In this document: piece after piece, positions 1 through 56,636 of the stretch | Numbering within the stretch: the first letter of the stretch is position 1 | Layout of the letters: every line of letters begins with the position of its first letter | Assembly: GCA_024642005.1 (NCBI GenBank) | Contig: JAHECA010000023.1 | Span: 1 to 56,636, forward strand | Length of the DNA stretch: 56,636 bases | Reading direction: 5' to 3' | Origin: Robiginitalea sp. | GTDB lineage: Bacteria > Bacteroidota > Bacteroidia > Flavobacteriales > Flavobacteriaceae | Notes under the pieces: model-generated | Databases searched by the model: none | What the model saw: the letters and a program-made list of their open reading frames with translations, nothing else | What the model was told of the DNA's origin: nothing | Position numbers and translations under genes: made by a program

Positions 1-38
1 AACGACTGATTTATCAATTCGTGAAGGCTTTGGATTAA
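1..38 (+). CDS. possible 3' end of an upstream gene (partial)
   Basis: Read from base 3, eleven codons stay open and close with TAA at 36-38 (C-terminus ..FVKALD). They could be the tail of a gene that lies outside the window, ending 14 bases before the next start codon. The stretch is too short to identify, and the frame of the next gene is also open back to base 2, so this is tentative. Confidence 0.25.
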   Translation, partial: RLIYQFVKALD

Positions 39-52
39 TTTTAGAAGAAACT

Positions 53-1411
53 TTGTTGACGAATAGCTCCCGGATCAGAATCGCGTATACATCCGTTCTG
101 ATCATACTCCAGCTGGTCTTCATCATGGGGTGTTCCAAGGATAGAACGCCACAGGAAGCGCTCGGAGTCTATGTGGTGGAGACAGACTCCGGGTATCAAC
201 TAATTCGAAACGGGTCCGTCTTTCACGTGAATGGCGCCTCCGTAGGATTCGTGGGAGACGCCCATTGGGAAACATTGCGACAGGCGGGAGGAAATGCCAT
301 ACGCCTGTACGATACGGTTAACCTGCAATCGAATCTTGACAGGGCTGCAGAGCTGGGACTGGCGGTTGCCGTGGATATACCGCTTCCGGAACAACACGCG
401 CATTACGACTTATACGCGGATCCAATATGGTTAGCCGATACCCGGCGAAAAATTGAGAATCTTGTGCGCCGGCATAAGGATCATCCGGCCCTGCTGTTCT
501 GGACCCTTGGGAATGAAGTTGTTCCCAATATATCACTCCGTAATAAATCCATGAACTATTACAATTCCTTGGCAAAAGCTGTAAAGGAAGCAGATCCAGC
601 ACACCCCCTGACCACATCGGTACACCTCAACAGGCGTGAAATATTAAATGCCAGCCTCAATTGTCCTTACCTGGACTTCCTGTCCATAAATATTTTTGGA
701 GCGATCCGCGAATTTGATAAAAGGAAACATTCGATCCGGTATTTCTGGAAAGGGCCGTACATGCTAACCGAATGGGGCATCAATGGCCCCTGGGAAGCCG
801 ATATTTATACAGAGTGGGGGGCACCCATCGAACAAACAAGCACCAAAAAGGCCGAGCAGTACCTGGAACGCTATCAAATATTGCATGCTCAGAATGACGG
901 TCGCCTGCTCGGTGATTTCCTATTCTATTGGGGTCAGAAGGAAGAAAGTACGCCCTCCTGGTACAGCATCGTCCTGCCAAACAAAGACGCCACCCAAATT
1001 GCAGTGGATATTTCAAAGGCCTGGAGCAAAAATCCCATCCCTTATACCGGGCCGCGTATTGATTACATGCTATTGGAGGGAAAAGGAGCCCCTTCCAACA
1101 TCATAATGGAACCGGAAAAGCGCGTACATGCTTCCCTTAAGATCGCAGCTCCCTTAGGAGAAAACCTGACCTGCTCCTGGGAAATCCGACCGGAGCACTG
1201 GTATCGCGCCGGATCGCATGACACGGCCAGCAAACAAGTGATGCCGATCTTACCTATTGACTTTCAAAAAGAAGGTTTGGGGGATGTATCATTCGAAACT
1301 CCACTTGAATCAGGCCCATACCGCCTGTACGTATACCTGTCAGACCAGTGTGGGTTTGCGGCCACCACAAACATTCCCTTCTTTATCCTGGAACCCAAAC
1401 ATGGCCTCTAA
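53..1411 (+). CDS. lipoprotein glycoside hydrolase, GH-A clan (GH2-type TIM barrel)
   Basis: Predicted surface or periplasmic lipoprotein that cleaves a polysaccharide. A hydrophobic signal (residues about 8-25) ends in the lipobox FIMGC with lipidated Cys27. A TIM barrel follows: the early motif HVNGASV and ..AGGNAIRLYD are typical of GH2/GH5-like glycosidases. The acid/base is probably Glu155 (TLGNEV) and the nucleophile Glu240 (LTEWG), both present, so it should be active. The last 90 residues look like a beta-sandwich. The start is a TTG at 53 (TTG at 56 is equally possible); the frame is open to the window edge, so an upstream start cannot be excluded. It overlaps the next gene by 11 bases, implying co-translation. 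Substrate unknown. Confidence 0.75.
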   Translation: MLTNSSRIRIAYTSVLIILQLVFIMGCSKDRTPQEALGVYVVETDSGYQLIRNGSVFHVNGASVGFVGDAHWETLRQAGGNAIRLYDTVNLQSNLDRAAELGLAVAVDIPLPEQHAHYDLYADPIWLADTRRKIENLVRRHKDHPALLFWTLGNEVVPNISLRNKSMNYYNSLAKAVKEADPAHPLTTSVHLNRREILNASLNCPYLDFLSINIFGAIREFDKRKHSIRYFWKGPYMLTEWGINGPWEADIYTEWGAPIEQTSTKKAEQYLERYQILHAQNDGRLLGDFLFYWGQKEESTPSWYSIVLPNKDATQIAVDISKAWSKNPIPYTGPRIDYMLLEGKGAPSNIIMEPEKRVHASLKIAAPLGENLTCSWEIRPEHWYRAGSHDTASKQVMPILPIDFQKEGLGDVSFETPLESGPYRLYVYLSDQCGFAATTNIPFFILEPKHGL

Positions 1412-4400
1412 ACCGAAAGTATTACCGCCAAGCCGCCGCGAGTCGCGAGCCATAAGATTGATGGTATTGCTGGGGGTTCTCTCCATCGGGCACTTTCTAT
1501 TCTGGTTCTTCCAGCCGGAGTATCGCGGACAGGGGCTTTTATTTGGGCTGATCACCATTATTTTTGTTTATGGCCTGCTCCGCAATATGTATTTGTGGTA
1601 CCATTATTTGGCCATTTCTGTTCCTGCAACGCCCCCCCTGGAACGGGCTTTCACCGTCGATGTACTCACCACCTATTTTCCGGGAGAGCCCTATGAGATG
1701 ACCCTGGCCACGCTGGAGGCCATACAGCGCATCCGGTACCCACACACCGCATATCTCTGTGACGAGGCAAATGACCCATACCTTCGGGAGCGCTGCCGGG
1801 AAATGGGGATAAGGCACGTAACCCGGAACAACCGCATTGACGCCAAGGCAGGCAACATCAACAACGCCCTCAAACAGGCCACGGGTGAGATCTGCCTGAT
1901 CCTCGACCCCGACCACGTTCCCGATCCTGATTTTTTTGACCCGGTTTTGCCGCATTTCCAGAACCCGGAGATCGGCTTTGTGCAGGTGGTGCAATCCTAC
2001 GGCAACATCCGGGAAAGCCTGGTCGCCCGGGGGGCTTCCGAACAGACCTTCCAGTTTTACGGCCCCATGATGATGTCGATGAACACCTACGGCACGGTCA
2101 ATGCCATCGGGGCCAATTGCACCTTCCGCCGGGAAGCCCTCGACAGTATCGGCGGCCATGCCCCGGGGCTTTCTGAAGACATGCATACGGCCATGCAACT
2201 GCACGCCCGTGGCTGGAAATCGGTCTATGTGCCGCGAATCCTGGCCAGGGGGCTTGCACCGGCTACCCTGCATGCCTTCTTCAAGCAGCAGCTCAAATGG
2301 TCGCGGGGCACGTTCGAACTCCTGTTCAGGGTATACCCGAAACTATTCCGCCAATTCACCTTCCGTCAGAAACTGCACTATGGCCTGCTCCCGCTCCATT
2401 TCCTGATCGGGCTGATCTACCTCCTGAGCTTCAGCGTGCCCGTGCTTTCCCTCTTGATGTCCGAAACCCCCTGGAACGGCAGCCTGTTACTTTTCCTGTT
2501 TGCCCTCATACCGGTCCTGGCCAGCGAAATTCTGATCCGTGCGTACATACAACAGTGGGTCATGGAAAAAGAGGAACGCGGCTTTCACCTGGTGGGAGGC
2601 CTGCTGCAGATCACCACCTGGTGGATCTATTTGCTGGGATTTCTCTATGCCATCATCAACAAAAAGGTACCCTACCTGCCAACCCCCAAAGGAGATGAAA
2701 ACAACACGAATCTCAATATCGTACTGCCCAATATTCTTTTAGGCTTGTTGTCATTGGGAGCTATAGTCTATGGGCTATACCATGACCTGACCCCGTATTC
2801 CCTCGCCATGGCGGGATTTGCCCTCCTAAATGCCTTGTTCATGTTTTTTGGGGTGTATCTCGCGACCCGGGTAACCAATAGAAACAAAATACTCAGAACG
2901 TTCCTGGAGAAGCGCACATTGGGCTTCCTCGTTTCTGTCAAACATGCCTTTGAAAGCCTTTCAGACCGCTTGTTTTACATAACGCGGGCAGTGGCCCTGC
3001 CCATGCTCTTAGTGCTGATTGCGCTGAGCCTTTTCGGCCTGCAACGCTATTCCTACGAGCAATGGAGCGGGGTACGACCCGAGCCTGCCAGGCCCAGGGA
3101 TGGGATTACCCATCTGGGCATCTTCCTGCCCTCTGGCACCGATGGCCTGACAAATTTGGATTCGGTGCAACTTCTGGAAAAACAGGAGGGAATCGCCTTC
3201 GATTTGGTCGCTGTCTATCAGGCCTGGGGCGACCGGGCCCATACCGGCTCCATCGGGCGGCAGCTCGATACGATCGCCGCCAGGGGTTACCTTCCCATGC
3301 TCACCTGGGAGCCCTGGACCAATGACTTCGCCGCGGCCGACACCCTCCCGGAACTGCAGGAAAACAAACGGGTGTTCCGACATATTCTCACGGGGGCTTT
3401 CGACCCGTATATCGATTCGGTGGCGCTGTGCCTGAAAAGCTTTCGGGAACCTGTTTTTCTGCGGTTCGCCCATGAATTCGACAACCCGGACTATCCCTGG
3501 TCGCAAACAGGCGGCAATACCCCTGAATCATTCCGGGAAGCCTGGCGCTATGTGCACGATCGGTTCCGGGCCCAGGGGGCTCATAATGTGATCTGGATCT
3601 GGAACCCCTTTAGTCCGGTTAACCTGGATTCTTACTATCCCGGGGAGGGCTATGTAGACTGGATCGGGGTAACCGGCCTCGATTACGGACCCTACAACCG
3701 CCAGGGGGAGTCGCAGTCCTTCGATACCCTCTACCGTCCCTTCCACGACGCCTTTAACCAATTGGCCCCACTCCCGGTAATGGTGGCCGAATTCGGAACG
3801 TTGACCAAAGACGCAAATGCCGACCGCTGGTTCCGGGAAGCCCTGGCGGCTGCCAAAAATGACTTTGGGGAAATCAAGGCCTGGACGGTTTTCCGCAGCG
3901 ACCGGGACGAAAACCTGCCCCCCCGGGCAATGGGAAAGGTAAAACGGTTGAATTGGGTAACTCCCTTACCTGCCCTTCGGGGCCTGAGTGTTAACCGCGA
4001 GAACGGGTCGGGCATCCCCTCACAGATCGATCTTGAAGCCACGAAACCTTATCAGGCCTTGCCGCTCCCCGACCGGCCCATCCGGGGGGTTGCTTTCAAA
4101 AAGGGGCAGCAATGGTACAGCAGCCGGTATACCGCCACACGGGCTTCCCTGGAGCACGATTTCGGCCTCATGAAGCAAGCGGGGATCAACACTTTCAAAT
4201 ATTACGGCCCCACCCTCTATGACCACAATATTCTGCAAGTTGCCCCTGAATTCGATCTGCAGCTCGTTTATGGGTTCTGGATACCGGATGACCTGGATTT
4301 CATAAGGGACAGCCTTCGCCTGCAAGCACTAGAAGCAAAGATTGCAGCAAACATTAAGCAGCTAAAGAGCCACCCGAATATCCTGGCCTGGAACCTGGGC

Positions 4401-5207
4401 AATCCGCACTGGTCTTCCCTGGCCCTGCGATACCAGCGGCCCGAACTCGACCAGCAGCGACAAGCCTACCTGAACTGGCTTAAGCGCCTGACAAGAGCCA
4501 TTAAAACAGTTGACCCGACCCACTTGCTCATTGTGGATCTGCACCCCGATCCAAATCCCACTTTGCAATTCGAGGCCTACCGGAAGGCCAACCTGGCGAT
4601 CGACGCATTCGGGCTGATCGGAGACAGGCCGGAACCGTTACAGGCATTTATGCTCCTTTCTCGCGCATCGCGCCTACAGGCCATCATCACCGATGCCCCG
4701 GCCGAGGTTTACCTCTTGGCCGGCAATACCCATTTTATGGCTCGAAACTGGCAGGATCAATGGAACGATCAATCGGTTACTTTTGATGGTTTACTCGACA
4801 TGTTTGGCCGCAAGCGATTCGGTTATCATACGTTGGCCCGGGAATGGACCGGGCAACCCGTCCCCAAAATTGAAGGAGGCATAGCCATATTACGGCCCGC
4901 CAAATCCCTTAGTCCGAAAAATAAGGTCACCTTCCATGCCAAGCGCTTTTTAAAAGGAGAATGGCTTGAACCAGCTAGCGATACCCAAAATGATTATTTA
5001 TGGTTGCTGGTTAAGAATGATTACTACGGCAATCCCATTGCTGTTCAAAAACTGGGGACTGGTGCCTCGATGGAACTCGAAGTACCCGAAAATTATCCGC
5101 TTTTCGAATTGAGGCTCACCTTTGAATCGGGAGATCGATTTATTAGTGACCGCGTGCCTTTAAACCTGCCGCTCCATTCCTCGCTCCGCGGTATTCAATA
5201 CCGATAA
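1401..5207 (+). CDS. membrane glycosyltransferase (GT2) fused to GH26-type and degenerate GH2-like glycosidase domains
   Basis: A 1268-residue multidomain protein, likely a polysaccharide synthase of the inner membrane. Two N-terminal membrane segments (about 18-37, 46-72) precede a cytoplasmic GT2 domain with the processive-synthase signature: Asp121, DPD at 169-171, SED at 258-260 and QQLKW at 296-300 (equivalent to D, DxD, TED, QxxRW of cellulose synthases). Five to six more membrane segments follow (325-352, 361-379, 402-421, 438-460, 466-491, 531-548). From about 568 to 850 lies a GH26-like barrel with probable acid/base Glu692 (FAHEFD) and nucleophile Glu797 (VAEFG). From about 893 to 1150 a second barrel resembles the upstream lipoprotein, but its acid/base position is Pro1002 (LGNPHW), so it is probably inactive. 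A beta-sandwich tail ends the protein. No PilZ domain is evident. The ATG at 1401 is preferred because an upstream in-frame ATG at 1257 lies deep inside the previous gene. It ends one base before ctlX, which converges on it. Confidence 0.85.
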   Translation: MASKPKVLPPSRRESRAIRLMVLLGVLSIGHFLFWFFQPEYRGQGLLFGLITIIFVYGLLRNMYLWYHYLAISVPATPPLERAFTVDVLTTYFPGEPYEMTLATLEAIQRIRYPHTAYLCDEANDPYLRERCREMGIRHVTRNNRIDAKAGNINNALKQATGEICLILDPDHVPDPDFFDPVLPHFQNPEIGFVQVVQSYGNIRESLVARGASEQTFQFYGPMMMSMNTYGTVNAIGANCTFRREALDSIGGHAPGLSEDMHTAMQLHARGWKSVYVPRILARGLAPATLHAFFKQQLKWSRGTFELLFRVYPKLFRQFTFRQKLHYGLLPLHFLIGLIYLLSFSVPVLSLLMSETPWNGSLLLFLFALIPVLASEILIRAYIQQWVMEKEERGFHLVGGLLQITTWWIYLLGFLYAIINKKVPYLPTPKGDENNTNLNIVLPNILLGLLSLGAIVYGLYHDLTPYSLAMAGFALLNALFMFFGVYLATRVTNRNKILRTFLEKRTLGFLVSVKHAFESLSDRLFYITRAVALPMLLVLIALSLFGLQRYSYEQWSGVRPEPARPRDGITHLGIFLPSGTDGLTNLDSVQLLEKQEGIAFDLVAVYQAWGDRAHTGSIGRQLDTIAARGYLPMLTWEPWTNDFAAADTLPELQENKRVFRHILTGAFDPYIDSVALCLKSFREPVFLRFAHEFDNPDYPWSQTGGNTPESFREAWRYVHDRFRAQGAHNVIWIWNPFSPVNLDSYYPGEGYVDWIGVTGLDYGPYNRQGESQSFDTLYRPFHDAFNQLAPLPVMVAEFGTLTKDANADRWFREALAAAKNDFGEIKAWTVFRSDRDENLPPRAMGKVKRLNWVTPLPALRGLSVNRENGSGIPSQIDLEATKPYQALPLPDRPIRGVAFKKGQQWYSSRYTATRASLEHDFGLMKQAGINTFKYYGPTLYDHNILQVAPEFDLQLVYGFWIPDDLDFIRDSLRLQALEAKIAANIKQLKSHPNILAWNLGNPHWSSLALRYQRPELDQQRQAYLNWLKRLTRAIKTVDPTHLLIVDLHPDPNPTLQFEAYRKANLAIDAFGLIGDRPEPLQAFMLLSRASRLQAIITDAPAEVYLLAGNTHFMARNWQDQWNDQSVTFDGLLDMFGRKRFGYHTLAREWTGQPVPKIEGGIAILRPAKSLSPKNKVTFHAKRFLKGEWLEPASDTQNDYLWLLVKNDYYGNPIAVQKLGTGASMELEVPENYPLFELRLTFESGDRFISDRVPLNLPLHSSLRGIQYR

Positions 5208-5208
5208 A

Positions 5209-6144
5209 CTACATCTGAACCCGAGGCAAAAACACCTCGGCCAGCATGCAGCGGGCACTGCCGCCCCCGCACGATTCAATGGTATCGAGTGGGCTCGAAA
5301 CAATGCGTGAGGTCTTTTCAATGGCCGCCACCTGTGCCGGGGTGAGCGAATCTCGGGCCGCCTGACTCATGACCAATAGGCGCTGCCCGCCCCTGCCCAG
5401 CAATTGCAGCATATTCCCTGCAAAGCGGTGCATCTGGGCCTCGGTAATGGCTATGATTTCCTTTCCGTCTTGCCGCAGGTGGTCTGTAACCTGCTTGCGT
5501 TCCTGCCTGTCGTCGATGGCATCGAGGCAGATTACCGCAAAGGTTTCGGCCAGGCACATCATCACGTTGGTGTGGTAAATGGGCAGGCGCTTGCCGTCTA
5601 CCGACTGAAAAGCGGTGAAGAGTACGGGCGACACCTCGAAATCTTCACAGAACTCGATAAACAGTTCTTCATCGGCCCGGGCCGACAGGGCACAGTAGGC
5701 CTTCTGGTGTTCCCGGTCCATGAGAATGCTGCCGGTGCCTTCCAGGAAAAGGCCATCTGCCTCGGCCCCCGTATAATCGATTACCTCAGTGATGTCAAAA
5801 CCCTGCTCCTCCAACAGGTCCAGCAGGTCTTCCCGCCTTTCCCTCCTGCGGTTCTCGGCATACATCGGGTAGAGCACAACGGTGCCCTTTTCGTGGAATG
5901 AAATCCAGTTGTTGGGGAAAATGGAATCAGGAGTGTCAGCCTCGGCCCGGTCGTCGGCCACGACCACCGTTACCCCTTCTTCCCTGAGGCGGGCCACCAG
6001 GCCGTCGAATTCGTCCTGAGCCCGCTTGTTGATCTCCGAATTGCGCAGGTCCAGGTCTTCCTGAAAGTAGTTGTTCACGGCGGTTTCCTCGTTCATTCGG
6101 AAGTGCACGGGGCGGATCATCAAAACGGTGTCGGTAATCTGCAT
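5209..6144 (-). CDS. ctlX: citrulline utilization hydrolase CtlX-type (amidinotransferase fold)
   Basis: A guanidino-group-modifying-superfamily hydrolase of about 311 residues. Family hallmarks are FPNNW near residue 80, the catalytic His region HTNVMM, and the C-terminal catalytic Cys in GGGSARCML. CtlX proteins act on citrulline or related ureido/guanidino amino acids; the exact substrate here is inferred only from family. The ATG at 6144 (MQITDTV) is preferred over an ATG at 6177, since the conserved region begins at once. The neighbouring gene upstream encodes a second enzyme of the same fold, which suggests joint arginine or methylarginine breakdown. Confidence 0.8.
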   Translation of the reverse strand: MQITDTVLMIRPVHFRMNEETAVNNYFQEDLDLRNSEINKRAQDEFDGLVARLREEGVTVVVADDRAEADTPDSIFPNNWISFHEKGTVVLYPMYAENRRRERREDLLDLLEEQGFDITEVIDYTGAEADGLFLEGTGSILMDREHQKAYCALSARADEELFIEFCEDFEVSPVLFTAFQSVDGKRLPIYHTNVMMCLAETFAVICLDAIDDRQERKQVTDHLRQDGKEIIAITEAQMHRFAGNMLQLLGRGGQRLLVMSQAARDSLTPAQVAAIEKTSRIVSSPLDTIESCGGGSARCMLAEVFLPRVQM

Positions 6145-6240
6145 ACGAAGGGTGGCTAATTTCGGCAAAAGTAGCAATTTCCGCAGTCAATTTGTTACAG
6201 GGCTCAAGGTGCTTTGCAGGGCACTGGTTCCCTGCCTCCC

Positions 6241-7155
6241 CTACTCCCGCTCAAGCGGCAGGGTACTGCAGCGCAGCAGCCCCCCCTGTTTGCCCACCTC
6301 CCCATAAGGGATCTCTTCCACGGTGAGCCCGCGTTCGCGCAGCCAGCTGTTGAGCCGCGTAAAGCTGCGTTCCGAAACCACCACGTCGGGCGAAATAGAG
6401 AAGACGTTGGAATACATGCGGTACATTTCTTCGGTGTCGATCACCAGGACGTTTTCCGGCCCGAAATAGTCGAGCAGCCACCTGGCGTCGGCGGGGTCGA
6501 GGAAACTGTCCGGGTGCAAAATGGCCAGGTCGCGCCCAACCGGCTGAAAGCAACAATCCAGGTGCAGGGCATTGCCCCGGGCATTGGTATTTGACTTCCG
6601 CAGTTCAAATGCCCTCACATGCCGGCGGGGAAAACTGTCCTGCAGGTATTCGACAGCCGCCCGGTTGGTGCGGGCCGTAATGAAATCTGCGTAGTCCTTC
6701 CCGTTGTAGGTTCCTACAAAGAGCTGGTCTTTCCAGGGCATTACGTCTCCCCCTTCCACATGCACCTCGGGGGGTGGCATCAGCAATTGCTCCTCGCCGA
6801 TCTGGTCGAGCACGTGCACAATGGCCTCGAACTCCTGTTCGCGCCTGGGCAAAATATTGGCCTTGACCATTTTGTCGTCGACAACAAAGGCGATATCGCG
6901 CGAAAAGATCTGATTGCAGGCCGCAATTACCTCGGGCCTGAAGACCTGTACCCCGTATTTGCGCAGTACGGCGGCAAACCCTTCCATTTCACTGACCATG
7001 TCTGCTTCGGCCGGATAGGTGCCGGCCAGGATGTGCTCCAGCGATTTCGGGTCGTACGCCTCTTCGGGCCTGGGCACCGGGCCGCTGTTTTCGGCCGTGC
7101 CCAACACCACGGCCTTCAGCCGGGCGGTCTCGTCATGTATGTTCAGGTTCAGCAT
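6241..7155 (-). CDS. dimethylargininase / arginine deiminase-family amidinotransferase-fold protein
   Basis: A 304-residue cytoplasmic enzyme of the guanidino-group-modifying superfamily. Visible features are HVEGGDV (substrate-binding acidic residues), a central HLDCCFQP with the catalytic His, and LLRCSTLPL with the catalytic Cys near the C-terminus. Such proteins hydrolyse methylarginine, arginine or similar compounds to citrulline plus an amine. It lies 96 bases upstream of ctlX in the same direction and just after the gltA terminator, so it probably starts its own transcript with ctlX. Whether it is a dimethylargininase, an arginine deiminase or an amidinotransferase cannot be settled by eye. 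Confidence 0.75.
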   Translation of the reverse strand: MLNLNIHDETARLKAVVLGTAENSGPVPRPEEAYDPKSLEHILAGTYPAEADMVSEMEGFAAVLRKYGVQVFRPEVIAACNQIFSRDIAFVVDDKMVKANILPRREQEFEAIVHVLDQIGEEQLLMPPPEVHVEGGDVMPWKDQLFVGTYNGKDYADFITARTNRAAVEYLQDSFPRRHVRAFELRKSNTNARGNALHLDCCFQPVGRDLAILHPDSFLDPADARWLLDYFGPENVLVIDTEEMYRMYSNVFSISPDVVVSERSFTRLNSWLRERGLTVEEIPYGEVGKQGGLLRCSTLPLERE

Positions 7156-7174
7156 ATAAAAAGACGGATCAGCA

Positions 7175-7209
7175 ACAAAAAAAAGGGCACCCCTAACGGG
7201 ATCCCCTTT
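7175..7209 (-). terminator. rho-independent terminator of gltA
   Basis: On the minus strand a hairpin (arms AAGGG and CCCTT at 7204-7208 and 7183-7187, with an inner ATCCC/GGGGT stem and loop GTTA) runs into eight U residues. It lies 19 bases beyond the gltA stop. Confidence 0.75.
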
Positions 7210-7227
7210 GATAAACCGGGTGTCCGG

Positions 7228-8511
7228 TTAGCGGTCTTTCAGCGCCCGGAACGGACGGAGGTTCTCTCCTATATAAACCTGTCTCGGACGGCCGATAGGT
7301 TCGCCTTTCAAGCGCATTTCCCGGTATTGGGCAATCCAGCCGGGCAAACGCCCAAGGGCAAACATCACGGTAAACATTTCCACCGGAATTCCCAGGGCCC
7401 TGTAGATAATACCGGAGTAAAAGTCTACGTTGGGGTACAGTTTGCGATCTACGAAATAGGGGTCTTCCAGAGCTTCCTTCTCGAGGCCTTTGGCGATTGC
7501 CAGGATAGGGTCTTCCTTGCCCAGGGCAGACAACACGCTGTCGGCTGATTTCTTGATGATGCGGGCGCGGGGGTCAAAATTTTTGTAAACCCGGTGTCCG
7601 AAGCCCATCAGGCGGAAGGGGTCGTCTTTATCTTTTGCCTTGGCCATGTATTTCTTGGTATCCCCGTCATCGGCGGCAATGGCCTCCAGCATTTCCAGTA
7701 CGGCCTGGTTGGCGCCCCCGTGCAACGGGCCCCAAAGGGCCGAAATGCCCGCCGAAATCGAAGCGAACAGGCCGGCATGTGACGAACCCACAATGCGCAC
7801 CGTAGAGGTGGAACAGTTCTGTTCGTGATCGGCGTGCAGAATCAGCAACTTGTCGAGCGCCTCGATCTCTATGTCGTTTTTCCTGTATTCGCGGTTGGGT
7901 TTTTTAAACATCATTTTGTGGATGTTCTCCACATACCCCAGGCTGTCGTCTCCGTAGTCAAGCGGAAGCCCGGCCCGTTTGCGGTAGGTCCAGGCCACAA
8001 GTACCGGGAATTTGGCCAGCAGGCGCACAATGGCGTAGTACATGGCCTTTTCGGACGATACGTTTACTGAAGAAGGGTTAAAGGCGATCAGGGCGCTGGT
8101 GAGCGAAGCGATCACACCCATGGGGTGGGCCGACTTCGGAAAGCCGTCGATGATCTTCTTCATCTCTTCGTCTACGTGCGATTCGGCTTTGATGTCTTCG
8201 TGGAACTGTTGCAGCTCTTCCTTACTGGGCAACTCGCCGAAGATGAGCAGGTAGGCCACTTCCAGGAAATCGGCCTTTTCCGCCAACTCTTCTATGGCAT
8301 ATCCCCGGTATCTGAGAATCCCCTTCTCTCCATCGAGGAAGGTGATGGCGCTCTCGCACGAACCCGTGTTCTTGTAGCCTGGGTCGAGGGTAATCATCCC
8401 CGTGGCGGCACGGAGGTTTTTGATGTCGATGGCCAATTCATTCTCGGTCCCTTCCACTACCGGAAATTCGTACGATTTCCCGTGGTACGATATGCTTGCA
8501 AGTTCAGACAT
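7228..8511 (-). CDS. gltA: citrate synthase (type I)
   Basis: Condenses acetyl-CoA with oxaloacetate to citrate, the entry step of the TCA cycle. The 427-residue length fits the bacterial hexameric class. Conserved motifs are HADHEQNCSTS (active-site His), GPLHGGANQ (second His) and GFGHRVYKNFDPRA (His/Arg region with the catalytic Asp nearby). The N-terminal part carries the GDGKG-like C-E-S-A-I-T-F-L region seen in type I enzymes. The start chosen is the ATG at 8511 (MSELAS); an in-frame ATG 63 bases upstream would overlap the promoter-like box. It is followed by its own terminator, so it is likely monocistronic. Confidence 0.95.
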   Translation of the reverse strand: MSELASISYHGKSYEFPVVEGTENELAIDIKNLRAATGMITLDPGYKNTGSCESAITFLDGEKGILRYRGYAIEELAEKADFLEVAYLLIFGELPSKEELQQFHEDIKAESHVDEEMKKIIDGFPKSAHPMGVIASLTSALIAFNPSSVNVSSEKAMYYAIVRLLAKFPVLVAWTYRKRAGLPLDYGDDSLGYVENIHKMMFKKPNREYRKNDIEIEALDKLLILHADHEQNCSTSTVRIVGSSHAGLFASISAGISALWGPLHGGANQAVLEMLEAIAADDGDTKKYMAKAKDKDDPFRLMGFGHRVYKNFDPRARIIKKSADSVLSALGKEDPILAIAKGLEKEALEDPYFVDRKLYPNVDFYSGIIYRALGIPVEMFTVMFALGRLPGWIAQYREMRLKGEPIGRPRQVYIGENLRPFRALKDR

Positions 8512-8543
8512 TTTATTTCTGGATTTTAATAAATATTGTCCTG

Positions 8544-8574
8544 TAAAAATACGAAAAACAGCCGGCTTTAACAA
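8544..8574 (-). promoter_or_regulatory. candidate gltA promoter
   Basis: On the minus strand a TTG (8574-8572) stands 20 bases before TATTTTTA (8551-8544), close to the Bacteroidota TTTG/TAnnTTTG promoter. The box ends 32 bases before the gltA ATG. Confidence 0.4.
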
Positions 8575-8610
8575 TTCGCGGGCCTCCCTTTTACACCCTT
8601 CCTTCAGGGT

Positions 8611-10158
8611 TTATCCGGTCGGATTCAGGTCGTACAGGCGGCGGTAATACTGATCGACCGACTTCTTCCAGGTAAACCGCATTTTGCGGGCCCGATCGCG
8701 CAGTTGCTGCCACTGCTCGGGCTGCTCGAAGTAGAGTGTGACGGCCTGGTCGAACACCGCTTCGAGGTCGTTAATTTTATCGGCATAGGTATCCCCTCCG
8801 AACAGGAAGCCGGTCTCCAGGTGGGCGATGGTATCTTTGAGGCCGCCGGTGGCATGCGCCAGTACCGGATTGCCGTTTCGCATGGCGAGCATCTGACTGA
8901 TCCCGCAGGGTTCGAACAGGCTGGGCATCAGGTAGAGGTCGGTTTCCAGGTACATGGAATCGATCAGATCTTCTGACTGACCGTTGGTAAAAATGAAATT
9001 GCGGTGCTGGTAACTCATGGCCCGGAACAGTGCTTCATACTCGGGCGCCCCGGTCCCCAGCAACATGAACACCCCATTCACCTCTTCGAGCCTCTTCAGC
9101 AAACTGCGAAAGGTATCAGGGCTCTTCTTGAAAAAATAAAATTTCTGCTCGGTGAGCCGGGCAACGCTCGAACAGAGCATGGCCGGCGGATTTTCCATAA
9201 GCTCCACCACCTTCTCGCCCGTATGGGCCAGAAAGTCGGCCTTGTACTTCTTGGATTCCTCCTGCAACCACCGGAACAGGGCACGCACGGTGTTCAGGTA
9301 GATGGCCCCGTGACTGGCCACCCGAATGTTCTCGTAATTGCTGCCATTCAGAATCCCGAAAAGCCGTTTCTCGCGGTGGGCCTGCTGCAGGTCTCCCTCG
9401 AGCCCTTCGCCCCCGATGAATTCAGGCGGCGTACTCGGCTTCATGATGTCTTTCATGTACGAAGGCGAAACCGTGTGCACGGCGTCAGACAAACGTATGC
9501 CCACCGCCATCAGGTTGATGCAATCGGTGTACCGGTAATCCATCAGGGGTTCTACCGGAAATTCGAGGTGCGGGAACCAGTTCTCCACCGAAGAGTAATT
9601 GTCGGCCAGCGGACGGATGCCCTGAATGGCCAGGTTGTGGATGGTATATACGAACCGGAGCTTTTGCAAGTGCTTATGACGTGGATGAAAGGCCCTGAGG
9701 AACAGGAGCATGCTGCTGTGCCAGTCGTGCAGGTGCACCACGTTAAGCGGGCCGAAAACCTTTTGCCTGACGGCCTCGGCGACCCCGGAACAGAAAATGG
9801 TAAATTTGACAAAATCAGTATAAAACGGCTCCTCGGGGTCGTTGTGGTAGATATGCGCAATGTCGCCTGCCTCGATCTCAGGGTGGTGGAGCAGGTAATG
9901 GGTTATGCCCTCGAATTCCTTTTTCGGCCTGGCCTTGTACAATTCCAGTTCATAGACCTGCCCGCGCAAGTCTACCTCAAGGGTTCGCAGCAGCTGTGCC
10001 CCAGTGTGCAAACGGTTGTAGGAAGGGGTAATAACATGCGCCTGGTCGCCCCGGGACGCAATCTGCCGGGGCACATCGCGGACCACATCGCCCATGCCTC
10101 CGGCCTTGCAATCGGGAATGGCATCGTTTTCGGCAGATACGAACAGGAATCGATTCAT
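8611..10158 (-). CDS. glgA: glycogen/starch synthase, GT5 family
   Basis: Transfers glucose from an ADP- or UDP-sugar to a growing alpha-1,4-glucan. GT5 marks are the N-terminal substrate loop KAGGMGDV (near residue 18), HLHDWHS, TIHNLAIQG, and the C-terminal SLFEPCGISQ..AMRNG..ATGGLKDT block with the catalytic Glu. Length is 515 residues, slightly over the usual 480. No branching enzyme, glgC or phosphorylase lies nearby, so the rest of the pathway must be elsewhere. A TATCTTTG box sits 25 bases upstream, right beside the eno terminator, giving it a separate transcript. Confidence 0.88.
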   Translation of the reverse strand: MNRFLFVSAENDAIPDCKAGGMGDVVRDVPRQIASRGDQAHVITPSYNRLHTGAQLLRTLEVDLRGQVYELELYKARPKKEFEGITHYLLHHPEIEAGDIAHIYHNDPEEPFYTDFVKFTIFCSGVAEAVRQKVFGPLNVVHLHDWHSSMLLFLRAFHPRHKHLQKLRFVYTIHNLAIQGIRPLADNYSSVENWFPHLEFPVEPLMDYRYTDCINLMAVGIRLSDAVHTVSPSYMKDIMKPSTPPEFIGGEGLEGDLQQAHREKRLFGILNGSNYENIRVASHGAIYLNTVRALFRWLQEESKKYKADFLAHTGEKVVELMENPPAMLCSSVARLTEQKFYFFKKSPDTFRSLLKRLEEVNGVFMLLGTGAPEYEALFRAMSYQHRNFIFTNGQSEDLIDSMYLETDLYLMPSLFEPCGISQMLAMRNGNPVLAHATGGLKDTIAHLETGFLFGGDTYADKINDLEAVFDQAVTLYFEQPEQWQQLRDRARKMRFTWKKSVDQYYRRLYDLNPTG

Positions 10159-10183
10159 CGGGCAGCTGGTTTGGAATCTGCAT

Positions 10184-10191
10184 CAAAGATA
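10184..10191 (-). promoter_or_regulatory. -7-type promoter box of glgA
   Basis: TATCTTTG on the minus strand matches the Bacteroidota -7 consensus TAnnTTTG exactly and lies 25 bases before the glgA ATG. No clear TTTG is seen at -33; that place is taken by the eno terminator. Confidence 0.45.
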
Positions 10192-10199
10192 CGGGAGAA

Positions 10200-10234
10200 C
10201 AAAAAAAAAGGCCCCATCAGACGGGGCCTTTTAC
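10200..10234 (-). terminator. rho-independent terminator of eno
   Basis: On the minus strand GGCCCC (10211-based arm at 10215-10210) pairs with GGGGCC at 10228-10223, extended by A/T pairs, with a seven-base loop and a run of nine T residues. It begins 19 bases beyond the eno stop. Confidence 0.9.
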
Positions 10235-10252
10235 ATTTATTTCACATCGGGG

Positions 10253-12774
<2,522 letters not shown>

Positions 12775-12812
12775 GAATGCATGCTTGGTTTTAGGGTATT
12801 AAACAAAATAAC

Positions 12813-12850
12813 ATAAAAAAAAGGATAGCCTCCCAGGACTATCCTTTTCT
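12813..12850 (-). terminator. rho-independent terminator ending the ribosomal cluster
   Basis: On the minus strand AAGGATAG (12846-12839 complement) pairs with CTATCCTT, with a ten-base loop, followed by eight T residues. It lies 27 bases after rplQ and before carA. Confidence 0.88.
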
Positions 12851-12876
12851 TCTTGATAACTTTTGAAAACAACGCC

Positions 12877-13461
12877 TTATGCCTCGGCATCATCGGCTTT
12901 GGTTTCGGGTTCCGACTGAGGGGCTTCAGGGGCTTTGGGGGCTGCTGCCTTGGGGGCCTTCGCCTTGGTCTCGGCCTTGGCCTCAACTTTTGCCTCTGCG
13001 GCGGGCTGTTCCTCCTTGCTGCCCTTCGAGCGACGGCTGCGGCGCGTAGTCTTCTTGGCAGGCTTGCCGGCGTTGTACAGTTCGTTGAAATCGACCAGTT
13101 CGATCATCGCCATATCGGCGTTGTCGCCCAGCCGGCTTCCCAGTTTAATGATTCGGGTATAGCCGCCCTGACGGTCGGCCACCTTCTCCGAAACGGCTCC
13201 AAAGAGCTCGGTTACGGCCTCCTTGCTGCGCAGGTTGCTGAAAACCACGCGGCGGTTGTGGGTGCCCTGCTCGGCAGACTGGTTGTTTTCGGCCTTCGAC
13301 TTGGTGATCAGGGGCTCTACAAATTGCTTGAGCGCCTTGGCCTTGGCCACAGTGGTGTTGATGCGTTTATGCTCAATGAGGGAACACGCCATATTGGCCA
13401 GCATGGCCTTTCGGTGTGCCGATTTTCTCCCCAGGTGATTGACTTTCTTTCCGTGTCTCAT
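12877..13461 (-). CDS. rplQ: 50S ribosomal protein L17 with long C-terminal tail
   Basis: L17 binds 23S rRNA near the tunnel exit. The first 120 residues are the conserved L17 fold ([13 protein letters not shown], then [13 protein letters not shown]). The remaining roughly 70 residues are a low-complexity tail, first Lys/Arg-rich ([13 protein letters not shown]) and then Ala/Glu/Lys/Pro-rich, ending acidic. Tails of this sort occur in L17 of Bacteroidota; the length is unusual against the 117-127 residues of most bacteria. Last gene of the cluster, 41 bases after rpoA. Confidence 0.95.
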
Positions 13462-13502
13462 CGTTTCAATGCTTTAGCCGGCGCCCGAGAGCGCCCGCCA
13501 AC

Positions 13503-14495
13503 TTAATCTTTATCCAATTTATATTTTGACAGGTCCATGCCGAAGCTGAGGCCCTTGTTGATGACCAGCTCCTCGAGTTCGGTCAGGGATTTCTTCCCGA
13601 AGTTCCGGAACTTCATCAGGTCGTTCTTGTTGAAAGACACCAGGTCGCCAAGGGTGTCTACCTCTGCGGCTTTCAGACAATTCAGGGCCCGAACCGAGAG
13701 GTCCATGTCTACCAGTTTGGTCTTCAGCAGCTGCCGCATGTGCAGCGACTCCTCGTCGTAAGTCTCGGTCTGGGCGATCTCGTCGGCCTCCAGGGTAATG
13801 CGCTCGTCAGAGAAGAGCATGAAGTGGTGGATCAGCACCTTGGCAGCCTCGGTAAGGGCTTCCTTCGGGTGGATGGAACCGTCGGTGGCGATTTCAAAGA
13901 CCAGCTTCTCGTAGTCGGTCTTCTGCTCTACCCGGTAGTTCTCTATGGCGTACTTTACGTTGCGAACCGGAGTGAAGATGGAATCGACCGCGATGCTCCC
14001 CAGGGGGGCGTTCGACTTCTTGTTCTCCTCGGCCGGCACATACCCGCGACCCTTCTCGATGATGATCTCCATGTTGATGCTCACCTTGGGGTCCATGTTG
14101 CAGATCACCAAATCGGGGTTCAGCACCTGGAATCCTGAGATAAACTTCTGGAAATCGCCGGCGGTAAGCTGGCTTTTTCCGCTTACCGAAATGGAAACGG
14201 TCTCTTCGTTCACATCGTCAATCTGACGCTTGAAACGCACTTGTTTCAGGTTCAGGATAACTTCGGTCACATCTTCCACAACACCTTCCATAACCGAGAA
14301 CTCGTGTTCCACCTTATCGATACGCACCGAGGTGATGGCATACCCTTCAAGGGAAGCCAGCAGCACTCTTCTCAGCGCATTCCCGACGGTAAGACCATAG
14401 CCAGGCTCCAGGGGGCGGAATTCGAACTTCCCCTCGAAGTCTGTCGAGTCTACCATGATTACTTTGTCGGGCTTCTGAAAATTTAGTAATGCCAT
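13503..14495 (-). CDS. rpoA: RNA polymerase alpha subunit
   Basis: Core RNA polymerase subunit that dimerises to seed assembly and contacts upstream DNA and activators. The N-terminal domain (about 1-230) has [16 protein letters not shown], and the C-terminal domain (about 245-315) has [10 protein letters not shown] and [15 protein letters not shown], its two helix-hairpin-helix-like elements. Full length at 330 residues. It sits between rpsD (19 bases upstream) and rplQ, the usual alpha-operon order. Confidence 0.98.
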
Positions 14496-14514
14496 AATAG
14501 GATCTGTGTTGTGA

Positions 14515-15120
14515 TTATTTAGAGTATAACTCGACGATCAGTTGTTCCTTGATGTTCTCGGGAATCTGAAGACGCTCGGGCACGGCTACAAAGGTGCCTT
14601 CCTTCTTGTCTCCGTTCCAGGAAATCCATTCGTACACACTGCTGTGTGCCGCCAGGGAATCATCGATTGCCTGAAGTGATTTGGACTTTTCGCGAACCCC
14701 TACCACGTCTCCGGCTTTCAGGGAGTAGGAAGGAATGTTCACCAATTCGCCGTTTACGGTAATGTGGCGGTGCGAAACCAGTTGGCGCGCTCCCCGGCGT
14801 GAAGGGGAAATCCCCATGCGGTAAACCACGTTGTCGAGACGCGATTCGCATAGCTGGAGCAATACCTCACCGGTTACCCCCTTGCTGCGGTTTGCCTGGG
14901 CAAAGAGGTTGCGGAACTGGCGCTCCAGAATACCATAGGTGTATTTCGCCTTCTGCTTTTCCTGCAGCTGGATGGCGTATTCCGATTTTTTCCCGCGGCG
15001 ACGGTTGTTGCCGTGCATGCCGGGAGGATAATTCTTTTTTTCGAAGGCCTTGTCGTCTCCGAAGATGGGCTCGCCGAATTTACGGGCGATTTTGCTTTTT
15101 GGTCCTGTGTATCTAGCCAT
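14515..15120 (-). CDS. rpsD: 30S ribosomal protein S4
   Basis: Primary 16S rRNA-binding protein that starts 30S assembly. The C-terminal S4 RNA-binding fold is seen in [18 protein letters not shown]. The N-terminal zinc-binding Cys cluster present in some S4 proteins is absent ([15 protein letters not shown]). Length 201 residues. In other bacteria S4 represses its own operon; no such site could be recognised here. It follows rpsK after 96 bases, one of the longer gaps of the cluster. Confidence 0.97.
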
Positions 15121-15216
15121 TTTCAGTTTGTTGTAAAGGTGGGGTTATGAATTAAGGCATGTCCTTCGATAACCGCATTTCCACCTCCGGTGAAAAATAA
15201 ATGTTTGTATTCGGGG

Positions 15217-15627
15217 TTAAACTCTCCGTCTCTTGGGCGGGCGGCAGCCGTTGTGCGGCATTGGGGTCACATCGATGATCTCGGTAACCTCGATACCGGA
15301 GTTGTGCAGGGAGCGGATGGCAGACTCACGTCCGTTACCGGGTCCCTTCACGTACACCTTTACCTTGCGCAAGCCGGCCTCATGGGCGGTTTTGGCACAT
15401 TCCTCAGCCGCAACCTGGGCGGCGTAGGGGGTGTTTTTCTTGGAACCGCGGAACCCCATCTTCCCGGCAGAGGCCCAGGAAATCACATCGCCCTTCTTGT
15501 TGGTCAGGGAGATGATGATGTTGTTAAAGGAAGCGCTGATGTGGGCTTCCCCGGTGGATTCGATTGCCACCTTCCGCTTTTTGACCGTCTTGGTCGCTTT
15601 GGACCCTTTTGAACCTGTCTTTGCCAT
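15217..15627 (-). CDS. rpsK: 30S ribosomal protein S11
   Basis: Platform protein of the 30S subunit that lies beside the mRNA exit site. Conserved features are [25 protein letters not shown] and the basic C-terminus [12 protein letters not shown]. The N-terminus has a short Lys/Thr-rich extension. Length 136 residues. It lies 75 bases after rpsM. Confidence 0.97.
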
Positions 15628-15702
15628 ATTCTGATTTCTGTAAATCGCGTGCTGAGTATGTGGCGGGCCTCACGGCCCCTTACAACCCGGCGTCACGAGT
15701 TA

Positions 15703-16077
15703 TTACTTGGTCGCCTTTTTCTTGTTGGCTACGGTTTTACGTTTTCCTTTACGGGTGCGCGAGTTGTTCTTGGTGCGCTGTCCCCGGAGCGGCAGGCCGA
15801 CCCGGTGGCGGATACCCCTATAGCATCCGATGTCCATCAGGCGCTTGATATTCAGCTGGGTCTCTGAACGCAGCTCGCCTTCAATGGTATACGAAGACAC
15901 GGCCTCACGAATGCGCCCGATCTCATCGTCGGTCCACTCTGATACCTTGGTATCTGCATTTACCTGGGCCTTCTCGAGGATTTCCTCAGCCCTGCTCTTA
16001 CCGATACCGAAAATATAGGTAAGGGCAATAACGCCTCTCTTCTGGTTGGGGATATCTACCCCTGCGATTCTAGCCAT
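15703..16077 (-). CDS. rpsM: 30S ribosomal protein S13
   Basis: Head protein of the 30S subunit that touches the P-site tRNA and forms bridges to the 50S. The helix-two-turn-helix motif [14 protein letters not shown] and the basic tail [18 protein letters not shown] are plain. Length 124 residues. It starts two bases after the rpmJ stop, so the two are likely translated together. Confidence 0.97.
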
Positions 16078-16079
16078 AG

Positions 16080-16196
16080 TTACCCTTGTCTTTGTTTAAA
16101 TCTAGGATTCTTTTTGTTGATCACGTACAGCCGTCCCTTGCGTCTCACGATCTTGCACTCGGCGCTGCGTTTCTTTATGGATGCTCTTACTTTCAT
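16080..16196 (-). CDS. rpmJ: 50S ribosomal protein L36
   Basis: A 38-residue ribosomal protein found by direct translation between infA and rpsM: it begins [16 protein letters not shown] and ends NPRFKQRQG, closing with TAA at 16082-16080. It has a single Cys and lacks the CxxC..C..H zinc site, so it is the zinc-independent form. It starts 15 bases after infA. Confidence 0.95.
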
Positions 16197-16211
16197 CTCG
16201 TGCGTTTTCTC

Positions 16212-16427
16212 TTAGTATCTGTATGTAATTCGGGCTTTGCTCAAATCGTACGGGCTCATCTCGAGCTTTACCCGGTCGCCGGGAAGCAGTTTGATGTAGT
16301 GCATGCGCATCTTGCCCGAAATATGAGCCGTAACCACGTGGCCATTCTCCAATTCTACACGGAACATGGCGTTGGAAAGCGCCTCGATGATGGTTCCGTC
16401 TTGCGTTATTGAAGCTTGTTTGGCCAT
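16212..16427 (-). CDS. infA: translation initiation factor IF-1
   Basis: Binds the A site of the 30S subunit during initiation. The 71-residue OB-fold protein has the typical core [20 protein letters not shown] and ends [11 protein letters not shown]. It starts one base after the secY stop. In many bacteria adk and map lie between secY and infA; here both are missing from this place. Confidence 0.97.
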
Positions 16428-16428
16428 A

Positions 16429-17769
16429 TTAAGCTACCTTTCTGTTTTTACCTGTTTTCATCAACCCGTCGTAATGGTGGTTGAGCAGGTACGAATTCAC
16501 CTGCTGCACCGTATCGATTGCCACCCCTACCATGATGAGCAGGGAAGTACCACCGTAGAACAGGGCCCAATTGGCCTGCATGTCCATGAGTTTTACCACC
16601 ACGGCCGGCAATACAGCCAAAATGGCCAGGAATACCGATCCCGGCAGGGTAATGAGCGACATGATACGGTCGAGGAAATCGGCCGTTTCTTTGCCGGGCC
16701 TGATGCCGGGGATAAAGCCCCCGCTCCGTTTCAGGTCGTCGGCCATTTTATTGGTCGGTACGGTAATCGCCGTATAGAAATACGTAAAGATGATGATCAG
16801 CAGCCCAAAGAGGATGTTGTAGGCCAGGCCGAAAATGTCCTGGAACTGCACCTCCATCCACTGCCCCAGGGCCGAGCTGTTGAAATAGCTGCCGATCAGG
16901 CCGGGGGCGAACATGATGGCCTGGGCAAAGATGATGGGCATTACCCCGGAGGCATTCAGCTTCAGGGGAATGTATTGACGGGAGCCCATTACGTTTTTCT
17001 CATAGCCGCCAGAGGCTGTGCGCCGTGCGTACTGTACGGGGATGCGGCGGGTAGCCATCACCAGCAGCACGCTGGCCAGGATTACCACAAACCAGAGGAT
17101 CAGCTCCACCAGAATAAGCATGGGGCCGCCGTTGCCGTTCAGGCGGGAAGCTCCTTCCTGTACAAACGACTGCGGCAGTTTGGCCAAAATCCCAATCATG
17201 ATGAGCAGGGAGATCCCGTTCCCGATCCCTTTGTCGGTGATCTTTTCACCCAGCCACATGGCAAAAACGCAGCCGGTTACCAGGATGATCACAGAAGGAA
17301 CGATGAAGTTGAGTCCTTTCCCCAGCAAAAAGGCGCTGTCGGGTACCCCGAGAGCCCCGAGGCTGTACAGGTAGGTGGGCGCCTGGATGATACAGATCCC
17401 GATGGTGAGCCAGCGGGTAATCTGGTTCTTGGTCTTCCGGCCGCTCTCGCCTTCCTTGTCGAGCTTTTGCAGGTACGGGATGGCAATCCCCATCAACTGA
17501 ACCACGATGGAAGCCGAGATATAAGGCATAATCCCCAACGCAAAAACCGAGGCGTTGGCAAAAGCCCCCCCGGTAAAGGCGTTCAGAATGCCCAAAATAC
17601 CCGTGTCGGTCCGGTTGACCAACGCGGCCAGCTGAGAGGTGTCAATCCCGGGCAGGACCACCTGGGCCCCGAACCGGTACACCAACAGCAGGCCGAGGGT
17701 CATCAGGATACGGGTCCTGAGCTCCTCGATCTTCCAGATATTCGTTATGATCTCGAAAAACTTCTTCAT
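16429..17769 (-). CDS. secY: preprotein translocase subunit SecY
   Basis: Channel-forming subunit of the Sec translocon, which exports and inserts proteins at the inner membrane. The 446 residues contain about ten hydrophobic segments. Family motifs include [15 protein letters not shown] (helix 2 region), the loop GGIAIP-like [16 protein letters not shown], and [30 protein letters not shown] near residue 340. It follows rplO by 11 bases. Confidence 0.97.
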
Positions 17770-17780
17770 ATCCGATCCGT

Positions 17781-18233
17781 TTATAAACTTATGGCCTCAC
17801 CACCAGCAGCCTCGATAGCGGCTTTGGCACTGGCCGTAAATTTATGAACCGAGATTTTTAGCGGGGCTTTAAGTTCTCCCCTTCCCAATATTTTTACCAA
17901 ATCGTTTTTGTGTGCCAGGCGCAGCTCCACCAGGTTTTCCACGGTTACCTCCTTTTTCACGGAGCCGCTGTCTACCAGTTGCTGGAGCGTGTCCAGGTTA
18001 ATGCCGCGGTATTCCACGCGGTTGATGTTGGTGAACCCAAATTTGGGCACGCGGCGCTGCAGGGGCATCTGGCCTCCTTCAAAGCCTAATTTCTTGGCAT
18101 AACCAGAACGGGCCTTGGCACCTTTGTGTCCTTTGGTGGCCGTACCGCCCTTGCCGGAACCCTGTCCGCGCCCAACGGTTTTGCCGCTTTTATGTACGGA
18201 ACCTTTTGCAGGTTTTAAATTCCCTAAATCCAT
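17781..18233 (-). CDS. rplO: 50S ribosomal protein L15
   Basis: Late-assembly protein that lies on 23S rRNA near the peptidyl-transferase region. The Gly/Lys-rich N-terminus (KPAKGSVHKSGKTVGRGQGS) and FEGGQMPLQRRVPKFGF are diagnostic. Length 150 residues; 12 bases after rpmD. Confidence 0.97.
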   Translation of the reverse strand: MDLGNLKPAKGSVHKSGKTVGRGQGSGKGGTATKGHKGAKARSGYAKKLGFEGGQMPLQRRVPKFGFTNINRVEYRGINLDTLQQLVDSGSVKKEVTVENLVELRLAHKNDLVKILGRGELKAPLKISVHKFTASAKAAIEAAGGEAISL

Positions 18234-18245
18234 TGTTCCTCTGTA

Positions 18246-18425
18246 TTAGGCTTCCTGGGTCGAAACCAGGTGTTTTACTTTGTCAATCATTCCCAGGATG
18301 CTGGGGGTGGATTCGTGCTCCACTACCTGTCCGATCCCACGCAGGCCAAGGGCCTCCAGGGTACGCTTCTGGTTCTGGGGGCGCTTGATGCTGCTTTTTA
18401 CTTGCTGTATTTTGATCTTTGTCAT
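18246..18425 (-). CDS. rpmD: 50S ribosomal protein L30
   Basis: A 59-residue ribosomal protein found by direct translation between rpsE and rplO. It begins MTKIKIQQVKSSIKRP, contains TLEALGLRGIGQVVEH, the usual L30 core, and ends STQEA with TAA at 18248-18246. It starts 11 bases after rpsE. Confidence 0.95.
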   Translation of the reverse strand: MTKIKIQQVKSSIKRPQNQKRTLEALGLRGIGQVVEHESTPSILGMIDKVKHLVSTQEA

Positions 18426-18436
18426 CGCTGTGCTCC

Positions 18437-18961
18437 TTATCCGTTGAATACTTTTTCCAGGGAAATACCGCGCTGTTTTGCCACGGTGTTTGCGTCCCGC
18501 AGTTGCAGCAAGGCGTCAAAAGTCGCCTTCACAACGTTGTGCGGGTTGGAAGACCCCTGCGATTTGGAGAGAACGTCCTGGATACCCACCGACTCCAGTA
18601 CCGCCCGAACGGCACCACCGGCAATAACCCCGGTACCGTGAGAGGCAGGCTGGATGTATACCCGGGCACCGCCGAACTTACCTTTCTGCTCATGTGGAAG
18701 GGTACCCTTGTTCAGAGGGATGCGAATCAGGTTCTTCTTGGCGTCTTCTATGGCTTTGGCAATGGCGGTGGCAACTTCCTTGGACTTGCCAAGGCCGTGG
18801 CCTACCACTCCGTTTTCATCGCCCACCACTACGATGGCCGAAAAACCGAAGGCGCGACCCCCTTTGGTTACCTTGGTAACCCGTTGAACTCCCACCAGAC
18901 GGTCTTTCAGTTCCAGTCCGCCCGGCTTTACAGTTTCCACATTCTTGTATTTCCCGTACAT
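18437..18961 (-). CDS. rpsE: 30S ribosomal protein S5
   Basis: Lies at the mRNA entry channel and helps decoding accuracy. The S5 N-terminal domain shows [19 protein letters not shown], and the C-terminal part [18 protein letters not shown]-like [11 protein letters not shown]. Length 174 residues. It begins 8 bases after rplR. Confidence 0.97.
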
Positions 18962-18969
18962 AACTTGTA

Positions 18970-19326
18970 TTAAAATTTAAGTCCGCCTTCTCTGGCGCCA
19001 TCGGCCAGCGATTTAACTCTCCCATGATACTGGTATCCGCCCCGGTCGAAAGCCACGGCATCGATTCCAGACTGGACTGCCTTTTCAGCGATGGCTTTGC
19101 CCACAGCGGTGGCGATCTCCGATTTGGTGCCCTTAACCTCGCTCAGTTCCTTGTCGCGGGAAGAGGCAGAAACCAGGGTCTTGCCGCTCTGATCGTCGAT
19201 GATCTGGGCGTAGATCTCCTTATTGCTGCGGAAGACAGACAGGCGCGGGCGCTCCGGAGTTCCGAAGGATACCTTGCGGATGCGTCTTCTGATTCGATTT
19301 CTTTTCTCAGACTTCGTTAGTCCCAT
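18970..19326 (-). CDS. rplR: 50S ribosomal protein L18
   Basis: Binds 5S rRNA and carries it into the 50S subunit with L5. The basic N-terminus ([12 protein letters not shown]), [19 protein letters not shown] and [19 protein letters not shown] are typical. Length 118 residues; 11 bases after rplF. Confidence 0.97.
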
Positions 19327-19337
19327 GATTCTTTAGA

Positions 19338-19880
19338 TTACGCTGATTTACCTGCTTTTCTTCTCAACAGCTCGCCCTTGAACTTAATTCCCTTGCCTTT
19401 GTAGGGCTCCGGCTTGCGGAAGGAACGAATCTTGGCGGCTACCTGCCCCAGCAATTGCTTGTCGTGGGAGCTGAGCTTGATAGTCGGGTTTTTACCTTTT
19501 TCTGCGGTGGTTTCAATCTTTACCTCAGGAGCAAGGTCCAAAACGATATTGTGCGAATATCCGAGTGCCAGATCCAGTTTTTGTCCCTGGTTGGTGGCCC
19601 GGTATCCTACCCCGACCAGTTCCAGTTCTTCAGACCATCCCTGGGTAACCCCTTTGATCATATTGGAGACCAGGGCACGGTACAACCCGTGCTTGGCCTT
19701 GTGGTCTTTGGAGTCTGAAGGGCGGGCAACATGCACTTCCTTATCTTCAACCTCAATCGTTACATCGGAGTACTCCTGAGTGAGCGTCCCCAGTTTTCCC
19801 TTTACGGTTACCACACCATCGGCTACCTCCACGCTTGCTCCCTCTGGGATTGCTATCGGATTCTTACCAATTCTAGACAT
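19338..19880 (-). CDS. rplF: 50S ribosomal protein L6
   Basis: Located near the factor-binding site of the 50S subunit. The two repeated L6 folds are present: MSRIGKNPI..PEGASVEV at the start, and the signature RKPEPYKGKGIKF near the C-terminus. Length 180 residues; 23 bases after rpsH. Confidence 0.97.
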   Translation of the reverse strand: MSRIGKNPIAIPEGASVEVADGVVTVKGKLGTLTQEYSDVTIEVEDKEVHVARPSDSKDHKAKHGLYRALVSNMIKGVTQGWSEELELVGVGYRATNQGQKLDLALGYSHNIVLDLAPEVKIETTAEKGKNPTIKLSSHDKQLLGQVAAKIRSFRKPEPYKGKGIKFKGELLRRKAGKSA

Positions 19881-19903
19881 GCTTCTGTTCTTTTAATAGT
19901 CTT

Positions 19904-20302
19904 TTAATACACGTAGCACAGCACTTCGCCTCCTACGTTTTCCTGCCGTGCCTGCTTGCTGGTCATTACCCCGTGCGAGGTAGAGACAATGGCAATGCCC
20001 AGGCCGTTCAGCACGCGGGGAAGGGTTTCCACCCCGGTGTATTTGCGGAGGCCCGGCTTGGAAATCCGCTCGATTTTACGAATAACCGGCTCCTTGGTGA
20101 TCTTGTCGTATTTCAGGGCGATCTTGATATTCCCCTGAGTTTCGGCGTCTTCGAACTTGTAGCTCAGGATGTACCCCTGGTCGAACAGGATCTTGGTGAT
20201 CTCCTTTTTCACCTTGGAAGCAGGAATCTCAACAACCCGGTGACCGGCACTGCTGGCGTTACGGATTCGGGTCAAATAGTCTGCAATAGGATCTGTAAAC
20301 AT
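19904..20302 (-). CDS. rpsH: 30S ribosomal protein S8
   Basis: Early 16S rRNA binder of the 30S body; in E. coli it represses the spc operon through mRNA. Motifs are [13 protein letters not shown] at the start and [18 protein letters not shown] near the end. Length 132 residues. Confidence 0.97.
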
Positions 20303-20325
20303 CTTCTTTTTTCCTGTTTAAGGGG

Positions 20326-20595
20326 TTACCAACTCGCTTTCTTAACGCCCGGGATGAGTCCCTGGTTGGCCATTTCACGGAACATTACCCGGGAAACCCC
20401 GAATGTCCGCATATATCCTTTCGGCCGGCCGGTTAACTTGCAACGGTTGTGCTTGCGAACCGGGGAGGCGTTGCGGGGCAACTTCTGCAGCGCTTCGTAA
20501 TCGCCGGCCTCTTTCAGGGCCTTGCGTTTTTCGGCGTATTTAGCTGCGAGTTTGGCCCTTTTGCGCTCGCGGGCCTTCATTGATTCTTTAGCCAT
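20326..20595 (-). CDS. rpsN: 30S ribosomal protein S14 (zinc-free form)
   Basis: Head protein of the 30S subunit. The 89-residue length and the absence of a paired CxxC motif mark the longer zinc-independent form. The conserved block [19 protein letters not shown] and the C-terminus GVKKASW are clear. It starts one base after rplE. Confidence 0.96.
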
Positions 20596-20596
20596 A

Positions 20597-21148
20597 CTAA
20601 TTCTTTTTAAAGGGTAATCCCAATTCGCTTAACAGTGATTTAGCTTCCTTGTCTGTCACGGCCGAGGTCACAAAGGTGATATCCATCCCGTTGATCCGGT
20701 TAATCCGGTCGATGTTGATTTCGGGGAAGATGATCTGCTCGGTTACGCCCAGGTTGTAGTTGCCACGGCCATCAAAGCCGGTGGCACGGATACCATGGAA
20801 ATCGCGTACACGCGGCAGGGCGGTAGTTACCAGGCGGTCGAGGAACTCATACATGCGCTCTCCGCGCAGGGTAACCTTGGCGCCGATGGGCATGCCCTTC
20901 CGCAGTTTGAAGTTAGCCACGTCTTTCTTGGAAATGGTGGCTACTGCCTTCTGTCCGGAAATCATGGTGAGCTCGTCAACAGCGTGATCGATCAGCTTCT
21001 TGTCGGCCACGGCGGCTCCTACCCCGCGGCTGATCACGATCTTCTGCAGCTTGGGAACCTCCATGACATTGTTGTACCCAAACTCCTCGGTAAGCGCCTT
21101 GATTACGCGCTCGTTGTATTCTTGCTTTAATCTTGGAACGTAGGCCAT
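20597..21148 (-). CDS. rplE: 50S ribosomal protein L5
   Basis: Binds 5S rRNA and contacts the P-site tRNA. Conserved parts are KITISRGVG-like [31 protein letters not shown] and [17 protein letters not shown]. Length 183 residues; two bases after rplX. Confidence 0.97.
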
Positions 21149-21150
21149 AA

Positions 21151-21462
21151 CTAAATTACTTCATTCGATTTTTTTGCAACCCGCACTTTCTTGCCGTCGC
21201 GGATCTCGTATCCTACCCGGGTAGCTTCGCCCGATTTCGGGTCGATCAACGAGAGGTTGGAAAGGTTAATGGGAGCTTCTTTCTCCACAATTCCCCCCTG
21301 GGGGTTGCGGGCACTGGGCTTTTCGTGTTTCGACACGGTGTTGACCCCTTCCACAATTGCCTTGTTGGCGTCGCGGAGCACTTTCAGCACTTTGCCTTCG
21401 CTGCCTTTGTGGTCGCCGGTGATTACCCGAACCTGATCTCCTTGTTTAATCCTTACTTTCAT
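21151..21462 (-). CDS. rplX: 50S ribosomal protein L24
   Basis: Assembly initiator of the 50S subunit, near the tunnel exit. The KOW motif is visible as [20 protein letters not shown] in the first 25 residues. Length 103 residues; 13 bases after rplN. Confidence 0.97.
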
Positions 21463-21475
21463 CTTTCTCTGTGCT

Positions 21476-21844
21476 TTAAAGTACCTCGGGAGCCAAGGAA
21501 ACGATTTTCATAAATTGCTTCTCACGCAGTTCCCGGGCCACAGGGCCGAACACGCGCGTTCCGCGCATCTCCCCTTGCGGGTTCAGCAACACGCAGGCAT
21601 TGTCGTCGAAGCGGATGTAGGATCCGTCCGGACGACGTACCTCCTTGGTGGTGCGAACCACCACGGCGGTAGACACGGCCCCCTTCTTGATGGTGCCGTT
21701 CGGAGTGGCTTCCTTCACGCTTACTACGATTTTATCTCCCAGGGAAGCGTACCGTCTCTTGGTGCCCCCGAGCACGCGGATGGTCAGAACCTCTTTGGCT
21801 CCGGTGTTGTCCGCTACTTTGAGTCTGGATTCTTGCTGTACCAT
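21476..21844 (-). CDS. rplN: 50S ribosomal protein L14
   Basis: Forms an intersubunit bridge and lies beside L19. It begins [18 protein letters not shown] and carries the signature [18 protein letters not shown] and [13 protein letters not shown]. Length 122 residues; two bases after rpsQ. Confidence 0.97.
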
Positions 21845-21846
21845 AA

Positions 21847-22104
21847 TTATTTGGCTCTTTCAAGGATTTCTACCAATCTCCAGCACTTGGTCTTGCTCAA
21901 GGGCCGGGTTTCCATGATACGTACCGTATCTCCGATGTTGCAATCGTTCTTTTCGTCGTGTGCCACATACTTCTTGGTCCGAAGTACGAACTTTCCGTAC
22001 ATGGGGTGCTTTACCCGCTTGACTTCGGAAACCACGATGGATTTCTCCATCCTGTTGCTGGTCACAACGCCAATACGCTCTTTTCTTAAATTTCTATTTT
22101 CCAT
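21847..22104 (-). CDS. rpsQ: 30S ribosomal protein S17
   Basis: OB-fold 16S rRNA-binding protein of the 30S body. Typical parts are [16 protein letters not shown] and the basic [19 protein letters not shown]. Length 85 residues; 13 bases after rpmC. Confidence 0.97.
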
Positions 22105-22117
22105 AAAGCAACACCAA

Positions 22118-22309
22118 TTATTGGTTTTCCCTTTTTGTTAATTCGGTCGCCAGTCTGGCCACGGTTTTCCGGGCTTTTCTCAGCTGAAGCGGGTTTTCCA
22201 AAGGAGTCACCGCATGGGCCATTTTGAGATCGTCGTACTGCTTTTTATGGCCGGCCAGCTTTTCTTTAAGCTCTTCGACAGACAATTCCTTTACTTCCGA
22301 TTGTTTCAT
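22118..22309 (-). CDS. rpmC: 50S ribosomal protein L29
   Basis: Two-helix protein next to the tunnel exit, near the docking site for nascent-chain factors. Residues are highly helical ([20 protein letters not shown]) and end [19 protein letters not shown]. Length 63 residues; 12 bases after rplP. Confidence 0.95.
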
Positions 22310-22321
22310 GATCGCGTATTA

Positions 22322-22744
22322 TTAAGCAGGAGTATAATCCCTGGCCACTATAAATTTTGTCTTTACCGGCAGCTTTTGGGCCGCGAGCCGCAGGGCTTCC
22401 TGGGCAATTTCGTGGGGTACCCCGGCAATTTCGAACATAACCCGGCCCGGCTTAACGATGGCTACAAAGTACTCAGGAGCACCTTTCCCCTTACCCATCC
22501 GCACTTCGAGCGGCTTTTTGGTAATGGGTTTGTCCGGGAATATTTTGATCCAGAGCTGTCCCTGGCGTTTCATGTAACGGGTTGCAGCGATACGGGCGGC
22601 CTCGATCTGACGGGCTGTGATAAAGGCTGAGTCCATAGACTTGATGCCGAACATCCCGTTAGACAGCTGGTGCCCTCTCTGAGAAATGCCTTTCATTCGG
22701 CCTTTCTGGGCCTTCCGAAACTTGGTTCTTTTTGGCTGTAACAT
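22322..22744 (-). CDS. rplP: 50S ribosomal protein L16
   Basis: Helps organise the A-site tRNA elbow. Diagnostic parts are [38 protein letters not shown] and [19 protein letters not shown]. Length 140 residues; 20 bases after rpsC. Confidence 0.97.
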
Positions 22745-22764
22745 GTTCCTTTCGCTTCTTTAAA

Positions 22765-23478
22765 TTACTTTCTGCGACGTTTTTTGCCTTCGGGCTTCCC
22801 GGCAGTCTTGCCTGTCCCCTTAGACATGCCGACCAGCGGAGAGAGCTCGCGCTTGCCGTAAACCTCACCTTTCATGATCCACACCTTCACGCCCAGGCGG
22901 CCGTAGGTCGTGTGGGCCTCATGCAGGGCGTAGTCGATATCGGCCCGGAAGGTAGACAGCGGAATGCGGCCTTCCTTATAGGTCTCGCTGCGCGCCATTT
23001 CGGCTCCGTTCAGACGGCCTGAAATCATCACCTTGATCCCTTCTGCATTCATCCGCATGGCAGCGGCAATGGCCATTTTAATGGCGCGGCGGTAAGAGAT
23101 CCGGCTCTCGATCTGCCGGGCTACGCTCGCAGCAACCAGGTTGGCGTCGAGCTCGGGGCGTTTGATCTCGAAAATATTGATCTGTACCTCTTTGTCGGTA
23201 ATCTTTTTAAGCTCTTCCTTCAGCTTGTCGACCTCCTGGCCACCTTTCCCGATAATGATACCCGGGCGGGCGGTGGTAATGGTAACCGTGATGAGCTTCA
23301 GGGTGCGCTCTATGATGACCCGGGAAACACTGGCCTTGGCCAGACGGGCGTGGATGTACTTGCGGATTTTGTCGTCTTCCGCCAGCTTATCTCCGTAATC
23401 GTCCCCTCCGTACCAGTTCGATTCCCAGCCCCGGATGATTCCCAGACGATTTCCTATTGGATTCGTTTTTTGTCCCAT
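22765..23478 (-). CDS. rpsC: 30S ribosomal protein S3
   Basis: Head protein at the mRNA entry channel with helicase activity. It begins [20 protein letters not shown], has the KH-domain loop [16 protein letters not shown] and the C-terminal [20 protein letters not shown] basic tail (GKKRRRK) closes the 237 residues. Seven bases after rplV. Confidence 0.97.
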
Positions 23479-23485
23479 ACTATTT

Positions 23486-23893
23486 TTAGCTTGCTGCGTT
23501 ATTTCTGGCTCCCAACACCAAGGTTACGTGATTGGAACGTTTTCTGATTCTGTGGGCGCGCCCCTGGGGTGCCGGCCGGAGCCGTTTCAGGGAACGACCG
23601 CCGTCTACACGGATCTCAGATACGATCAGGTTGGCTTCTTCGATATCGGCGTCCTCGTTCTTGGCCTGCCAGTTGGCAATTGCCGAAAGGAGGAGTTTTT
23701 CCAGCCTGCGGGAGGCCTCTTTGGTGCTGAAGCGCAAGATGGCCAGGGCCCTCTCAACTTCCTGTCCGCGCACCAGGTCGGCTACCAGTCTCATTTTCCG
23801 GGGAGAGGTGGGGCAGTCGTTCAGCTTGGCGAATGCCAGCTCCTTCTTTTCCTCCTTGATCCTCTCGGCCATCTGTTTTTTCCGAACTCCCAT
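23486..23893 (-). CDS. rplV: 50S ribosomal protein L22
   Basis: Lines the nascent-peptide tunnel with an extended hairpin; changes there give macrolide resistance in other species. Motifs are [17 protein letters not shown] and the hairpin [19 protein letters not shown]. Length 135 residues; five bases after rpsS. Confidence 0.97.
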
Positions 23894-23898
23894 AGCGC

Positions 23899-24177
23899 TT
23901 ACTTTTTACCTTTGTTTTTAGCTCCGGCATGCCCCCGGAAGGAACGGGTTGGCGAAAATTCGCCCAATTTGTGGCCCACCATGTTCTCGGTTACGTAAAC
24001 CGGGACAAATTGGCGGCCGTTGTGCACGGCGATGGTCTGACCCACGAAATCGGGGGTGATCATCGAGGCGCGTGACCAGGTCTTGATGACCGTCTTCTTT
24101 CCGGAATCCATGTTCTGTTGAACTTTCTTCTCCAGACTATAGTGAACGTAAGGTCCTTTTTTTAGGGAACGTGCCAT
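23899..24177 (-). CDS. rpsS: 30S ribosomal protein S19
   Basis: Head protein that pairs with S13. It begins [19 protein letters not shown] and has the signature [17 protein letters not shown]. Length 92 residues; 11 bases after rplB. Confidence 0.97.
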
Positions 24178-24188
24178 TCTAACTTATT

Positions 24189-25013
24189 TTATTTCTTTCT
24201 GCGTTCAACAATATATCGGTTGCTGTCCTTGGTCCGGGAACGGGTGCGGAAGCCTTTGGCAGGCATACCTTTCCGCGATCTCGGGTGTCCTCCGGAAGCA
24301 CGTCCTTCCCCACCACCCATCGGGTGGTCTACCGGGTTCATGGCCACCGGACGGGTACGCGGGCGACGGCCCAGCCAACGGCTGCGGCCAGCCTTGCCCG
24401 AAACGATGAGCTGGTGGTCTGAGTTGGATACGGCACCGATGGTAGCCAGGCAATTAACCAGAATCATCCGGGTTTCGCCAGAGGGCAACTTCATGGTGGC
24501 GTACTTGCCATCGCGTGCCATCAGCTGGGCGAAGGTTCCGGCGCTGCGCGCCATAACGGCCCCTTGCCCGGGACGCAACTCGATGCAGGAAATGATGGTA
24601 CCCAGCGGAATTTCCGACAGCGGCAGGGTATTGCCGATCTCTGGAGCAGACCCGGCTCCTGAAAAGACCTGCTGCCCAACCTGGAGGCCGTTCGGGGCCA
24701 CCATGTAGCGTTTCTCGCCGTCGGTGTATTCGAGCAGGGCGATAAACGCGGAACGGTTCGGATCGTACTGGATCGACTTCACTTCGGCGGCAATCGAATG
24801 CTTGTCGCGCTTGAAATCGATCACACGGTACCTTCTTTTATGACCTCCGCCTTTGTAGCGAATGGTCATTTTTCCTCGACTGTTTCTTCCTCCCGACTTT
24901 TTTAACGGAGCGAGCAGGCTCTTCTCCGGCTTATCAGTAGTAACGGCGTCGAATCCGTTTACTACTTTAAAACGCTGTCCGGGAGTAATAGGCTTTAACT
25001 TTCTGACTGACAT
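24189..25013 (-). CDS. rplB: 50S ribosomal protein L2
   Basis: Needed for subunit joining and peptidyl transfer. The OB and SH3 domains show [20 protein letters not shown] and [20 protein letters not shown]; the C-terminal signature [20 protein letters not shown] carries the important His. Length 274 residues; five bases after rplW. Confidence 0.98.
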
Positions 25014-25018
25014 GCCTC

Positions 25019-25309
25019 TTAGATATTACTGTAAAAATCAATCACGTCTCCGTCCTTCACCTCCACGATGGCCTTTTTGAAAGCCCCCTTCATACCCTGC
25101 TGAACACCTGTTTTGGTGTAGCGGGTCTTGCGGGCCGGGCCGTAGTTCATGGTGCGAACCTTGGTTACAGAAACGCCGTAAGTCGATTCTACGGCTTCCT
25201 TGATTTCGAGTTTATTTGCGGCCGGAGCCACGATGAAACCATAGCGGTTGTACAACTCACTATCGGAAGTCATTTTCTCGGTAATGATCGGTTTTATCAA
25301 CACACTCAT
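25019..25309 (-). CDS. rplW: 50S ribosomal protein L23
   Basis: Tunnel-exit protein that docks trigger factor and SRP. It begins [14 protein letters not shown] and contains [20 protein letters not shown], both typical. Length 96 residues; six bases after rplD. Confidence 0.97.
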
Positions 25310-25315
25310 GATTCC

Positions 25316-25945
25316 TTACTTGTTTAGGTTCGCTTCAATTTCCGCCAAGGCACCTTCCATCAGTACTACGCTGTTTGCGTTCATGATTTTATAAGTGCTT
25401 AATTCTGAGTTGGTTACAACTTCAGACCCTGGCAAATTGCGCGACGACAAATATACGCTATTATTTGAATCGCCCAAGACTATCAGGGACTTTTTGTCGG
25501 CCAGCCCAAGGGCCTTCAACACAGCCACAAATTCCTGGGTCTTGGGCTGCTCGAATGAGAAGTCTTCCACCACCAGAATGGCGTTCTCCTGAGATTTCAG
25601 GCTCAGGGCCGATTTACGGGCCAGGCGCTTCACGTTTTTGTTCAGCTTCTGGGTATAGTCTTTCGGGCGCGGGCCAAAGATGCGGCCACCGCCACGAAAA
25701 ACCGGAGATTTGATGCTGCCGGCCCGGGCGGTACCGGTACCTTTTTGCTTCTTGATCTTACGGGTGCTGCCCGCAATTTCGCCCCGTTCCTTGGCCTTGT
25801 GGGTACCCTGCCGCTGGTGGGCCAGGTACTGTTTCACATCCAGGTAGATGGCGTGCTCGTTAGGCTCTATCTTGAATACCTCGTCGGAAAGCTCGGCTTT
25901 CCGTCCGGTTTCTTTTCCCTTGATATCTAATACTGCTACCTTCAT
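25316..25945 (-). CDS. rplD: 50S ribosomal protein L4
   Basis: Tunnel protein; in E. coli it also represses the S10 operon. The extended basic loop is seen in [19 protein letters not shown] and [19 protein letters not shown]. The ATG at 25945 overlaps the rplC stop codon by one base (TGATG), pointing to coupled translation; a GTG three bases upstream is also possible. Length 209 residues. Confidence 0.96.
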
Positions 25946-26562
25946 CACTTCAAAATGGTTATGTAAGCATTCTTATGGCCCGGAATGGCACCCTTGAGTA
26001 CCAGGAGGTTCTTTTCCGGAACCACTTTGAGCACCCGCAGGTTCTGAACGGTTACCCGCTCATTGCCCATTTGTCCGGCCATTCTCAGGCCTTTAAACAC
26101 GCGGGAAGGATAAGACGAAGCCCCGATGGACCCCGGCGCCCGCAAGCGGTTGTGCTGCCCGTGGGTAGACTGGCCCACCCCGGCGAAGCCGTGCCGCTTT
26201 ACGACGCCCTGGAAACCCTTCCCTTTGGAAGTTCCCACAACGTCTACGAATTCTCCTTCTACAAACAGGTCTACACCGATGGTGTCTCCCAGTTTGTGTT
26301 CTCCTTCAAAATCCCGGAATTCGACGACTTGTTTTTTGGGTGCAGTTCCCGCCTTTTTGAAATGGCCCTGTTCGGCCTTGTTGGCGCGTTTCTCTGCCTT
26401 GTCATCGAAACCGAGCTGAAGGGCATTGTACCCGTCCACCTCTTCGGTTCTGACTTGGGTAACGACGCATGGTCCTGCCTCGATGACGGTGCAGGGAATA
26501 TTCTTCCCGTTCTCGTCAAAGATGCTGGTCATGCCGACTTTTTTTCCGATTAACCCAGACAT
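25945..26562 (-). CDS. rplC: 50S ribosomal protein L3
   Basis: One of the first proteins in 50S assembly, with a finger that reaches the peptidyl-transferase centre. Motifs are [38 protein letters not shown] and [15 protein letters not shown]. Length 205 residues. It follows rpsJ after an unusually long 236-base gap, which may carry its own promoter. Confidence 0.97.
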
Positions 26563-26798
26563 ATGTATTAAAAATTAAATTAAACCTGAGGCCCCGAAAC
26601 TTGGATTTCCCTTCCGGTACTCCGGCTGAAACCGGTTCCCGAACCTCTATTTTACACTATTTCACTTACTCGTTTTTCCGGCAAAAAAACAGGGCCAAAA
26701 ATAAATTCGACCCCGAATGTATTTTTGTTGCCGTTTTTCCTTTGCACGCAGCGCCGGACATGTTGCTGAAGGCTACCTGCCTTCCGCATTGAGGTCTG
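26563..26798 (-). other. 236-base gap between rpsJ and rplC
   Basis: Nearly all other gaps in this cluster are under 25 bases. No convincing gene lies here (best frame is 31 codons). An AT-rich stretch carries TATTTTTG (26703-26696, minus), an exact TAnnTTTG match, without a clear -33 partner. A weak hairpin (CCGGT/ACCGG) lies nearer rplC. It may hold an internal promoter or a control site for the S10 section. Confidence 0.4.
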
Positions 26799-27104
26799 TC
26801 AGACCTTGATCTCGACCTCGACCCCGCTGGGGAGCTCAAGCTTCATGAGCGCATCGATGGTCTTGGAGGAAGAGCTGTAAATATCAAGCAGCCGCTTGTA
26901 CGAGCTCAGCTCGAACTGCTCCCTCGATTTCTTATTCACGTGGGGCGAACGCAGCACCGTGAATATCTTTTTGTGCGTCGGCAACGGAATGGGCCCGGTT
27001 ACCACCGCTCCGGTCGTTTTCACCGTCTTTACGATCTTGTCGGCAGATTTGTCTACCAGGTTGTGATCGTATGATTTCAGTTTGATTCTGATTTTCTGAC
27101 TCAT
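26799..27104 (-). CDS. rpsJ: 30S ribosomal protein S10 (NusE)
   Basis: 30S head protein that also acts with NusB in transcription antitermination. The signature [20 protein letters not shown] is clear. Length 101 residues. It begins 10 bases after fusA, so in this genome it belongs to the str transcript with no tuf between. Confidence 0.97.
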
Positions 27105-27114
27105 CTTGCCGTTA

Positions 27115-29241
27115 TTAAGCGGTTACACCTTTGGTTGCCTTGATCACTTCTTCTGCGATGCTCGACGGAGTTTCCGCGTAGTGCGAAAATTCCATGGTAG
27201 AGGTAGCCCGGCCCGAAGACAGCGTCCGCAGGGAGGTTACGTAACCGAACATTTCGGAAAGCGGCACATCGGCCTTGATTACTTTGGAACCTGCGCGATC
27301 TGACATGTTGTTAACATGTCCGCGGCGGCGGTTCAGGTCGCCCACGATGTCACCCATGTTTTCTTCCGGGGTAAGCACCTCCAGCTTCATAATGGGTTCC
27401 ATAAGCACCGGTTTGGATGCTCTTGCGGCAGCCTTGTAGCCAATCCTGGCAGCCAGCTCGAAAGAAAGCGAATCGGAATCCACCGGGTGGAAAGATCCGT
27501 CTTTGAGGGCCACTTTCAGGCTCTCTATTTCAAAACCGGCCAAAGGCCCGTTTTTCATGGCTTCGCGGAAGCCTTTTTCAACAGAAGGAATGTATTCTTT
27601 AGGAATGTTTCCTCCTTTCACTTCGTTTACAAATTCCAGGCCGGGCTTGCCTTCCTCGGCAGGCGACATGGTAAAGATGATGTCGGCGAATTTACCGCGA
27701 CCACCGGTTTGTTTCTTGTACACTTCGCGGTGGTTGGCAGAGCCGGTGATGGCTTCTTTGTATTCCACCTGAGGTTGCCCCTGGTTCACTTCCACCTTGA
27801 ACTCGCGACGCAGACGGTCTACGATGATGTCGAGGTGAAGCTCACCCATACCGGAGATGATGGTCTGCCCGCTGGCTTCATCGGTCTTCACCTGGAAAGT
27901 CGGGTCTTCCTCGGCCAGTTTGTTCAGGGCCATACCCAGCTTGTCAACATCGGCCTTGGTTTTGGGCTCCACCGCGATACCGATTACCGGATCGGGGAAT
28001 ACCATGCTCTCAAGCACGATGGGGTGTTTCTCGGCACACAGGGTGTCACCGGTTTTGATATCCTTAAAGCCTACGGCTGCCCCGATGTCTCCGGCAGAGA
28101 TGCTCTCAATGGCGTTCTGCTTGTTGGAGTGCATCTGGTAAATCCGGGATATGCGCTCCTTGTTTCCGGAACGGGTGTTCAGTACGTAAGACCCGGCATC
28201 CAGTTTACCGGAGTAGCAACGGAAGAAGGCCAGGCGCCCCACGAAGGGGTCGGTGGCAATCTTAAAGGCCAGAGCTGCAAAAGGCTCGTTCGGATCGGGC
28301 TTGCGCGCGATCTCGGCCCCGGTATCCGGATTGGTGCCGTGAATAGCTTCCTTATCGAGGGGCGAGGGCAGGTAGCGGCAAACGCAATCCAGCAGGAACT
28401 GCACCCCTTTATTCTTGAACGATGACCCGCAGACCATAGGGATAATGCTCATATCCATTACGGCAGCACGCAGGGCAGCGTTTACTTCCTCTTCGGTTAT
28501 GGAGTCTTCGTCTTCGAAGAATTTCTCCATTAGGTTTTCGTCGTATTCGGCAACCGCTTCGATCAGTTCGGCGCGGTACTGCTTTACTTCGGCTTCCATT
28601 TCGGCGGGAATATCCACCACGTCGAATGTAGAGCCCATATTCTCTTCATGCCAGATGATGGCCCGGTTCTTCACCAGGTCGACCACGCCTTTAAAGTCGG
28701 CCTCGTCCCCGATGGGAAGCACGATCGGCACAGCATTGGATTTCAGCATGTCGCGAACCTGCTGGCATACAGACATAAAGTCTGCGCCCTGCCGGTCCAT
28801 CTTGTTGACAAAGCCCATACGCGGAACTTTGTAATTATCGGCCAGGCGCCAGTTGGTTTCAGACTGGGGTTCAACCCCGTCTACAGCGCTGAAGAGAAAC
28901 ACCAGCCCGTCAAGTACCCGCAGGGAGCGGTTCACTTCCACGGTAAAGTCTACGTGGCCGGGGGTGTCTATAATATTAAAGTGATACGGTTTGGTCAGGT
29001 CGGTAGGCTGCCCGTTTTTCAACGGGAAATTCCAGGTACAGGTAGTAGCTGCAGAAGTAATGGTAATACCCCGTTCCTGCTCCTGCTCCATCCAGTCCAT
29101 GGTGGCTGCCCCGTCGTGGACCTCCCCGATCTTATGGCTAACCCCTGTATAAAAGAGGATTCGCTCCGTCGTTGTGGTTTTGCCGGCATCAATGTGCGCA
29201 GCAATCCCTATATTCCTTGTATATTTTAAATCTCTCGCCAT
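27115..29241 (-). CDS. fusA: elongation factor G
   Basis: GTPase that moves tRNA and mRNA through the ribosome. The G domain shows [16 protein letters not shown] (P-loop), [12 protein letters not shown] and [10 protein letters not shown]. Domain IV begins around GGRGKFADI, and the C-terminal part has [10 protein letters not shown] and [16 protein letters not shown]. The 708 residues are full length. It follows rpsG by seven bases; the usual tuf partner is absent. Confidence 0.98.
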
Positions 29242-29248
29242 GGTTCTC

Positions 29249-29725
29249 TTAGAATCTGAAGTGAGAAAATGCCTTGTTGGCTTCAGCCATCTTATGGGTA
29301 TCCACGCGTTTCTTCACGGCGGCACCTTCTTCTTTGGCGGCGGCGATCACTTCCCCGGCCAACTTCTGGGCCATCGATTTTTCATTGCGCTTGCGGGAAT
29401 AGCTTATAAGCCATTTCATGGCAGTCGAAATCTTGCGGTCGGGCCGGATCTGCATCGGGATCTGGAAGGTAGCCCCTCCAACCCGACGACTGCGAACCTC
29501 CACGTGGGGCATAATATTGGAAAGGGCTTCTTTCCAATGGTCGAGGGCCGACTTCTCTTCATCGGTCTTCTTCTGCTCCACGATGTCCATGGCATCGTAA
29601 AAAATTTGGAAGGCAACTGATTTCTTGCCATCCCACATCATCATGTTCACAAAGCGCGTTACCAGCTGGTCGTTATACCTCGGATCTGGCAACAGCGGCC
29701 TTTTTTTAGCCTGTCTTTTTCTCAT
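29249..29725 (-). CDS. rpsG: 30S ribosomal protein S7
   Basis: Head-assembly protein that contacts tRNA in the E and P sites. It begins [19 protein letters not shown] and has the signature [20 protein letters not shown] region and [18 protein letters not shown]. Length 158 residues; 23 bases after rpsL. Confidence 0.97.
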
Positions 29726-29748
29726 TACTGTTTCTTAAAAGGTGAGAC

Positions 29749-30123
29749 TTACTTTTTGGGGCGTTTGGCACCGTACTTGGAGCGGCGTTGGGTACGGCCG
29801 GCAACTCCGGCAGTATCCAATGCCCCGCGCACGATGTGATACCTCACACCCGGCAAATCTTTCACCCGTCCGCCTCTAACCAATACTATCGAGTGCTCCT
29901 GGAGATTGTGTCCCTCACCGGGGATGTAAGCGTTCACCTCCTTACCATTGGTAAGGCGCACCCGGGCCACCTTCCGCATAGCGGAATTAGGCTTTTTGGG
30001 AGTGGTGGTGTACACACGCGTACATACTCCTCTGCGTTGAGGGCACGAATCCAAAGCAGCCGATTTACTCTTCTTGGTAATTGTGGCCCTTCCTTTTCGT
30101 ACTAATTGTGAAATTGTTGGCAT
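29749..30123 (-). CDS. rpsL: 30S ribosomal protein S12
   Basis: Decoding-centre protein. The invariant loop [18 protein letters not shown] has the lysine found in streptomycin-sensitive strains, and [18 protein letters not shown] carries the second such lysine, so the protein looks wild type. Length 124 residues. First gene of the cluster, about 40 bases after a good promoter. Confidence 0.97.
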
Positions 30124-30142
30124 AAAAACTTATAAATAAAAG

Positions 30143-30162
30143 CAACCCTTGTTTAAGGGCTG
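30143..30162 (-). other. small hairpin in the rpsL leader
   Basis: On the minus strand CAGCCCTT and AAGGGTTG can pair around the loop AAAC (one G-U pair). It lies at or just after the expected transcript start of the str operon, so it may protect the 5' end of the mRNA. Confidence 0.4.
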
Positions 30163-30194
30163 GCAAATGTAGCAATTATTCCCTATAATTCAAA
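30163..30194 (-). promoter_or_regulatory. str operon promoter (Bacteroidota type)
   Basis: On the minus strand TTTG (30194-30191) is followed after 19 bases by TACATTTG (30171-30164), an exact match to both halves of the Bacteroidota primary-sigma promoter. The start of transcription should fall near 30157, about 35 bases before the rpsL ATG. Confidence 0.8.
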
Positions 30195-30372
30195 TCACAT
30201 CCCATTAAATTTCCCGGAATTTTCCAACCGGGGCCTTCCGCGGCTGAAACCCCTGTCCCGGGCCATTTCCCCGGCCGGGTACTTGACCCGTCCGCAGAAG
30301 GGTTTGTGTTAGTTATACCTTAATATATATTATACATTATTTTACCATTCCGTTAAGATTTGACCCGGGCAC

Positions 30373-30438
30373 GCATCCATTGGGGCAAAGTTGCATCTAA
30401 CCAAGTAAGAACGCCCCTGAAACCAGGCAAATGGATGC
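30373..30438 (+). repeat. inverted repeat upstream of susC (first hairpin)
   Basis: GCATCCATT at 30373-30381 is perfectly complementary to AATGGATGC at 30430-30438. The next five bases inward, GGGGC at 30382-30386, match GCCCC at 30413-30417, leaving a 12-base bulge on the right side. Confidence 0.65.
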
Positions 30439-30473
30439 TTTCAGCAGGGCTGTTACCAACCCCGATTTGCCTG
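30424..30473 (+). repeat. inverted repeat upstream of susC (second, overlapping hairpin)
   Basis: CAGGCAAAT at 30424-30432 is complementary to ATTTGCCTG at 30465-30473. The left arm shares bases 30430-30432 with the first hairpin and uses its bulge, so the two stems exclude each other in part. Confidence 0.6.
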
Positions 30474-30484
30474 ATACACTCCGT

Positions 30485-30509
30485 CCTGCTTGTGAATTTC
30501 ACAGGCAGG
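30485..30509 (+). repeat. near-perfect 25-base palindrome upstream of susC
   Basis: CCTGCTTGTGAA and TTCACAGGCAGG flank a single central T; eleven of twelve pairs are exact and the other would be G-U in RNA. The compact odd palindrome could be an operator or a hairpin; it lies about 90 bases before the susC promoter box. Confidence 0.65.
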
Positions 30510-30597
30510 GGCAGTCTGAAATATGTCTTTCTCAATCTGAGGGTCCCAAAAATCCTGAGACAGAATTAACAGGTGGGTTCTTTAAGTTTTATTAAAA

Positions 30598-30605
30598 TAA
30601 GTTTG
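30598..30605 (+). promoter_or_regulatory. -7-type promoter box of the susC operon
   Basis: TAAGTTTG matches TAnnTTTG exactly and would give a leader of about 50 bases before the susC ATG. The -33 half is not clear. Confidence 0.45.
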
Positions 30606-30660
30606 GATTATTAACACAGAATTAAGATTTTCGCAGTTAGCTAATTCAAATAATTTAAAA

Positions 30661-33600
30661 ATGAGAACAAAATTAAATGGAATCCTAACGCTGTTTTTGG
30701 CGTTGGTTGTGCAGATATCATTTGCGCAAGACAAAACGATTTCAGGTACGGTTACCGATGCCGACGGCTTGCCACTGCCTGGGGTTAACATCCTTGTTCA
30801 GGGCACCACTTCAGGTACCCAGACCGACTTCGACGGTAACTATTCCATCCAGGCGGGCGTTGGCGATGTGCTGACGTATACGTACCTGGGGATGCGTGCC
30901 GAAGCAAGGACCGTGGGTGCCGACAACACGATAAACGTGCAAATGTTGGAAGACGCACAGGCCCTTGAAGAGGTAGTAGTAACTGCCCAGGGTATCAAAA
31001 GGGAGAAAAAAGCTCTCGGATACGCTGTAAGTACTGTAGGCAGTGAAGACCTCGAGGAAAAAGCCGAAGGTGATATCGGACGGGTTCTGAGAGGAAAGGC
31101 CTCCGGGGTAAACATTACCCAGCAAAGCGGGGTTTCCGGATCAGGTACCAACATCATCATCCGGGGTTACCAGTCGTTCAGCCAGGACAACCAGCCGCTC
31201 TTTATCGTAGACGGCGTGCCCTTCAGCAGCGACACCAACGCTCAGGGCAGCTTCGTCGATGGAAACAACGGTTCTTCCCGTTTCCTTGACCTTGACCCGA
31301 ACTCCATCGCCAGCGTGAGCGTTCTGAAAGGACTTTCCGCCGCCACCCTTTACGGGGAGCAGGGAAAGAACGGGGTAATCCTCATTACCACCAAGAACGG
31401 ATCTGCCGGTGCTGCCGGCCCCAAGAAGTCTGAGATCACCGTCTCTACTTCCATGTTCTTCAATGAGATCGCCTCCATGCCCGAATACCAGAACTCCTAC
31501 GGAGGTGGTTTCGACCAGCGTTTCGGGTGGTTCTTCTCGAACTGGGGACCTTCTTTCTCACGCAGCGGCCGTGCCAGCTACACCAACCCGGAAAACTTCG
31601 CGGCTTCTTACGATCTCGATCCGGCGACCGGAACCATCCGCCACCCTTACGCTACCGCCAGCTCGGCTACCGGTGTGCCTCAGGCCTTCCCGGAACTGGC
31701 CGACGCCCGTTACGAGTTTAAACCCTATCAAAGCGTACCCGCATTCTTCCGCACCGGTACCGTATCTAACGTATCGCTGAACGCGAACGGCTCTTCAGAC
31801 GACGGAAAAATTTCCTACAACCTGAGCGCCGGTCACCTGGAAGACAACGGTTTTACCCCGGGTAACCGCCTGTTGCGTAACAACATCGGTATGGGAGGCC
31901 GCGCCCAATTGAGCAACAAGTTCACCATATCGGGTACCATGAACTATTCCCGCACCGACTTTAAATCACCCCCCGTTGCGGCTTCTACCGGTAACGGTTC
32001 ATTCGGAGCAGGATCTTCCGTTTACGGACACTTGTTCTTCACCCCCCGTTCGGTTGACCTCATGGGCCTGCCGTGGGAAAACCCGATTACCAAGGGTAGT
32101 GTGTACTACCGCCAGGGGAACGATATCCAAAACCCCCGCTGGACAGTTGCCAACGCCGGTAACCGCCAGATCACAAACCGGGCATTCGGTAACATGCAGA
32201 TTCAATTCGACATCAGCGAGAACCTGAACCTGCTGTACCGCCTCGGGTACGACGTGTACAACGAGCGGAACTCCAACTATCAGAACAAGGGAGGTACCAG
32301 CGGTAGCACTCCAGTCCAGAGCGGTATCTACCAGACCTGGGACAACAACAACACCATTTGGGATCACAGCCTTATCCTGACGGGTACCTACGACCTCACC
32401 GACAAGCTCGATATGAACTTCAACGCCGGTGGAACAACCCGTAGCACCACTTTCGATCAGCAGGGTGTTACCAGTACCGGACAGAACGTGTTTGGCGTGC
32501 TGCGTCACTTCAACTTTGACCTGCAGAACGAAATTCAGTTCACTACCTACAAGAATATCGCCGGTCTCTACGGCCAGGTTGACTTCGGATACGACGATTT
32601 CCTGTACCTGACCATGAACGCCCGTAACGACTGGGTTTCTAACCAGGCACGGGCCAACCGGTCACTGCTCTACAAAGGAGCCAGCTTCTCGTTCGTTCCC
32701 ACCAGCCTGGGCGGCACCTGGAATGATGCACTGCGCATCAACTTCCTGAAGCTGCGCGGAGGTTACGGAGAATCTGCCGGATTCGCCACAGGCTTCCCGG
32801 TTTCTGTTGACCTTTTCCTGGACACCCAGAGCTTCATCAACGGAGAGGGACAGACTACCGTGTCCAACACCGTATCGAACCGGGTGGCCAACCCGAACAT
32901 CCTGCCGGAGCGCTACTCCGAGTGGGAGGTGGGTCTGGAATCACGTCTGTTTAACAACCTGATCAACCTCGACGTATCGCTCTACAAGCGGATCACCAAT
33001 GACCTGATTGTGGACCGTCCCCTCGACCCGGCTACCGGTGGTACCATTATTGCCACCAACGTTGGTAAGATCGAAGGAAAAGGTATCGAAGTAGACCTGG
33101 GCTTTTTCCCCATCCAGAATGGTGACTTCAAATGGACCATTAACAGTAACTTCAACTCCAACAACTCCATCGTAAAAGACCTCGGTCAGGATACCGACAT
33201 CATCGTGTACGCCGGTTTCTCCAACCAGGGTAACGCCGCCATCGTAGGCGAGCAGCTCGGAGTATTGGTAGGTGGCCGGATTGCCCGTGACGAAAACGGC
33301 GAATTCCGCGTAGATGGCGCCGGTAACTACATCAACGAGGAAGTTGACGAGAACAACCGTCTGCCGGTTATCGGTAACCCGAACCCGGACTGGACCGCCA
33401 ACGTAAACAACACCTTCTCCTACAAGAACCTCAGCCTGAGTTTTCTGCTGAACTACCAGCACGGAGGAGATATCTGGACCAGCACCGTGGCCACGCTGCT
33501 CGGACGGGGTCTGATCGAAGCTACCACAGACCGGGAGCGTTCCTTCATCCTGCCGGGTAATGGCCCTGACGGCAACCCGAACACCGTGCAGATCAACAAC

Positions 33601-33912
33601 TCTGACTACTACTTCAACAACGTGGTATTCGGACCTTCTGAACTGCAGGTATACGACGCCACCCACCTGAGGCTCCAGGAGGTTTCCTTAGGCTACTCTG
33701 TACCCAAGAAAGCGCTTGAAAAAACTCCCTTTGGTTCGCTGAGCTTCACCGCATCAGCATACAACATGTGGTATAACGCTTACAACATGCCGAAGAGCGC
33801 GAACTTTGACCCGAACACAGCTGGTCTGGGTGTCGGCCTTGGACAAGGCTTTGACTACCTGAACGGACCGAGCTCGAAGAGATACGGGATGAGTGTAAAG
33901 GCAACCTTTTAA
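30661..33912 (+). CDS. SusC/RagA-family TonB-linked outer-membrane transporter
   Basis: Imports a bound ligand (glycan, peptide or other oligomer) through the outer membrane with energy from TonB. A signal peptide ends near residue 23 (SFAQ). A carboxypeptidase-regulatory-like domain follows (about 26-110: ISGTVTDADGLPLPGVNI), then the TonB-box/plug region (EEVVVTAQGIKREKKALGYA; GVNITQQSGVSGSGTNIIIRG; PLFIVDGVPF) and a beta-barrel to the C-terminus (SVKATF). The 1083 residues are normal for SusC. Codon use is strongly C-ending (AAC, GAC, TAC), as in highly expressed genes. It heads an operon with susD (27 bases on) and a third lipoprotein. Confidence 0.93.
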   Translation: MRTKLNGILTLFLALVVQISFAQDKTISGTVTDADGLPLPGVNILVQGTTSGTQTDFDGNYSIQAGVGDVLTYTYLGMRAEARTVGADNTINVQMLEDAQALEEVVVTAQGIKREKKALGYAVSTVGSEDLEEKAEGDIGRVLRGKASGVNITQQSGVSGSGTNIIIRGYQSFSQDNQPLFIVDGVPFSSDTNAQGSFVDGNNGSSRFLDLDPNSIASVSVLKGLSAATLYGEQGKNGVILITTKNGSAGAAGPKKSEITVSTSMFFNEIASMPEYQNSYGGGFDQRFGWFFSNWGPSFSRSGRASYTNPENFAASYDLDPATGTIRHPYATASSATGVPQAFPELADARYEFKPYQSVPAFFRTGTVSNVSLNANGSSDDGKISYNLSAGHLEDNGFTPGNRLLRNNIGMGGRAQLSNKFTISGTMNYSRTDFKSPPVAASTGNGSFGAGSSVYGHLFFTPRSVDLMGLPWENPITKGSVYYRQGNDIQNPRWTVANAGNRQITNRAFGNMQIQFDISENLNLLYRLGYDVYNERNSNYQNKGGTSGSTPVQSGIYQTWDNNNTIWDHSLILTGTYDLTDKLDMNFNAGGTTRSTTFDQQGVTSTGQNVFGVLRHFNFDLQNEIQFTTYKNIAGLYGQVDFGYDDFLYLTMNARNDWVSNQARANRSLLYKGASFSFVPTSLGGTWNDALRINFLKLRGGYGESAGFATGFPVSVDLFLDTQSFINGEGQTTVSNTVSNRVANPNILPERYSEWEVGLESRLFNNLINLDVSLYKRITNDLIVDRPLDPATGGTIIATNVGKIEGKGIEVDLGFFPIQNGDFKWTINSNFNSNNSIVKDLGQDTDIIVYAGFSNQGNAAIVGEQLGVLVGGRIARDENGEFRVDGAGNYINEEVDENNRLPVIGNPNPDWTANVNNTFSYKNLSLSFLLNYQHGGDIWTSTVATLLGRGLIEATTDRERSFILPGNGPDGNPNTVQINNSDYYFNNVVFGPSELQVYDATHLRLQEVSLGYSVPKKALEKTPFGSLSFTASAYNMWYNAYNMPKSANFDPNTAGLGVGLGQGFDYLNGPSSKRYGMSVKATF

Positions 33913-33939
33913 TTATAATTAAAACAAAGACGATATATC

Positions 33940-35592
33940 ATGAAAATATTGTTTAACAAACTTTGTGTCGTAGGGGTCCTGGGAATTTTTATGCTCCAGT
34001 CCTGCGAGACCACAAACCTGGATTTGACAAAGAATCCGAACGCGCTCTCACCCGAGCAGGCGAGCCCGGACTTCCTGTTGAATGGCATTCAAGTAGAGTT
34101 TGCCAGAACAGTGGAAAGTATGGGAGAAACAGCCGCTCAGCTGACCCGTATCGAATACATGTTTGGCCGTAGCTATGTAAACAACTACCAGCCGAACTCC
34201 TTCGACGGTAACTGGACCAGCACTTATACCGAGATGTTCACCGACATCAACGCTATGAACCCGTTGGCAGAAGAGACCGGCCTGTATCACCACATAGGGA
34301 TGGGCCAGTTTATGAAGGCTTTTATGATCACCACCATGGTAGACTTCTTCGGAGATGTACCGTATTCTCAGGCGAACCTGGGGGCTGAAAATTTCAACCC
34401 CGACGTAGATCCAGGAGAATCAGTCTACGAAGCTGCCCTGGCCCTGATCGACGACGCTATCATCAACTTCAACAAGTCCAGCTCAGCCCTGCCGCAGAAC
34501 GACTTCTTCTACGACGGAGACGCCGATGCCTGGATCAAGGCTTGCAACACGCTGAAGATGCGCCTGTACATGAACACCCGTCTGGTAAGCAGCAGCTCCC
34601 TGGCGGCCTTCAATTCGATCGTGAGCTCTGGCAACTACATCAGTGAAACCGGAGAAGACATGGAATTTGCATGGGGTACCAACGTAACCCAGCCCGATAA
34701 CCGTCATCCCCGTTACGGCCGTAACTACGCCGCATCTGGTGGGGCTGCCGACTACATGTCTATCGACCTGATGAACTACATGAGTGAAAACAACGACCCG
34801 CGTATTCGGTACTACTTCTATCGTCAGAATGAAGTAACCCCCGGACAGGACGGATCTGAACCGGCACTGGAGACCCTGCAATGCTCGCTTCAGGAGCCCC
34901 CTGGTCATTACGATGGGTTTCCTTTCTGCGGGCTGCCCAATGGCTACTGGGGCCGCGACCATGGAAACAACGAGGGAACTCCTCCCGACGGCTTCCTGCG
35001 GACTACCGTTGGCGTATATCCGTTCGGCGGCAAGTTTGACGACAGCACCTTCGAAGGGCAATTGTTAGGAGACGGAGGCGGCGGAGCCGGGGTTACCCCG
35101 ATTATGCTGGCTTCTTCCTCAGACTTCCTGATCGCTGAAGCCCTTATGGTGGCCGGGAACACCGCCGGTGCCAAAGCCAAAATACTGGAAGGCCTGGATA
35201 AATCAGTGGCGAAGGTTGTTTCCTTCGGTTCCATCGACGGATCTGCCGACCTGTCCTTCGCTCCCATTCAGCGCGATATTGACGCCCACGCCGCTACTAT
35301 TGGCACAGCGTTCGACAGCGATGTTGAAGGTGGATGGAATGTGCTGGCCCGGGAGTACTTCACTGCCCTTTTCGGTAATGGACTTGATTCCTACAATTTT
35401 TACCGGAGAACCGGATACCCCACCAACCTGCAGCCCAACCTGGAGCCGCAGCCAGGAGGATTCATCCGTTCGTTCTTCTATCCGGCGAACTTTGTGAACA
35501 ACAACTCATCCGTACCGCAAAAAGGCGGGGTTACCAACCCGGTATTCTGGGATAACAACCCTGCTTCACCCGGTTTCCCAGAATCAAACTAA
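33940..35592 (+). CDS. SusD/RagB-family surface lipoprotein
   Basis: Forms the lid that captures ligand for the SusC partner upstream. A lipoprotein signal ends in LQSC with lipidated Cys22. The N-terminal helical TPR-like part includes NPNALSPEQASPDFLLNG and FFGDVPYSQA, a SusD hallmark; the C-terminal part has the LIAEALMVAGN helix. Length 550 residues. Ligand unknown; no glycosidase, sulfatase or regulator of a polysaccharide locus lies nearby. Confidence 0.9.
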   Translation: MKILFNKLCVVGVLGIFMLQSCETTNLDLTKNPNALSPEQASPDFLLNGIQVEFARTVESMGETAAQLTRIEYMFGRSYVNNYQPNSFDGNWTSTYTEMFTDINAMNPLAEETGLYHHIGMGQFMKAFMITTMVDFFGDVPYSQANLGAENFNPDVDPGESVYEAALALIDDAIINFNKSSSALPQNDFFYDGDADAWIKACNTLKMRLYMNTRLVSSSSLAAFNSIVSSGNYISETGEDMEFAWGTNVTQPDNRHPRYGRNYAASGGAADYMSIDLMNYMSENNDPRIRYYFYRQNEVTPGQDGSEPALETLQCSLQEPPGHYDGFPFCGLPNGYWGRDHGNNEGTPPDGFLRTTVGVYPFGGKFDDSTFEGQLLGDGGGGAGVTPIMLASSSDFLIAEALMVAGNTAGAKAKILEGLDKSVAKVVSFGSIDGSADLSFAPIQRDIDAHAATIGTAFDSDVEGGWNVLAREYFTALFGNGLDSYNFYRRTGYPTNLQPNLEPQPGGFIRSFFYPANFVNNNSSVPQKGGVTNPVFWDNNPASPGFPESN

Positions 35593-35604
35593 AAAATACG
35601 TGCA

Positions 35605-36522
35605 ATGAAAAAAGTGATTTATAAATATCTATCAGTTCTCTTGGTATTCGGCGTTACCGCCTGTGCCAGCGACGACAAGGTAATAGATGAAATATTCAAC
35701 AACGTTGAGACGGGAGCATTCCTGCGGATTGTTTCTACAACCGGAGGTGCCTTGAACAAGAACAACCCGGATTCCGAGGCAACGGTTACCTTCGAATTTG
35801 ACGGACAGGATGCCGATATGCTGTCAAAAGTAGACGTGTTTATCACCTACGATGACGGTGGAGGTGCCGATGCTACCGATGACAGCTTTGGACCCATACA
35901 ACTGGGCCCTTCGCTGACCTCGGATGACTTTACAACTAGTAGTTTTGGTCTGCCGGTCACCACTGTGTCTTACACTTTGGGAGAGGCACTCGCCTTAGGT
36001 GGTCTTACAACTGCTGATGTTTTTGGTGGCGACGCCATAACTATCAGCTTTGAGTTAACCCTTACTGATGGCAGGTCCTTCGGGGTCGGCTCCGCAAACG
36101 GCAACGTTGCAGCGGTGGGTGGCTTCTACTCTTCTCCCTATCTGTACAAGTCACTGATCGTTTGCCCTCCGGCACCCGGTGTATGGACTATCGATATGGT
36201 TGATACCTACGGAGACGGATGGCAGACCTCTTCAGGAGGTGGAGGGTCTGGTATAACCTTTGAATTGAATGACGGAACTGTCTTTGAGGTTTCGCTTTGT
36301 TCAGCCTACGGGCCCCGCCCCGGCTGTACAGACGATTACTTCTCAGGTACTGCCTTCGTCACCATTCCCGAAGGAACCAGCTCTATGGTTGCTACCTTCC
36401 CGGGCGACTATTACGGGGAGATCGAATTTACCATCACTTCCCCTACCGGGAACGTGTTGGCCGATTACCCAACCGGATCAGCGGCTGGGCCTATCGACCT
36501 CGATTTCTGCAACGACATCTAA
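35605..36522 (+). CDS. lipoprotein with a YGDGW-type beta domain, third gene of the SusCD operon
   Basis: A 305-residue predicted surface lipoprotein (lipobox VTAC, Cys20). The first half (about 30-185) looks like a SusE/F-position beta-sandwich with TFEFDGQDADM and DVFITYDDGG. The second half begins CPPAPGVWTIDMVDTYGDGW, a motif seen in secreted Bacteroidota proteins, and holds four Cys that could form disulfides. It starts 12 bases after susD and is followed by a strong terminator, so it is the last gene of the operon. Probably helps bind the ligand at the cell surface; function is inferred from position only. Confidence 0.75.
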   Translation: MKKVIYKYLSVLLVFGVTACASDDKVIDEIFNNVETGAFLRIVSTTGGALNKNNPDSEATVTFEFDGQDADMLSKVDVFITYDDGGGADATDDSFGPIQLGPSLTSDDFTTSSFGLPVTTVSYTLGEALALGGLTTADVFGGDAITISFELTLTDGRSFGVGSANGNVAAVGGFYSSPYLYKSLIVCPPAPGVWTIDMVDTYGDGWQTSSGGGGSGITFELNDGTVFEVSLCSAYGPRPGCTDDYFSGTAFVTIPEGTSSMVATFPGDYYGEIEFTITSPTGNVLADYPTGSAAGPIDLDFCNDI

Positions 36523-36545
36523 GATTTAGTTGAAAATAGAATCCA

Positions 36546-36579
36546 AACCACCCTGCCTTCTCGGCAGGGTGGTTTTTTT
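36546..36579 (+). terminator. rho-independent terminator of the SusCD operon
   Basis: CCACCCTGCC and GGCAGGGTGG pair perfectly around TTCTC, followed by seven T residues. It lies 25 bases after the lipoprotein stop. Confidence 0.95.
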
Positions 36580-36643
36580 ATTCCTGACACCCATCCCTTC
36601 TCAGTCTGTATTTTAACACATAGAATTACCTTATGATCAATAA

Positions 36644-36678
36644 TTTGGTCCAAATACCGAGAAGAGTTTTTATATTTG
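36644..36678 (+). promoter_or_regulatory. promoter of the exported protein gene at 36711
   Basis: TTTG at 36644-36647 and TATATTTG at 36671-36678, 23 bases apart, match both halves of the Bacteroidota promoter, with spacing at the long end. Confidence 0.55.
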
Positions 36679-36710
36679 GCACATTGTACTAATTAATGAA
36701 GTTTATGAGC

Positions 36711-37454
36711 ATGAAGTTTTTAGCATTATCCGCGCTTTTCCTTTCAGTTGTGTCGTTTGCCCAGGTCGGCAACATCAACATGGAGCAATTTACCGCTCAG
36801 GGGACCACCGGCGCCATATTTGCACAGATGCGCCAGGTTAAAGACATCAAAAGCGACCTGCCAACCGTGGGAAGCGTCTATATCCATGACGATTTTAAGG
36901 CCTGTAAAATCTACTACAAAGAGGAATTTGTGGGCGATTTTTACTACCGCCACAATTCCTATAACGACGAGATCGAAATAAAGGACACTCCCAGTGCCAA
37001 TGACAAGGACGTGAGCTCCCTGGTTGCCATGCGGCAATTGAGGCTCATTGATACCGCAGACCAATCGGAAGTGGCGCTTCACGTCTACAATTCCAAGGAG
37101 GGCACCCTGCGCAACGGCTACCTCTACGAGCTCAGCCAGGGGCCGAAATACAGCCTCTATTTCAAGAACAACGTCAAATACAGACAAGGCACCCACCCGG
37201 TTAATTCCATGACGCGCCCCACACCCAATAAATTTTCCCATTTTGTGGAGTATTACCTGAAGCGCAACGGAGAGGAAACGGCTGAGTTTATAGGTAAAAA
37301 CAAAAGCGAGTTCCTCCGCACCATTGACCCCAATATTCGAGAGAACATCAAGGACTATATGAAAGAGGAAAAGATCAATTTTAATGAAGAGCCAGACCTC
37401 TTAAAGCTATTCGGTTACATGAATACACTTGCAGGGGCCGATTCTCAGCCCTGA
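36711..37454 (+). CDS. exported protein of unknown function
   Basis: I do not recognise this family. A signal peptide (MKFLALSALFLSVVSFAQ) is followed by a mature protein of about 229 residues, mixed charged, without Cys-rich or repeat regions. Short aromatic strands (KACKIYYKEEFVGDFYYRH) suggest a beta-rich first half; the C-terminal 60 residues (EFLRTIDPNIRENIKDYMKEEK) look helical. In-frame ATGs at 36696, 36705 and 36711 compete; 36711 gives the cleanest signal peptide and a leader of about 28 bases from the predicted promoter. It appears monocistronic. Confidence 0.7.
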   Translation: MKFLALSALFLSVVSFAQVGNINMEQFTAQGTTGAIFAQMRQVKDIKSDLPTVGSVYIHDDFKACKIYYKEEFVGDFYYRHNSYNDEIEIKDTPSANDKDVSSLVAMRQLRLIDTADQSEVALHVYNSKEGTLRNGYLYELSQGPKYSLYFKNNVKYRQGTHPVNSMTRPTPNKFSHFVEYYLKRNGEETAEFIGKNKSEFLRTIDPNIRENIKDYMKEEKINFNEEPDLLKLFGYMNTLAGADSQP

Positions 37455-37553
37455 GTGAAACAAGCCTCCTTCGACATACACGCCGGCCATTTCTTTTGAC
37501 CCCGGGCAATCCGATAGGATATTTTGAAATCCTGATAACATCATTCCCCTGAA

Positions 37554-38303
37554 TTGGAAGGAAAGGAAAGTACAATATATGGCCTGCGGGCCATTCTGGA
37601 GGCAGTAGACTCGGATGTGCCCATCTACAAGGTCTTTCTGCAACGGGGCCTGAAGGGTGATTTATTCCGGGAATTGGAAAGTGCCCTGCGTAAAAAAGGG
37701 ATCAGCTCCTCTTACGTGCCCGTAGAAAAGCTGCAGAAAATGGTTTCCCAGAACCACCAGGGTGCCGTGGCGCAGATCAGCCCTGTGCACTACCGCGATT
37801 TTGAACCCCTGGCCGAAGAAATACTCCAACAAGCAGAAAAACCGCTCTTCCTGCTGCTCGACCACATTACCGATGTCCGGAATTTTGGCGCCATCCTCCG
37901 CACCGCTGAATGTTGCGGGGTACATGCGGTGTTGGTTCCGAAGAAAGGAGCGGCACCTCTGAACGACGACGCCGTGAAGACATCGGCCGGAGCAGCGTTT
38001 CGGGTGCCCATTGCCCGGGTAGACCACATACTGGATGCACTTTACTACCTGCAGGCGGCAGGTGTGCAGGCAGTGGCTGCCACGGAGAAAACCGATCAAT
38101 CGGTTTACGACTTAGATTTTACCGGGCCAACAGCCCTAATCATGGGTTCTGAAGACCGGGGCATTTCACCGGCCGTGCTCAAGGCAGCCGACCGGAAGGC
38201 CCAACTCCCGCTCCTGGGCGAAATCGGTTCCCTGAATGTGTCGGTGGCCTGTGGCGTTTTCCTCTACGAAGTGGTGAGGCAGCGCCGGCTTCAGGGTTCC
38301 TGA
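37554..38303 (+). CDS. rlmB: 23S rRNA 2'-O-methyltransferase, SpoU/TrmH family (RlmB-like)
   Basis: Transfers a methyl group from S-adenosylmethionine to a ribose of rRNA (in E. coli G2251 of 23S). The N-terminal substrate-binding domain starts IYGLRAILEAV. The C-terminal knotted SPOUT domain shows motif 1 DVRNFGAILRTAECCG, motif 2 LIMGSEDRGI and motif 3 LNVSVACGVFLYE. Length 249 residues. The start is a TTG at 37554, since no ATG occurs before the conserved region. Its last 13 bases overlap the convergent rhomboid gene. Confidence 0.85.
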   Translation: MEGKESTIYGLRAILEAVDSDVPIYKVFLQRGLKGDLFRELESALRKKGISSSYVPVEKLQKMVSQNHQGAVAQISPVHYRDFEPLAEEILQQAEKPLFLLLDHITDVRNFGAILRTAECCGVHAVLVPKKGAAPLNDDAVKTSAGAAFRVPIARVDHILDALYYLQAAGVQAVAATEKTDQSVYDLDFTGPTALIMGSEDRGISPAVLKAADRKAQLPLLGEIGSLNVSVACGVFLYEVVRQRRLQGS

Positions 38304-39034
38304 CTCCCAGGGTCGCGCCGGCCCTCCCGGTAGTGGTACCTGATCTGGGGCGGCTCTTCTGTATTCCCGTCCGGGTGTTCAATAAAATTGCCTTCGGGGT
38401 CAAAGTGACGCATAAACGGGTCTGCTTCTTCCCGGTAGCCATCCTTTTCCCAGGCGTAGTGTTTCAAAACCGGCAGCGGCACCTTTAACGCGTAAGCCAG
38501 TACCAGCCCGCTCAGGGCGCCGGCCAGGTGCCCTTCCCAGGATATTTCGTCCTGGATCGGGAAGATATACCACAACATACCCCCGTAGAGGAAAACCACG
38601 ATAAGCGAAAGCGCTACCAGGCGGTAATACCTGGAGAACACCCCCTTGAAGAAGATAAAACTGGCCAGCAGGTAAATAACACCGCTGGCCCCGATATGGT
38701 ATGAGGAGCGGCCGATGGCCCAGGTAATGAGTCCGGTGAGCAGGGTGCCGAGCAGCAGGGTTTTCCAGGCCACCGGCCGGTAAAAATAAAAAAGGGCCGC
38801 ACTGAGGATGACCAGGGGCAGCGTATTGTTGTAAAGATGGCCGGGGGAACTGTGGATAAAAGGTCCTGTAACCACCCCGACAAGGCCCTTTAGGGTGCGG
38901 GGGTAGATGCCCCACTGGTTCAGGTTGACCCCCATGCGGATTTCCATCAGGTAAACGGTCCAGATGCCCAGCATCAGCCCCAGGGGCACCAGCAGTACCG
39001 CATTGGTAAACCGGAAAGAGGGTTCTTCGGCCAT
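38291..39034 (-). CDS. rhomboid-family intramembrane serine protease
   Basis: Cleaves membrane proteins within the bilayer. About six hydrophobic segments are present. The catalytic Ser lies in IGASGVIYL and the catalytic His in WEGHLAGALSG; the HxxxN-type oxyanion helper is suggested by HLYNN in GPFIHSSPGHLYNN. A hydrophilic C-terminal tail of about 60 residues (DPFMRHFDPEGNF) follows the last helix. Start is taken as the ATG at 39034 (MAEEPSFRF), giving 247 residues. Substrate unknown. Confidence 0.88.
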   Translation of the reverse strand: MAEEPSFRFTNAVLLVPLGLMLGIWTVYLMEIRMGVNLNQWGIYPRTLKGLVGVVTGPFIHSSPGHLYNNTLPLVILSAALFYFYRPVAWKTLLLGTLLTGLITWAIGRSSYHIGASGVIYLLASFIFFKGVFSRYYRLVALSLIVVFLYGGMLWYIFPIQDEISWEGHLAGALSGLVLAYALKVPLPVLKHYAWEKDGYREEADPFMRHFDPEGNFIEHPDGNTEEPPQIRYHYREGRRDPGSQEP

Positions 39035-39114
39035 ATCTGCAAGGTAGCACATATATCCGGCACGGACCAGCCGAGTTTGTCGTGTGCCGGCCGGGTTCAA
39101 AGCGGGAATTGTAG

Positions 39115-39122
39115 TATTTTTA
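39115..39122 (+). promoter_or_regulatory. -7-type promoter box of rarA
   Basis: TATTTTTA, one base off TAnnTTTG, ends only four bases before the rarA ATG. If used, the transcript would have almost no leader. A -33 element at normal spacing is not seen. Confidence 0.35.
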
Positions 39123-39126
39123 ACCT

Positions 39127-40404
39127 ATGAACGAACCGCTGGCAGAACGGGTCCGCCCCCGCAGACTTTCAGACTATATAAGCCAGGGCCACCTGGTGGG
39201 CCCGGAAGGTTCGCTTACCCGCCAGATACAAACCGGCACCATACCCTCTTTGATATTCTGGGGGCCTCCCGGCACGGGCAAGACAACCCTGGCCCAGATC
39301 ATAGCCCAGGAAAGCGGCCGCCCATTTTACACGCTTTCTGCCATCAACAGCGGAGTGAAAGACGTGCGGGAGGTAATCGACAAGGCCAAACAGAGCGGAG
39401 GGCTGTTTACAACGAAAAACCCCATCCTCTTTATCGATGAGATCCACCGCTTCAGCAAATCGCAGCAAGATTCGCTGCTGGCAGCCGTGGAAAAAGGGTG
39501 GGTTACGCTTATAGGCGCAACTACCGAAAACCCGAGTTTTGAGGTGATCCCTGCCCTGCTGTCGCGCTGCCAGGTATATACCCTGGAGTCCTTTGGTAAG
39601 GAAGACCTGCTCAGTCTGCTGAACCGGGCCATGCAGGAAGACGAATGGCTGCGAAGCAGGGAGATCGAACTCGCCGAAACCGAAGCCCTGCTCAGGCTCT
39701 CGGGGGGCGATGGCCGCAAACTGCTCAACATCTTCGAGCTGGTGGTCTCGGCTGCAGGGGAAGGCCCGGTTTGCATCACCAATAAGCGGGTTACCGAGCT
39801 GGTACAGCAATCGCCGGCCCGCTACGACAAAGCCGGGGAGCAGCACTACGATATTATCTCGGCTTTTATCAAGTCGATCCGGGGCAGCGATCCAAATGCC
39901 ACCGTCTACTGGCTGGCCCGCATGATCGAAGGGGGCGAAGACGTGAAATTCATCGCCCGCCGCCTGTTGATTGCCGCTTCAGAAGACATCGGCCTGGCCA
40001 ACCCGACAGCCCTGGTGCTGGCCAGCGCCACCTTCCAGGCCGTGCAGGTAATCGGCTACCCCGAAGCGCGCATTATTTTGAGCCAGTGCGCGCTGTACCT
40101 GGCCACCTCGCCCAAGAGCAACAGTGGTTACGAGGCCATCAAGAAAGCCCAGCAGGAGGTGCAAAACAGTGGCGACCTGCCGGTACCCCTGGCCCTGCGC
40201 AACGCCCCAACCCAATTGATGAAAGACCTGGGCTACGGGGAGGCTTACGCCTACGCCCACGACCATCCCGGGAATTTTGTAGCTATGGAATACCTTCCCG
40301 AAGCCATTGCCGGGTCATCGTTTTACACCTGCGGAAAGAACGGCCGTGAAGCGGCCATAGCAGATTTTCTGAAGGCCCGCTGGAAAGGGAAATACGATCT
40401 TTAG
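39127..40404 (+). CDS. rarA: replication-associated recombination protein A (RarA/MgsA AAA+ ATPase)
   Basis: Clamp-loader-like ATPase that acts at stalled replication forks with SSB. Motifs are MNEPLAERVRPRRLSDYISQ, Walker A WGPPGTGKTTLAQ, Walker B LFIDEIHRF, sensor 1 IGATTENPSFE, and the C-terminal oligomerisation part ISAFIKSIRGSDPNATVYWLA region. Length 425 residues. The stop overlaps by four bases the stop of the convergent gene at 40401. Confidence 0.95.
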   Translation: MNEPLAERVRPRRLSDYISQGHLVGPEGSLTRQIQTGTIPSLIFWGPPGTGKTTLAQIIAQESGRPFYTLSAINSGVKDVREVIDKAKQSGGLFTTKNPILFIDEIHRFSKSQQDSLLAAVEKGWVTLIGATTENPSFEVIPALLSRCQVYTLESFGKEDLLSLLNRAMQEDEWLRSREIELAETEALLRLSGGDGRKLLNIFELVVSAAGEGPVCITNKRVTELVQQSPARYDKAGEQHYDIISAFIKSIRGSDPNATVYWLARMIEGGEDVKFIARRLLIAASEDIGLANPTALVLASATFQAVQVIGYPEARIILSQCALYLATSPKSNSGYEAIKKAQQEVQNSGDLPVPLALRNAPTQLMKDLGYGEAYAYAHDHPGNFVAMEYLPEAIAGSSFYTCGKNGREAAIADFLKARWKGKYDL

Positions 40405-41309
40405 AACTTGATTTTTAAAGGCTGTCGGAACAGGGTGCCCCCTTCGAAGTATTCGTGTACCCAGGTGCCGTCGGAAAGAAATACGGTACCTATCGCCTGC
40501 CCGTCTACCAGGGCGATATAGGTGTCTTTTCGCGAAGTATTCACCAGCTTCATTCTAACTTTTGGCGTGCTGTCTACCAGTTGAAAGCCGTTTTCGATAG
40601 GCTGGGCATACCAGGTTTCCGGTTCGGTTGCCGATGCTGCCGCAACGGCAACCGCCACAGGTACTGTGGCGTTGGCTTCTGCTCCTTCAACAGCTGCTGC
40701 ACCGACTTGCGGATCGGCCTCGGGCGCCGGTTGCTGTTCTGCTGCTTTTTTTAAGGCCGCCTGCCCGGTTTCTGCCGCAGCTTCTGCCCCGGCCACCGAT
40801 ACGGCAGCTCCAGCGACGGCTGCTTCGGCCCGGGCTGCAGGGGGAGTCGGCGGCACCACCTGGCTGGCAGGAGTAGTAGCAGGCGGGTGGTAAGAATACG
40901 TGCGGCCCGAAAAGGAAAGGAAAGCATTCTGAATGGCTTCCTTATAAGCCTGCCCAAAATCTTTAAGCCGGCTGCTTCCTTCCATGGTCTGGAATACCTG
41001 ATTGCCCTCGCAATCGACAAACTCGAGGGTTACCCGGGTCAAAAACATACCCGAGGTGTCGTGCATGCGGGTAAATACCCCCTGGCAGGGCTCCACCCTT
41101 AGCTCAGTGGGCTGTTGGTTATCGTACACAGCCGGGTACCCGTTTTCAGTCAGGTAGTACTTTATTAACGTGCTGGTCTGGTACTTGTTGGGCTTGTTGT
41201 ACCCCTCAAAATGTGTGGGGACCACCACGTATTTATAGGTGTCGAACTGCGCCCGAAGGGGGGCGCTCAAAAGAAACAGAGCCAATAGGATGCCTGCGGG
41301 TCGAATCAT
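40401..41309 (-). CDS. secreted Ala-rich protein of unknown function, third gene of an envelope operon
   Basis: A 302-residue exported protein (signal ending near LRAQ, residue 21). The first domain (about 22-140: YKYVVVPTHFEGYNKPNKYQ and FVDCEGNQVFQTMEG) is compact and recurs in Bacteroidota as far as its style suggests. Residues about 145-235 are a low-complexity linker rich in Ala, Pro, Glu and Val. The C-terminal 65 residues form a small beta domain (KDTYIALVDGQAIGTVFLSDG). It begins 15 bases after the beta-barrel gene upstream, so it is probably co-transcribed with it. I do not know its function. Confidence 0.75.
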   Translation of the reverse strand: MIRPAGILLALFLLSAPLRAQFDTYKYVVVPTHFEGYNKPNKYQTSTLIKYYLTENGYPAVYDNQQPTELRVEPCQGVFTRMHDTSGMFLTRVTLEFVDCEGNQVFQTMEGSSRLKDFGQAYKEAIQNAFLSFSGRTYSYHPPATTPASQVVPPTPPAARAEAAVAGAAVSVAGAEAAAETGQAALKKAAEQQPAPEADPQVGAAAVEGAEANATVPVAVAVAAASATEPETWYAQPIENGFQLVDSTPKVRMKLVNTSRKDTYIALVDGQAIGTVFLSDGTWVHEYFEGGTLFRQPLKIKF

Positions 41310-41324
41310 GTATGTGCCGTAAAG

Positions 41325-42788
41325 TCAATTGCGACCCCAAGATAGGATATTTAATCCGATCTGGAAAGATTGGGTATGGCTGGCGGCCAGGTTGCGGTAA
41401 CCGAAAAGGTTGTCGGCCAGGAAGTAGAATTCGACTGGCCCTGCCTGCAGGCTCATGCCCAGGCCCAGGTTGGCCAGGCTGAACTTATCGACCGTGTAGG
41501 TGGCCTTCAGGGCAAGGGCATTCCAGAAACGCCTTTGGTAGAATGCCGTGAGGGCCGCCTGGGGGCCCCTTGGGCGGTTGACCAGGTGCAGTTGCCCCCC
41601 CACGCTGCTGCGGTAGTCGGGCAAGGGCGTGGGTGCCGATTTGCCGTTTCGGTAATCGCAATTGCAGTCTGAGGTGGCTCCTCCGGCATTTTTCTGCCCG
41701 AAATTATAGCGCACCGAAGCGTATAGCTGGGTGGGGCGGAAACTGAGGTAAGTACGCTCATTTTCCTCAAAGGGGATGAGGCCCTCCAGCTCGTCTACCA
41801 ACTGCTGCCAGAACTCCCTGTCGGGGTTCGAGAGCGCCTCAGGGAAAATGGCCTCGACCCCTTCTATTTCGCCCCTGCCCTGGAGCGTAAAGTTGCGCAC
41901 ATCTGTGGAGTGCACCAGAAAGCCGAGATCGAGCAGGCTGGCGGTAAGTACGAGCCGGTTGCTGAGGTTATGGGTAAACCCCAGGTCGACTCCCAGCCCC
42001 AGGTCGCCTCCGAAAAAACCACGGCTCACCATTTCGCGTCTGATTTCGGCGGCCTGATCGGCCGTATTGTCATCCAGGATGCGCCTGATGGCCTCAAAGC
42101 CTGAGGTGCGGAAGTTCATGTTGGCATCGAGGATGCTGCGCAGCAGGTTATTGGTGCCGGGTTCAGTGAGGAAATAACCCGAATTGGTGCTGCTTCTGAA
42201 ACTCACCATGCCGCTGTAGAGCTTGGCCCGGGCCCCGACCGTCCAGCGGTTGTCGAGCTGCCTGTTGATCCCAAAGTGGAAGACGTTGAGCACGTCGCCC
42301 CGTGTTCTGAGGTGCGACAGGCTATAGCGCCTGCCCAGCTGGCCCGCATTCCCCTCCCAGACCAGTTCGGCCAGGTCTCCAGGCCAGTAGGTAATGGCGT
42401 CGCCCAGGGTGTAGATGCCGAAGGAATAAAAATTATCTGGGCGCTCCCGGCCCCTGAAGCCTCCGCTGAGCAATTCTGCCTGCACAGTGGTGCCGAATTC
42501 GTCCCTGGGTTTCAACCCGTTAATGGCCCTGTCGCGGATCTTGTCGTTGATGTCGAGCCCGTCGTTGGCAAAAAGGTCATTCACGCTAATCCCGCTTGCC
42601 CGGCCCTGCGCTGAAATGCCCGATAGCGCAGGAACCCCTGCATACCACTGATACTCAGCCTTCGCCCCTGGGTTGAGCAGCAGTGCCTGGGGAATCTCCA
42701 TAAAATCATACAGGAGTTGCCGGTTCTGGGCGTGTACCGCCCCCAGGACACCTGCGGCAAGCAGGGCGGTAAGGAACAGCTGCCTCAT
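41325..42788 (-). CDS. predicted outer-membrane beta-barrel protein (DUF5723-like)
   Basis: A 487-residue exported protein (signal ending near VHAQ, residue 21). The N-terminal MEIPQALLLNPGAKAEYQWYA is the asparagine-proline region seen in Bacteroidota PorV/DUF5723-like barrels. Alternating strands continue to the end (FSLANLGLGMSLQAGP; FEFYFLADNLFGY-like VEFYFLADNLFG), closing with LNILSWGRN. The start codon overlaps the stop of the lipoprotein gene upstream (ATGA), so the two are translationally coupled. Role unknown; the DUF assignment is tentative. Confidence 0.7.
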   Translation of the reverse strand: MRQLFLTALLAAGVLGAVHAQNRQLLYDFMEIPQALLLNPGAKAEYQWYAGVPALSGISAQGRASGISVNDLFANDGLDINDKIRDRAINGLKPRDEFGTTVQAELLSGGFRGRERPDNFYSFGIYTLGDAITYWPGDLAELVWEGNAGQLGRRYSLSHLRTRGDVLNVFHFGINRQLDNRWTVGARAKLYSGMVSFRSSTNSGYFLTEPGTNNLLRSILDANMNFRTSGFEAIRRILDDNTADQAAEIRREMVSRGFFGGDLGLGVDLGFTHNLSNRLVLTASLLDLGFLVHSTDVRNFTLQGRGEIEGVEAIFPEALSNPDREFWQQLVDELEGLIPFEENERTYLSFRPTQLYASVRYNFGQKNAGGATSDCNCDYRNGKSAPTPLPDYRSSVGGQLHLVNRPRGPQAALTAFYQRRFWNALALKATYTVDKFSLANLGLGMSLQAGPVEFYFLADNLFGYRNLAASHTQSFQIGLNILSWGRN

Positions 42789-43333
42789 GTGAGCTCGAAC
42801 CTGAATTGGGCGCTGGAACGCAACATAATTTTGGGTTCGGGAAGGGTTGAAACACTGGTGGAATCACCCAGGTTAGTGGCGCTTAACCGCAATTGCGCGG
42901 TGTTTCGCAGTATGTCAATGCTGCGCCCGCCCAGGCCGCCATAAGGAATTTCACGGCGCAGCACGGCCGTGGGGGCGGCAGTGATCCGGAACGATTCGCT
43001 GTCGAGCACAGCTCCGGAAGCGTCAAGGAATTCAAGGACGATTTGCAAGGGCTTGCTGGTGGTATTTTCCACCTCGTATACCATAACCCCATCGAGCAGG
43101 TGATCGGCCACGTACTGCTCCGAAAAGGCTTCAAAAGCAAAGGTTTCCTGGATGAAGTCGGCCCCCGCCGACTGATTAATCATCGCCTCGGTAGCCTCAA
43201 CATACAGCAGGCTGGCCTCCATATCGGGGGTTACCGAGAGGTTGTCTAACTGCTCGAAATTTTGGGAGTCAACGCAGGAAAGGGCAGTCTGCAGGCAAAG
43301 CAGGCCGCTCAGGAATCGGAGGGTGGTTTTCAT
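42785..43333 (-). CDS. small lipoprotein of unknown function, first gene of an envelope operon
   Basis: A 182-residue predicted lipoprotein (lipobox TALSC, Cys20). The body looks like a beta-sandwich: YEVENTTSKPLQIVLEFLDASGAVLDSESF resembles an immunoglobulin-like strand pattern. The ATG at 43333 gives a proper signal peptide; an ATG at 43357 would place charged residues before it. The stop overlaps the next start (ATGA). Function unknown; it may anchor or assemble the barrel encoded next. Confidence 0.7.
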   Translation of the reverse strand: MKTTLRFLSGLLCLQTALSCVDSQNFEQLDNLSVTPDMEASLLYVEATEAMINQSAGADFIQETFAFEAFSEQYVADHLLDGVMVYEVENTTSKPLQIVLEFLDASGAVLDSESFRITAAPTAVLRREIPYGGLGGRSIDILRNTAQLRLSATNLGDSTSVSTLPEPKIMLRSSAQFRFELT

Positions 43334-43405
43334 AGCAAGTTTTTCTGGGCATGCCACGGGTATTCTGCAGGCCTGCCGTTAAGAACCCATTCCCCTCTAA
43401 TAACT

Positions 43406-44095
43406 CTATAAATGGTTTTTTATTTCCCCCAGGTGCCTGATAATCGGGCAGTAATCGTGCTGGGGGTCGTCGTGCACATTAAAATGCAAGGCCTGCAGGC
43501 CAACGGCCCGGGCCCCCAGGATGTCGGCTTCGAGGCTGTCGCCTATCATTACGGCCTTATGCGGTTCCACGCCAGCCTCCTTGAGGGCCAGCTCAAAGAT
43601 TCGGGGGTTGGGCTTTTGCACCCCGGCCCGTTCGGAATGGATTACCTGCACGAAGTAGTGTTCGATGCGACAGTTGCGCAGCTTCCGGAACTGCACCTCT
43701 TCAAAGCCGTTGGTGATGATGTGCATGCGGTACCCCCCGCGGAGGTAGTCCAGGATTTCCAGGGCATAGGGCATCAGGTGTGTATGGGTAGACAGCCCCT
43801 GGATGTAGGCCTCCGACAACAGGTGGATCTGCTCATCGGCAATGGGATAACCCAACTGGTCAAATACGGAGCGCAGCCGCTGGTACCTCAGGTCTTCCTT
43901 GCCGATTTGCCCGTCGCGGTACAATTTCCAGTACTGCAGGTTACGGGGAATGTACACGTGCAGGAAATCGCTGAGTGCGACGCCGATCCCCAGGTCGGCG
44001 AAAATATGCTGGTACGTCAGGGCCGAATTCCGCTCAAAATCCCACAGGGTGTGGTCGAGGTCGAAGAAGATGTCGGTGATGGGGTGCTTAAGCAT
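43406..44095 (-). CDS. HAD hydrolase, YjjG-type pyrimidine nucleotidase
   Basis: Cytoplasmic phosphatase likely acting on non-canonical nucleoside monophosphates. HAD motifs are FFDLDHTLWDF (nucleophile Asp), IITNGFEEVQ (motif II), Lys in VQKPNPRIFE, and MIGDSLEADILGA (Mg-binding acid). The helical cap lies at about 15-95. Length 229 residues with the ATG at 44095, which overlaps the preceding gene by eight bases; an upstream start would lie deeper in that gene. Confidence 0.85.
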   Translation of the reverse strand: MLKHPITDIFFDLDHTLWDFERNSALTYQHIFADLGIGVALSDFLHVYIPRNLQYWKLYRDGQIGKEDLRYQRLRSVFDQLGYPIADEQIHLLSEAYIQGLSTHTHLMPYALEILDYLRGGYRMHIITNGFEEVQFRKLRNCRIEHYFVQVIHSERAGVQKPNPRIFELALKEAGVEPHKAVMIGDSLEADILGARAVGLQALHFNVHDDPQHDYCPIIRHLGEIKNHL

Positions 44096-45389
44096 GGTAT
44101 TTCGAGAGTACGGCTTCGTAAAGCCCGATCCAGTCTTCGGTCTCGTATCCGCCCAGCAGTTCATTCGAGAAGATGCAGCAGAAATTCCCGTTTACCTGTC
44201 TCACCTGCTGGTACAGGCCGTCGAGGGCCTCCCATACGGCCTTGCGGGAAGGATAGGTTAACAGGGCATAGTCGTGGAAGGCAAAGGGTACCACCCTTAT
44301 GGGCTGTTGGGTTTCGAGGGCGATGTCGTAAAAAAAGAACGGCGTGCAGGTACTGGCCCGGAAGCCGATCTTGTGCGTATAGCCCAGGGTGTAGTCGTCG
44401 GTAAACTCGGCATCTACCAGATCGCGGTAGGTCTGGGGCACATCGACCCGGTTGTAGCGCATGCGCGACATCTGTACGGGCCTGTGAAGCACGTCTGAAA
44501 GGTTTTTTTTCTCGCGTTTCATGACTTCGGGGTCGCCGGCAGCGGTATAGGAAACCCCCAGGGCCACAGCGGAATAGTCGGCAACCGATTTGATGAGAAA
44601 CCGGAACTGGTTGTTGTTGGGGGAAACGTTTTTGTCGTAGGTGGAGTACTCCGCGAACTGGAAGAAAAACAGGGCCTGCACCGGGTATTTCTTGTGCAGG
44701 GCGATGAGCCGTTCAAAATTGTCGTACGGGTCGGTGGCAGGGTTTATCCACACCCGTACCCGCTCCCAGATGCGCTTCAGCTGAAAGCGCGACAGGTCGT
44801 ACAGCAACCCGGCCGCCCCCCTGAAAAAGCCCCGGCGGGCGTAAGCATGAGAGGTGGTAACGTCTATAACCGGGCAGAACCGGTATCCTTCGGGCCTGGC
44901 CTGCAGGTCTGGGAACCGCTGCTGCAGCACACCCAGCAATTTGTAGGCCCAGAGGTCGACCAGGGGCAGGTGCAGGAAGTTGTGCTGCTGCGCCAGGCTT
45001 TCAGCCGGGGGAAACCGGCCGTGGGCATCCTTCATATGGGGCAGGTACTCCTCATACCGGCTGATCAGATAGAAGGAGGCCGCCAATACATCGTACGGGA
45101 TATTGCTGCGCTCACCGGTTTTGAAAAAGCACGGCAGCCCCTCCCAGTCGCTCAGCTGAATGTCGAGTTCATCTACCCCCTGCCTGAAGAGCAGCTCGTG
45201 GCTGCGGATAAAGAACTCATTCTGCAGGGGTTGGCGGGTATAGGTAATCTTGGGGCCCTTATGGGCGATAAAATCTTCCACCTTGGTGCTGAACCTTACC
45301 TCTATGCCGAGCATGCGCGTAAAGAGGTGGCGTGCGATATAGGTAAAGCGCGGACTGATTTTATGCGTGTAAATAAGCAGCAAAGCCAA
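44088..45389 (-). CDS. polysaccharide deacetylase-like protein (DUF7033-type N-terminus), catalytic motifs incomplete
   Basis: A 433-residue protein similar in layout to flavobacterial polysaccharide-deacetylase-family proteins: a long N-terminal domain (about 1-170, with LIYTHKISPRFTYIARH and YDVLAASFYLISRYEEYLP) and a C-terminal NodB-like barrel (PVIDVTTSHAYARRG; ALFFFQFAEYSTYDKN; GFRASTCTPFFFYDI). The usual HPS metal-binding stretch is replaced by LGVSYTAAGDP, so zinc binding is doubtful. It follows radC by three bases and overlaps the phosphatase gene by eight, hence a likely three-gene operon. Confidence 0.7.
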   Translation of the reverse strand: MALLLIYTHKISPRFTYIARHLFTRMLGIEVRFSTKVEDFIAHKGPKITYTRQPLQNEFFIRSHELLFRQGVDELDIQLSDWEGLPCFFKTGERSNIPYDVLAASFYLISRYEEYLPHMKDAHGRFPPAESLAQQHNFLHLPLVDLWAYKLLGVLQQRFPDLQARPEGYRFCPVIDVTTSHAYARRGFFRGAAGLLYDLSRFQLKRIWERVRVWINPATDPYDNFERLIALHKKYPVQALFFFQFAEYSTYDKNVSPNNNQFRFLIKSVADYSAVALGVSYTAAGDPEVMKREKKNLSDVLHRPVQMSRMRYNRVDVPQTYRDLVDAEFTDDYTLGYTHKIGFRASTCTPFFFYDIALETQQPIRVVPFAFHDYALLTYPSRKAVWEALDGLYQQVRQVNGNFCCIFSNELLGGYETEDWIGLYEAVLSKYHA

Positions 45390-45392
45390 GGG

Positions 45393-46088
45393 TCAGATCA
45401 GTTGTTCATCTGCAAAGCTATAATATTCCGCGCCACTTACGATCAGATGGTCTAAAACACGTATGTCCATGGTAGCCGAAGCCTTGCTGATCTTTTGGGT
45501 GATTTGCCGGTCTGCCTTACTGGGGCGCAGGTTTCCGGAGGGGTGGTTGTGGGCCAGGATAAGGCCCACAGCGCCCGTTTCCAGGGCCTTCCTCAGAATA
45601 ATCCGCACATCTACCAGGGTGCCGGTTATGCCCCCTTTGCTCAACTGGAAGGAAGTGAGCACCCGATTGGCATTGTTCAGGCACAGTACCCAGAATTCTT
45701 CATGTTCCAGGTAGGCCAGCAGCGGCCTGAGCAACATGAAGGCATCGCGGCTCTCCCGGATAGGAGCCGCCGGTACCGGGGGTTCGGCAAAACGGCGGGC
45801 TATTTCAAGGGTGGCAGCAACCACAGCTGCCTTGGCAGGGCCAATGCCGCGGAACTGCTGCAAACGCTCGGCCGAAAACCGGGCCAGGCCCCAAAACCCG
45901 TCTCCGCTGGCCCGCAACAGCTCCCTGGCCAGGTCTACTGCAGTCGCGCTTTGCGTACCCGAGCCGAGCAGCACAGCCAGCAGCTCCGCTTCTGAAAGCA
46001 CCCCGCTCCCCTGCCCTATCAATCGCTCGCGCGGGCGTTCTTCCCTGGTCCAATCCCTGATTATCCGGTGTTCCAAATCGATTCCCAT
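45393..46088 (-). CDS. radC: RadC family JAB/MPN-domain protein
   Basis: Conserved protein with an N-terminal helix-hairpin-helix part (ERPRERLIGQGSGVLSEAELLA; RFRGIGPAKAAVV-like QQFRGIGPAKAAV) and a C-terminal JAMM metalloprotease-like domain with the metal site HNHPSGNLRPSKAD. Once linked to DNA repair, its role is uncertain. Length 231 residues with ATG at 46088 (MGIDLEHRI), which lines up with the usual family start; an ATG at 46106 is possible. Confidence 0.88.
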   Translation of the reverse strand: MGIDLEHRIIRDWTREERPRERLIGQGSGVLSEAELLAVLLGSGTQSATAVDLARELLRASGDGFWGLARFSAERLQQFRGIGPAKAAVVAATLEIARRFAEPPVPAAPIRESRDAFMLLRPLLAYLEHEEFWVLCLNNANRVLTSFQLSKGGITGTLVDVRIILRKALETGAVGLILAHNHPSGNLRPSKADRQITQKISKASATMDIRVLDHLIVSGAEYYSFADEQLI

Positions 46089-46089
46089 A

Positions 46090-46117
46090 GCACCTACAGA
46101 TAACAAATTTTAGGTGC
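46090..46117. repeat. inverted repeat between radC and the DUF1569 gene
   Basis: GCACCTA at 46090-46096 and TAGGTGC at 46111-46117 are perfect inverse complements with a 14-base spacer, right upstream of radC in a divergent promoter region. Confidence 0.45.
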
Positions 46118-46167
46118 AATCGCCCATCAGACTGGTCAGATTCCCTACTTTTAGTTCAAAAGCGCCT

Positions 46168-46611
46168 ATGAAATCCCTTTTTGACGTTTCCGCCTATCAG
46201 GAAATCCTTGACCGACTCGGGCGGCTCGACCCGCAGGTTGAGCCCCTTTGGGGTAAAATGTCGGTCGGTCAGATGGTCTGGCACTGCCAGGTACCACTCA
46301 GGGTGGCCATTGTGAACAAGCAAACCCAGGTAAAGTGGAACCCACTGCTGCAGTGGCTGTTCAAGAAAAGTTTATACAACGAGCGCCCCTGGCGCAAGCA
46401 CCTGCCTACCAGTCCCCTGGCCAAGGCAGTGGAACCCAAGGATTTTCAAGTCGAATTTCCGGTGCTGTTAAACCTGGTGCATGAATTTCACGCCCTGAAG
46501 CAACGCGACCAGTGGAATGCCCACCCGCTCTTCGGCTCGTTTAGCCCGCAGCAATGGGGGCAATTGCAGTACAAACACCTCGACCACCACCTGCGGCAGT
46601 TCGGCCGCTGA
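46168..46611 (+). CDS. DUF1569 / DinB-like protein
   Basis: A 147-residue cytoplasmic protein with the layout of DUF1569: SVGQMVWHCQVPLRVA, a middle Trp-rich part and QWGQLQYKHLDHHLRQFG at the end. The spaced His residues resemble the metal site of DinB-fold proteins. The ATG at 46168 is preferred because it lies after a TACTTTTA box at 46146-46153. Function unknown. It converges on the murein ligase gene with no gap. Confidence 0.75.
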   Translation: MKSLFDVSAYQEILDRLGRLDPQVEPLWGKMSVGQMVWHCQVPLRVAIVNKQTQVKWNPLLQWLFKKSLYNERPWRKHLPTSPLAKAVEPKDFQVEFPVLLNLVHEFHALKQRDQWNAHPLFGSFSPQQWGQLQYKHLDHHLRQFGR

Positions 46612-47976
46612 TCAGGGCCGGGTGCCGAGCCTGGCTTTGAGGGAGGCCAGGTCGAGGCCGCCGTAATTGCCGCTGCTCATCAACAAAAGCACTGAATTTT
46701 CGAGCGGGTACCCCTGTAGGTAGCGCTGCAGTTCTGCTGTTTGGGTGCATACTTCCAGTCCCGGCCGGGCAAAGGCCCCGCGTATGTCTTCGGCCCCGAT
46801 GGGCTGCAACCCCTTTATGGCAAGCGATTCGGGAATATAGAACACCAGGGCCTCGTCGGCGGCGTCGAGACTGCCCTGATACCCACTCAGGAAATGCGCA
46901 TTCAGGCTGCTGTAGGTATGTAATTCGAGACAGGCAATCAGGCGGCGCCCCGGGAATTGTTCCCGTACGGCCCGGGTGGTGGCGGCCACTTTGCTCGGGG
47001 AGTGGGCGAAATCTTTGAAGATGGCCGCGTCGGGTCGGCTGCCCAGCAGCTCGAGACGCTTGGCTGCCCCTTTGAAGGAAGCAATGGCCTCGTAAAAATC
47101 GGCCTGGTCTACGCCCATTTGCTGGCAGATCCATTTGGCCCCCGCCAGGTTGCTCAGGTTGTGCCTGCCGAAAACCTCGAGGGGCATTGGGCCTTCGGGC
47201 GTCTCCAGCAGGGTATTCCCGCCCTCCACGCGGTACGGGGGGGCGGTGTAGGGAAACTTCCTGACCGGGGCCTCGAGCTGGTCGACCAGGGCCACCACCT
47301 CGGGGTCTTCGGCATTGTAGGTGATGCTGCCCCCCGGCACGATGGTTTCCAGGAATATCCGGAATTGTTCCCGGTACGACTCAAAGGTGGGGAACACATT
47401 GATGTGGTCCCAGGCAATGCCGCTCAACAGGGCGATATTCGGATGGTATAAATGGAACTTGGGCCTGCGGTCGAGGGCCGAGGAAAGGTACTCGTCCCCT
47501 TCCAGTACGATAAATTCATTGGAGTCTGTCAGGTGTACCATGCGGTCGAACCCGTCGAGCTGTGCACCGACCATGAAATCGGTATCGACTTCCCAGTAGC
47601 GCAGCACATGCAAAATCATGGAGGTGATGGTGGTTTTGCCGTGGCTCCCGCCAATGACCACCCGGGTTTTGTCGCGCGATTGCTCGTAGAGGAATTCGGG
47701 ATACGAAACCACCTTGAGGCCCAGGTCGCGGGCCCGCAGGAGTTCGGGGTTGTCGGCCTTGGCGTGCATGCCCAGAATTACGGCATCGAGGCCCGGGTGT
47801 ATTTTCCCGGGAAACCAACCGAAAGCCTCGGGCAGCAGCCCGGCCTGCTGCAGGCGGGTTCGCGAGGGCTCGAAAATTACGTCGTCGCTGCCGCTTACCT
47901 GGTAGCCCTTGTCTGCCATGGCCAGGGCCAGGTTGTGCATGGCACTGCCCCCGATGGCTATAAAATGGATTTGCAT
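46612..47976 (-). CDS. mpl: UDP-N-acetylmuramate:tripeptide ligase (Mpl-like Mur ligase)
   Basis: Cytoplasmic ATP-dependent ligase that reuses murein tripeptide by joining it to UDP-MurNAc. The N-terminal nucleotide-binding part is HFIAIGGSAMHNLALAM, the ATP loop GGSHGKTTITSMI, and the central signature LEGDEYLSSALDRRPKF with HPNIALLSGIAWDHINVF is typical of Mpl. The C-terminal domain has FKDFAHSPSKVAATTRAV. The 454 residues start at the ATG at 47976; a longer frame would include the TATCTTTG box. Confidence 0.85.
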   Translation of the reverse strand: MQIHFIAIGGSAMHNLALAMADKGYQVSGSDDVIFEPSRTRLQQAGLLPEAFGWFPGKIHPGLDAVILGMHAKADNPELLRARDLGLKVVSYPEFLYEQSRDKTRVVIGGSHGKTTITSMILHVLRYWEVDTDFMVGAQLDGFDRMVHLTDSNEFIVLEGDEYLSSALDRRPKFHLYHPNIALLSGIAWDHINVFPTFESYREQFRIFLETIVPGGSITYNAEDPEVVALVDQLEAPVRKFPYTAPPYRVEGGNTLLETPEGPMPLEVFGRHNLSNLAGAKWICQQMGVDQADFYEAIASFKGAAKRLELLGSRPDAAIFKDFAHSPSKVAATTRAVREQFPGRRLIACLELHTYSSLNAHFLSGYQGSLDAADEALVFYIPESLAIKGLQPIGAEDIRGAFARPGLEVCTQTAELQRYLQGYPLENSVLLLMSSGNYGGLDLASLKARLGTRP

Positions 47977-47996
47977 GATGGTTCGATCAACAGCCC

Positions 47997-48004
47997 CAAA
48001 GATA
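47997..48004 (-). promoter_or_regulatory. -7-type promoter box of mpl
   Basis: TATCTTTG on the minus strand, an exact TAnnTTTG match, ends 20 bases before the mpl ATG. Confidence 0.45.
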
Positions 48005-48064
48005 CGCAATGCCCGGGTTCGGGGGTTGCACCTTTGGGGCGGCTGCCGTTTGGCGCGAAACCCG

Positions 48065-48072
48065 TACTTTTA
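48065..48072 (+). promoter_or_regulatory. -7-type promoter box of the SDR gene
   Basis: TACTTTTA, one base off TAnnTTTG, 46 bases before the ATG at 48119. The 13 bases TACTTTTAAGTGC recur exactly upstream of the sigma-factor gene (55937-55949). Confidence 0.35.
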
Positions 48073-48118
48073 AGTGCCAATTTCCCGAAAATATTCCTTC
48101 GGGTCACCTGAAATAACC

Positions 48119-48904
48119 ATGCAGATCTCACTGAAAGGAAAACACGCCCTGGTGGGCGGAAGCAGCCGGGGTATCGGCCATGCCATAGCCTGCCAGCTGG
48201 CACGAAGCGGCGCCCGGGTAACCCTGGCAGCCCGCTCTGAAGACCGCCTGGCCGCCACCGTGGCCGATCTCACCAGCGAAACCGGCGTCCGGCACGGGTA
48301 CCTTGTGGTCGATTACACCGACCTGGAGGCTTACCAGGCGCAAATGGCTGCCTTCCTGCAAGGCGACCCGGTCGACATTCTGGTGAACAATACTCAGGGC
48401 CCGCCGGCGGGAACCAGCCTCGAAATGGGCCTGGAAGACTACCAGCGTGCCTTTGACCTGCTCTTTCAAAGCGTGGTGTTTACCACCCTGAAAGCCCTGC
48501 CGCACATGCAACAGCAACAATGGGGGCGGATCATCAACGTGGCTTCGGTCTCGGTGCGCGAACCCCTGGGCTACCTGGCCCTTTCCAACAGCATCCGCTC
48601 AGCCCTGGTGAGCTGGGCCAAGACGCTGGCCGGCGATGTGGGCCCATTCGGAATTACCGTCAATTCGGTGCTTACCGGATATTTTGAAACAGAACGCTTA
48701 ACCAGCCTGAATGCCAAAAAGGCCGAACAAATGAGGATTCCCCCTTCAGAGGTAGCCGACCGGCTGAAGGCCCTGGTGCCCCTCAGGCGCCTGGGGCAGC
48801 CCGAAGAATACGGATATCTGGCGGCCTTCCTGGCCTCAGAGGAGGCTGCCTACCTCACTGGAGCAGCCATCCCTCTGGATGGTGGGCTGTTGAAATCATT
48901 TTAA
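48119..48904 (+). CDS. SDR-family oxidoreductase, atypical active site
   Basis: A 261-residue Rossmann-fold protein. The cofactor loop GGSSRGIGHAIA, the NNTQG variant of NNAG, and the C-terminal LTGAAIPLDGGLLKSF are typical of FabG-like SDRs, as is the active-site Ser in INVASVS. The canonical YxxxK is missing: the matching stretch reads GYLALSNSIR, with Asn where Lys should be. A branch of SDRs with this LALSN variant exists, often labelled 3-oxoacyl reductase, but its chemistry is not assured. Start at ATG 48119 places the cofactor loop at residue 14, as usual. Confidence 0.8.
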   Translation: MQISLKGKHALVGGSSRGIGHAIACQLARSGARVTLAARSEDRLAATVADLTSETGVRHGYLVVDYTDLEAYQAQMAAFLQGDPVDILVNNTQGPPAGTSLEMGLEDYQRAFDLLFQSVVFTTLKALPHMQQQQWGRIINVASVSVREPLGYLALSNSIRSALVSWAKTLAGDVGPFGITVNSVLTGYFETERLTSLNAKKAEQMRIPPSEVADRLKALVPLRRLGQPEEYGYLAAFLASEEAAYLTGAAIPLDGGLLKSF

Positions 48905-48936
48905 GACAGGGGGTACTCTCGTGGACTGCGCTCCAA

Positions 48937-49458
48937 TTATCGGGGGGGCGGAAACTTGGCAAAAACACGCATTGCAATTTGCCGGAAGCGATCTTCCCGC
49001 TGCTCGGGGGAGGCGCCTTCGCTATAGCGATCGGTGCAAATGCCCTGCCAGCGGAGGCTGTTGCTTGCCTGGTCTATCAAATCGAAGGTAATAACCCTTT
49101 GCAGGCCGCTTCCTGAAACCGGAATGCCCACGGATACGCCCCCGCCAATATTCCCTCCGGTTCCGCCCATGCCCACCCCAACAGAGCTGCGGGGTGCCTC
49201 GTGGTAAGTCTCGCTGAAAATATTCAACAACAGGTCGGGTTCTTCGGATTGCTGGTAGCCTTTTTCGCGCAGTACGTTGTCTACAGCATCCAAAAGCCGG
49301 CGGGTATCGAGTTCGCTCAGGCCCGTTTCCAGATCGGGGTAGAAATTGTAGGTGCCGTAAGCAGACCAGTCTACCCCCTGATCGTAGTCGTGGTGCACCT
49401 GGAGGGAAGAACACCCCAGGCTGCCCAGACCCAACAGGAGACAGAATAATTTTTTCAT
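48937..49458 (-). CDS. DUF4136-type lipoprotein
   Basis: A 173-residue lipoprotein (lipobox SLGC, Cys16). The early SSLQVHHDYDQGVDWSAYGTYNF and the middle LLLNIFSETYHE match the DUF4136 pattern of Bacteroidota and Proteobacteria, followed by a Gly-rich stretch (GMGGTGGNIGGGVSVGIPVS). Role unknown, probably outer-membrane associated. A TATTTTTA box lies at 49480-49473, 15 bases before the ATG. Confidence 0.8.
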   Translation of the reverse strand: MKKLFCLLLGLGSLGCSSLQVHHDYDQGVDWSAYGTYNFYPDLETGLSELDTRRLLDAVDNVLREKGYQQSEEPDLLLNIFSETYHEAPRSSVGVGMGGTGGNIGGGVSVGIPVSGSGLQRVITFDLIDQASNSLRWQGICTDRYSEGASPEQREDRFRQIAMRVFAKFPPPR

Positions 49459-49472
49459 GGCGCTGCTTTATT

Positions 49473-49480
49473 TAAAAATA
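49473..49480 (-). promoter_or_regulatory. -7-type promoter box of the DUF4136 gene
   Basis: TATTTTTA on the minus strand, one base off TAnnTTTG, ending 14 bases before the ATG. Confidence 0.35.
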
Positions 49481-49515
49481 CGGATTTCGTGCGGCCTTGA
49501 GGCCAGATCGGGCCT

Positions 49516-50517
49516 TTATTCGTTCAACAGCTTCCAGAGCCTGTCTTTCAAGGCCTGAATGCCATAGCCCGAAACCGAAGAGATAAACACGAATGCCACG
49601 CCGGGCAGCTCATCTTTAAGCGCCTCTTCCATCTCGGTCCGCAGCTCCTCATCGAGCAGGTCGGCCTTGGAAATGGCCAGCAAGCGGCGTTTGTCGAGCA
49701 GTTCGGGATTGTATTTCCGAAGTTCAGAGAGCAGTATCTCGTATTCGTGCGAGATGTCGGCGCTATCGGCCGAGACCAGAAACAGCAGGGTGGCATTGCG
49801 CTCGATATGCCTCAGGAAGTAATGCCCCAGGCCTTTGCCTTCTGAGGCCCCTTCGATAATGCCGGGGATGTCAGCTATTACGAAACTGCGAAAATCACGG
49901 TACTGCACAATGCCCAGGTTCGGCTTCAGCGTGGTGAATTCGTAGTCGGCTATCTTGGGTTTGGCAGAGGTCAGGGCAGCGAGCAGGGTCGATTTGCCGG
50001 CATTCGGGAAACCGACCAGGCCCACATCTGCCAGCACCTTGAGCTCGAGGATGAGGTTGCGTTCCTCTCCCGAAGTACCCGGTTGTGCATAGCGCGGCGT
50101 CTGGTTGGTAGCCGATTTGAAATGCCAGTTCCCCAGGCCGCCCATGCCGCCCTGGGCGGCAATTTCTTCCTGCCCGTCTTCGGTGATTTCAAAAAGGGTC
50201 TGGCCGGTGTCGGAGTCTTTCACCACGGTGCCCAGGGGCACGTCCATTATGGCGTCTTCCCCATTTGCCCCGGTACTGCGCTGCTTGCCGCCGTGCTCCC
50301 CGTGGCCGGCCTGGAAATGCCGTTTGAATTTAAAGCCGAGCAGGGTCCAGAGGTTTTTGTTGCCACGCACCAACACGTGCCCGCCCCTGCCGCCGTCTCC
50401 GCCGTCGGGCCCTCCTTTGGCCACGTACTTTTCGCGCCTCAGGTGTGCAGAGCCCTGCCCCCCGTTGCCCGAACGGAGGTGTACCTTAACATAATCGACA
50501 AAATTACCTTCCGTCAT
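49516..50517 (-). CDS. obgE: Obg/CgtA GTPase
   Basis: Essential GTPase involved in 50S ribosome assembly and stress signalling. The N-terminal glycine-rich Obg fold (about 1-158: [34 protein letters not shown]) leads to the G domain with [19 protein letters not shown], the switch [16 protein letters not shown] and SKADLLDEE. At 333 residues it lacks the C-terminal OCT extension of some homologues. A TACTTTTA box ends ten bases before the ATG. Confidence 0.95.
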
Positions 50518-50527
50518 GGAGCTGGGT

Positions 50528-50535
50528 TAAAAGTA
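50528..50535 (-). promoter_or_regulatory. -7-type promoter box of obgE
   Basis: TACTTTTA on the minus strand, one base off TAnnTTTG, ends ten bases before the obgE ATG, so the leader would be a few bases only. Confidence 0.35.
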
Positions 50536-50556
50536 GAATTCCCGGTTACCCCGGCG

Positions 50557-51672
50557 TCAGAGGGTGTCAATAATGGCGGCAAGCCTTGCGGTGATATCGG
50601 GAATTTCGCCTATGCCATTCACGTTGTGAAATTTTCCCTGTCCGTGGTAATAGGCCTTCAGCGGGGCTGTCTTCTGGTTGTACTCGTCGAAGCGGTAACG
50701 GATTTTTGCCTCGTCCTGGTCGTCGCTGCGGCCGCTAATCTTGCCCCTTTCGAGCAGGCGCGCCACGAGCACTTCATCATCGGCGTCGAGGGCGATGGTG
50801 GCATCGATTTTCATGTCGCGTCCCTCCAGAAAGGAATCCAGGGCCTCGGCCTGTGCCGTGGTGCGGGGAAAGCCGTCGAAAATAAATCCCGAAACCTCAG
50901 GATGCTTGGCCACCTCGTCTTGCAGCATGTTGATGGTAACCGCGTCAGGCACCAGTTCGCCTTTGTCGATGTACGACTGGGCGAGCTTGCCCAGTTCGGT
51001 CCCGTTCTTCATGTTGAAGCGGAAAACATCGCCGGTGGAAATATGCATCAGGTTGTAACGATCTTTCAGGAATGCCGCCTGGGTCCCTTTGCCGGCCCCG
51101 GGTTTCCCGAATAGCACCAAATTGATCATGGATGGTTTATTAAGTTGGTATACGTCGCGCAGGTTGCGCCCTTGTTCGTTGTAGTCGAGCCCGTAGCCCA
51201 CGATAAACCGGTTCGGGATCTCCAGGCCAAAGTAATCGATGGGGTATTCCCCATTGTAGATTTCCGATTTGTAAAACAGGGCCGCTATCTTGAAATCCTT
51301 TACGTTTCGTCCGGCAAGCATGTGATAGAGCTCCTGCACGGTGCGGCCGGTGTCGACGATATCTTCCAGGATTATCACGTGGCGCCCCGCTACCTGTTCA
51401 GGCAGGTCGAGCAGTGTTTCCACGATGCCCGTGGAGGTCAGGCCCCGGTACGAACTCAGCTTCACAAAGCTCAGCTCGCACGGATGCTGGTAGCGCTTCA
51501 GAAAATCGGCCACAAACATGAAAGCCCCGTTTAGCACGCCAATGAATACCGGAACCTCGTCCCTGTAGTCGCGGGCCACCTCGTCGGCTACTTTCTGGAC
51601 TGCCTTGAGAATCTCCGACTCAGGGATATACAAGTCGAATTGCTTGTCTAAAAGGGTGATTGATTTTTTCAT
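50557..51672 (-). CDS. hpt-adk: hypoxanthine phosphoribosyltransferase-adenylate kinase fusion
   Basis: A 371-residue two-enzyme protein. Residues 1 to about 178 form a purine phosphoribosyltransferase with the PRPP loop VIILEDIVDTGRTVQEL. A short linker (YQLNKPS) leads to an adenylate kinase (about 182-371) with P-loop GKPGAGKGTQAAF, DGFPRTTAQAEALD and a short, zinc-free lid (ERGKISGRSDDQDEAKIRYRF). An in-frame ATG at 51129 starts the kinase part (MINLVLFG) and could give a separate kinase. Such fusions occur in Flavobacteriaceae. It joins purine salvage (IMP/GMP) to AMP/ADP balance and is divergent from purK. Start ATG 51672 gives the usual KKSITLLDKQ N-terminus. Confidence 0.93.
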   Translation of the reverse strand: MKKSITLLDKQFDLYIPESEILKAVQKVADEVARDYRDEVPVFIGVLNGAFMFVADFLKRYQHPCELSFVKLSSYRGLTSTGIVETLLDLPEQVAGRHVIILEDIVDTGRTVQELYHMLAGRNVKDFKIAALFYKSEIYNGEYPIDYFGLEIPNRFIVGYGLDYNEQGRNLRDVYQLNKPSMINLVLFGKPGAGKGTQAAFLKDRYNLMHISTGDVFRFNMKNGTELGKLAQSYIDKGELVPDAVTINMLQDEVAKHPEVSGFIFDGFPRTTAQAEALDSFLEGRDMKIDATIALDADDEVLVARLLERGKISGRSDDQDEAKIRYRFDEYNQKTAPLKAYYHGQGKFHNVNGIGEIPDITARLAAIIDTL

Positions 51673-51785
51673 GCCAATTGTGGTGCGAAGATACGATTTT
51701 GGTTTTTCTTTTAGCCGGCCCATTCCGCGCTTTCGGAGATTAACTGTATTTTTGTGGCACACAAAACGAAACCCGACTTCAACCT
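51673..51785. promoter_or_regulatory. shared control region of hpt-adk and purK
   Basis: These 113 bases separate two divergent purine genes. On the minus strand TATCTTCG (51693-51686) lies before hpt-adk; on the plus strand TATTTTTG (51747-51754), an exact TAnnTTTG match, lies before purK. Neither has a clear -33 TTTG. No operator for a PurR-type regulator could be recognised. Confidence 0.5.
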
Positions 51786-52964
51786 ATGCCGGGCAGCAAG
51801 AATTACTTTTCAACCGATTTTACCCTGGGCATACTGGGGGGAGGACAGCTGGGCAAAATGCTCCTGTACGAAACCCGGAAGTGGGACGTGCGCACCAAGG
51901 TGCTCGACCCCTCGGCCGAAGCCCCGGCACGATTGGCCTGCAACGAATTCGTGCAGGGAGACCTCATGGACTACGACACGGTGCTGGCCTTCGGGCAAGG
52001 CCTGGACGTACTTACCATCGAGATCGAAAACGTGAACGCCCGCGCCCTGGAAGACCTGGAGGCTCAGGGGGTGCGGGTCTATCCGCAGCCCAGGGCCCTG
52101 CGGGTGATACAGAACAAGGCCACCCAGAAACTCTTCTACGCCGACCACGGCATCCCCACGGCCCCGTTTACCCGTTTTGCCTACACCAGTGAAATTGCCG
52201 ACAGCCTGGCCAATGGCGGCCTGTCCCTGCCGTTCGTCTGGAAGAGCGCCCGTTTCGGGTACGACGGGCAGGGCGTAAAAATCGTGCGCAGCATGGCAGA
52301 CCTCAAGGGGCTTCCCAATGTGGAATGCATAGCCGAAACACTGGTCCCCTTCATTAACGAGCTGGCCGTTATCGTGGCCCGCAACCCCCAGGGGGAAGTG
52401 CGCACCTACCCCGTGGTGGAGATGGAATTCCACCCAGAGGCCAACCAGGTGGAATACGTGCTGTGCCCGGCCCGCATTCCGGATGCCGTGGCGAAAAAAG
52501 CGCGGGATACCGCCCTTAAGGTCTCTGAAAACCTGGAACAGGTCGGCCTGCTGGCCGTGGAGCTGTTCCGCACCAAAAACGACGAGATCCTGGTAAACGA
52601 AATCGCCCCCAGGCCCCACAACAGTGGGCATTTTAGCATTGAAGGCAGTTATACGAACCAGTTCGAACAACACCTGCGGGCGGTGCTTGGGCTGCCGCTT
52701 GGGCAGACCGACAACAAGGTGGCCACGGTAATGGTAAACCTGGTGGGCGCCCCCGGCTTCACCGGGCCCGTGGAATACAAAGGCATTGAAAAAATATTGG
52801 AGCTGCCCGGGGTATGCCCGCATATCTACGGCAAGCGCGAGACCCGTCCGTTTCGGAAAATGGGACACGTAACCATTGCTGACGCTTCCCTGGATCGGGC
52901 CCGTGAGACGGCTGGCCGGGTCAAGGAAATCATTCAGGTGCAATCAAATACTGACAAGACATGA
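51786..52964 (+). CDS. purK: 5-(carboxyamino)imidazole ribonucleotide synthase
   Basis: ATP-dependent carboxylation of AIR to N5-CAIR in purine synthesis. The ATP-grasp enzyme shows [15 protein letters not shown], the ATP-binding [16 protein letters not shown] region, [14 protein letters not shown] and the metal site [12 protein letters not shown]. The 392 residues are full length. It overlaps purE by four bases (ATGA), the two catalysing consecutive steps. Confidence 0.96.
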
Positions 52965-53458
52965 AAAAAGTAGCGGTGATTATGGGCAGTACCAGCGACC
53001 TGCCCGTTATGCAGGAAGCCATAGACATTTTACAGGCGTTTGGTGTGCCCACCGTGGTCGATATTGTCTCGGCCCACCGTACGCCCGACAAAATGGCCGA
53101 TTTTGCCTCCCGGGCCCATACCGAAGGCTTCGGGGCCATTATCGCAGGTGCAGGCGGGGCAGCGCATCTGCCGGGCATGGTAGCCGCCTACTCGCCCCTG
53201 CCGGTAATTGGCGTACCTGTAAAAAGCAGCAACTCCATCGACGGCTGGGATTCGGTGCTCTCCATCCTGCAGATGCCGGGCGGGGTCCCTGTTGCCACAG
53301 TGGCCCTGAACGGGGCAAAAAATGCAGGGATACTGGCAGCCCAGATTCTGGGCAGCGCCGATCCGGAGCTGCTCGAACGCATTGCCGGCTACAAAAAGGG
53401 CCTGCGCGAAAAAGTGGAACAGGGAGCGGCCGAGGTGCGCAAAAAGTACCGTTCCTGA
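52961..53458 (+). CDS. purE: N5-carboxyaminoimidazole ribonucleotide mutase
   Basis: Moves the carboxyl group of N5-CAIR to give CAIR. Class I PurE marks are [20 protein letters not shown] (catalytic His) and [13 protein letters not shown]. The 165 residues are full length; the octameric class works with PurK, present just upstream and translationally coupled. Confidence 0.96.
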
Positions 53459-53492
53459 CCCTTTCACAACTACCCCTAATCGCTTCCTTTCC

Positions 53493-55523
53493 ATGAAAAA
53501 TCCCTTGCTCGAACCCTTCGACCTGGCCCCCTTTGCCAAACTTCGCACCGAACACTTCAAACCGGCCTTTCTGGATGCCCTTGGCGCAGCCCGGGCCGAG
53601 ATCGAAGCCATTGCCGGGCAATCTGACCCGCCCAGCTTTGAAAATACGGTAGCGGCCCTCGATTATGCCGGCTACCCCCTCGACCGCATTAGCAGTGTGT
53701 TTTTTAACCTGAATTCGGCCGAGACCAACAAGGAAATCCAGGCGCTGGCCCAGGAAATATCGCCCCTGCTGGCCGAATTCAGCAACGACATTACCCTGAA
53801 CCAGACCCTTTTTGAGCGCATCCGCAGCGTGTACGACCAGCGCGATTCCCTCCAACTCAGCCCGGAGGCACGCACCCTGCTGGAGAAGAAATTCCTGCAT
53901 TTCAGCCGCAACGGGGCCCTGCTCGACAACGCGGCCAAAAGCCGCCTGCGGGAGATCGATGCCCGCCTTTCACAGCTCAAGCTCACCTTCGGGGAGCACG
54001 TACTGGAAGAGACCAATACCTACCAGTTGCACCTGACCCGGGAAGAAGACCTTGCCGGGCTGCCCGAATCGGCCCGGGAAGCGGCTGCCCTGAAAGCCCG
54101 TTCTGAAAAAAAGGAGGGCTGGATCGTTACCCTGGAATACCCCTCCTACCTGCCCTTTATGAAGTATGCCGACAACCGCGAGCGCCGTCGTGAGCTGGCC
54201 CGGGCCTTTGGCAGCAAGGGCTTCCACGGCGATACCCTTGACAACCGGGCCATTGTGCTGGAGATCGTTGCGCTCCGGTACGAACGCGCCCAGCTGCTCG
54301 GCTATGAAAGCCATGCCCACTTTGTGCTGGAAGAGCGCATGGCCGAATCGCCCGGCACCGTAAAGCAGTTTCTGGGCGAGCTGCTGGAAAAAGCCATGCC
54401 CGCCGCCCGGCGCGAGCGGGACGAGGTACTCGCATACGCCCGGAAACGAGACGGATTGCAGGAACTGCAGGCCTGGGACAGCGCCTATTATTCCGAAAAA
54501 CTCAAACAGGAGAAATTCCAGCTCGACGACGAATTGCTGAAACCCTATTTTGAGCTCGACAGGGTATTGAATGGGGTGTTTGAAATCGCAGGCCGCCTGT
54601 TCGGGCTGCAATTCGAGCCCGATGCCGGCATACCCACCTACCACGAAGAGGTGCAGGCGTACCGGGTGTTGGGCAGCAAGGGCGCCCTCAGGGCAATATT
54701 CTACGCCGATTTCCACCCCCGGACCGGCAAGCGGGGCGGGGCCTGGATGACTTCGTACAAACCCCAGTTCCGCAAAGACGGCCGGGACGAAAGGCCCCAC
54801 GTCTCCATAGTCTGCAACTTTACGCGACCCACCGAGACCATGCCCTCCCTGCTTACCTTTGACGAGGTAACCACCCTTTTCCACGAATTCGGGCATGCCC
54901 TGCACGGCATGCTGGCCGACACCACCTATCCGGGGCTGTCGGGAACTTCGGTCTATTGGGATTTCGTGGAATTGCCCAGCCAGATCCTCGAAAACTGGTG
55001 CTACGAACCCGAGGCCCTGGCCCTCTTTGCCCGCCATTACCAGAGCGGCGAAGTGATCCCCCAGGCCCTTATCGACAAGATCAAGGCCAGCGCCAATTAC
55101 CTGGAGGGCATGGCAACGGTGCGCCAGCTCAGCTTCGGCCTGTTAGACATGGCCTGGCACGGGGGCGATCCCAGGGGGGTAAGTGATGTGAAAGCCTATG
55201 AAAAGGAGTCGTTCGATTCGACCCGCCTCTTCCCCGACACACCCGAAACCTGTATGAGCACCTCGTTCTCGCACATCTTCCAGGGCGGGTATTCTTCGGG
55301 GTATTACAGCTACAAATGGGCGGAGGTCCTCGATGCCGATGCGTTTGCCTGTTTTAAGGAAAATGGCATTTTCAACCGGGAAGTGGCCGACCGCTTCAGG
55401 GAAAACATCCTGGAACGCGGGGGCACGGAAGACCCCATGGACCTCTATGTGCGTTTCCGCGGCCGCAAGCCCGAAATCGATGCCCTGCTCCAGCGGGCCG
55501 GCCTGGTCGAACCCAGGCACTAG
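53493..55523 (+). CDS. M3-family oligopeptidase (zinc metallopeptidase)
   Basis: Cytoplasmic enzyme that degrades short peptides, of the OpdA/Dcp/thimet group. The zinc motif FHEFGHALHGM (HExxH) is at about residue 460, followed by the third ligand in the downstream helix (GTSVYWDFVELPSQ). No signal peptide is present. The ATG at 53493 gives 676 residues, the usual size, and starts 34 bases after purE; the longer frame into purE is not conserved. It may share the purKE transcript. Confidence 0.93.
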   Translation: MKNPLLEPFDLAPFAKLRTEHFKPAFLDALGAARAEIEAIAGQSDPPSFENTVAALDYAGYPLDRISSVFFNLNSAETNKEIQALAQEISPLLAEFSNDITLNQTLFERIRSVYDQRDSLQLSPEARTLLEKKFLHFSRNGALLDNAAKSRLREIDARLSQLKLTFGEHVLEETNTYQLHLTREEDLAGLPESAREAAALKARSEKKEGWIVTLEYPSYLPFMKYADNRERRRELARAFGSKGFHGDTLDNRAIVLEIVALRYERAQLLGYESHAHFVLEERMAESPGTVKQFLGELLEKAMPAARRERDEVLAYARKRDGLQELQAWDSAYYSEKLKQEKFQLDDELLKPYFELDRVLNGVFEIAGRLFGLQFEPDAGIPTYHEEVQAYRVLGSKGALRAIFYADFHPRTGKRGGAWMTSYKPQFRKDGRDERPHVSIVCNFTRPTETMPSLLTFDEVTTLFHEFGHALHGMLADTTYPGLSGTSVYWDFVELPSQILENWCYEPEALALFARHYQSGEVIPQALIDKIKASANYLEGMATVRQLSFGLLDMAWHGGDPRGVSDVKAYEKESFDSTRLFPDTPETCMSTSFSHIFQGGYSSGYYSYKWAEVLDADAFACFKENGIFNREVADRFRENILERGGTEDPMDLYVRFRGRKPEIDALLQRAGLVEPRH

Positions 55524-55527
55524 GGGG

Positions 55528-55890
55528 TTAATTTTTGCCTGCTGCCAGGTAGGCGTCGTACCCGCCCGTAAGGTTTACCACATGGCTAAACCCCATGGCT
55601 TTAAGCTTTTCCTGAGCCTTGGCGCTGCGCCCGCCCACCTTGCAGTACACATAAACGGGCTTGTCTTTGTCGAAGGACGCCCACTGGGTGTCGAATTCGG
55701 TCGAGAACCAGTCTATGTTGAGGGCCCCTTCGAGGTGGCCTTCCCCGAATTCCTCAGGGGTGCGCACGTCTACCAGCACGGCGCCCTTCTCCAGTTTACC
55801 GGCTGTAAATTCGGTAATGGGCATGTCTTGCGACTGCCCGCAGGCCACAAGCAGGATGGCCGCAATCAGGGTTATCAGTAGCTTTTTCAT
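55528..55890 (-). CDS. rhodanese-domain lipoprotein
   Basis: A 120-residue lipoprotein (lipobox LLVAC, Cys17) with a single rhodanese domain: VLVDVRTPEEFGEGHLEGALNID and the active loop VYCKVGGRS with the catalytic Cys. Rhodaneses carry sulfur as persulfide; a periplasmic role in sulfur or redox chemistry is likely but unproven. A TACCTTTA box (55914-55907) lies 17 bases before the ATG. Confidence 0.85.
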   Translation of the reverse strand: MKKLLITLIAAILLVACGQSQDMPITEFTAGKLEKGAVLVDVRTPEEFGEGHLEGALNIDWFSTEFDTQWASFDKDKPVYVYCKVGGRSAKAQEKLKAMGFSHVVNLTGGYDAYLAAGKN

Positions 55891-55906
55891 ATTTTTCGGC
55901 TGTACT

Positions 55907-55914
55907 TAAAGGTA
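55907..55914 (-). promoter_or_regulatory. -7-type promoter box of the rhodanese gene
   Basis: TACCTTTA on the minus strand, one base off TAnnTTTG, 16 bases before the ATG. Confidence 0.3.
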
Positions 55915-55936
55915 TCAATAATCTGTAAAATAACGC

Positions 55937-55944
55937 TACTTTTA
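55937..55944 (+). promoter_or_regulatory. -7-type promoter box of the sigma-factor gene
   Basis: TACTTTTA, one base off TAnnTTTG, 15 bases before the ATG at 55960. It is part of the 13-base string also found before the SDR gene. Confidence 0.35.
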
Positions 55945-55959
55945 AGTGCATTCAGACCG

Positions 55960-56517
55960 ATGAGCGACAACATCCTTCAGCCGGATCACTGGGTTGACCG
56001 CTACGCGGACTACCTCTACAATTACGCCATGGCGCGCATCAGCGACGCCGAGCTGGCCAAAGACCTGGTACAGGAAACTTTTATTGCCGGGCTGCAGTCG
56101 GCTGCCCAGTTCAAGGGGAATGCCGCCGAGCGTACCTGGTTGGTCGCCATCTTGAAACGCAAGGTAATTGACCAGTACCGCCGTGCCAATTCGCGCAAAG
56201 GGAAGGCCGAGGTACGCATGGGGTTTTTGCCCCATTCGGAAGAAAGCGGCGACTGGCTCGAACAGATGGCGGCCGATCCCGACAGCAGCCCTGAACACGA
56301 CGCCCTTGAAAATGAGGAACTGGGCATGGCCATTCAGCGATGCCTGGCTGCCCTGCCCGAACGACAGGCCCGCGTCTTTACCCTGAAAACCATTCAGGGC
56401 ATGGAAACCGAAGACGTGTGTAAGGAAATGGGTATTAACTCGTCCAACCTTTGGGTAATGATCCACAGGGCCCGCACGGCCCTGATGGCATGCCTGAACC
56501 AGGTTTGGTTTAACTGA
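55960..56517 (+). CDS. RNA polymerase ECF-type sigma factor
   Basis: A 185-residue group 4 sigma factor. Region 2 shows LYNYAMARISDAELAKDLVQETF and TWLVAILKRKVIDQYRR; region 4 shows ALPERQARVFTLKTIQGMETEDVCKEM and NLWVMIHRARTAL, the -35-recognition helix. Targets unknown. The next gene, six bases on, encodes a small Cys/His protein that may be its regulator. Confidence 0.92.
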   Translation: MSDNILQPDHWVDRYADYLYNYAMARISDAELAKDLVQETFIAGLQSAAQFKGNAAERTWLVAILKRKVIDQYRRANSRKGKAEVRMGFLPHSEESGDWLEQMAADPDSSPEHDALENEELGMAIQRCLAALPERQARVFTLKTIQGMETEDVCKEMGINSSNLWVMIHRARTALMACLNQVWFN

Positions 56518-56523
56518 CACGCC

Positions 56524-56636
56524 ATGATCTCATGTGAGCAGGCCATGACCATTTGCAGCAAAAGCCAGTACAGGGAAGCCGGCAGGCGCGAGCGTTTCCA
56601 GCTCTGGCTGCACCTGCTTTTCTGCAAAACCTGCTC
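56524..56636 (+). CDS. small Cys-rich (zinc-finger-like) protein, truncated by the window edge
   Basis: Begins MISCEQAMTICSKSQYREAG and continues open to the edge with LWLHLLFCKTC. The spacing of Cys, His and CxxC recalls the zinc-binding N-terminus of anti-sigma factors, and small proteins of this type follow ECF sigma genes in Flavobacteria. Only 37 codons are visible; no membrane segment can be checked. Confidence 0.65.
   Translation, partial: MISCEQAMTICSKSQYREAGRRERFQLWLHLLFCKTC

Follow-up and report, generated by a model that had tools for sequence, protein, structure and literature searches.

Can a bacterial polysaccharide synthase carry, on one and the same polypeptide, the enzyme that trims its product, and if so, which polymer would it make? 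The question is raised by a protein of Robiginitalea sp. encoded on a 56,636-nucleotide stretch of DNA, which represents a whole contig and is hereafter referred to as the window. The original prediction that the open reading frame 1401-5207 joins a synthase and a hydrolase in one chain is confirmed: it encodes both a GT2 synthase part and a GH26 domain with both catalytic glutamates (Table 1). Overlooked at that stage was a GH158-type gene located directly upstream, whose reading frame shares 11 nucleotides with that of the fusion gene (1401-1411); since this frame is open up to the first base of the contig, the true start of the upstream gene is uncertain.

Table 1. Features of the two-gene locus, with positions numbered along the window.
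Feature	Position	Strand	Remarks
GH158-type glycosidase gene, 452 aa from TTG 53	53..1411 (about)	+	lipobox-like IMGC near N-terminus; E155 and E240
Fusion gene, 1268 aa: GT2 synthase, GH26 and pseudo-GH158	1401..5207	+	ATG at 1401
GT2 synthase core, residues 1-488	1401..2864	+	six predicted transmembrane helices and interface segment (397-418); AF2, Foldseek
Positively charged loop and extra predicted transmembrane helix, residues 489-555	2865..3065	+	
GH26 domain, residues 566-862	3096..3986	+	acid/base E692 (nt 3474-3476), nucleophile E797 (nt 3789-3791)
Degenerate GH158-type barrel with β-rich C-terminal part, residues about 890-1268	4068..5204	+	

Full-length homologues of the fusion protein are encoded in 7 of 59 further genomes that were searched around the window, and a profile scan of genome contigs yielded 277 relatives, which places the architecture beyond chance. 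The best 80 of these 277, ranked by similarity to the full-length query, were kept as 79 loci, with the remaining 197 lying outside the sample; being selected in this manner, the 79-locus sample favours the complete architecture. Removal of six duplicates left 82 distinct fusion sequences, and for the models five cut or split loci and four near-identical rows were removed as well. Contig ends cut several loci (L034, L053, L078, L095), and some loci of the L and G series belong to the same genomes. To judge from their record titles, all 79 loci belong to Bacteroidota broadly defined (with Balneolia), and the genera and groups possessing the module comprise Robiginitalea, Chitinophaga, Pedobacter, Lewinella, Dyadobacter and Balneolaceae. 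When 392 genomes were drawn evenly from the phylum, 15 of them reached E 1e-100, at 16 places counting the window's own, and 24 of 194 genomes in the order of G246 reach 1e-80; the family is thus scattered rather than universal. Together, these counts refute the idea that the fusion is unique to this genome.

The N-terminal part of the protein is recognized by Pfam PF13641 (7.7e-23), and its best NCBIfam match is CelA (1.2e-48), with a score of 166 bits versus a cut-off of 699. It exhibits the fold, the flanking channel helices and the D/DxD/ED/Q..(R/K)W motifs of a processive, BcsA-like GT2. The motifs predicted originally (D, DPD, SED and QQLKW, along with membrane helices) are as stated, that is, D121, D169-P-D171, S-E-D260 and QQLKW (296-300), and they are retained in 81 of the 82 distinct sequences, the remaining row being a C-terminal piece without those columns. 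Position 298 of QQLKW is occupied by Ile in two of the 81, and the usual Arg of QxxRW is replaced by Lys in all 81 sequences having the column. An AF2 model of residues 1-862 has a pLDDT of 90.4 and a pTM of 0.69, the latter leaving the mutual placing of the GT2 and GH26 parts uncertain. The best Foldseek matches of the GT2 model are BcsA structures (4p00, E 9.5e-27; 9b8v, E 1.8e-26), and phmmer likewise ranks BcsA first among solved GT2s. Attempts to read the linkage from the GT2 sequence proved uninformative, with 30% identity to a BcsA and 26% to a GT2 of S. meliloti pSymB, and no PilZ domain is among the Pfam matches to the fusion protein up to E 1.

The six transmembrane helices predicted for the GT2 core from the AF2 model (12-36, 45-69, 321-353, 362-386, 438-461 and 465-488) appear, in our reading, to follow the order seen in BcsA. 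A seventh helix is predicted after the core at 532-555, and the intervening loop (489-531) is rich in Lys and Arg, with a mean net charge of +7.0 over 73 rows. It is the combination of the extra helix with a positive-inside loop that would place the GH26 and the third domain in the periplasm, in agreement with the location originally proposed for the GH26 domain.

Several lines of evidence identify this GH26 domain, which is the only PF02156 match in the host genome (1.7e-10, above cut-off), as a barrel of clan GH-A with both catalytic glutamates. In a phmmer search with residues 560-862, CtLic26A is found at 5e-22 and the next GH26 at 8e-11, and E692 and E797 pair in this alignment with the glutamates in the HE and AEF motifs of CtLic26A, so that the predicted presence of both catalytic residues is borne out. 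E692 is conserved in 82 of the 82 distinct sequences and E797 in 80, the two lacking the nucleophile being from Dyadobacter (L090, L094). The GH26 fold, expected from about residue 568 onwards, is indeed present: Foldseek retrieves CtLic26A at E 3e-18 to 3e-17 with TM-scores, normalized by target length, of 0.81-0.84 (0.80-0.84 over all comparisons), while those of the listed mannanases do not exceed 0.59 and that of a 1,3-xylanase is 0.59-0.61; the glutamates coincide in the sequence alignment. A hand-picked 20-row family profile (A6), which includes the strongly lichenase-like GH26 of L104, scores CtLic26A at 3.9e-44 and the best non-lichenase GH26 at 2.7e-12, and the GH26 domain of the window alone ranks these relatives in the same way, with a smaller gap. 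CtLic26A is thus nearer than mannanases or xylanases, and the GH26 domain is, by sequence comparison and modelling, closest to a lichenase and not to the mannanases.

The third barrel is more difficult to assign. Its Pfam match to PF02836 (E 0.045) is below cut-off, and phmmer with the single sequence gives a GH2 β-mannosidase as a weak best match (0.0027), ahead of BuGH158 (0.069). Alignment of its profile (A3) with that of the upstream GH158 family (A2) using hhalign, however, yields a probability of 98.7 and an E-value of 2.1e-16 over 314 columns, and a GH158 profile search of the host genome finds the third domain at 1.6e-8, behind two true GH158 genes and before the next match at 2e-4. 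A model of residues 556-1268, comprising the GH26 and third domains together, has a pLDDT of 90.9 and a pTM of 0.88; after the lichenase, GH158 structures occupy Foldseek ranks 8, 9, 11 and 12 and a GH2 glucuronidase rank 10, with GH158 9p26 at E 9.3e-15 and the glucuronidase close behind at 3.4e-14. Hence, sequence profiles and model favour a degenerate GH158 as the most likely identity of the third barrel. The residue equivalent to the acid/base Glu (1002) is Pro in the window protein, and Glu is found there in none of the 82 rows (Asp in 35, gap in 8); the nucleophile equivalent is Glu in only 16 of 82. A second active hydrolase can therefore be rejected, and from these substitutions the barrel is probably a non-catalytic, putative glucan-binding module. 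Of the two glycosidase-type domains proposed originally, only the GH26 domain is thus a probable enzyme.

The protein encoded upstream matches GH158 enzymes over nearly its whole length, covering both the barrel and the C-terminal domain: a profile of eight such sequences (A2) retrieves GH158(Pro) (9oro, E 1.4e-86) and BuGH158 (6pal, E 1.6e-81) from the PDB. Among 83 distinct rows, Glu155 is present in 81 (2 gapped) and Glu240 in 82 (1 gapped). BuGH158 is described in the available text of PMC7157763 as an endo-β-1,3-glucanase that is highly specific for Laminaria digitata laminarin, with mixed-linkage glucan roughly two orders of magnitude behind, and has E137 and E220 as catalytic residues; by counting along the alignment, with a constant numbering offset of 22, E155 and E240 would correspond to these. 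A crude lipobox pattern occurs in 40 of the 83 upstream sequences, several of which have uncertain or cut starts, and many others begin with a hydrophobic helix; a lipobox in all upstream partners can thus be dismissed. The host genome encodes one further GH158 (33% identical), which adjoins a sugar transporter and looks catabolic.

The association of the two genes is strict in the sample: a GH158-type gene is located directly upstream on the same strand in 79 of 79 loci (derived from the best 80 of 277 relatives), with the pair overlapping in 65 and lying within 60 nt in 78, although calling reading frames from the first start may exaggerate the overlap. Other than antisense shadow ORFs, as which we took ORFs in 41, 27 and 25 loci, no further neighbouring family occurs in more than 14 of the 79 loci, and a constant BcsB-like partner gene is, going by recurrence, unlikely. 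A tandem-GH26 gene, considered as a third constant member, was rejected, being present in only 12 of the 79 loci within the stretch examined; when the host genome was queried with one of these proteins, the fusion's own GH26 was the sole match. The originally envisaged tie between synthesis and trimming is supported in so far as synthase and hydrolase domains are in one chain; a separate hydrolase gene is paired with that chain as well.

How far the domains keep together can be seen from the phylum draw, for which 15 places (all of the 16 but the window's) were scored with four domain profiles. A GH26-derived domain is fused or encoded next door in 15 of 15, and a GH158 gene is adjacent in 13, the exceptions being L104 (8.2 kb examined) and L114 (3.3-kb contig). 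Seven places (L106, L107 and L110-L114, with L114 cut at the N-terminus) have the complete GT2-GH26-pseudoGH158 chain. In L098 and L099, GT2 is joined to pseudo-GH158 in a chain that has no GH26; the next gene downstream encodes two GH26 barrels in tandem, of which the first shows no intact catalytic pair and the second retains both glutamates. L104 has GT2 alone (42% identity), and the separate GH26 following it matches CtLic26A at 4.5e-35 and the next GH26 at 1.5e-4. GT2 is accompanied by a degraded GH26 in L100 and L105, convergent with GH158, and by a GH26 remnant in L101-L103, divergent from GH158; in these five, the GH26 catalytic residues are lost or not alignable. That the same kinds of domains stay together, fused or split, supports a functional link, and the catalytic losses in Dyadobacter, L100-L103 and L105 indicate that cutting by the fused GH26 is dispensable in some lineages.

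Considering sequences and models together, we regard it as rather probable that the locus is a two-gene module for the synthesis and editing of a β-glucan containing 1,3 and probably 1,4 bonds. As suggested by fold and motifs, the substrate of the GT2 would be a UDP-sugar (most likely UDP-glucose), polymerized in the cytoplasm, and the chain would be pushed through the synthase's own membrane channel in the manner of BcsA. Given the extra helix and the positive-inside loop, the chain would emerge beside the periplasmic GH26 on the same polypeptide, and this lichenase-type retaining enzyme would cut or transfer it, thereby setting its length or releasing it. The degenerate, non-catalytic GH158 barrel might hold the glucan, and the coupled GH158, with a lipid or an N-terminal helix as its anchor, might cut β-1,3 bonds. 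As a rule, a hydrolase coupled to a synthase acts on what that synthase makes, so that the polymer would contain bonds open to both hydrolases; the product is therefore most likely a β-glucan with 1,3 bonds, and would most simply be a mixed 1,3;1,4-glucan. The lichenase-nearest GH26 and the GH158 partner thus point to β-glucan, one of the two polymers that had been proposed, as the likeliest, even though membership of GH26 or GH158 does not fix specificity, which counts against this reading.

The alternatives differ in the polymer and in the role they assign to the barrels. A plain β-1,3-glucan, curdlan-like or cyclic, with GH158 and GH26 serving as transglycosylases that shorten, branch or cyclize the chain in the way proposed for the Pseudomonas GH17-GT2 (NdvB/Orphan) proteins, is possible if rather unlikely: the usual partner is a GH158, BuGH158 favours laminarin, and the poor action on mixed-linkage glucan of those Bacteroides GH158s that have been studied, as given in the text available (PMC7157763), keeps this product in play, as do the Pseudomonas GH17-GT2 proteins, in which, as far as they are described in PMC10237404, a GT2 synthase likewise bears a periplasmic barrel; among solved enzymes, however, the GH26 domain is closest to one acting on mixed-linkage glucan. 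Considering the synthase part, one may instead think of a pure β-1,4-glucan, with GH26 and GH158 acting as quality-control cutters like BcsZ, since the closest solved GT2 is BcsA and the best NCBIfam match CelA. However, the CelA score is far from its cut-off, PilZ is missing from the Pfam matches, apart from GH158 no neighbour family is constant across the 79 loci, which makes a fixed BcsB-like partner unlikely, and for both hydrolases the closest enzymes are ones that act on glucans with 1,3 bonds, so that we consider a cellulose-type system improbable. Mannan, the other polymer named in the original prediction, or some other polymer whose making and trimming would involve a GH26 mannanase, appears highly improbable: many other solved GH26 matches are named mannanases, but these are far more distant than the lichenase in sequence, profile (best non-lichenase GH26 2.7e-12 versus 3.9e-44) and fold (TM-scores of at most 0.59 versus 0.80-0.84), and the partner gene encodes a GH158. 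Based on this lead of CtLic26A in phmmer, profile and Foldseek comparisons, the mannan reading was dropped.

The preferred reading of a β-glucan module suggests that members of the Bacteroidota, known mainly as degraders of mixed-linkage and 1,3-glucans, make and trim a β-glucan that has gone unrecognized. To our knowledge, production of such glucans is documented in few bacteria, and a two-gene module conserved across such different genera would add a source of β-glucan in soils and seas. It is tempting to speculate, albeit tentatively, that many Bacteroidota produce a mixed-linkage glucan resembling lichenin by means of a self-trimming, processive GT2 synthase, which would have its own lichenase where the chain leaves the channel, a retired laminarinase as chain guide and a live laminarinase as partner, yielding a defined short, transferred or cyclized glucan of the periplasm or surface. 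The fusion offers a single polypeptide in which a point mutation could uncouple synthesis from cutting, and the fused, split and dead variants constitute a natural series on the purpose of a tethered hydrolase. It is also a warning that genomic counts of GH26 and GH158 are not always a sign of catabolism.

A GT2-GH26 fusion, or a GT2 accompanied by GH158, was not found described in the literature searched, which included few subscription papers or preprints. With the Bcs cellulose system, in which BcsZ is the hydrolase, the locus shares the GT2 fold, the channel helices, the D/DxD/ED/Q..xW motifs and the presence of a hydrolase, and it differs in having no PilZ match, no constant partner beyond GH158, QQLKW in place of QxxRW, and a hydrolase that is fused and from another family. 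Among solved structures, the GH26 domain has its closest relative in CtLic26A, the GH26 lichenase of Clostridium thermocellum endoglucanase H, with which it shares about 25% identity and the alignment of both catalytic glutamates; CtLic26A comes from what we take to be a degradative endoglucanase, whereas the GH26 of the window is located in a synthase.

The upstream protein resembles BuGH158 and GH158(Pro) in retaining both glutamates, and the third domain of the fusion resembles a degenerate copy; BuGH158, however, belongs to a catabolic locus according to the text available (PMC7157763), and the GH158 of the window is paired with a synthase. RiGT2 of Romboutsia ilealis and BgsA of Sinorhizobium meliloti are GT2 synthases of 1,3;1,4-glucan, the former with and the latter without a C-terminal PilZ domain, and the available portion of the source mentions a fused hydrolase for neither (PMC10374906). 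Tethered synthase-hydrolases are already known: the Pseudomonas GH17-GT2 'Orphan'/NdvB proteins (Glt1, Glt3) are proposed, in the accessible parts of PMC10237404 and PMC11005184, to be cyclic β-1,3-glucan synthases, and they likewise have on one chain a BcsA-like GT2 in the cytoplasm, a membrane channel and, in the periplasm, a TIM barrel, which in the Pseudomonas proteins acts on β-1,3-glucan. In those proteins, as described there, GH17 is N-terminal and the sole barrel, whereas the fusion is without an N-terminal GH17 on its GT2 and has a GH26 and a degenerate GH158 at the C-terminal side, an added helix and a separate GH158 gene. The claim that no characterized example has this order stands, within the literature searched, for the order itself, with the qualification that the opposite one is known from GH17-GT2 (PMC10237404, PMC11005184); the order GT2-GH26-pseudoGH158 is widespread and undescribed within the literature searched. 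The barrels might hydrolyse, transfer or cyclize the chain, and the Pseudomonas GH17-GT2 proteins represent the nearest precedent for tethering.

Despite an altered or degraded GH26 catalytic region, the fusion copies of four loci (L079, L089, L090 and L094) still exhibit intact GT2 motifs. The two-ORF breaks in the upstream GH158 gene of L074 and in the fusion gene of L092 may reflect either decay or sequencing error.

Coordinates of the features discussed
Feature	Location	Remark
Tandem-GH26 gene	L098:5991-7679; L099:969-2648; L031:4922-6637; L047:5010-6779; ten other loci	protein ~570 aa
Sulfatase-fold protein	L031:2415-4925	~836 aa
Second host-genome GH158 gene	L132:7151-10015	MFS sugar transporter alongside
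GT2-only homologue, then stand-alone lichenase-like GH26	L104:2999-5898	
Fusion copies, GH26 altered or degraded	L090; L094; L079:1901-5587; L089	L090, L094: Dyadobacter
Upstream GH158 gene, two ORFs	L074:5674-7004	
Fusion gene, two ORFs	L092:7001-10762	
Two adjacent genes, dimethylarginine dimethylaminohydrolase/arginine deiminase kind	window 5209-7155	(-) strand

Alignment of 14 tandem-GH26 proteins revealed no intact catalytic pair in the first barrel, while HE and TEFG are both intact in the second; a Pfam scan of five of these proteins left four without any match. The sulfatase-fold protein adjoins the tandem-GH26 gene in L031, and its family is present in 5 of the 79 loci kept from the best 80 of 277 relatives in a genome scan. 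In the window, the (-) strand gene pair is convergent with the synthase gene, and both its families recur (each in 12 of the 79 loci).

The second GH158 of the host genome is probably catabolic. In L104, a TPR protein precedes the GT2-only homologue. This homologue and the separate GH26, which matches CtLic26A, possibly represent a pre-fusion form.
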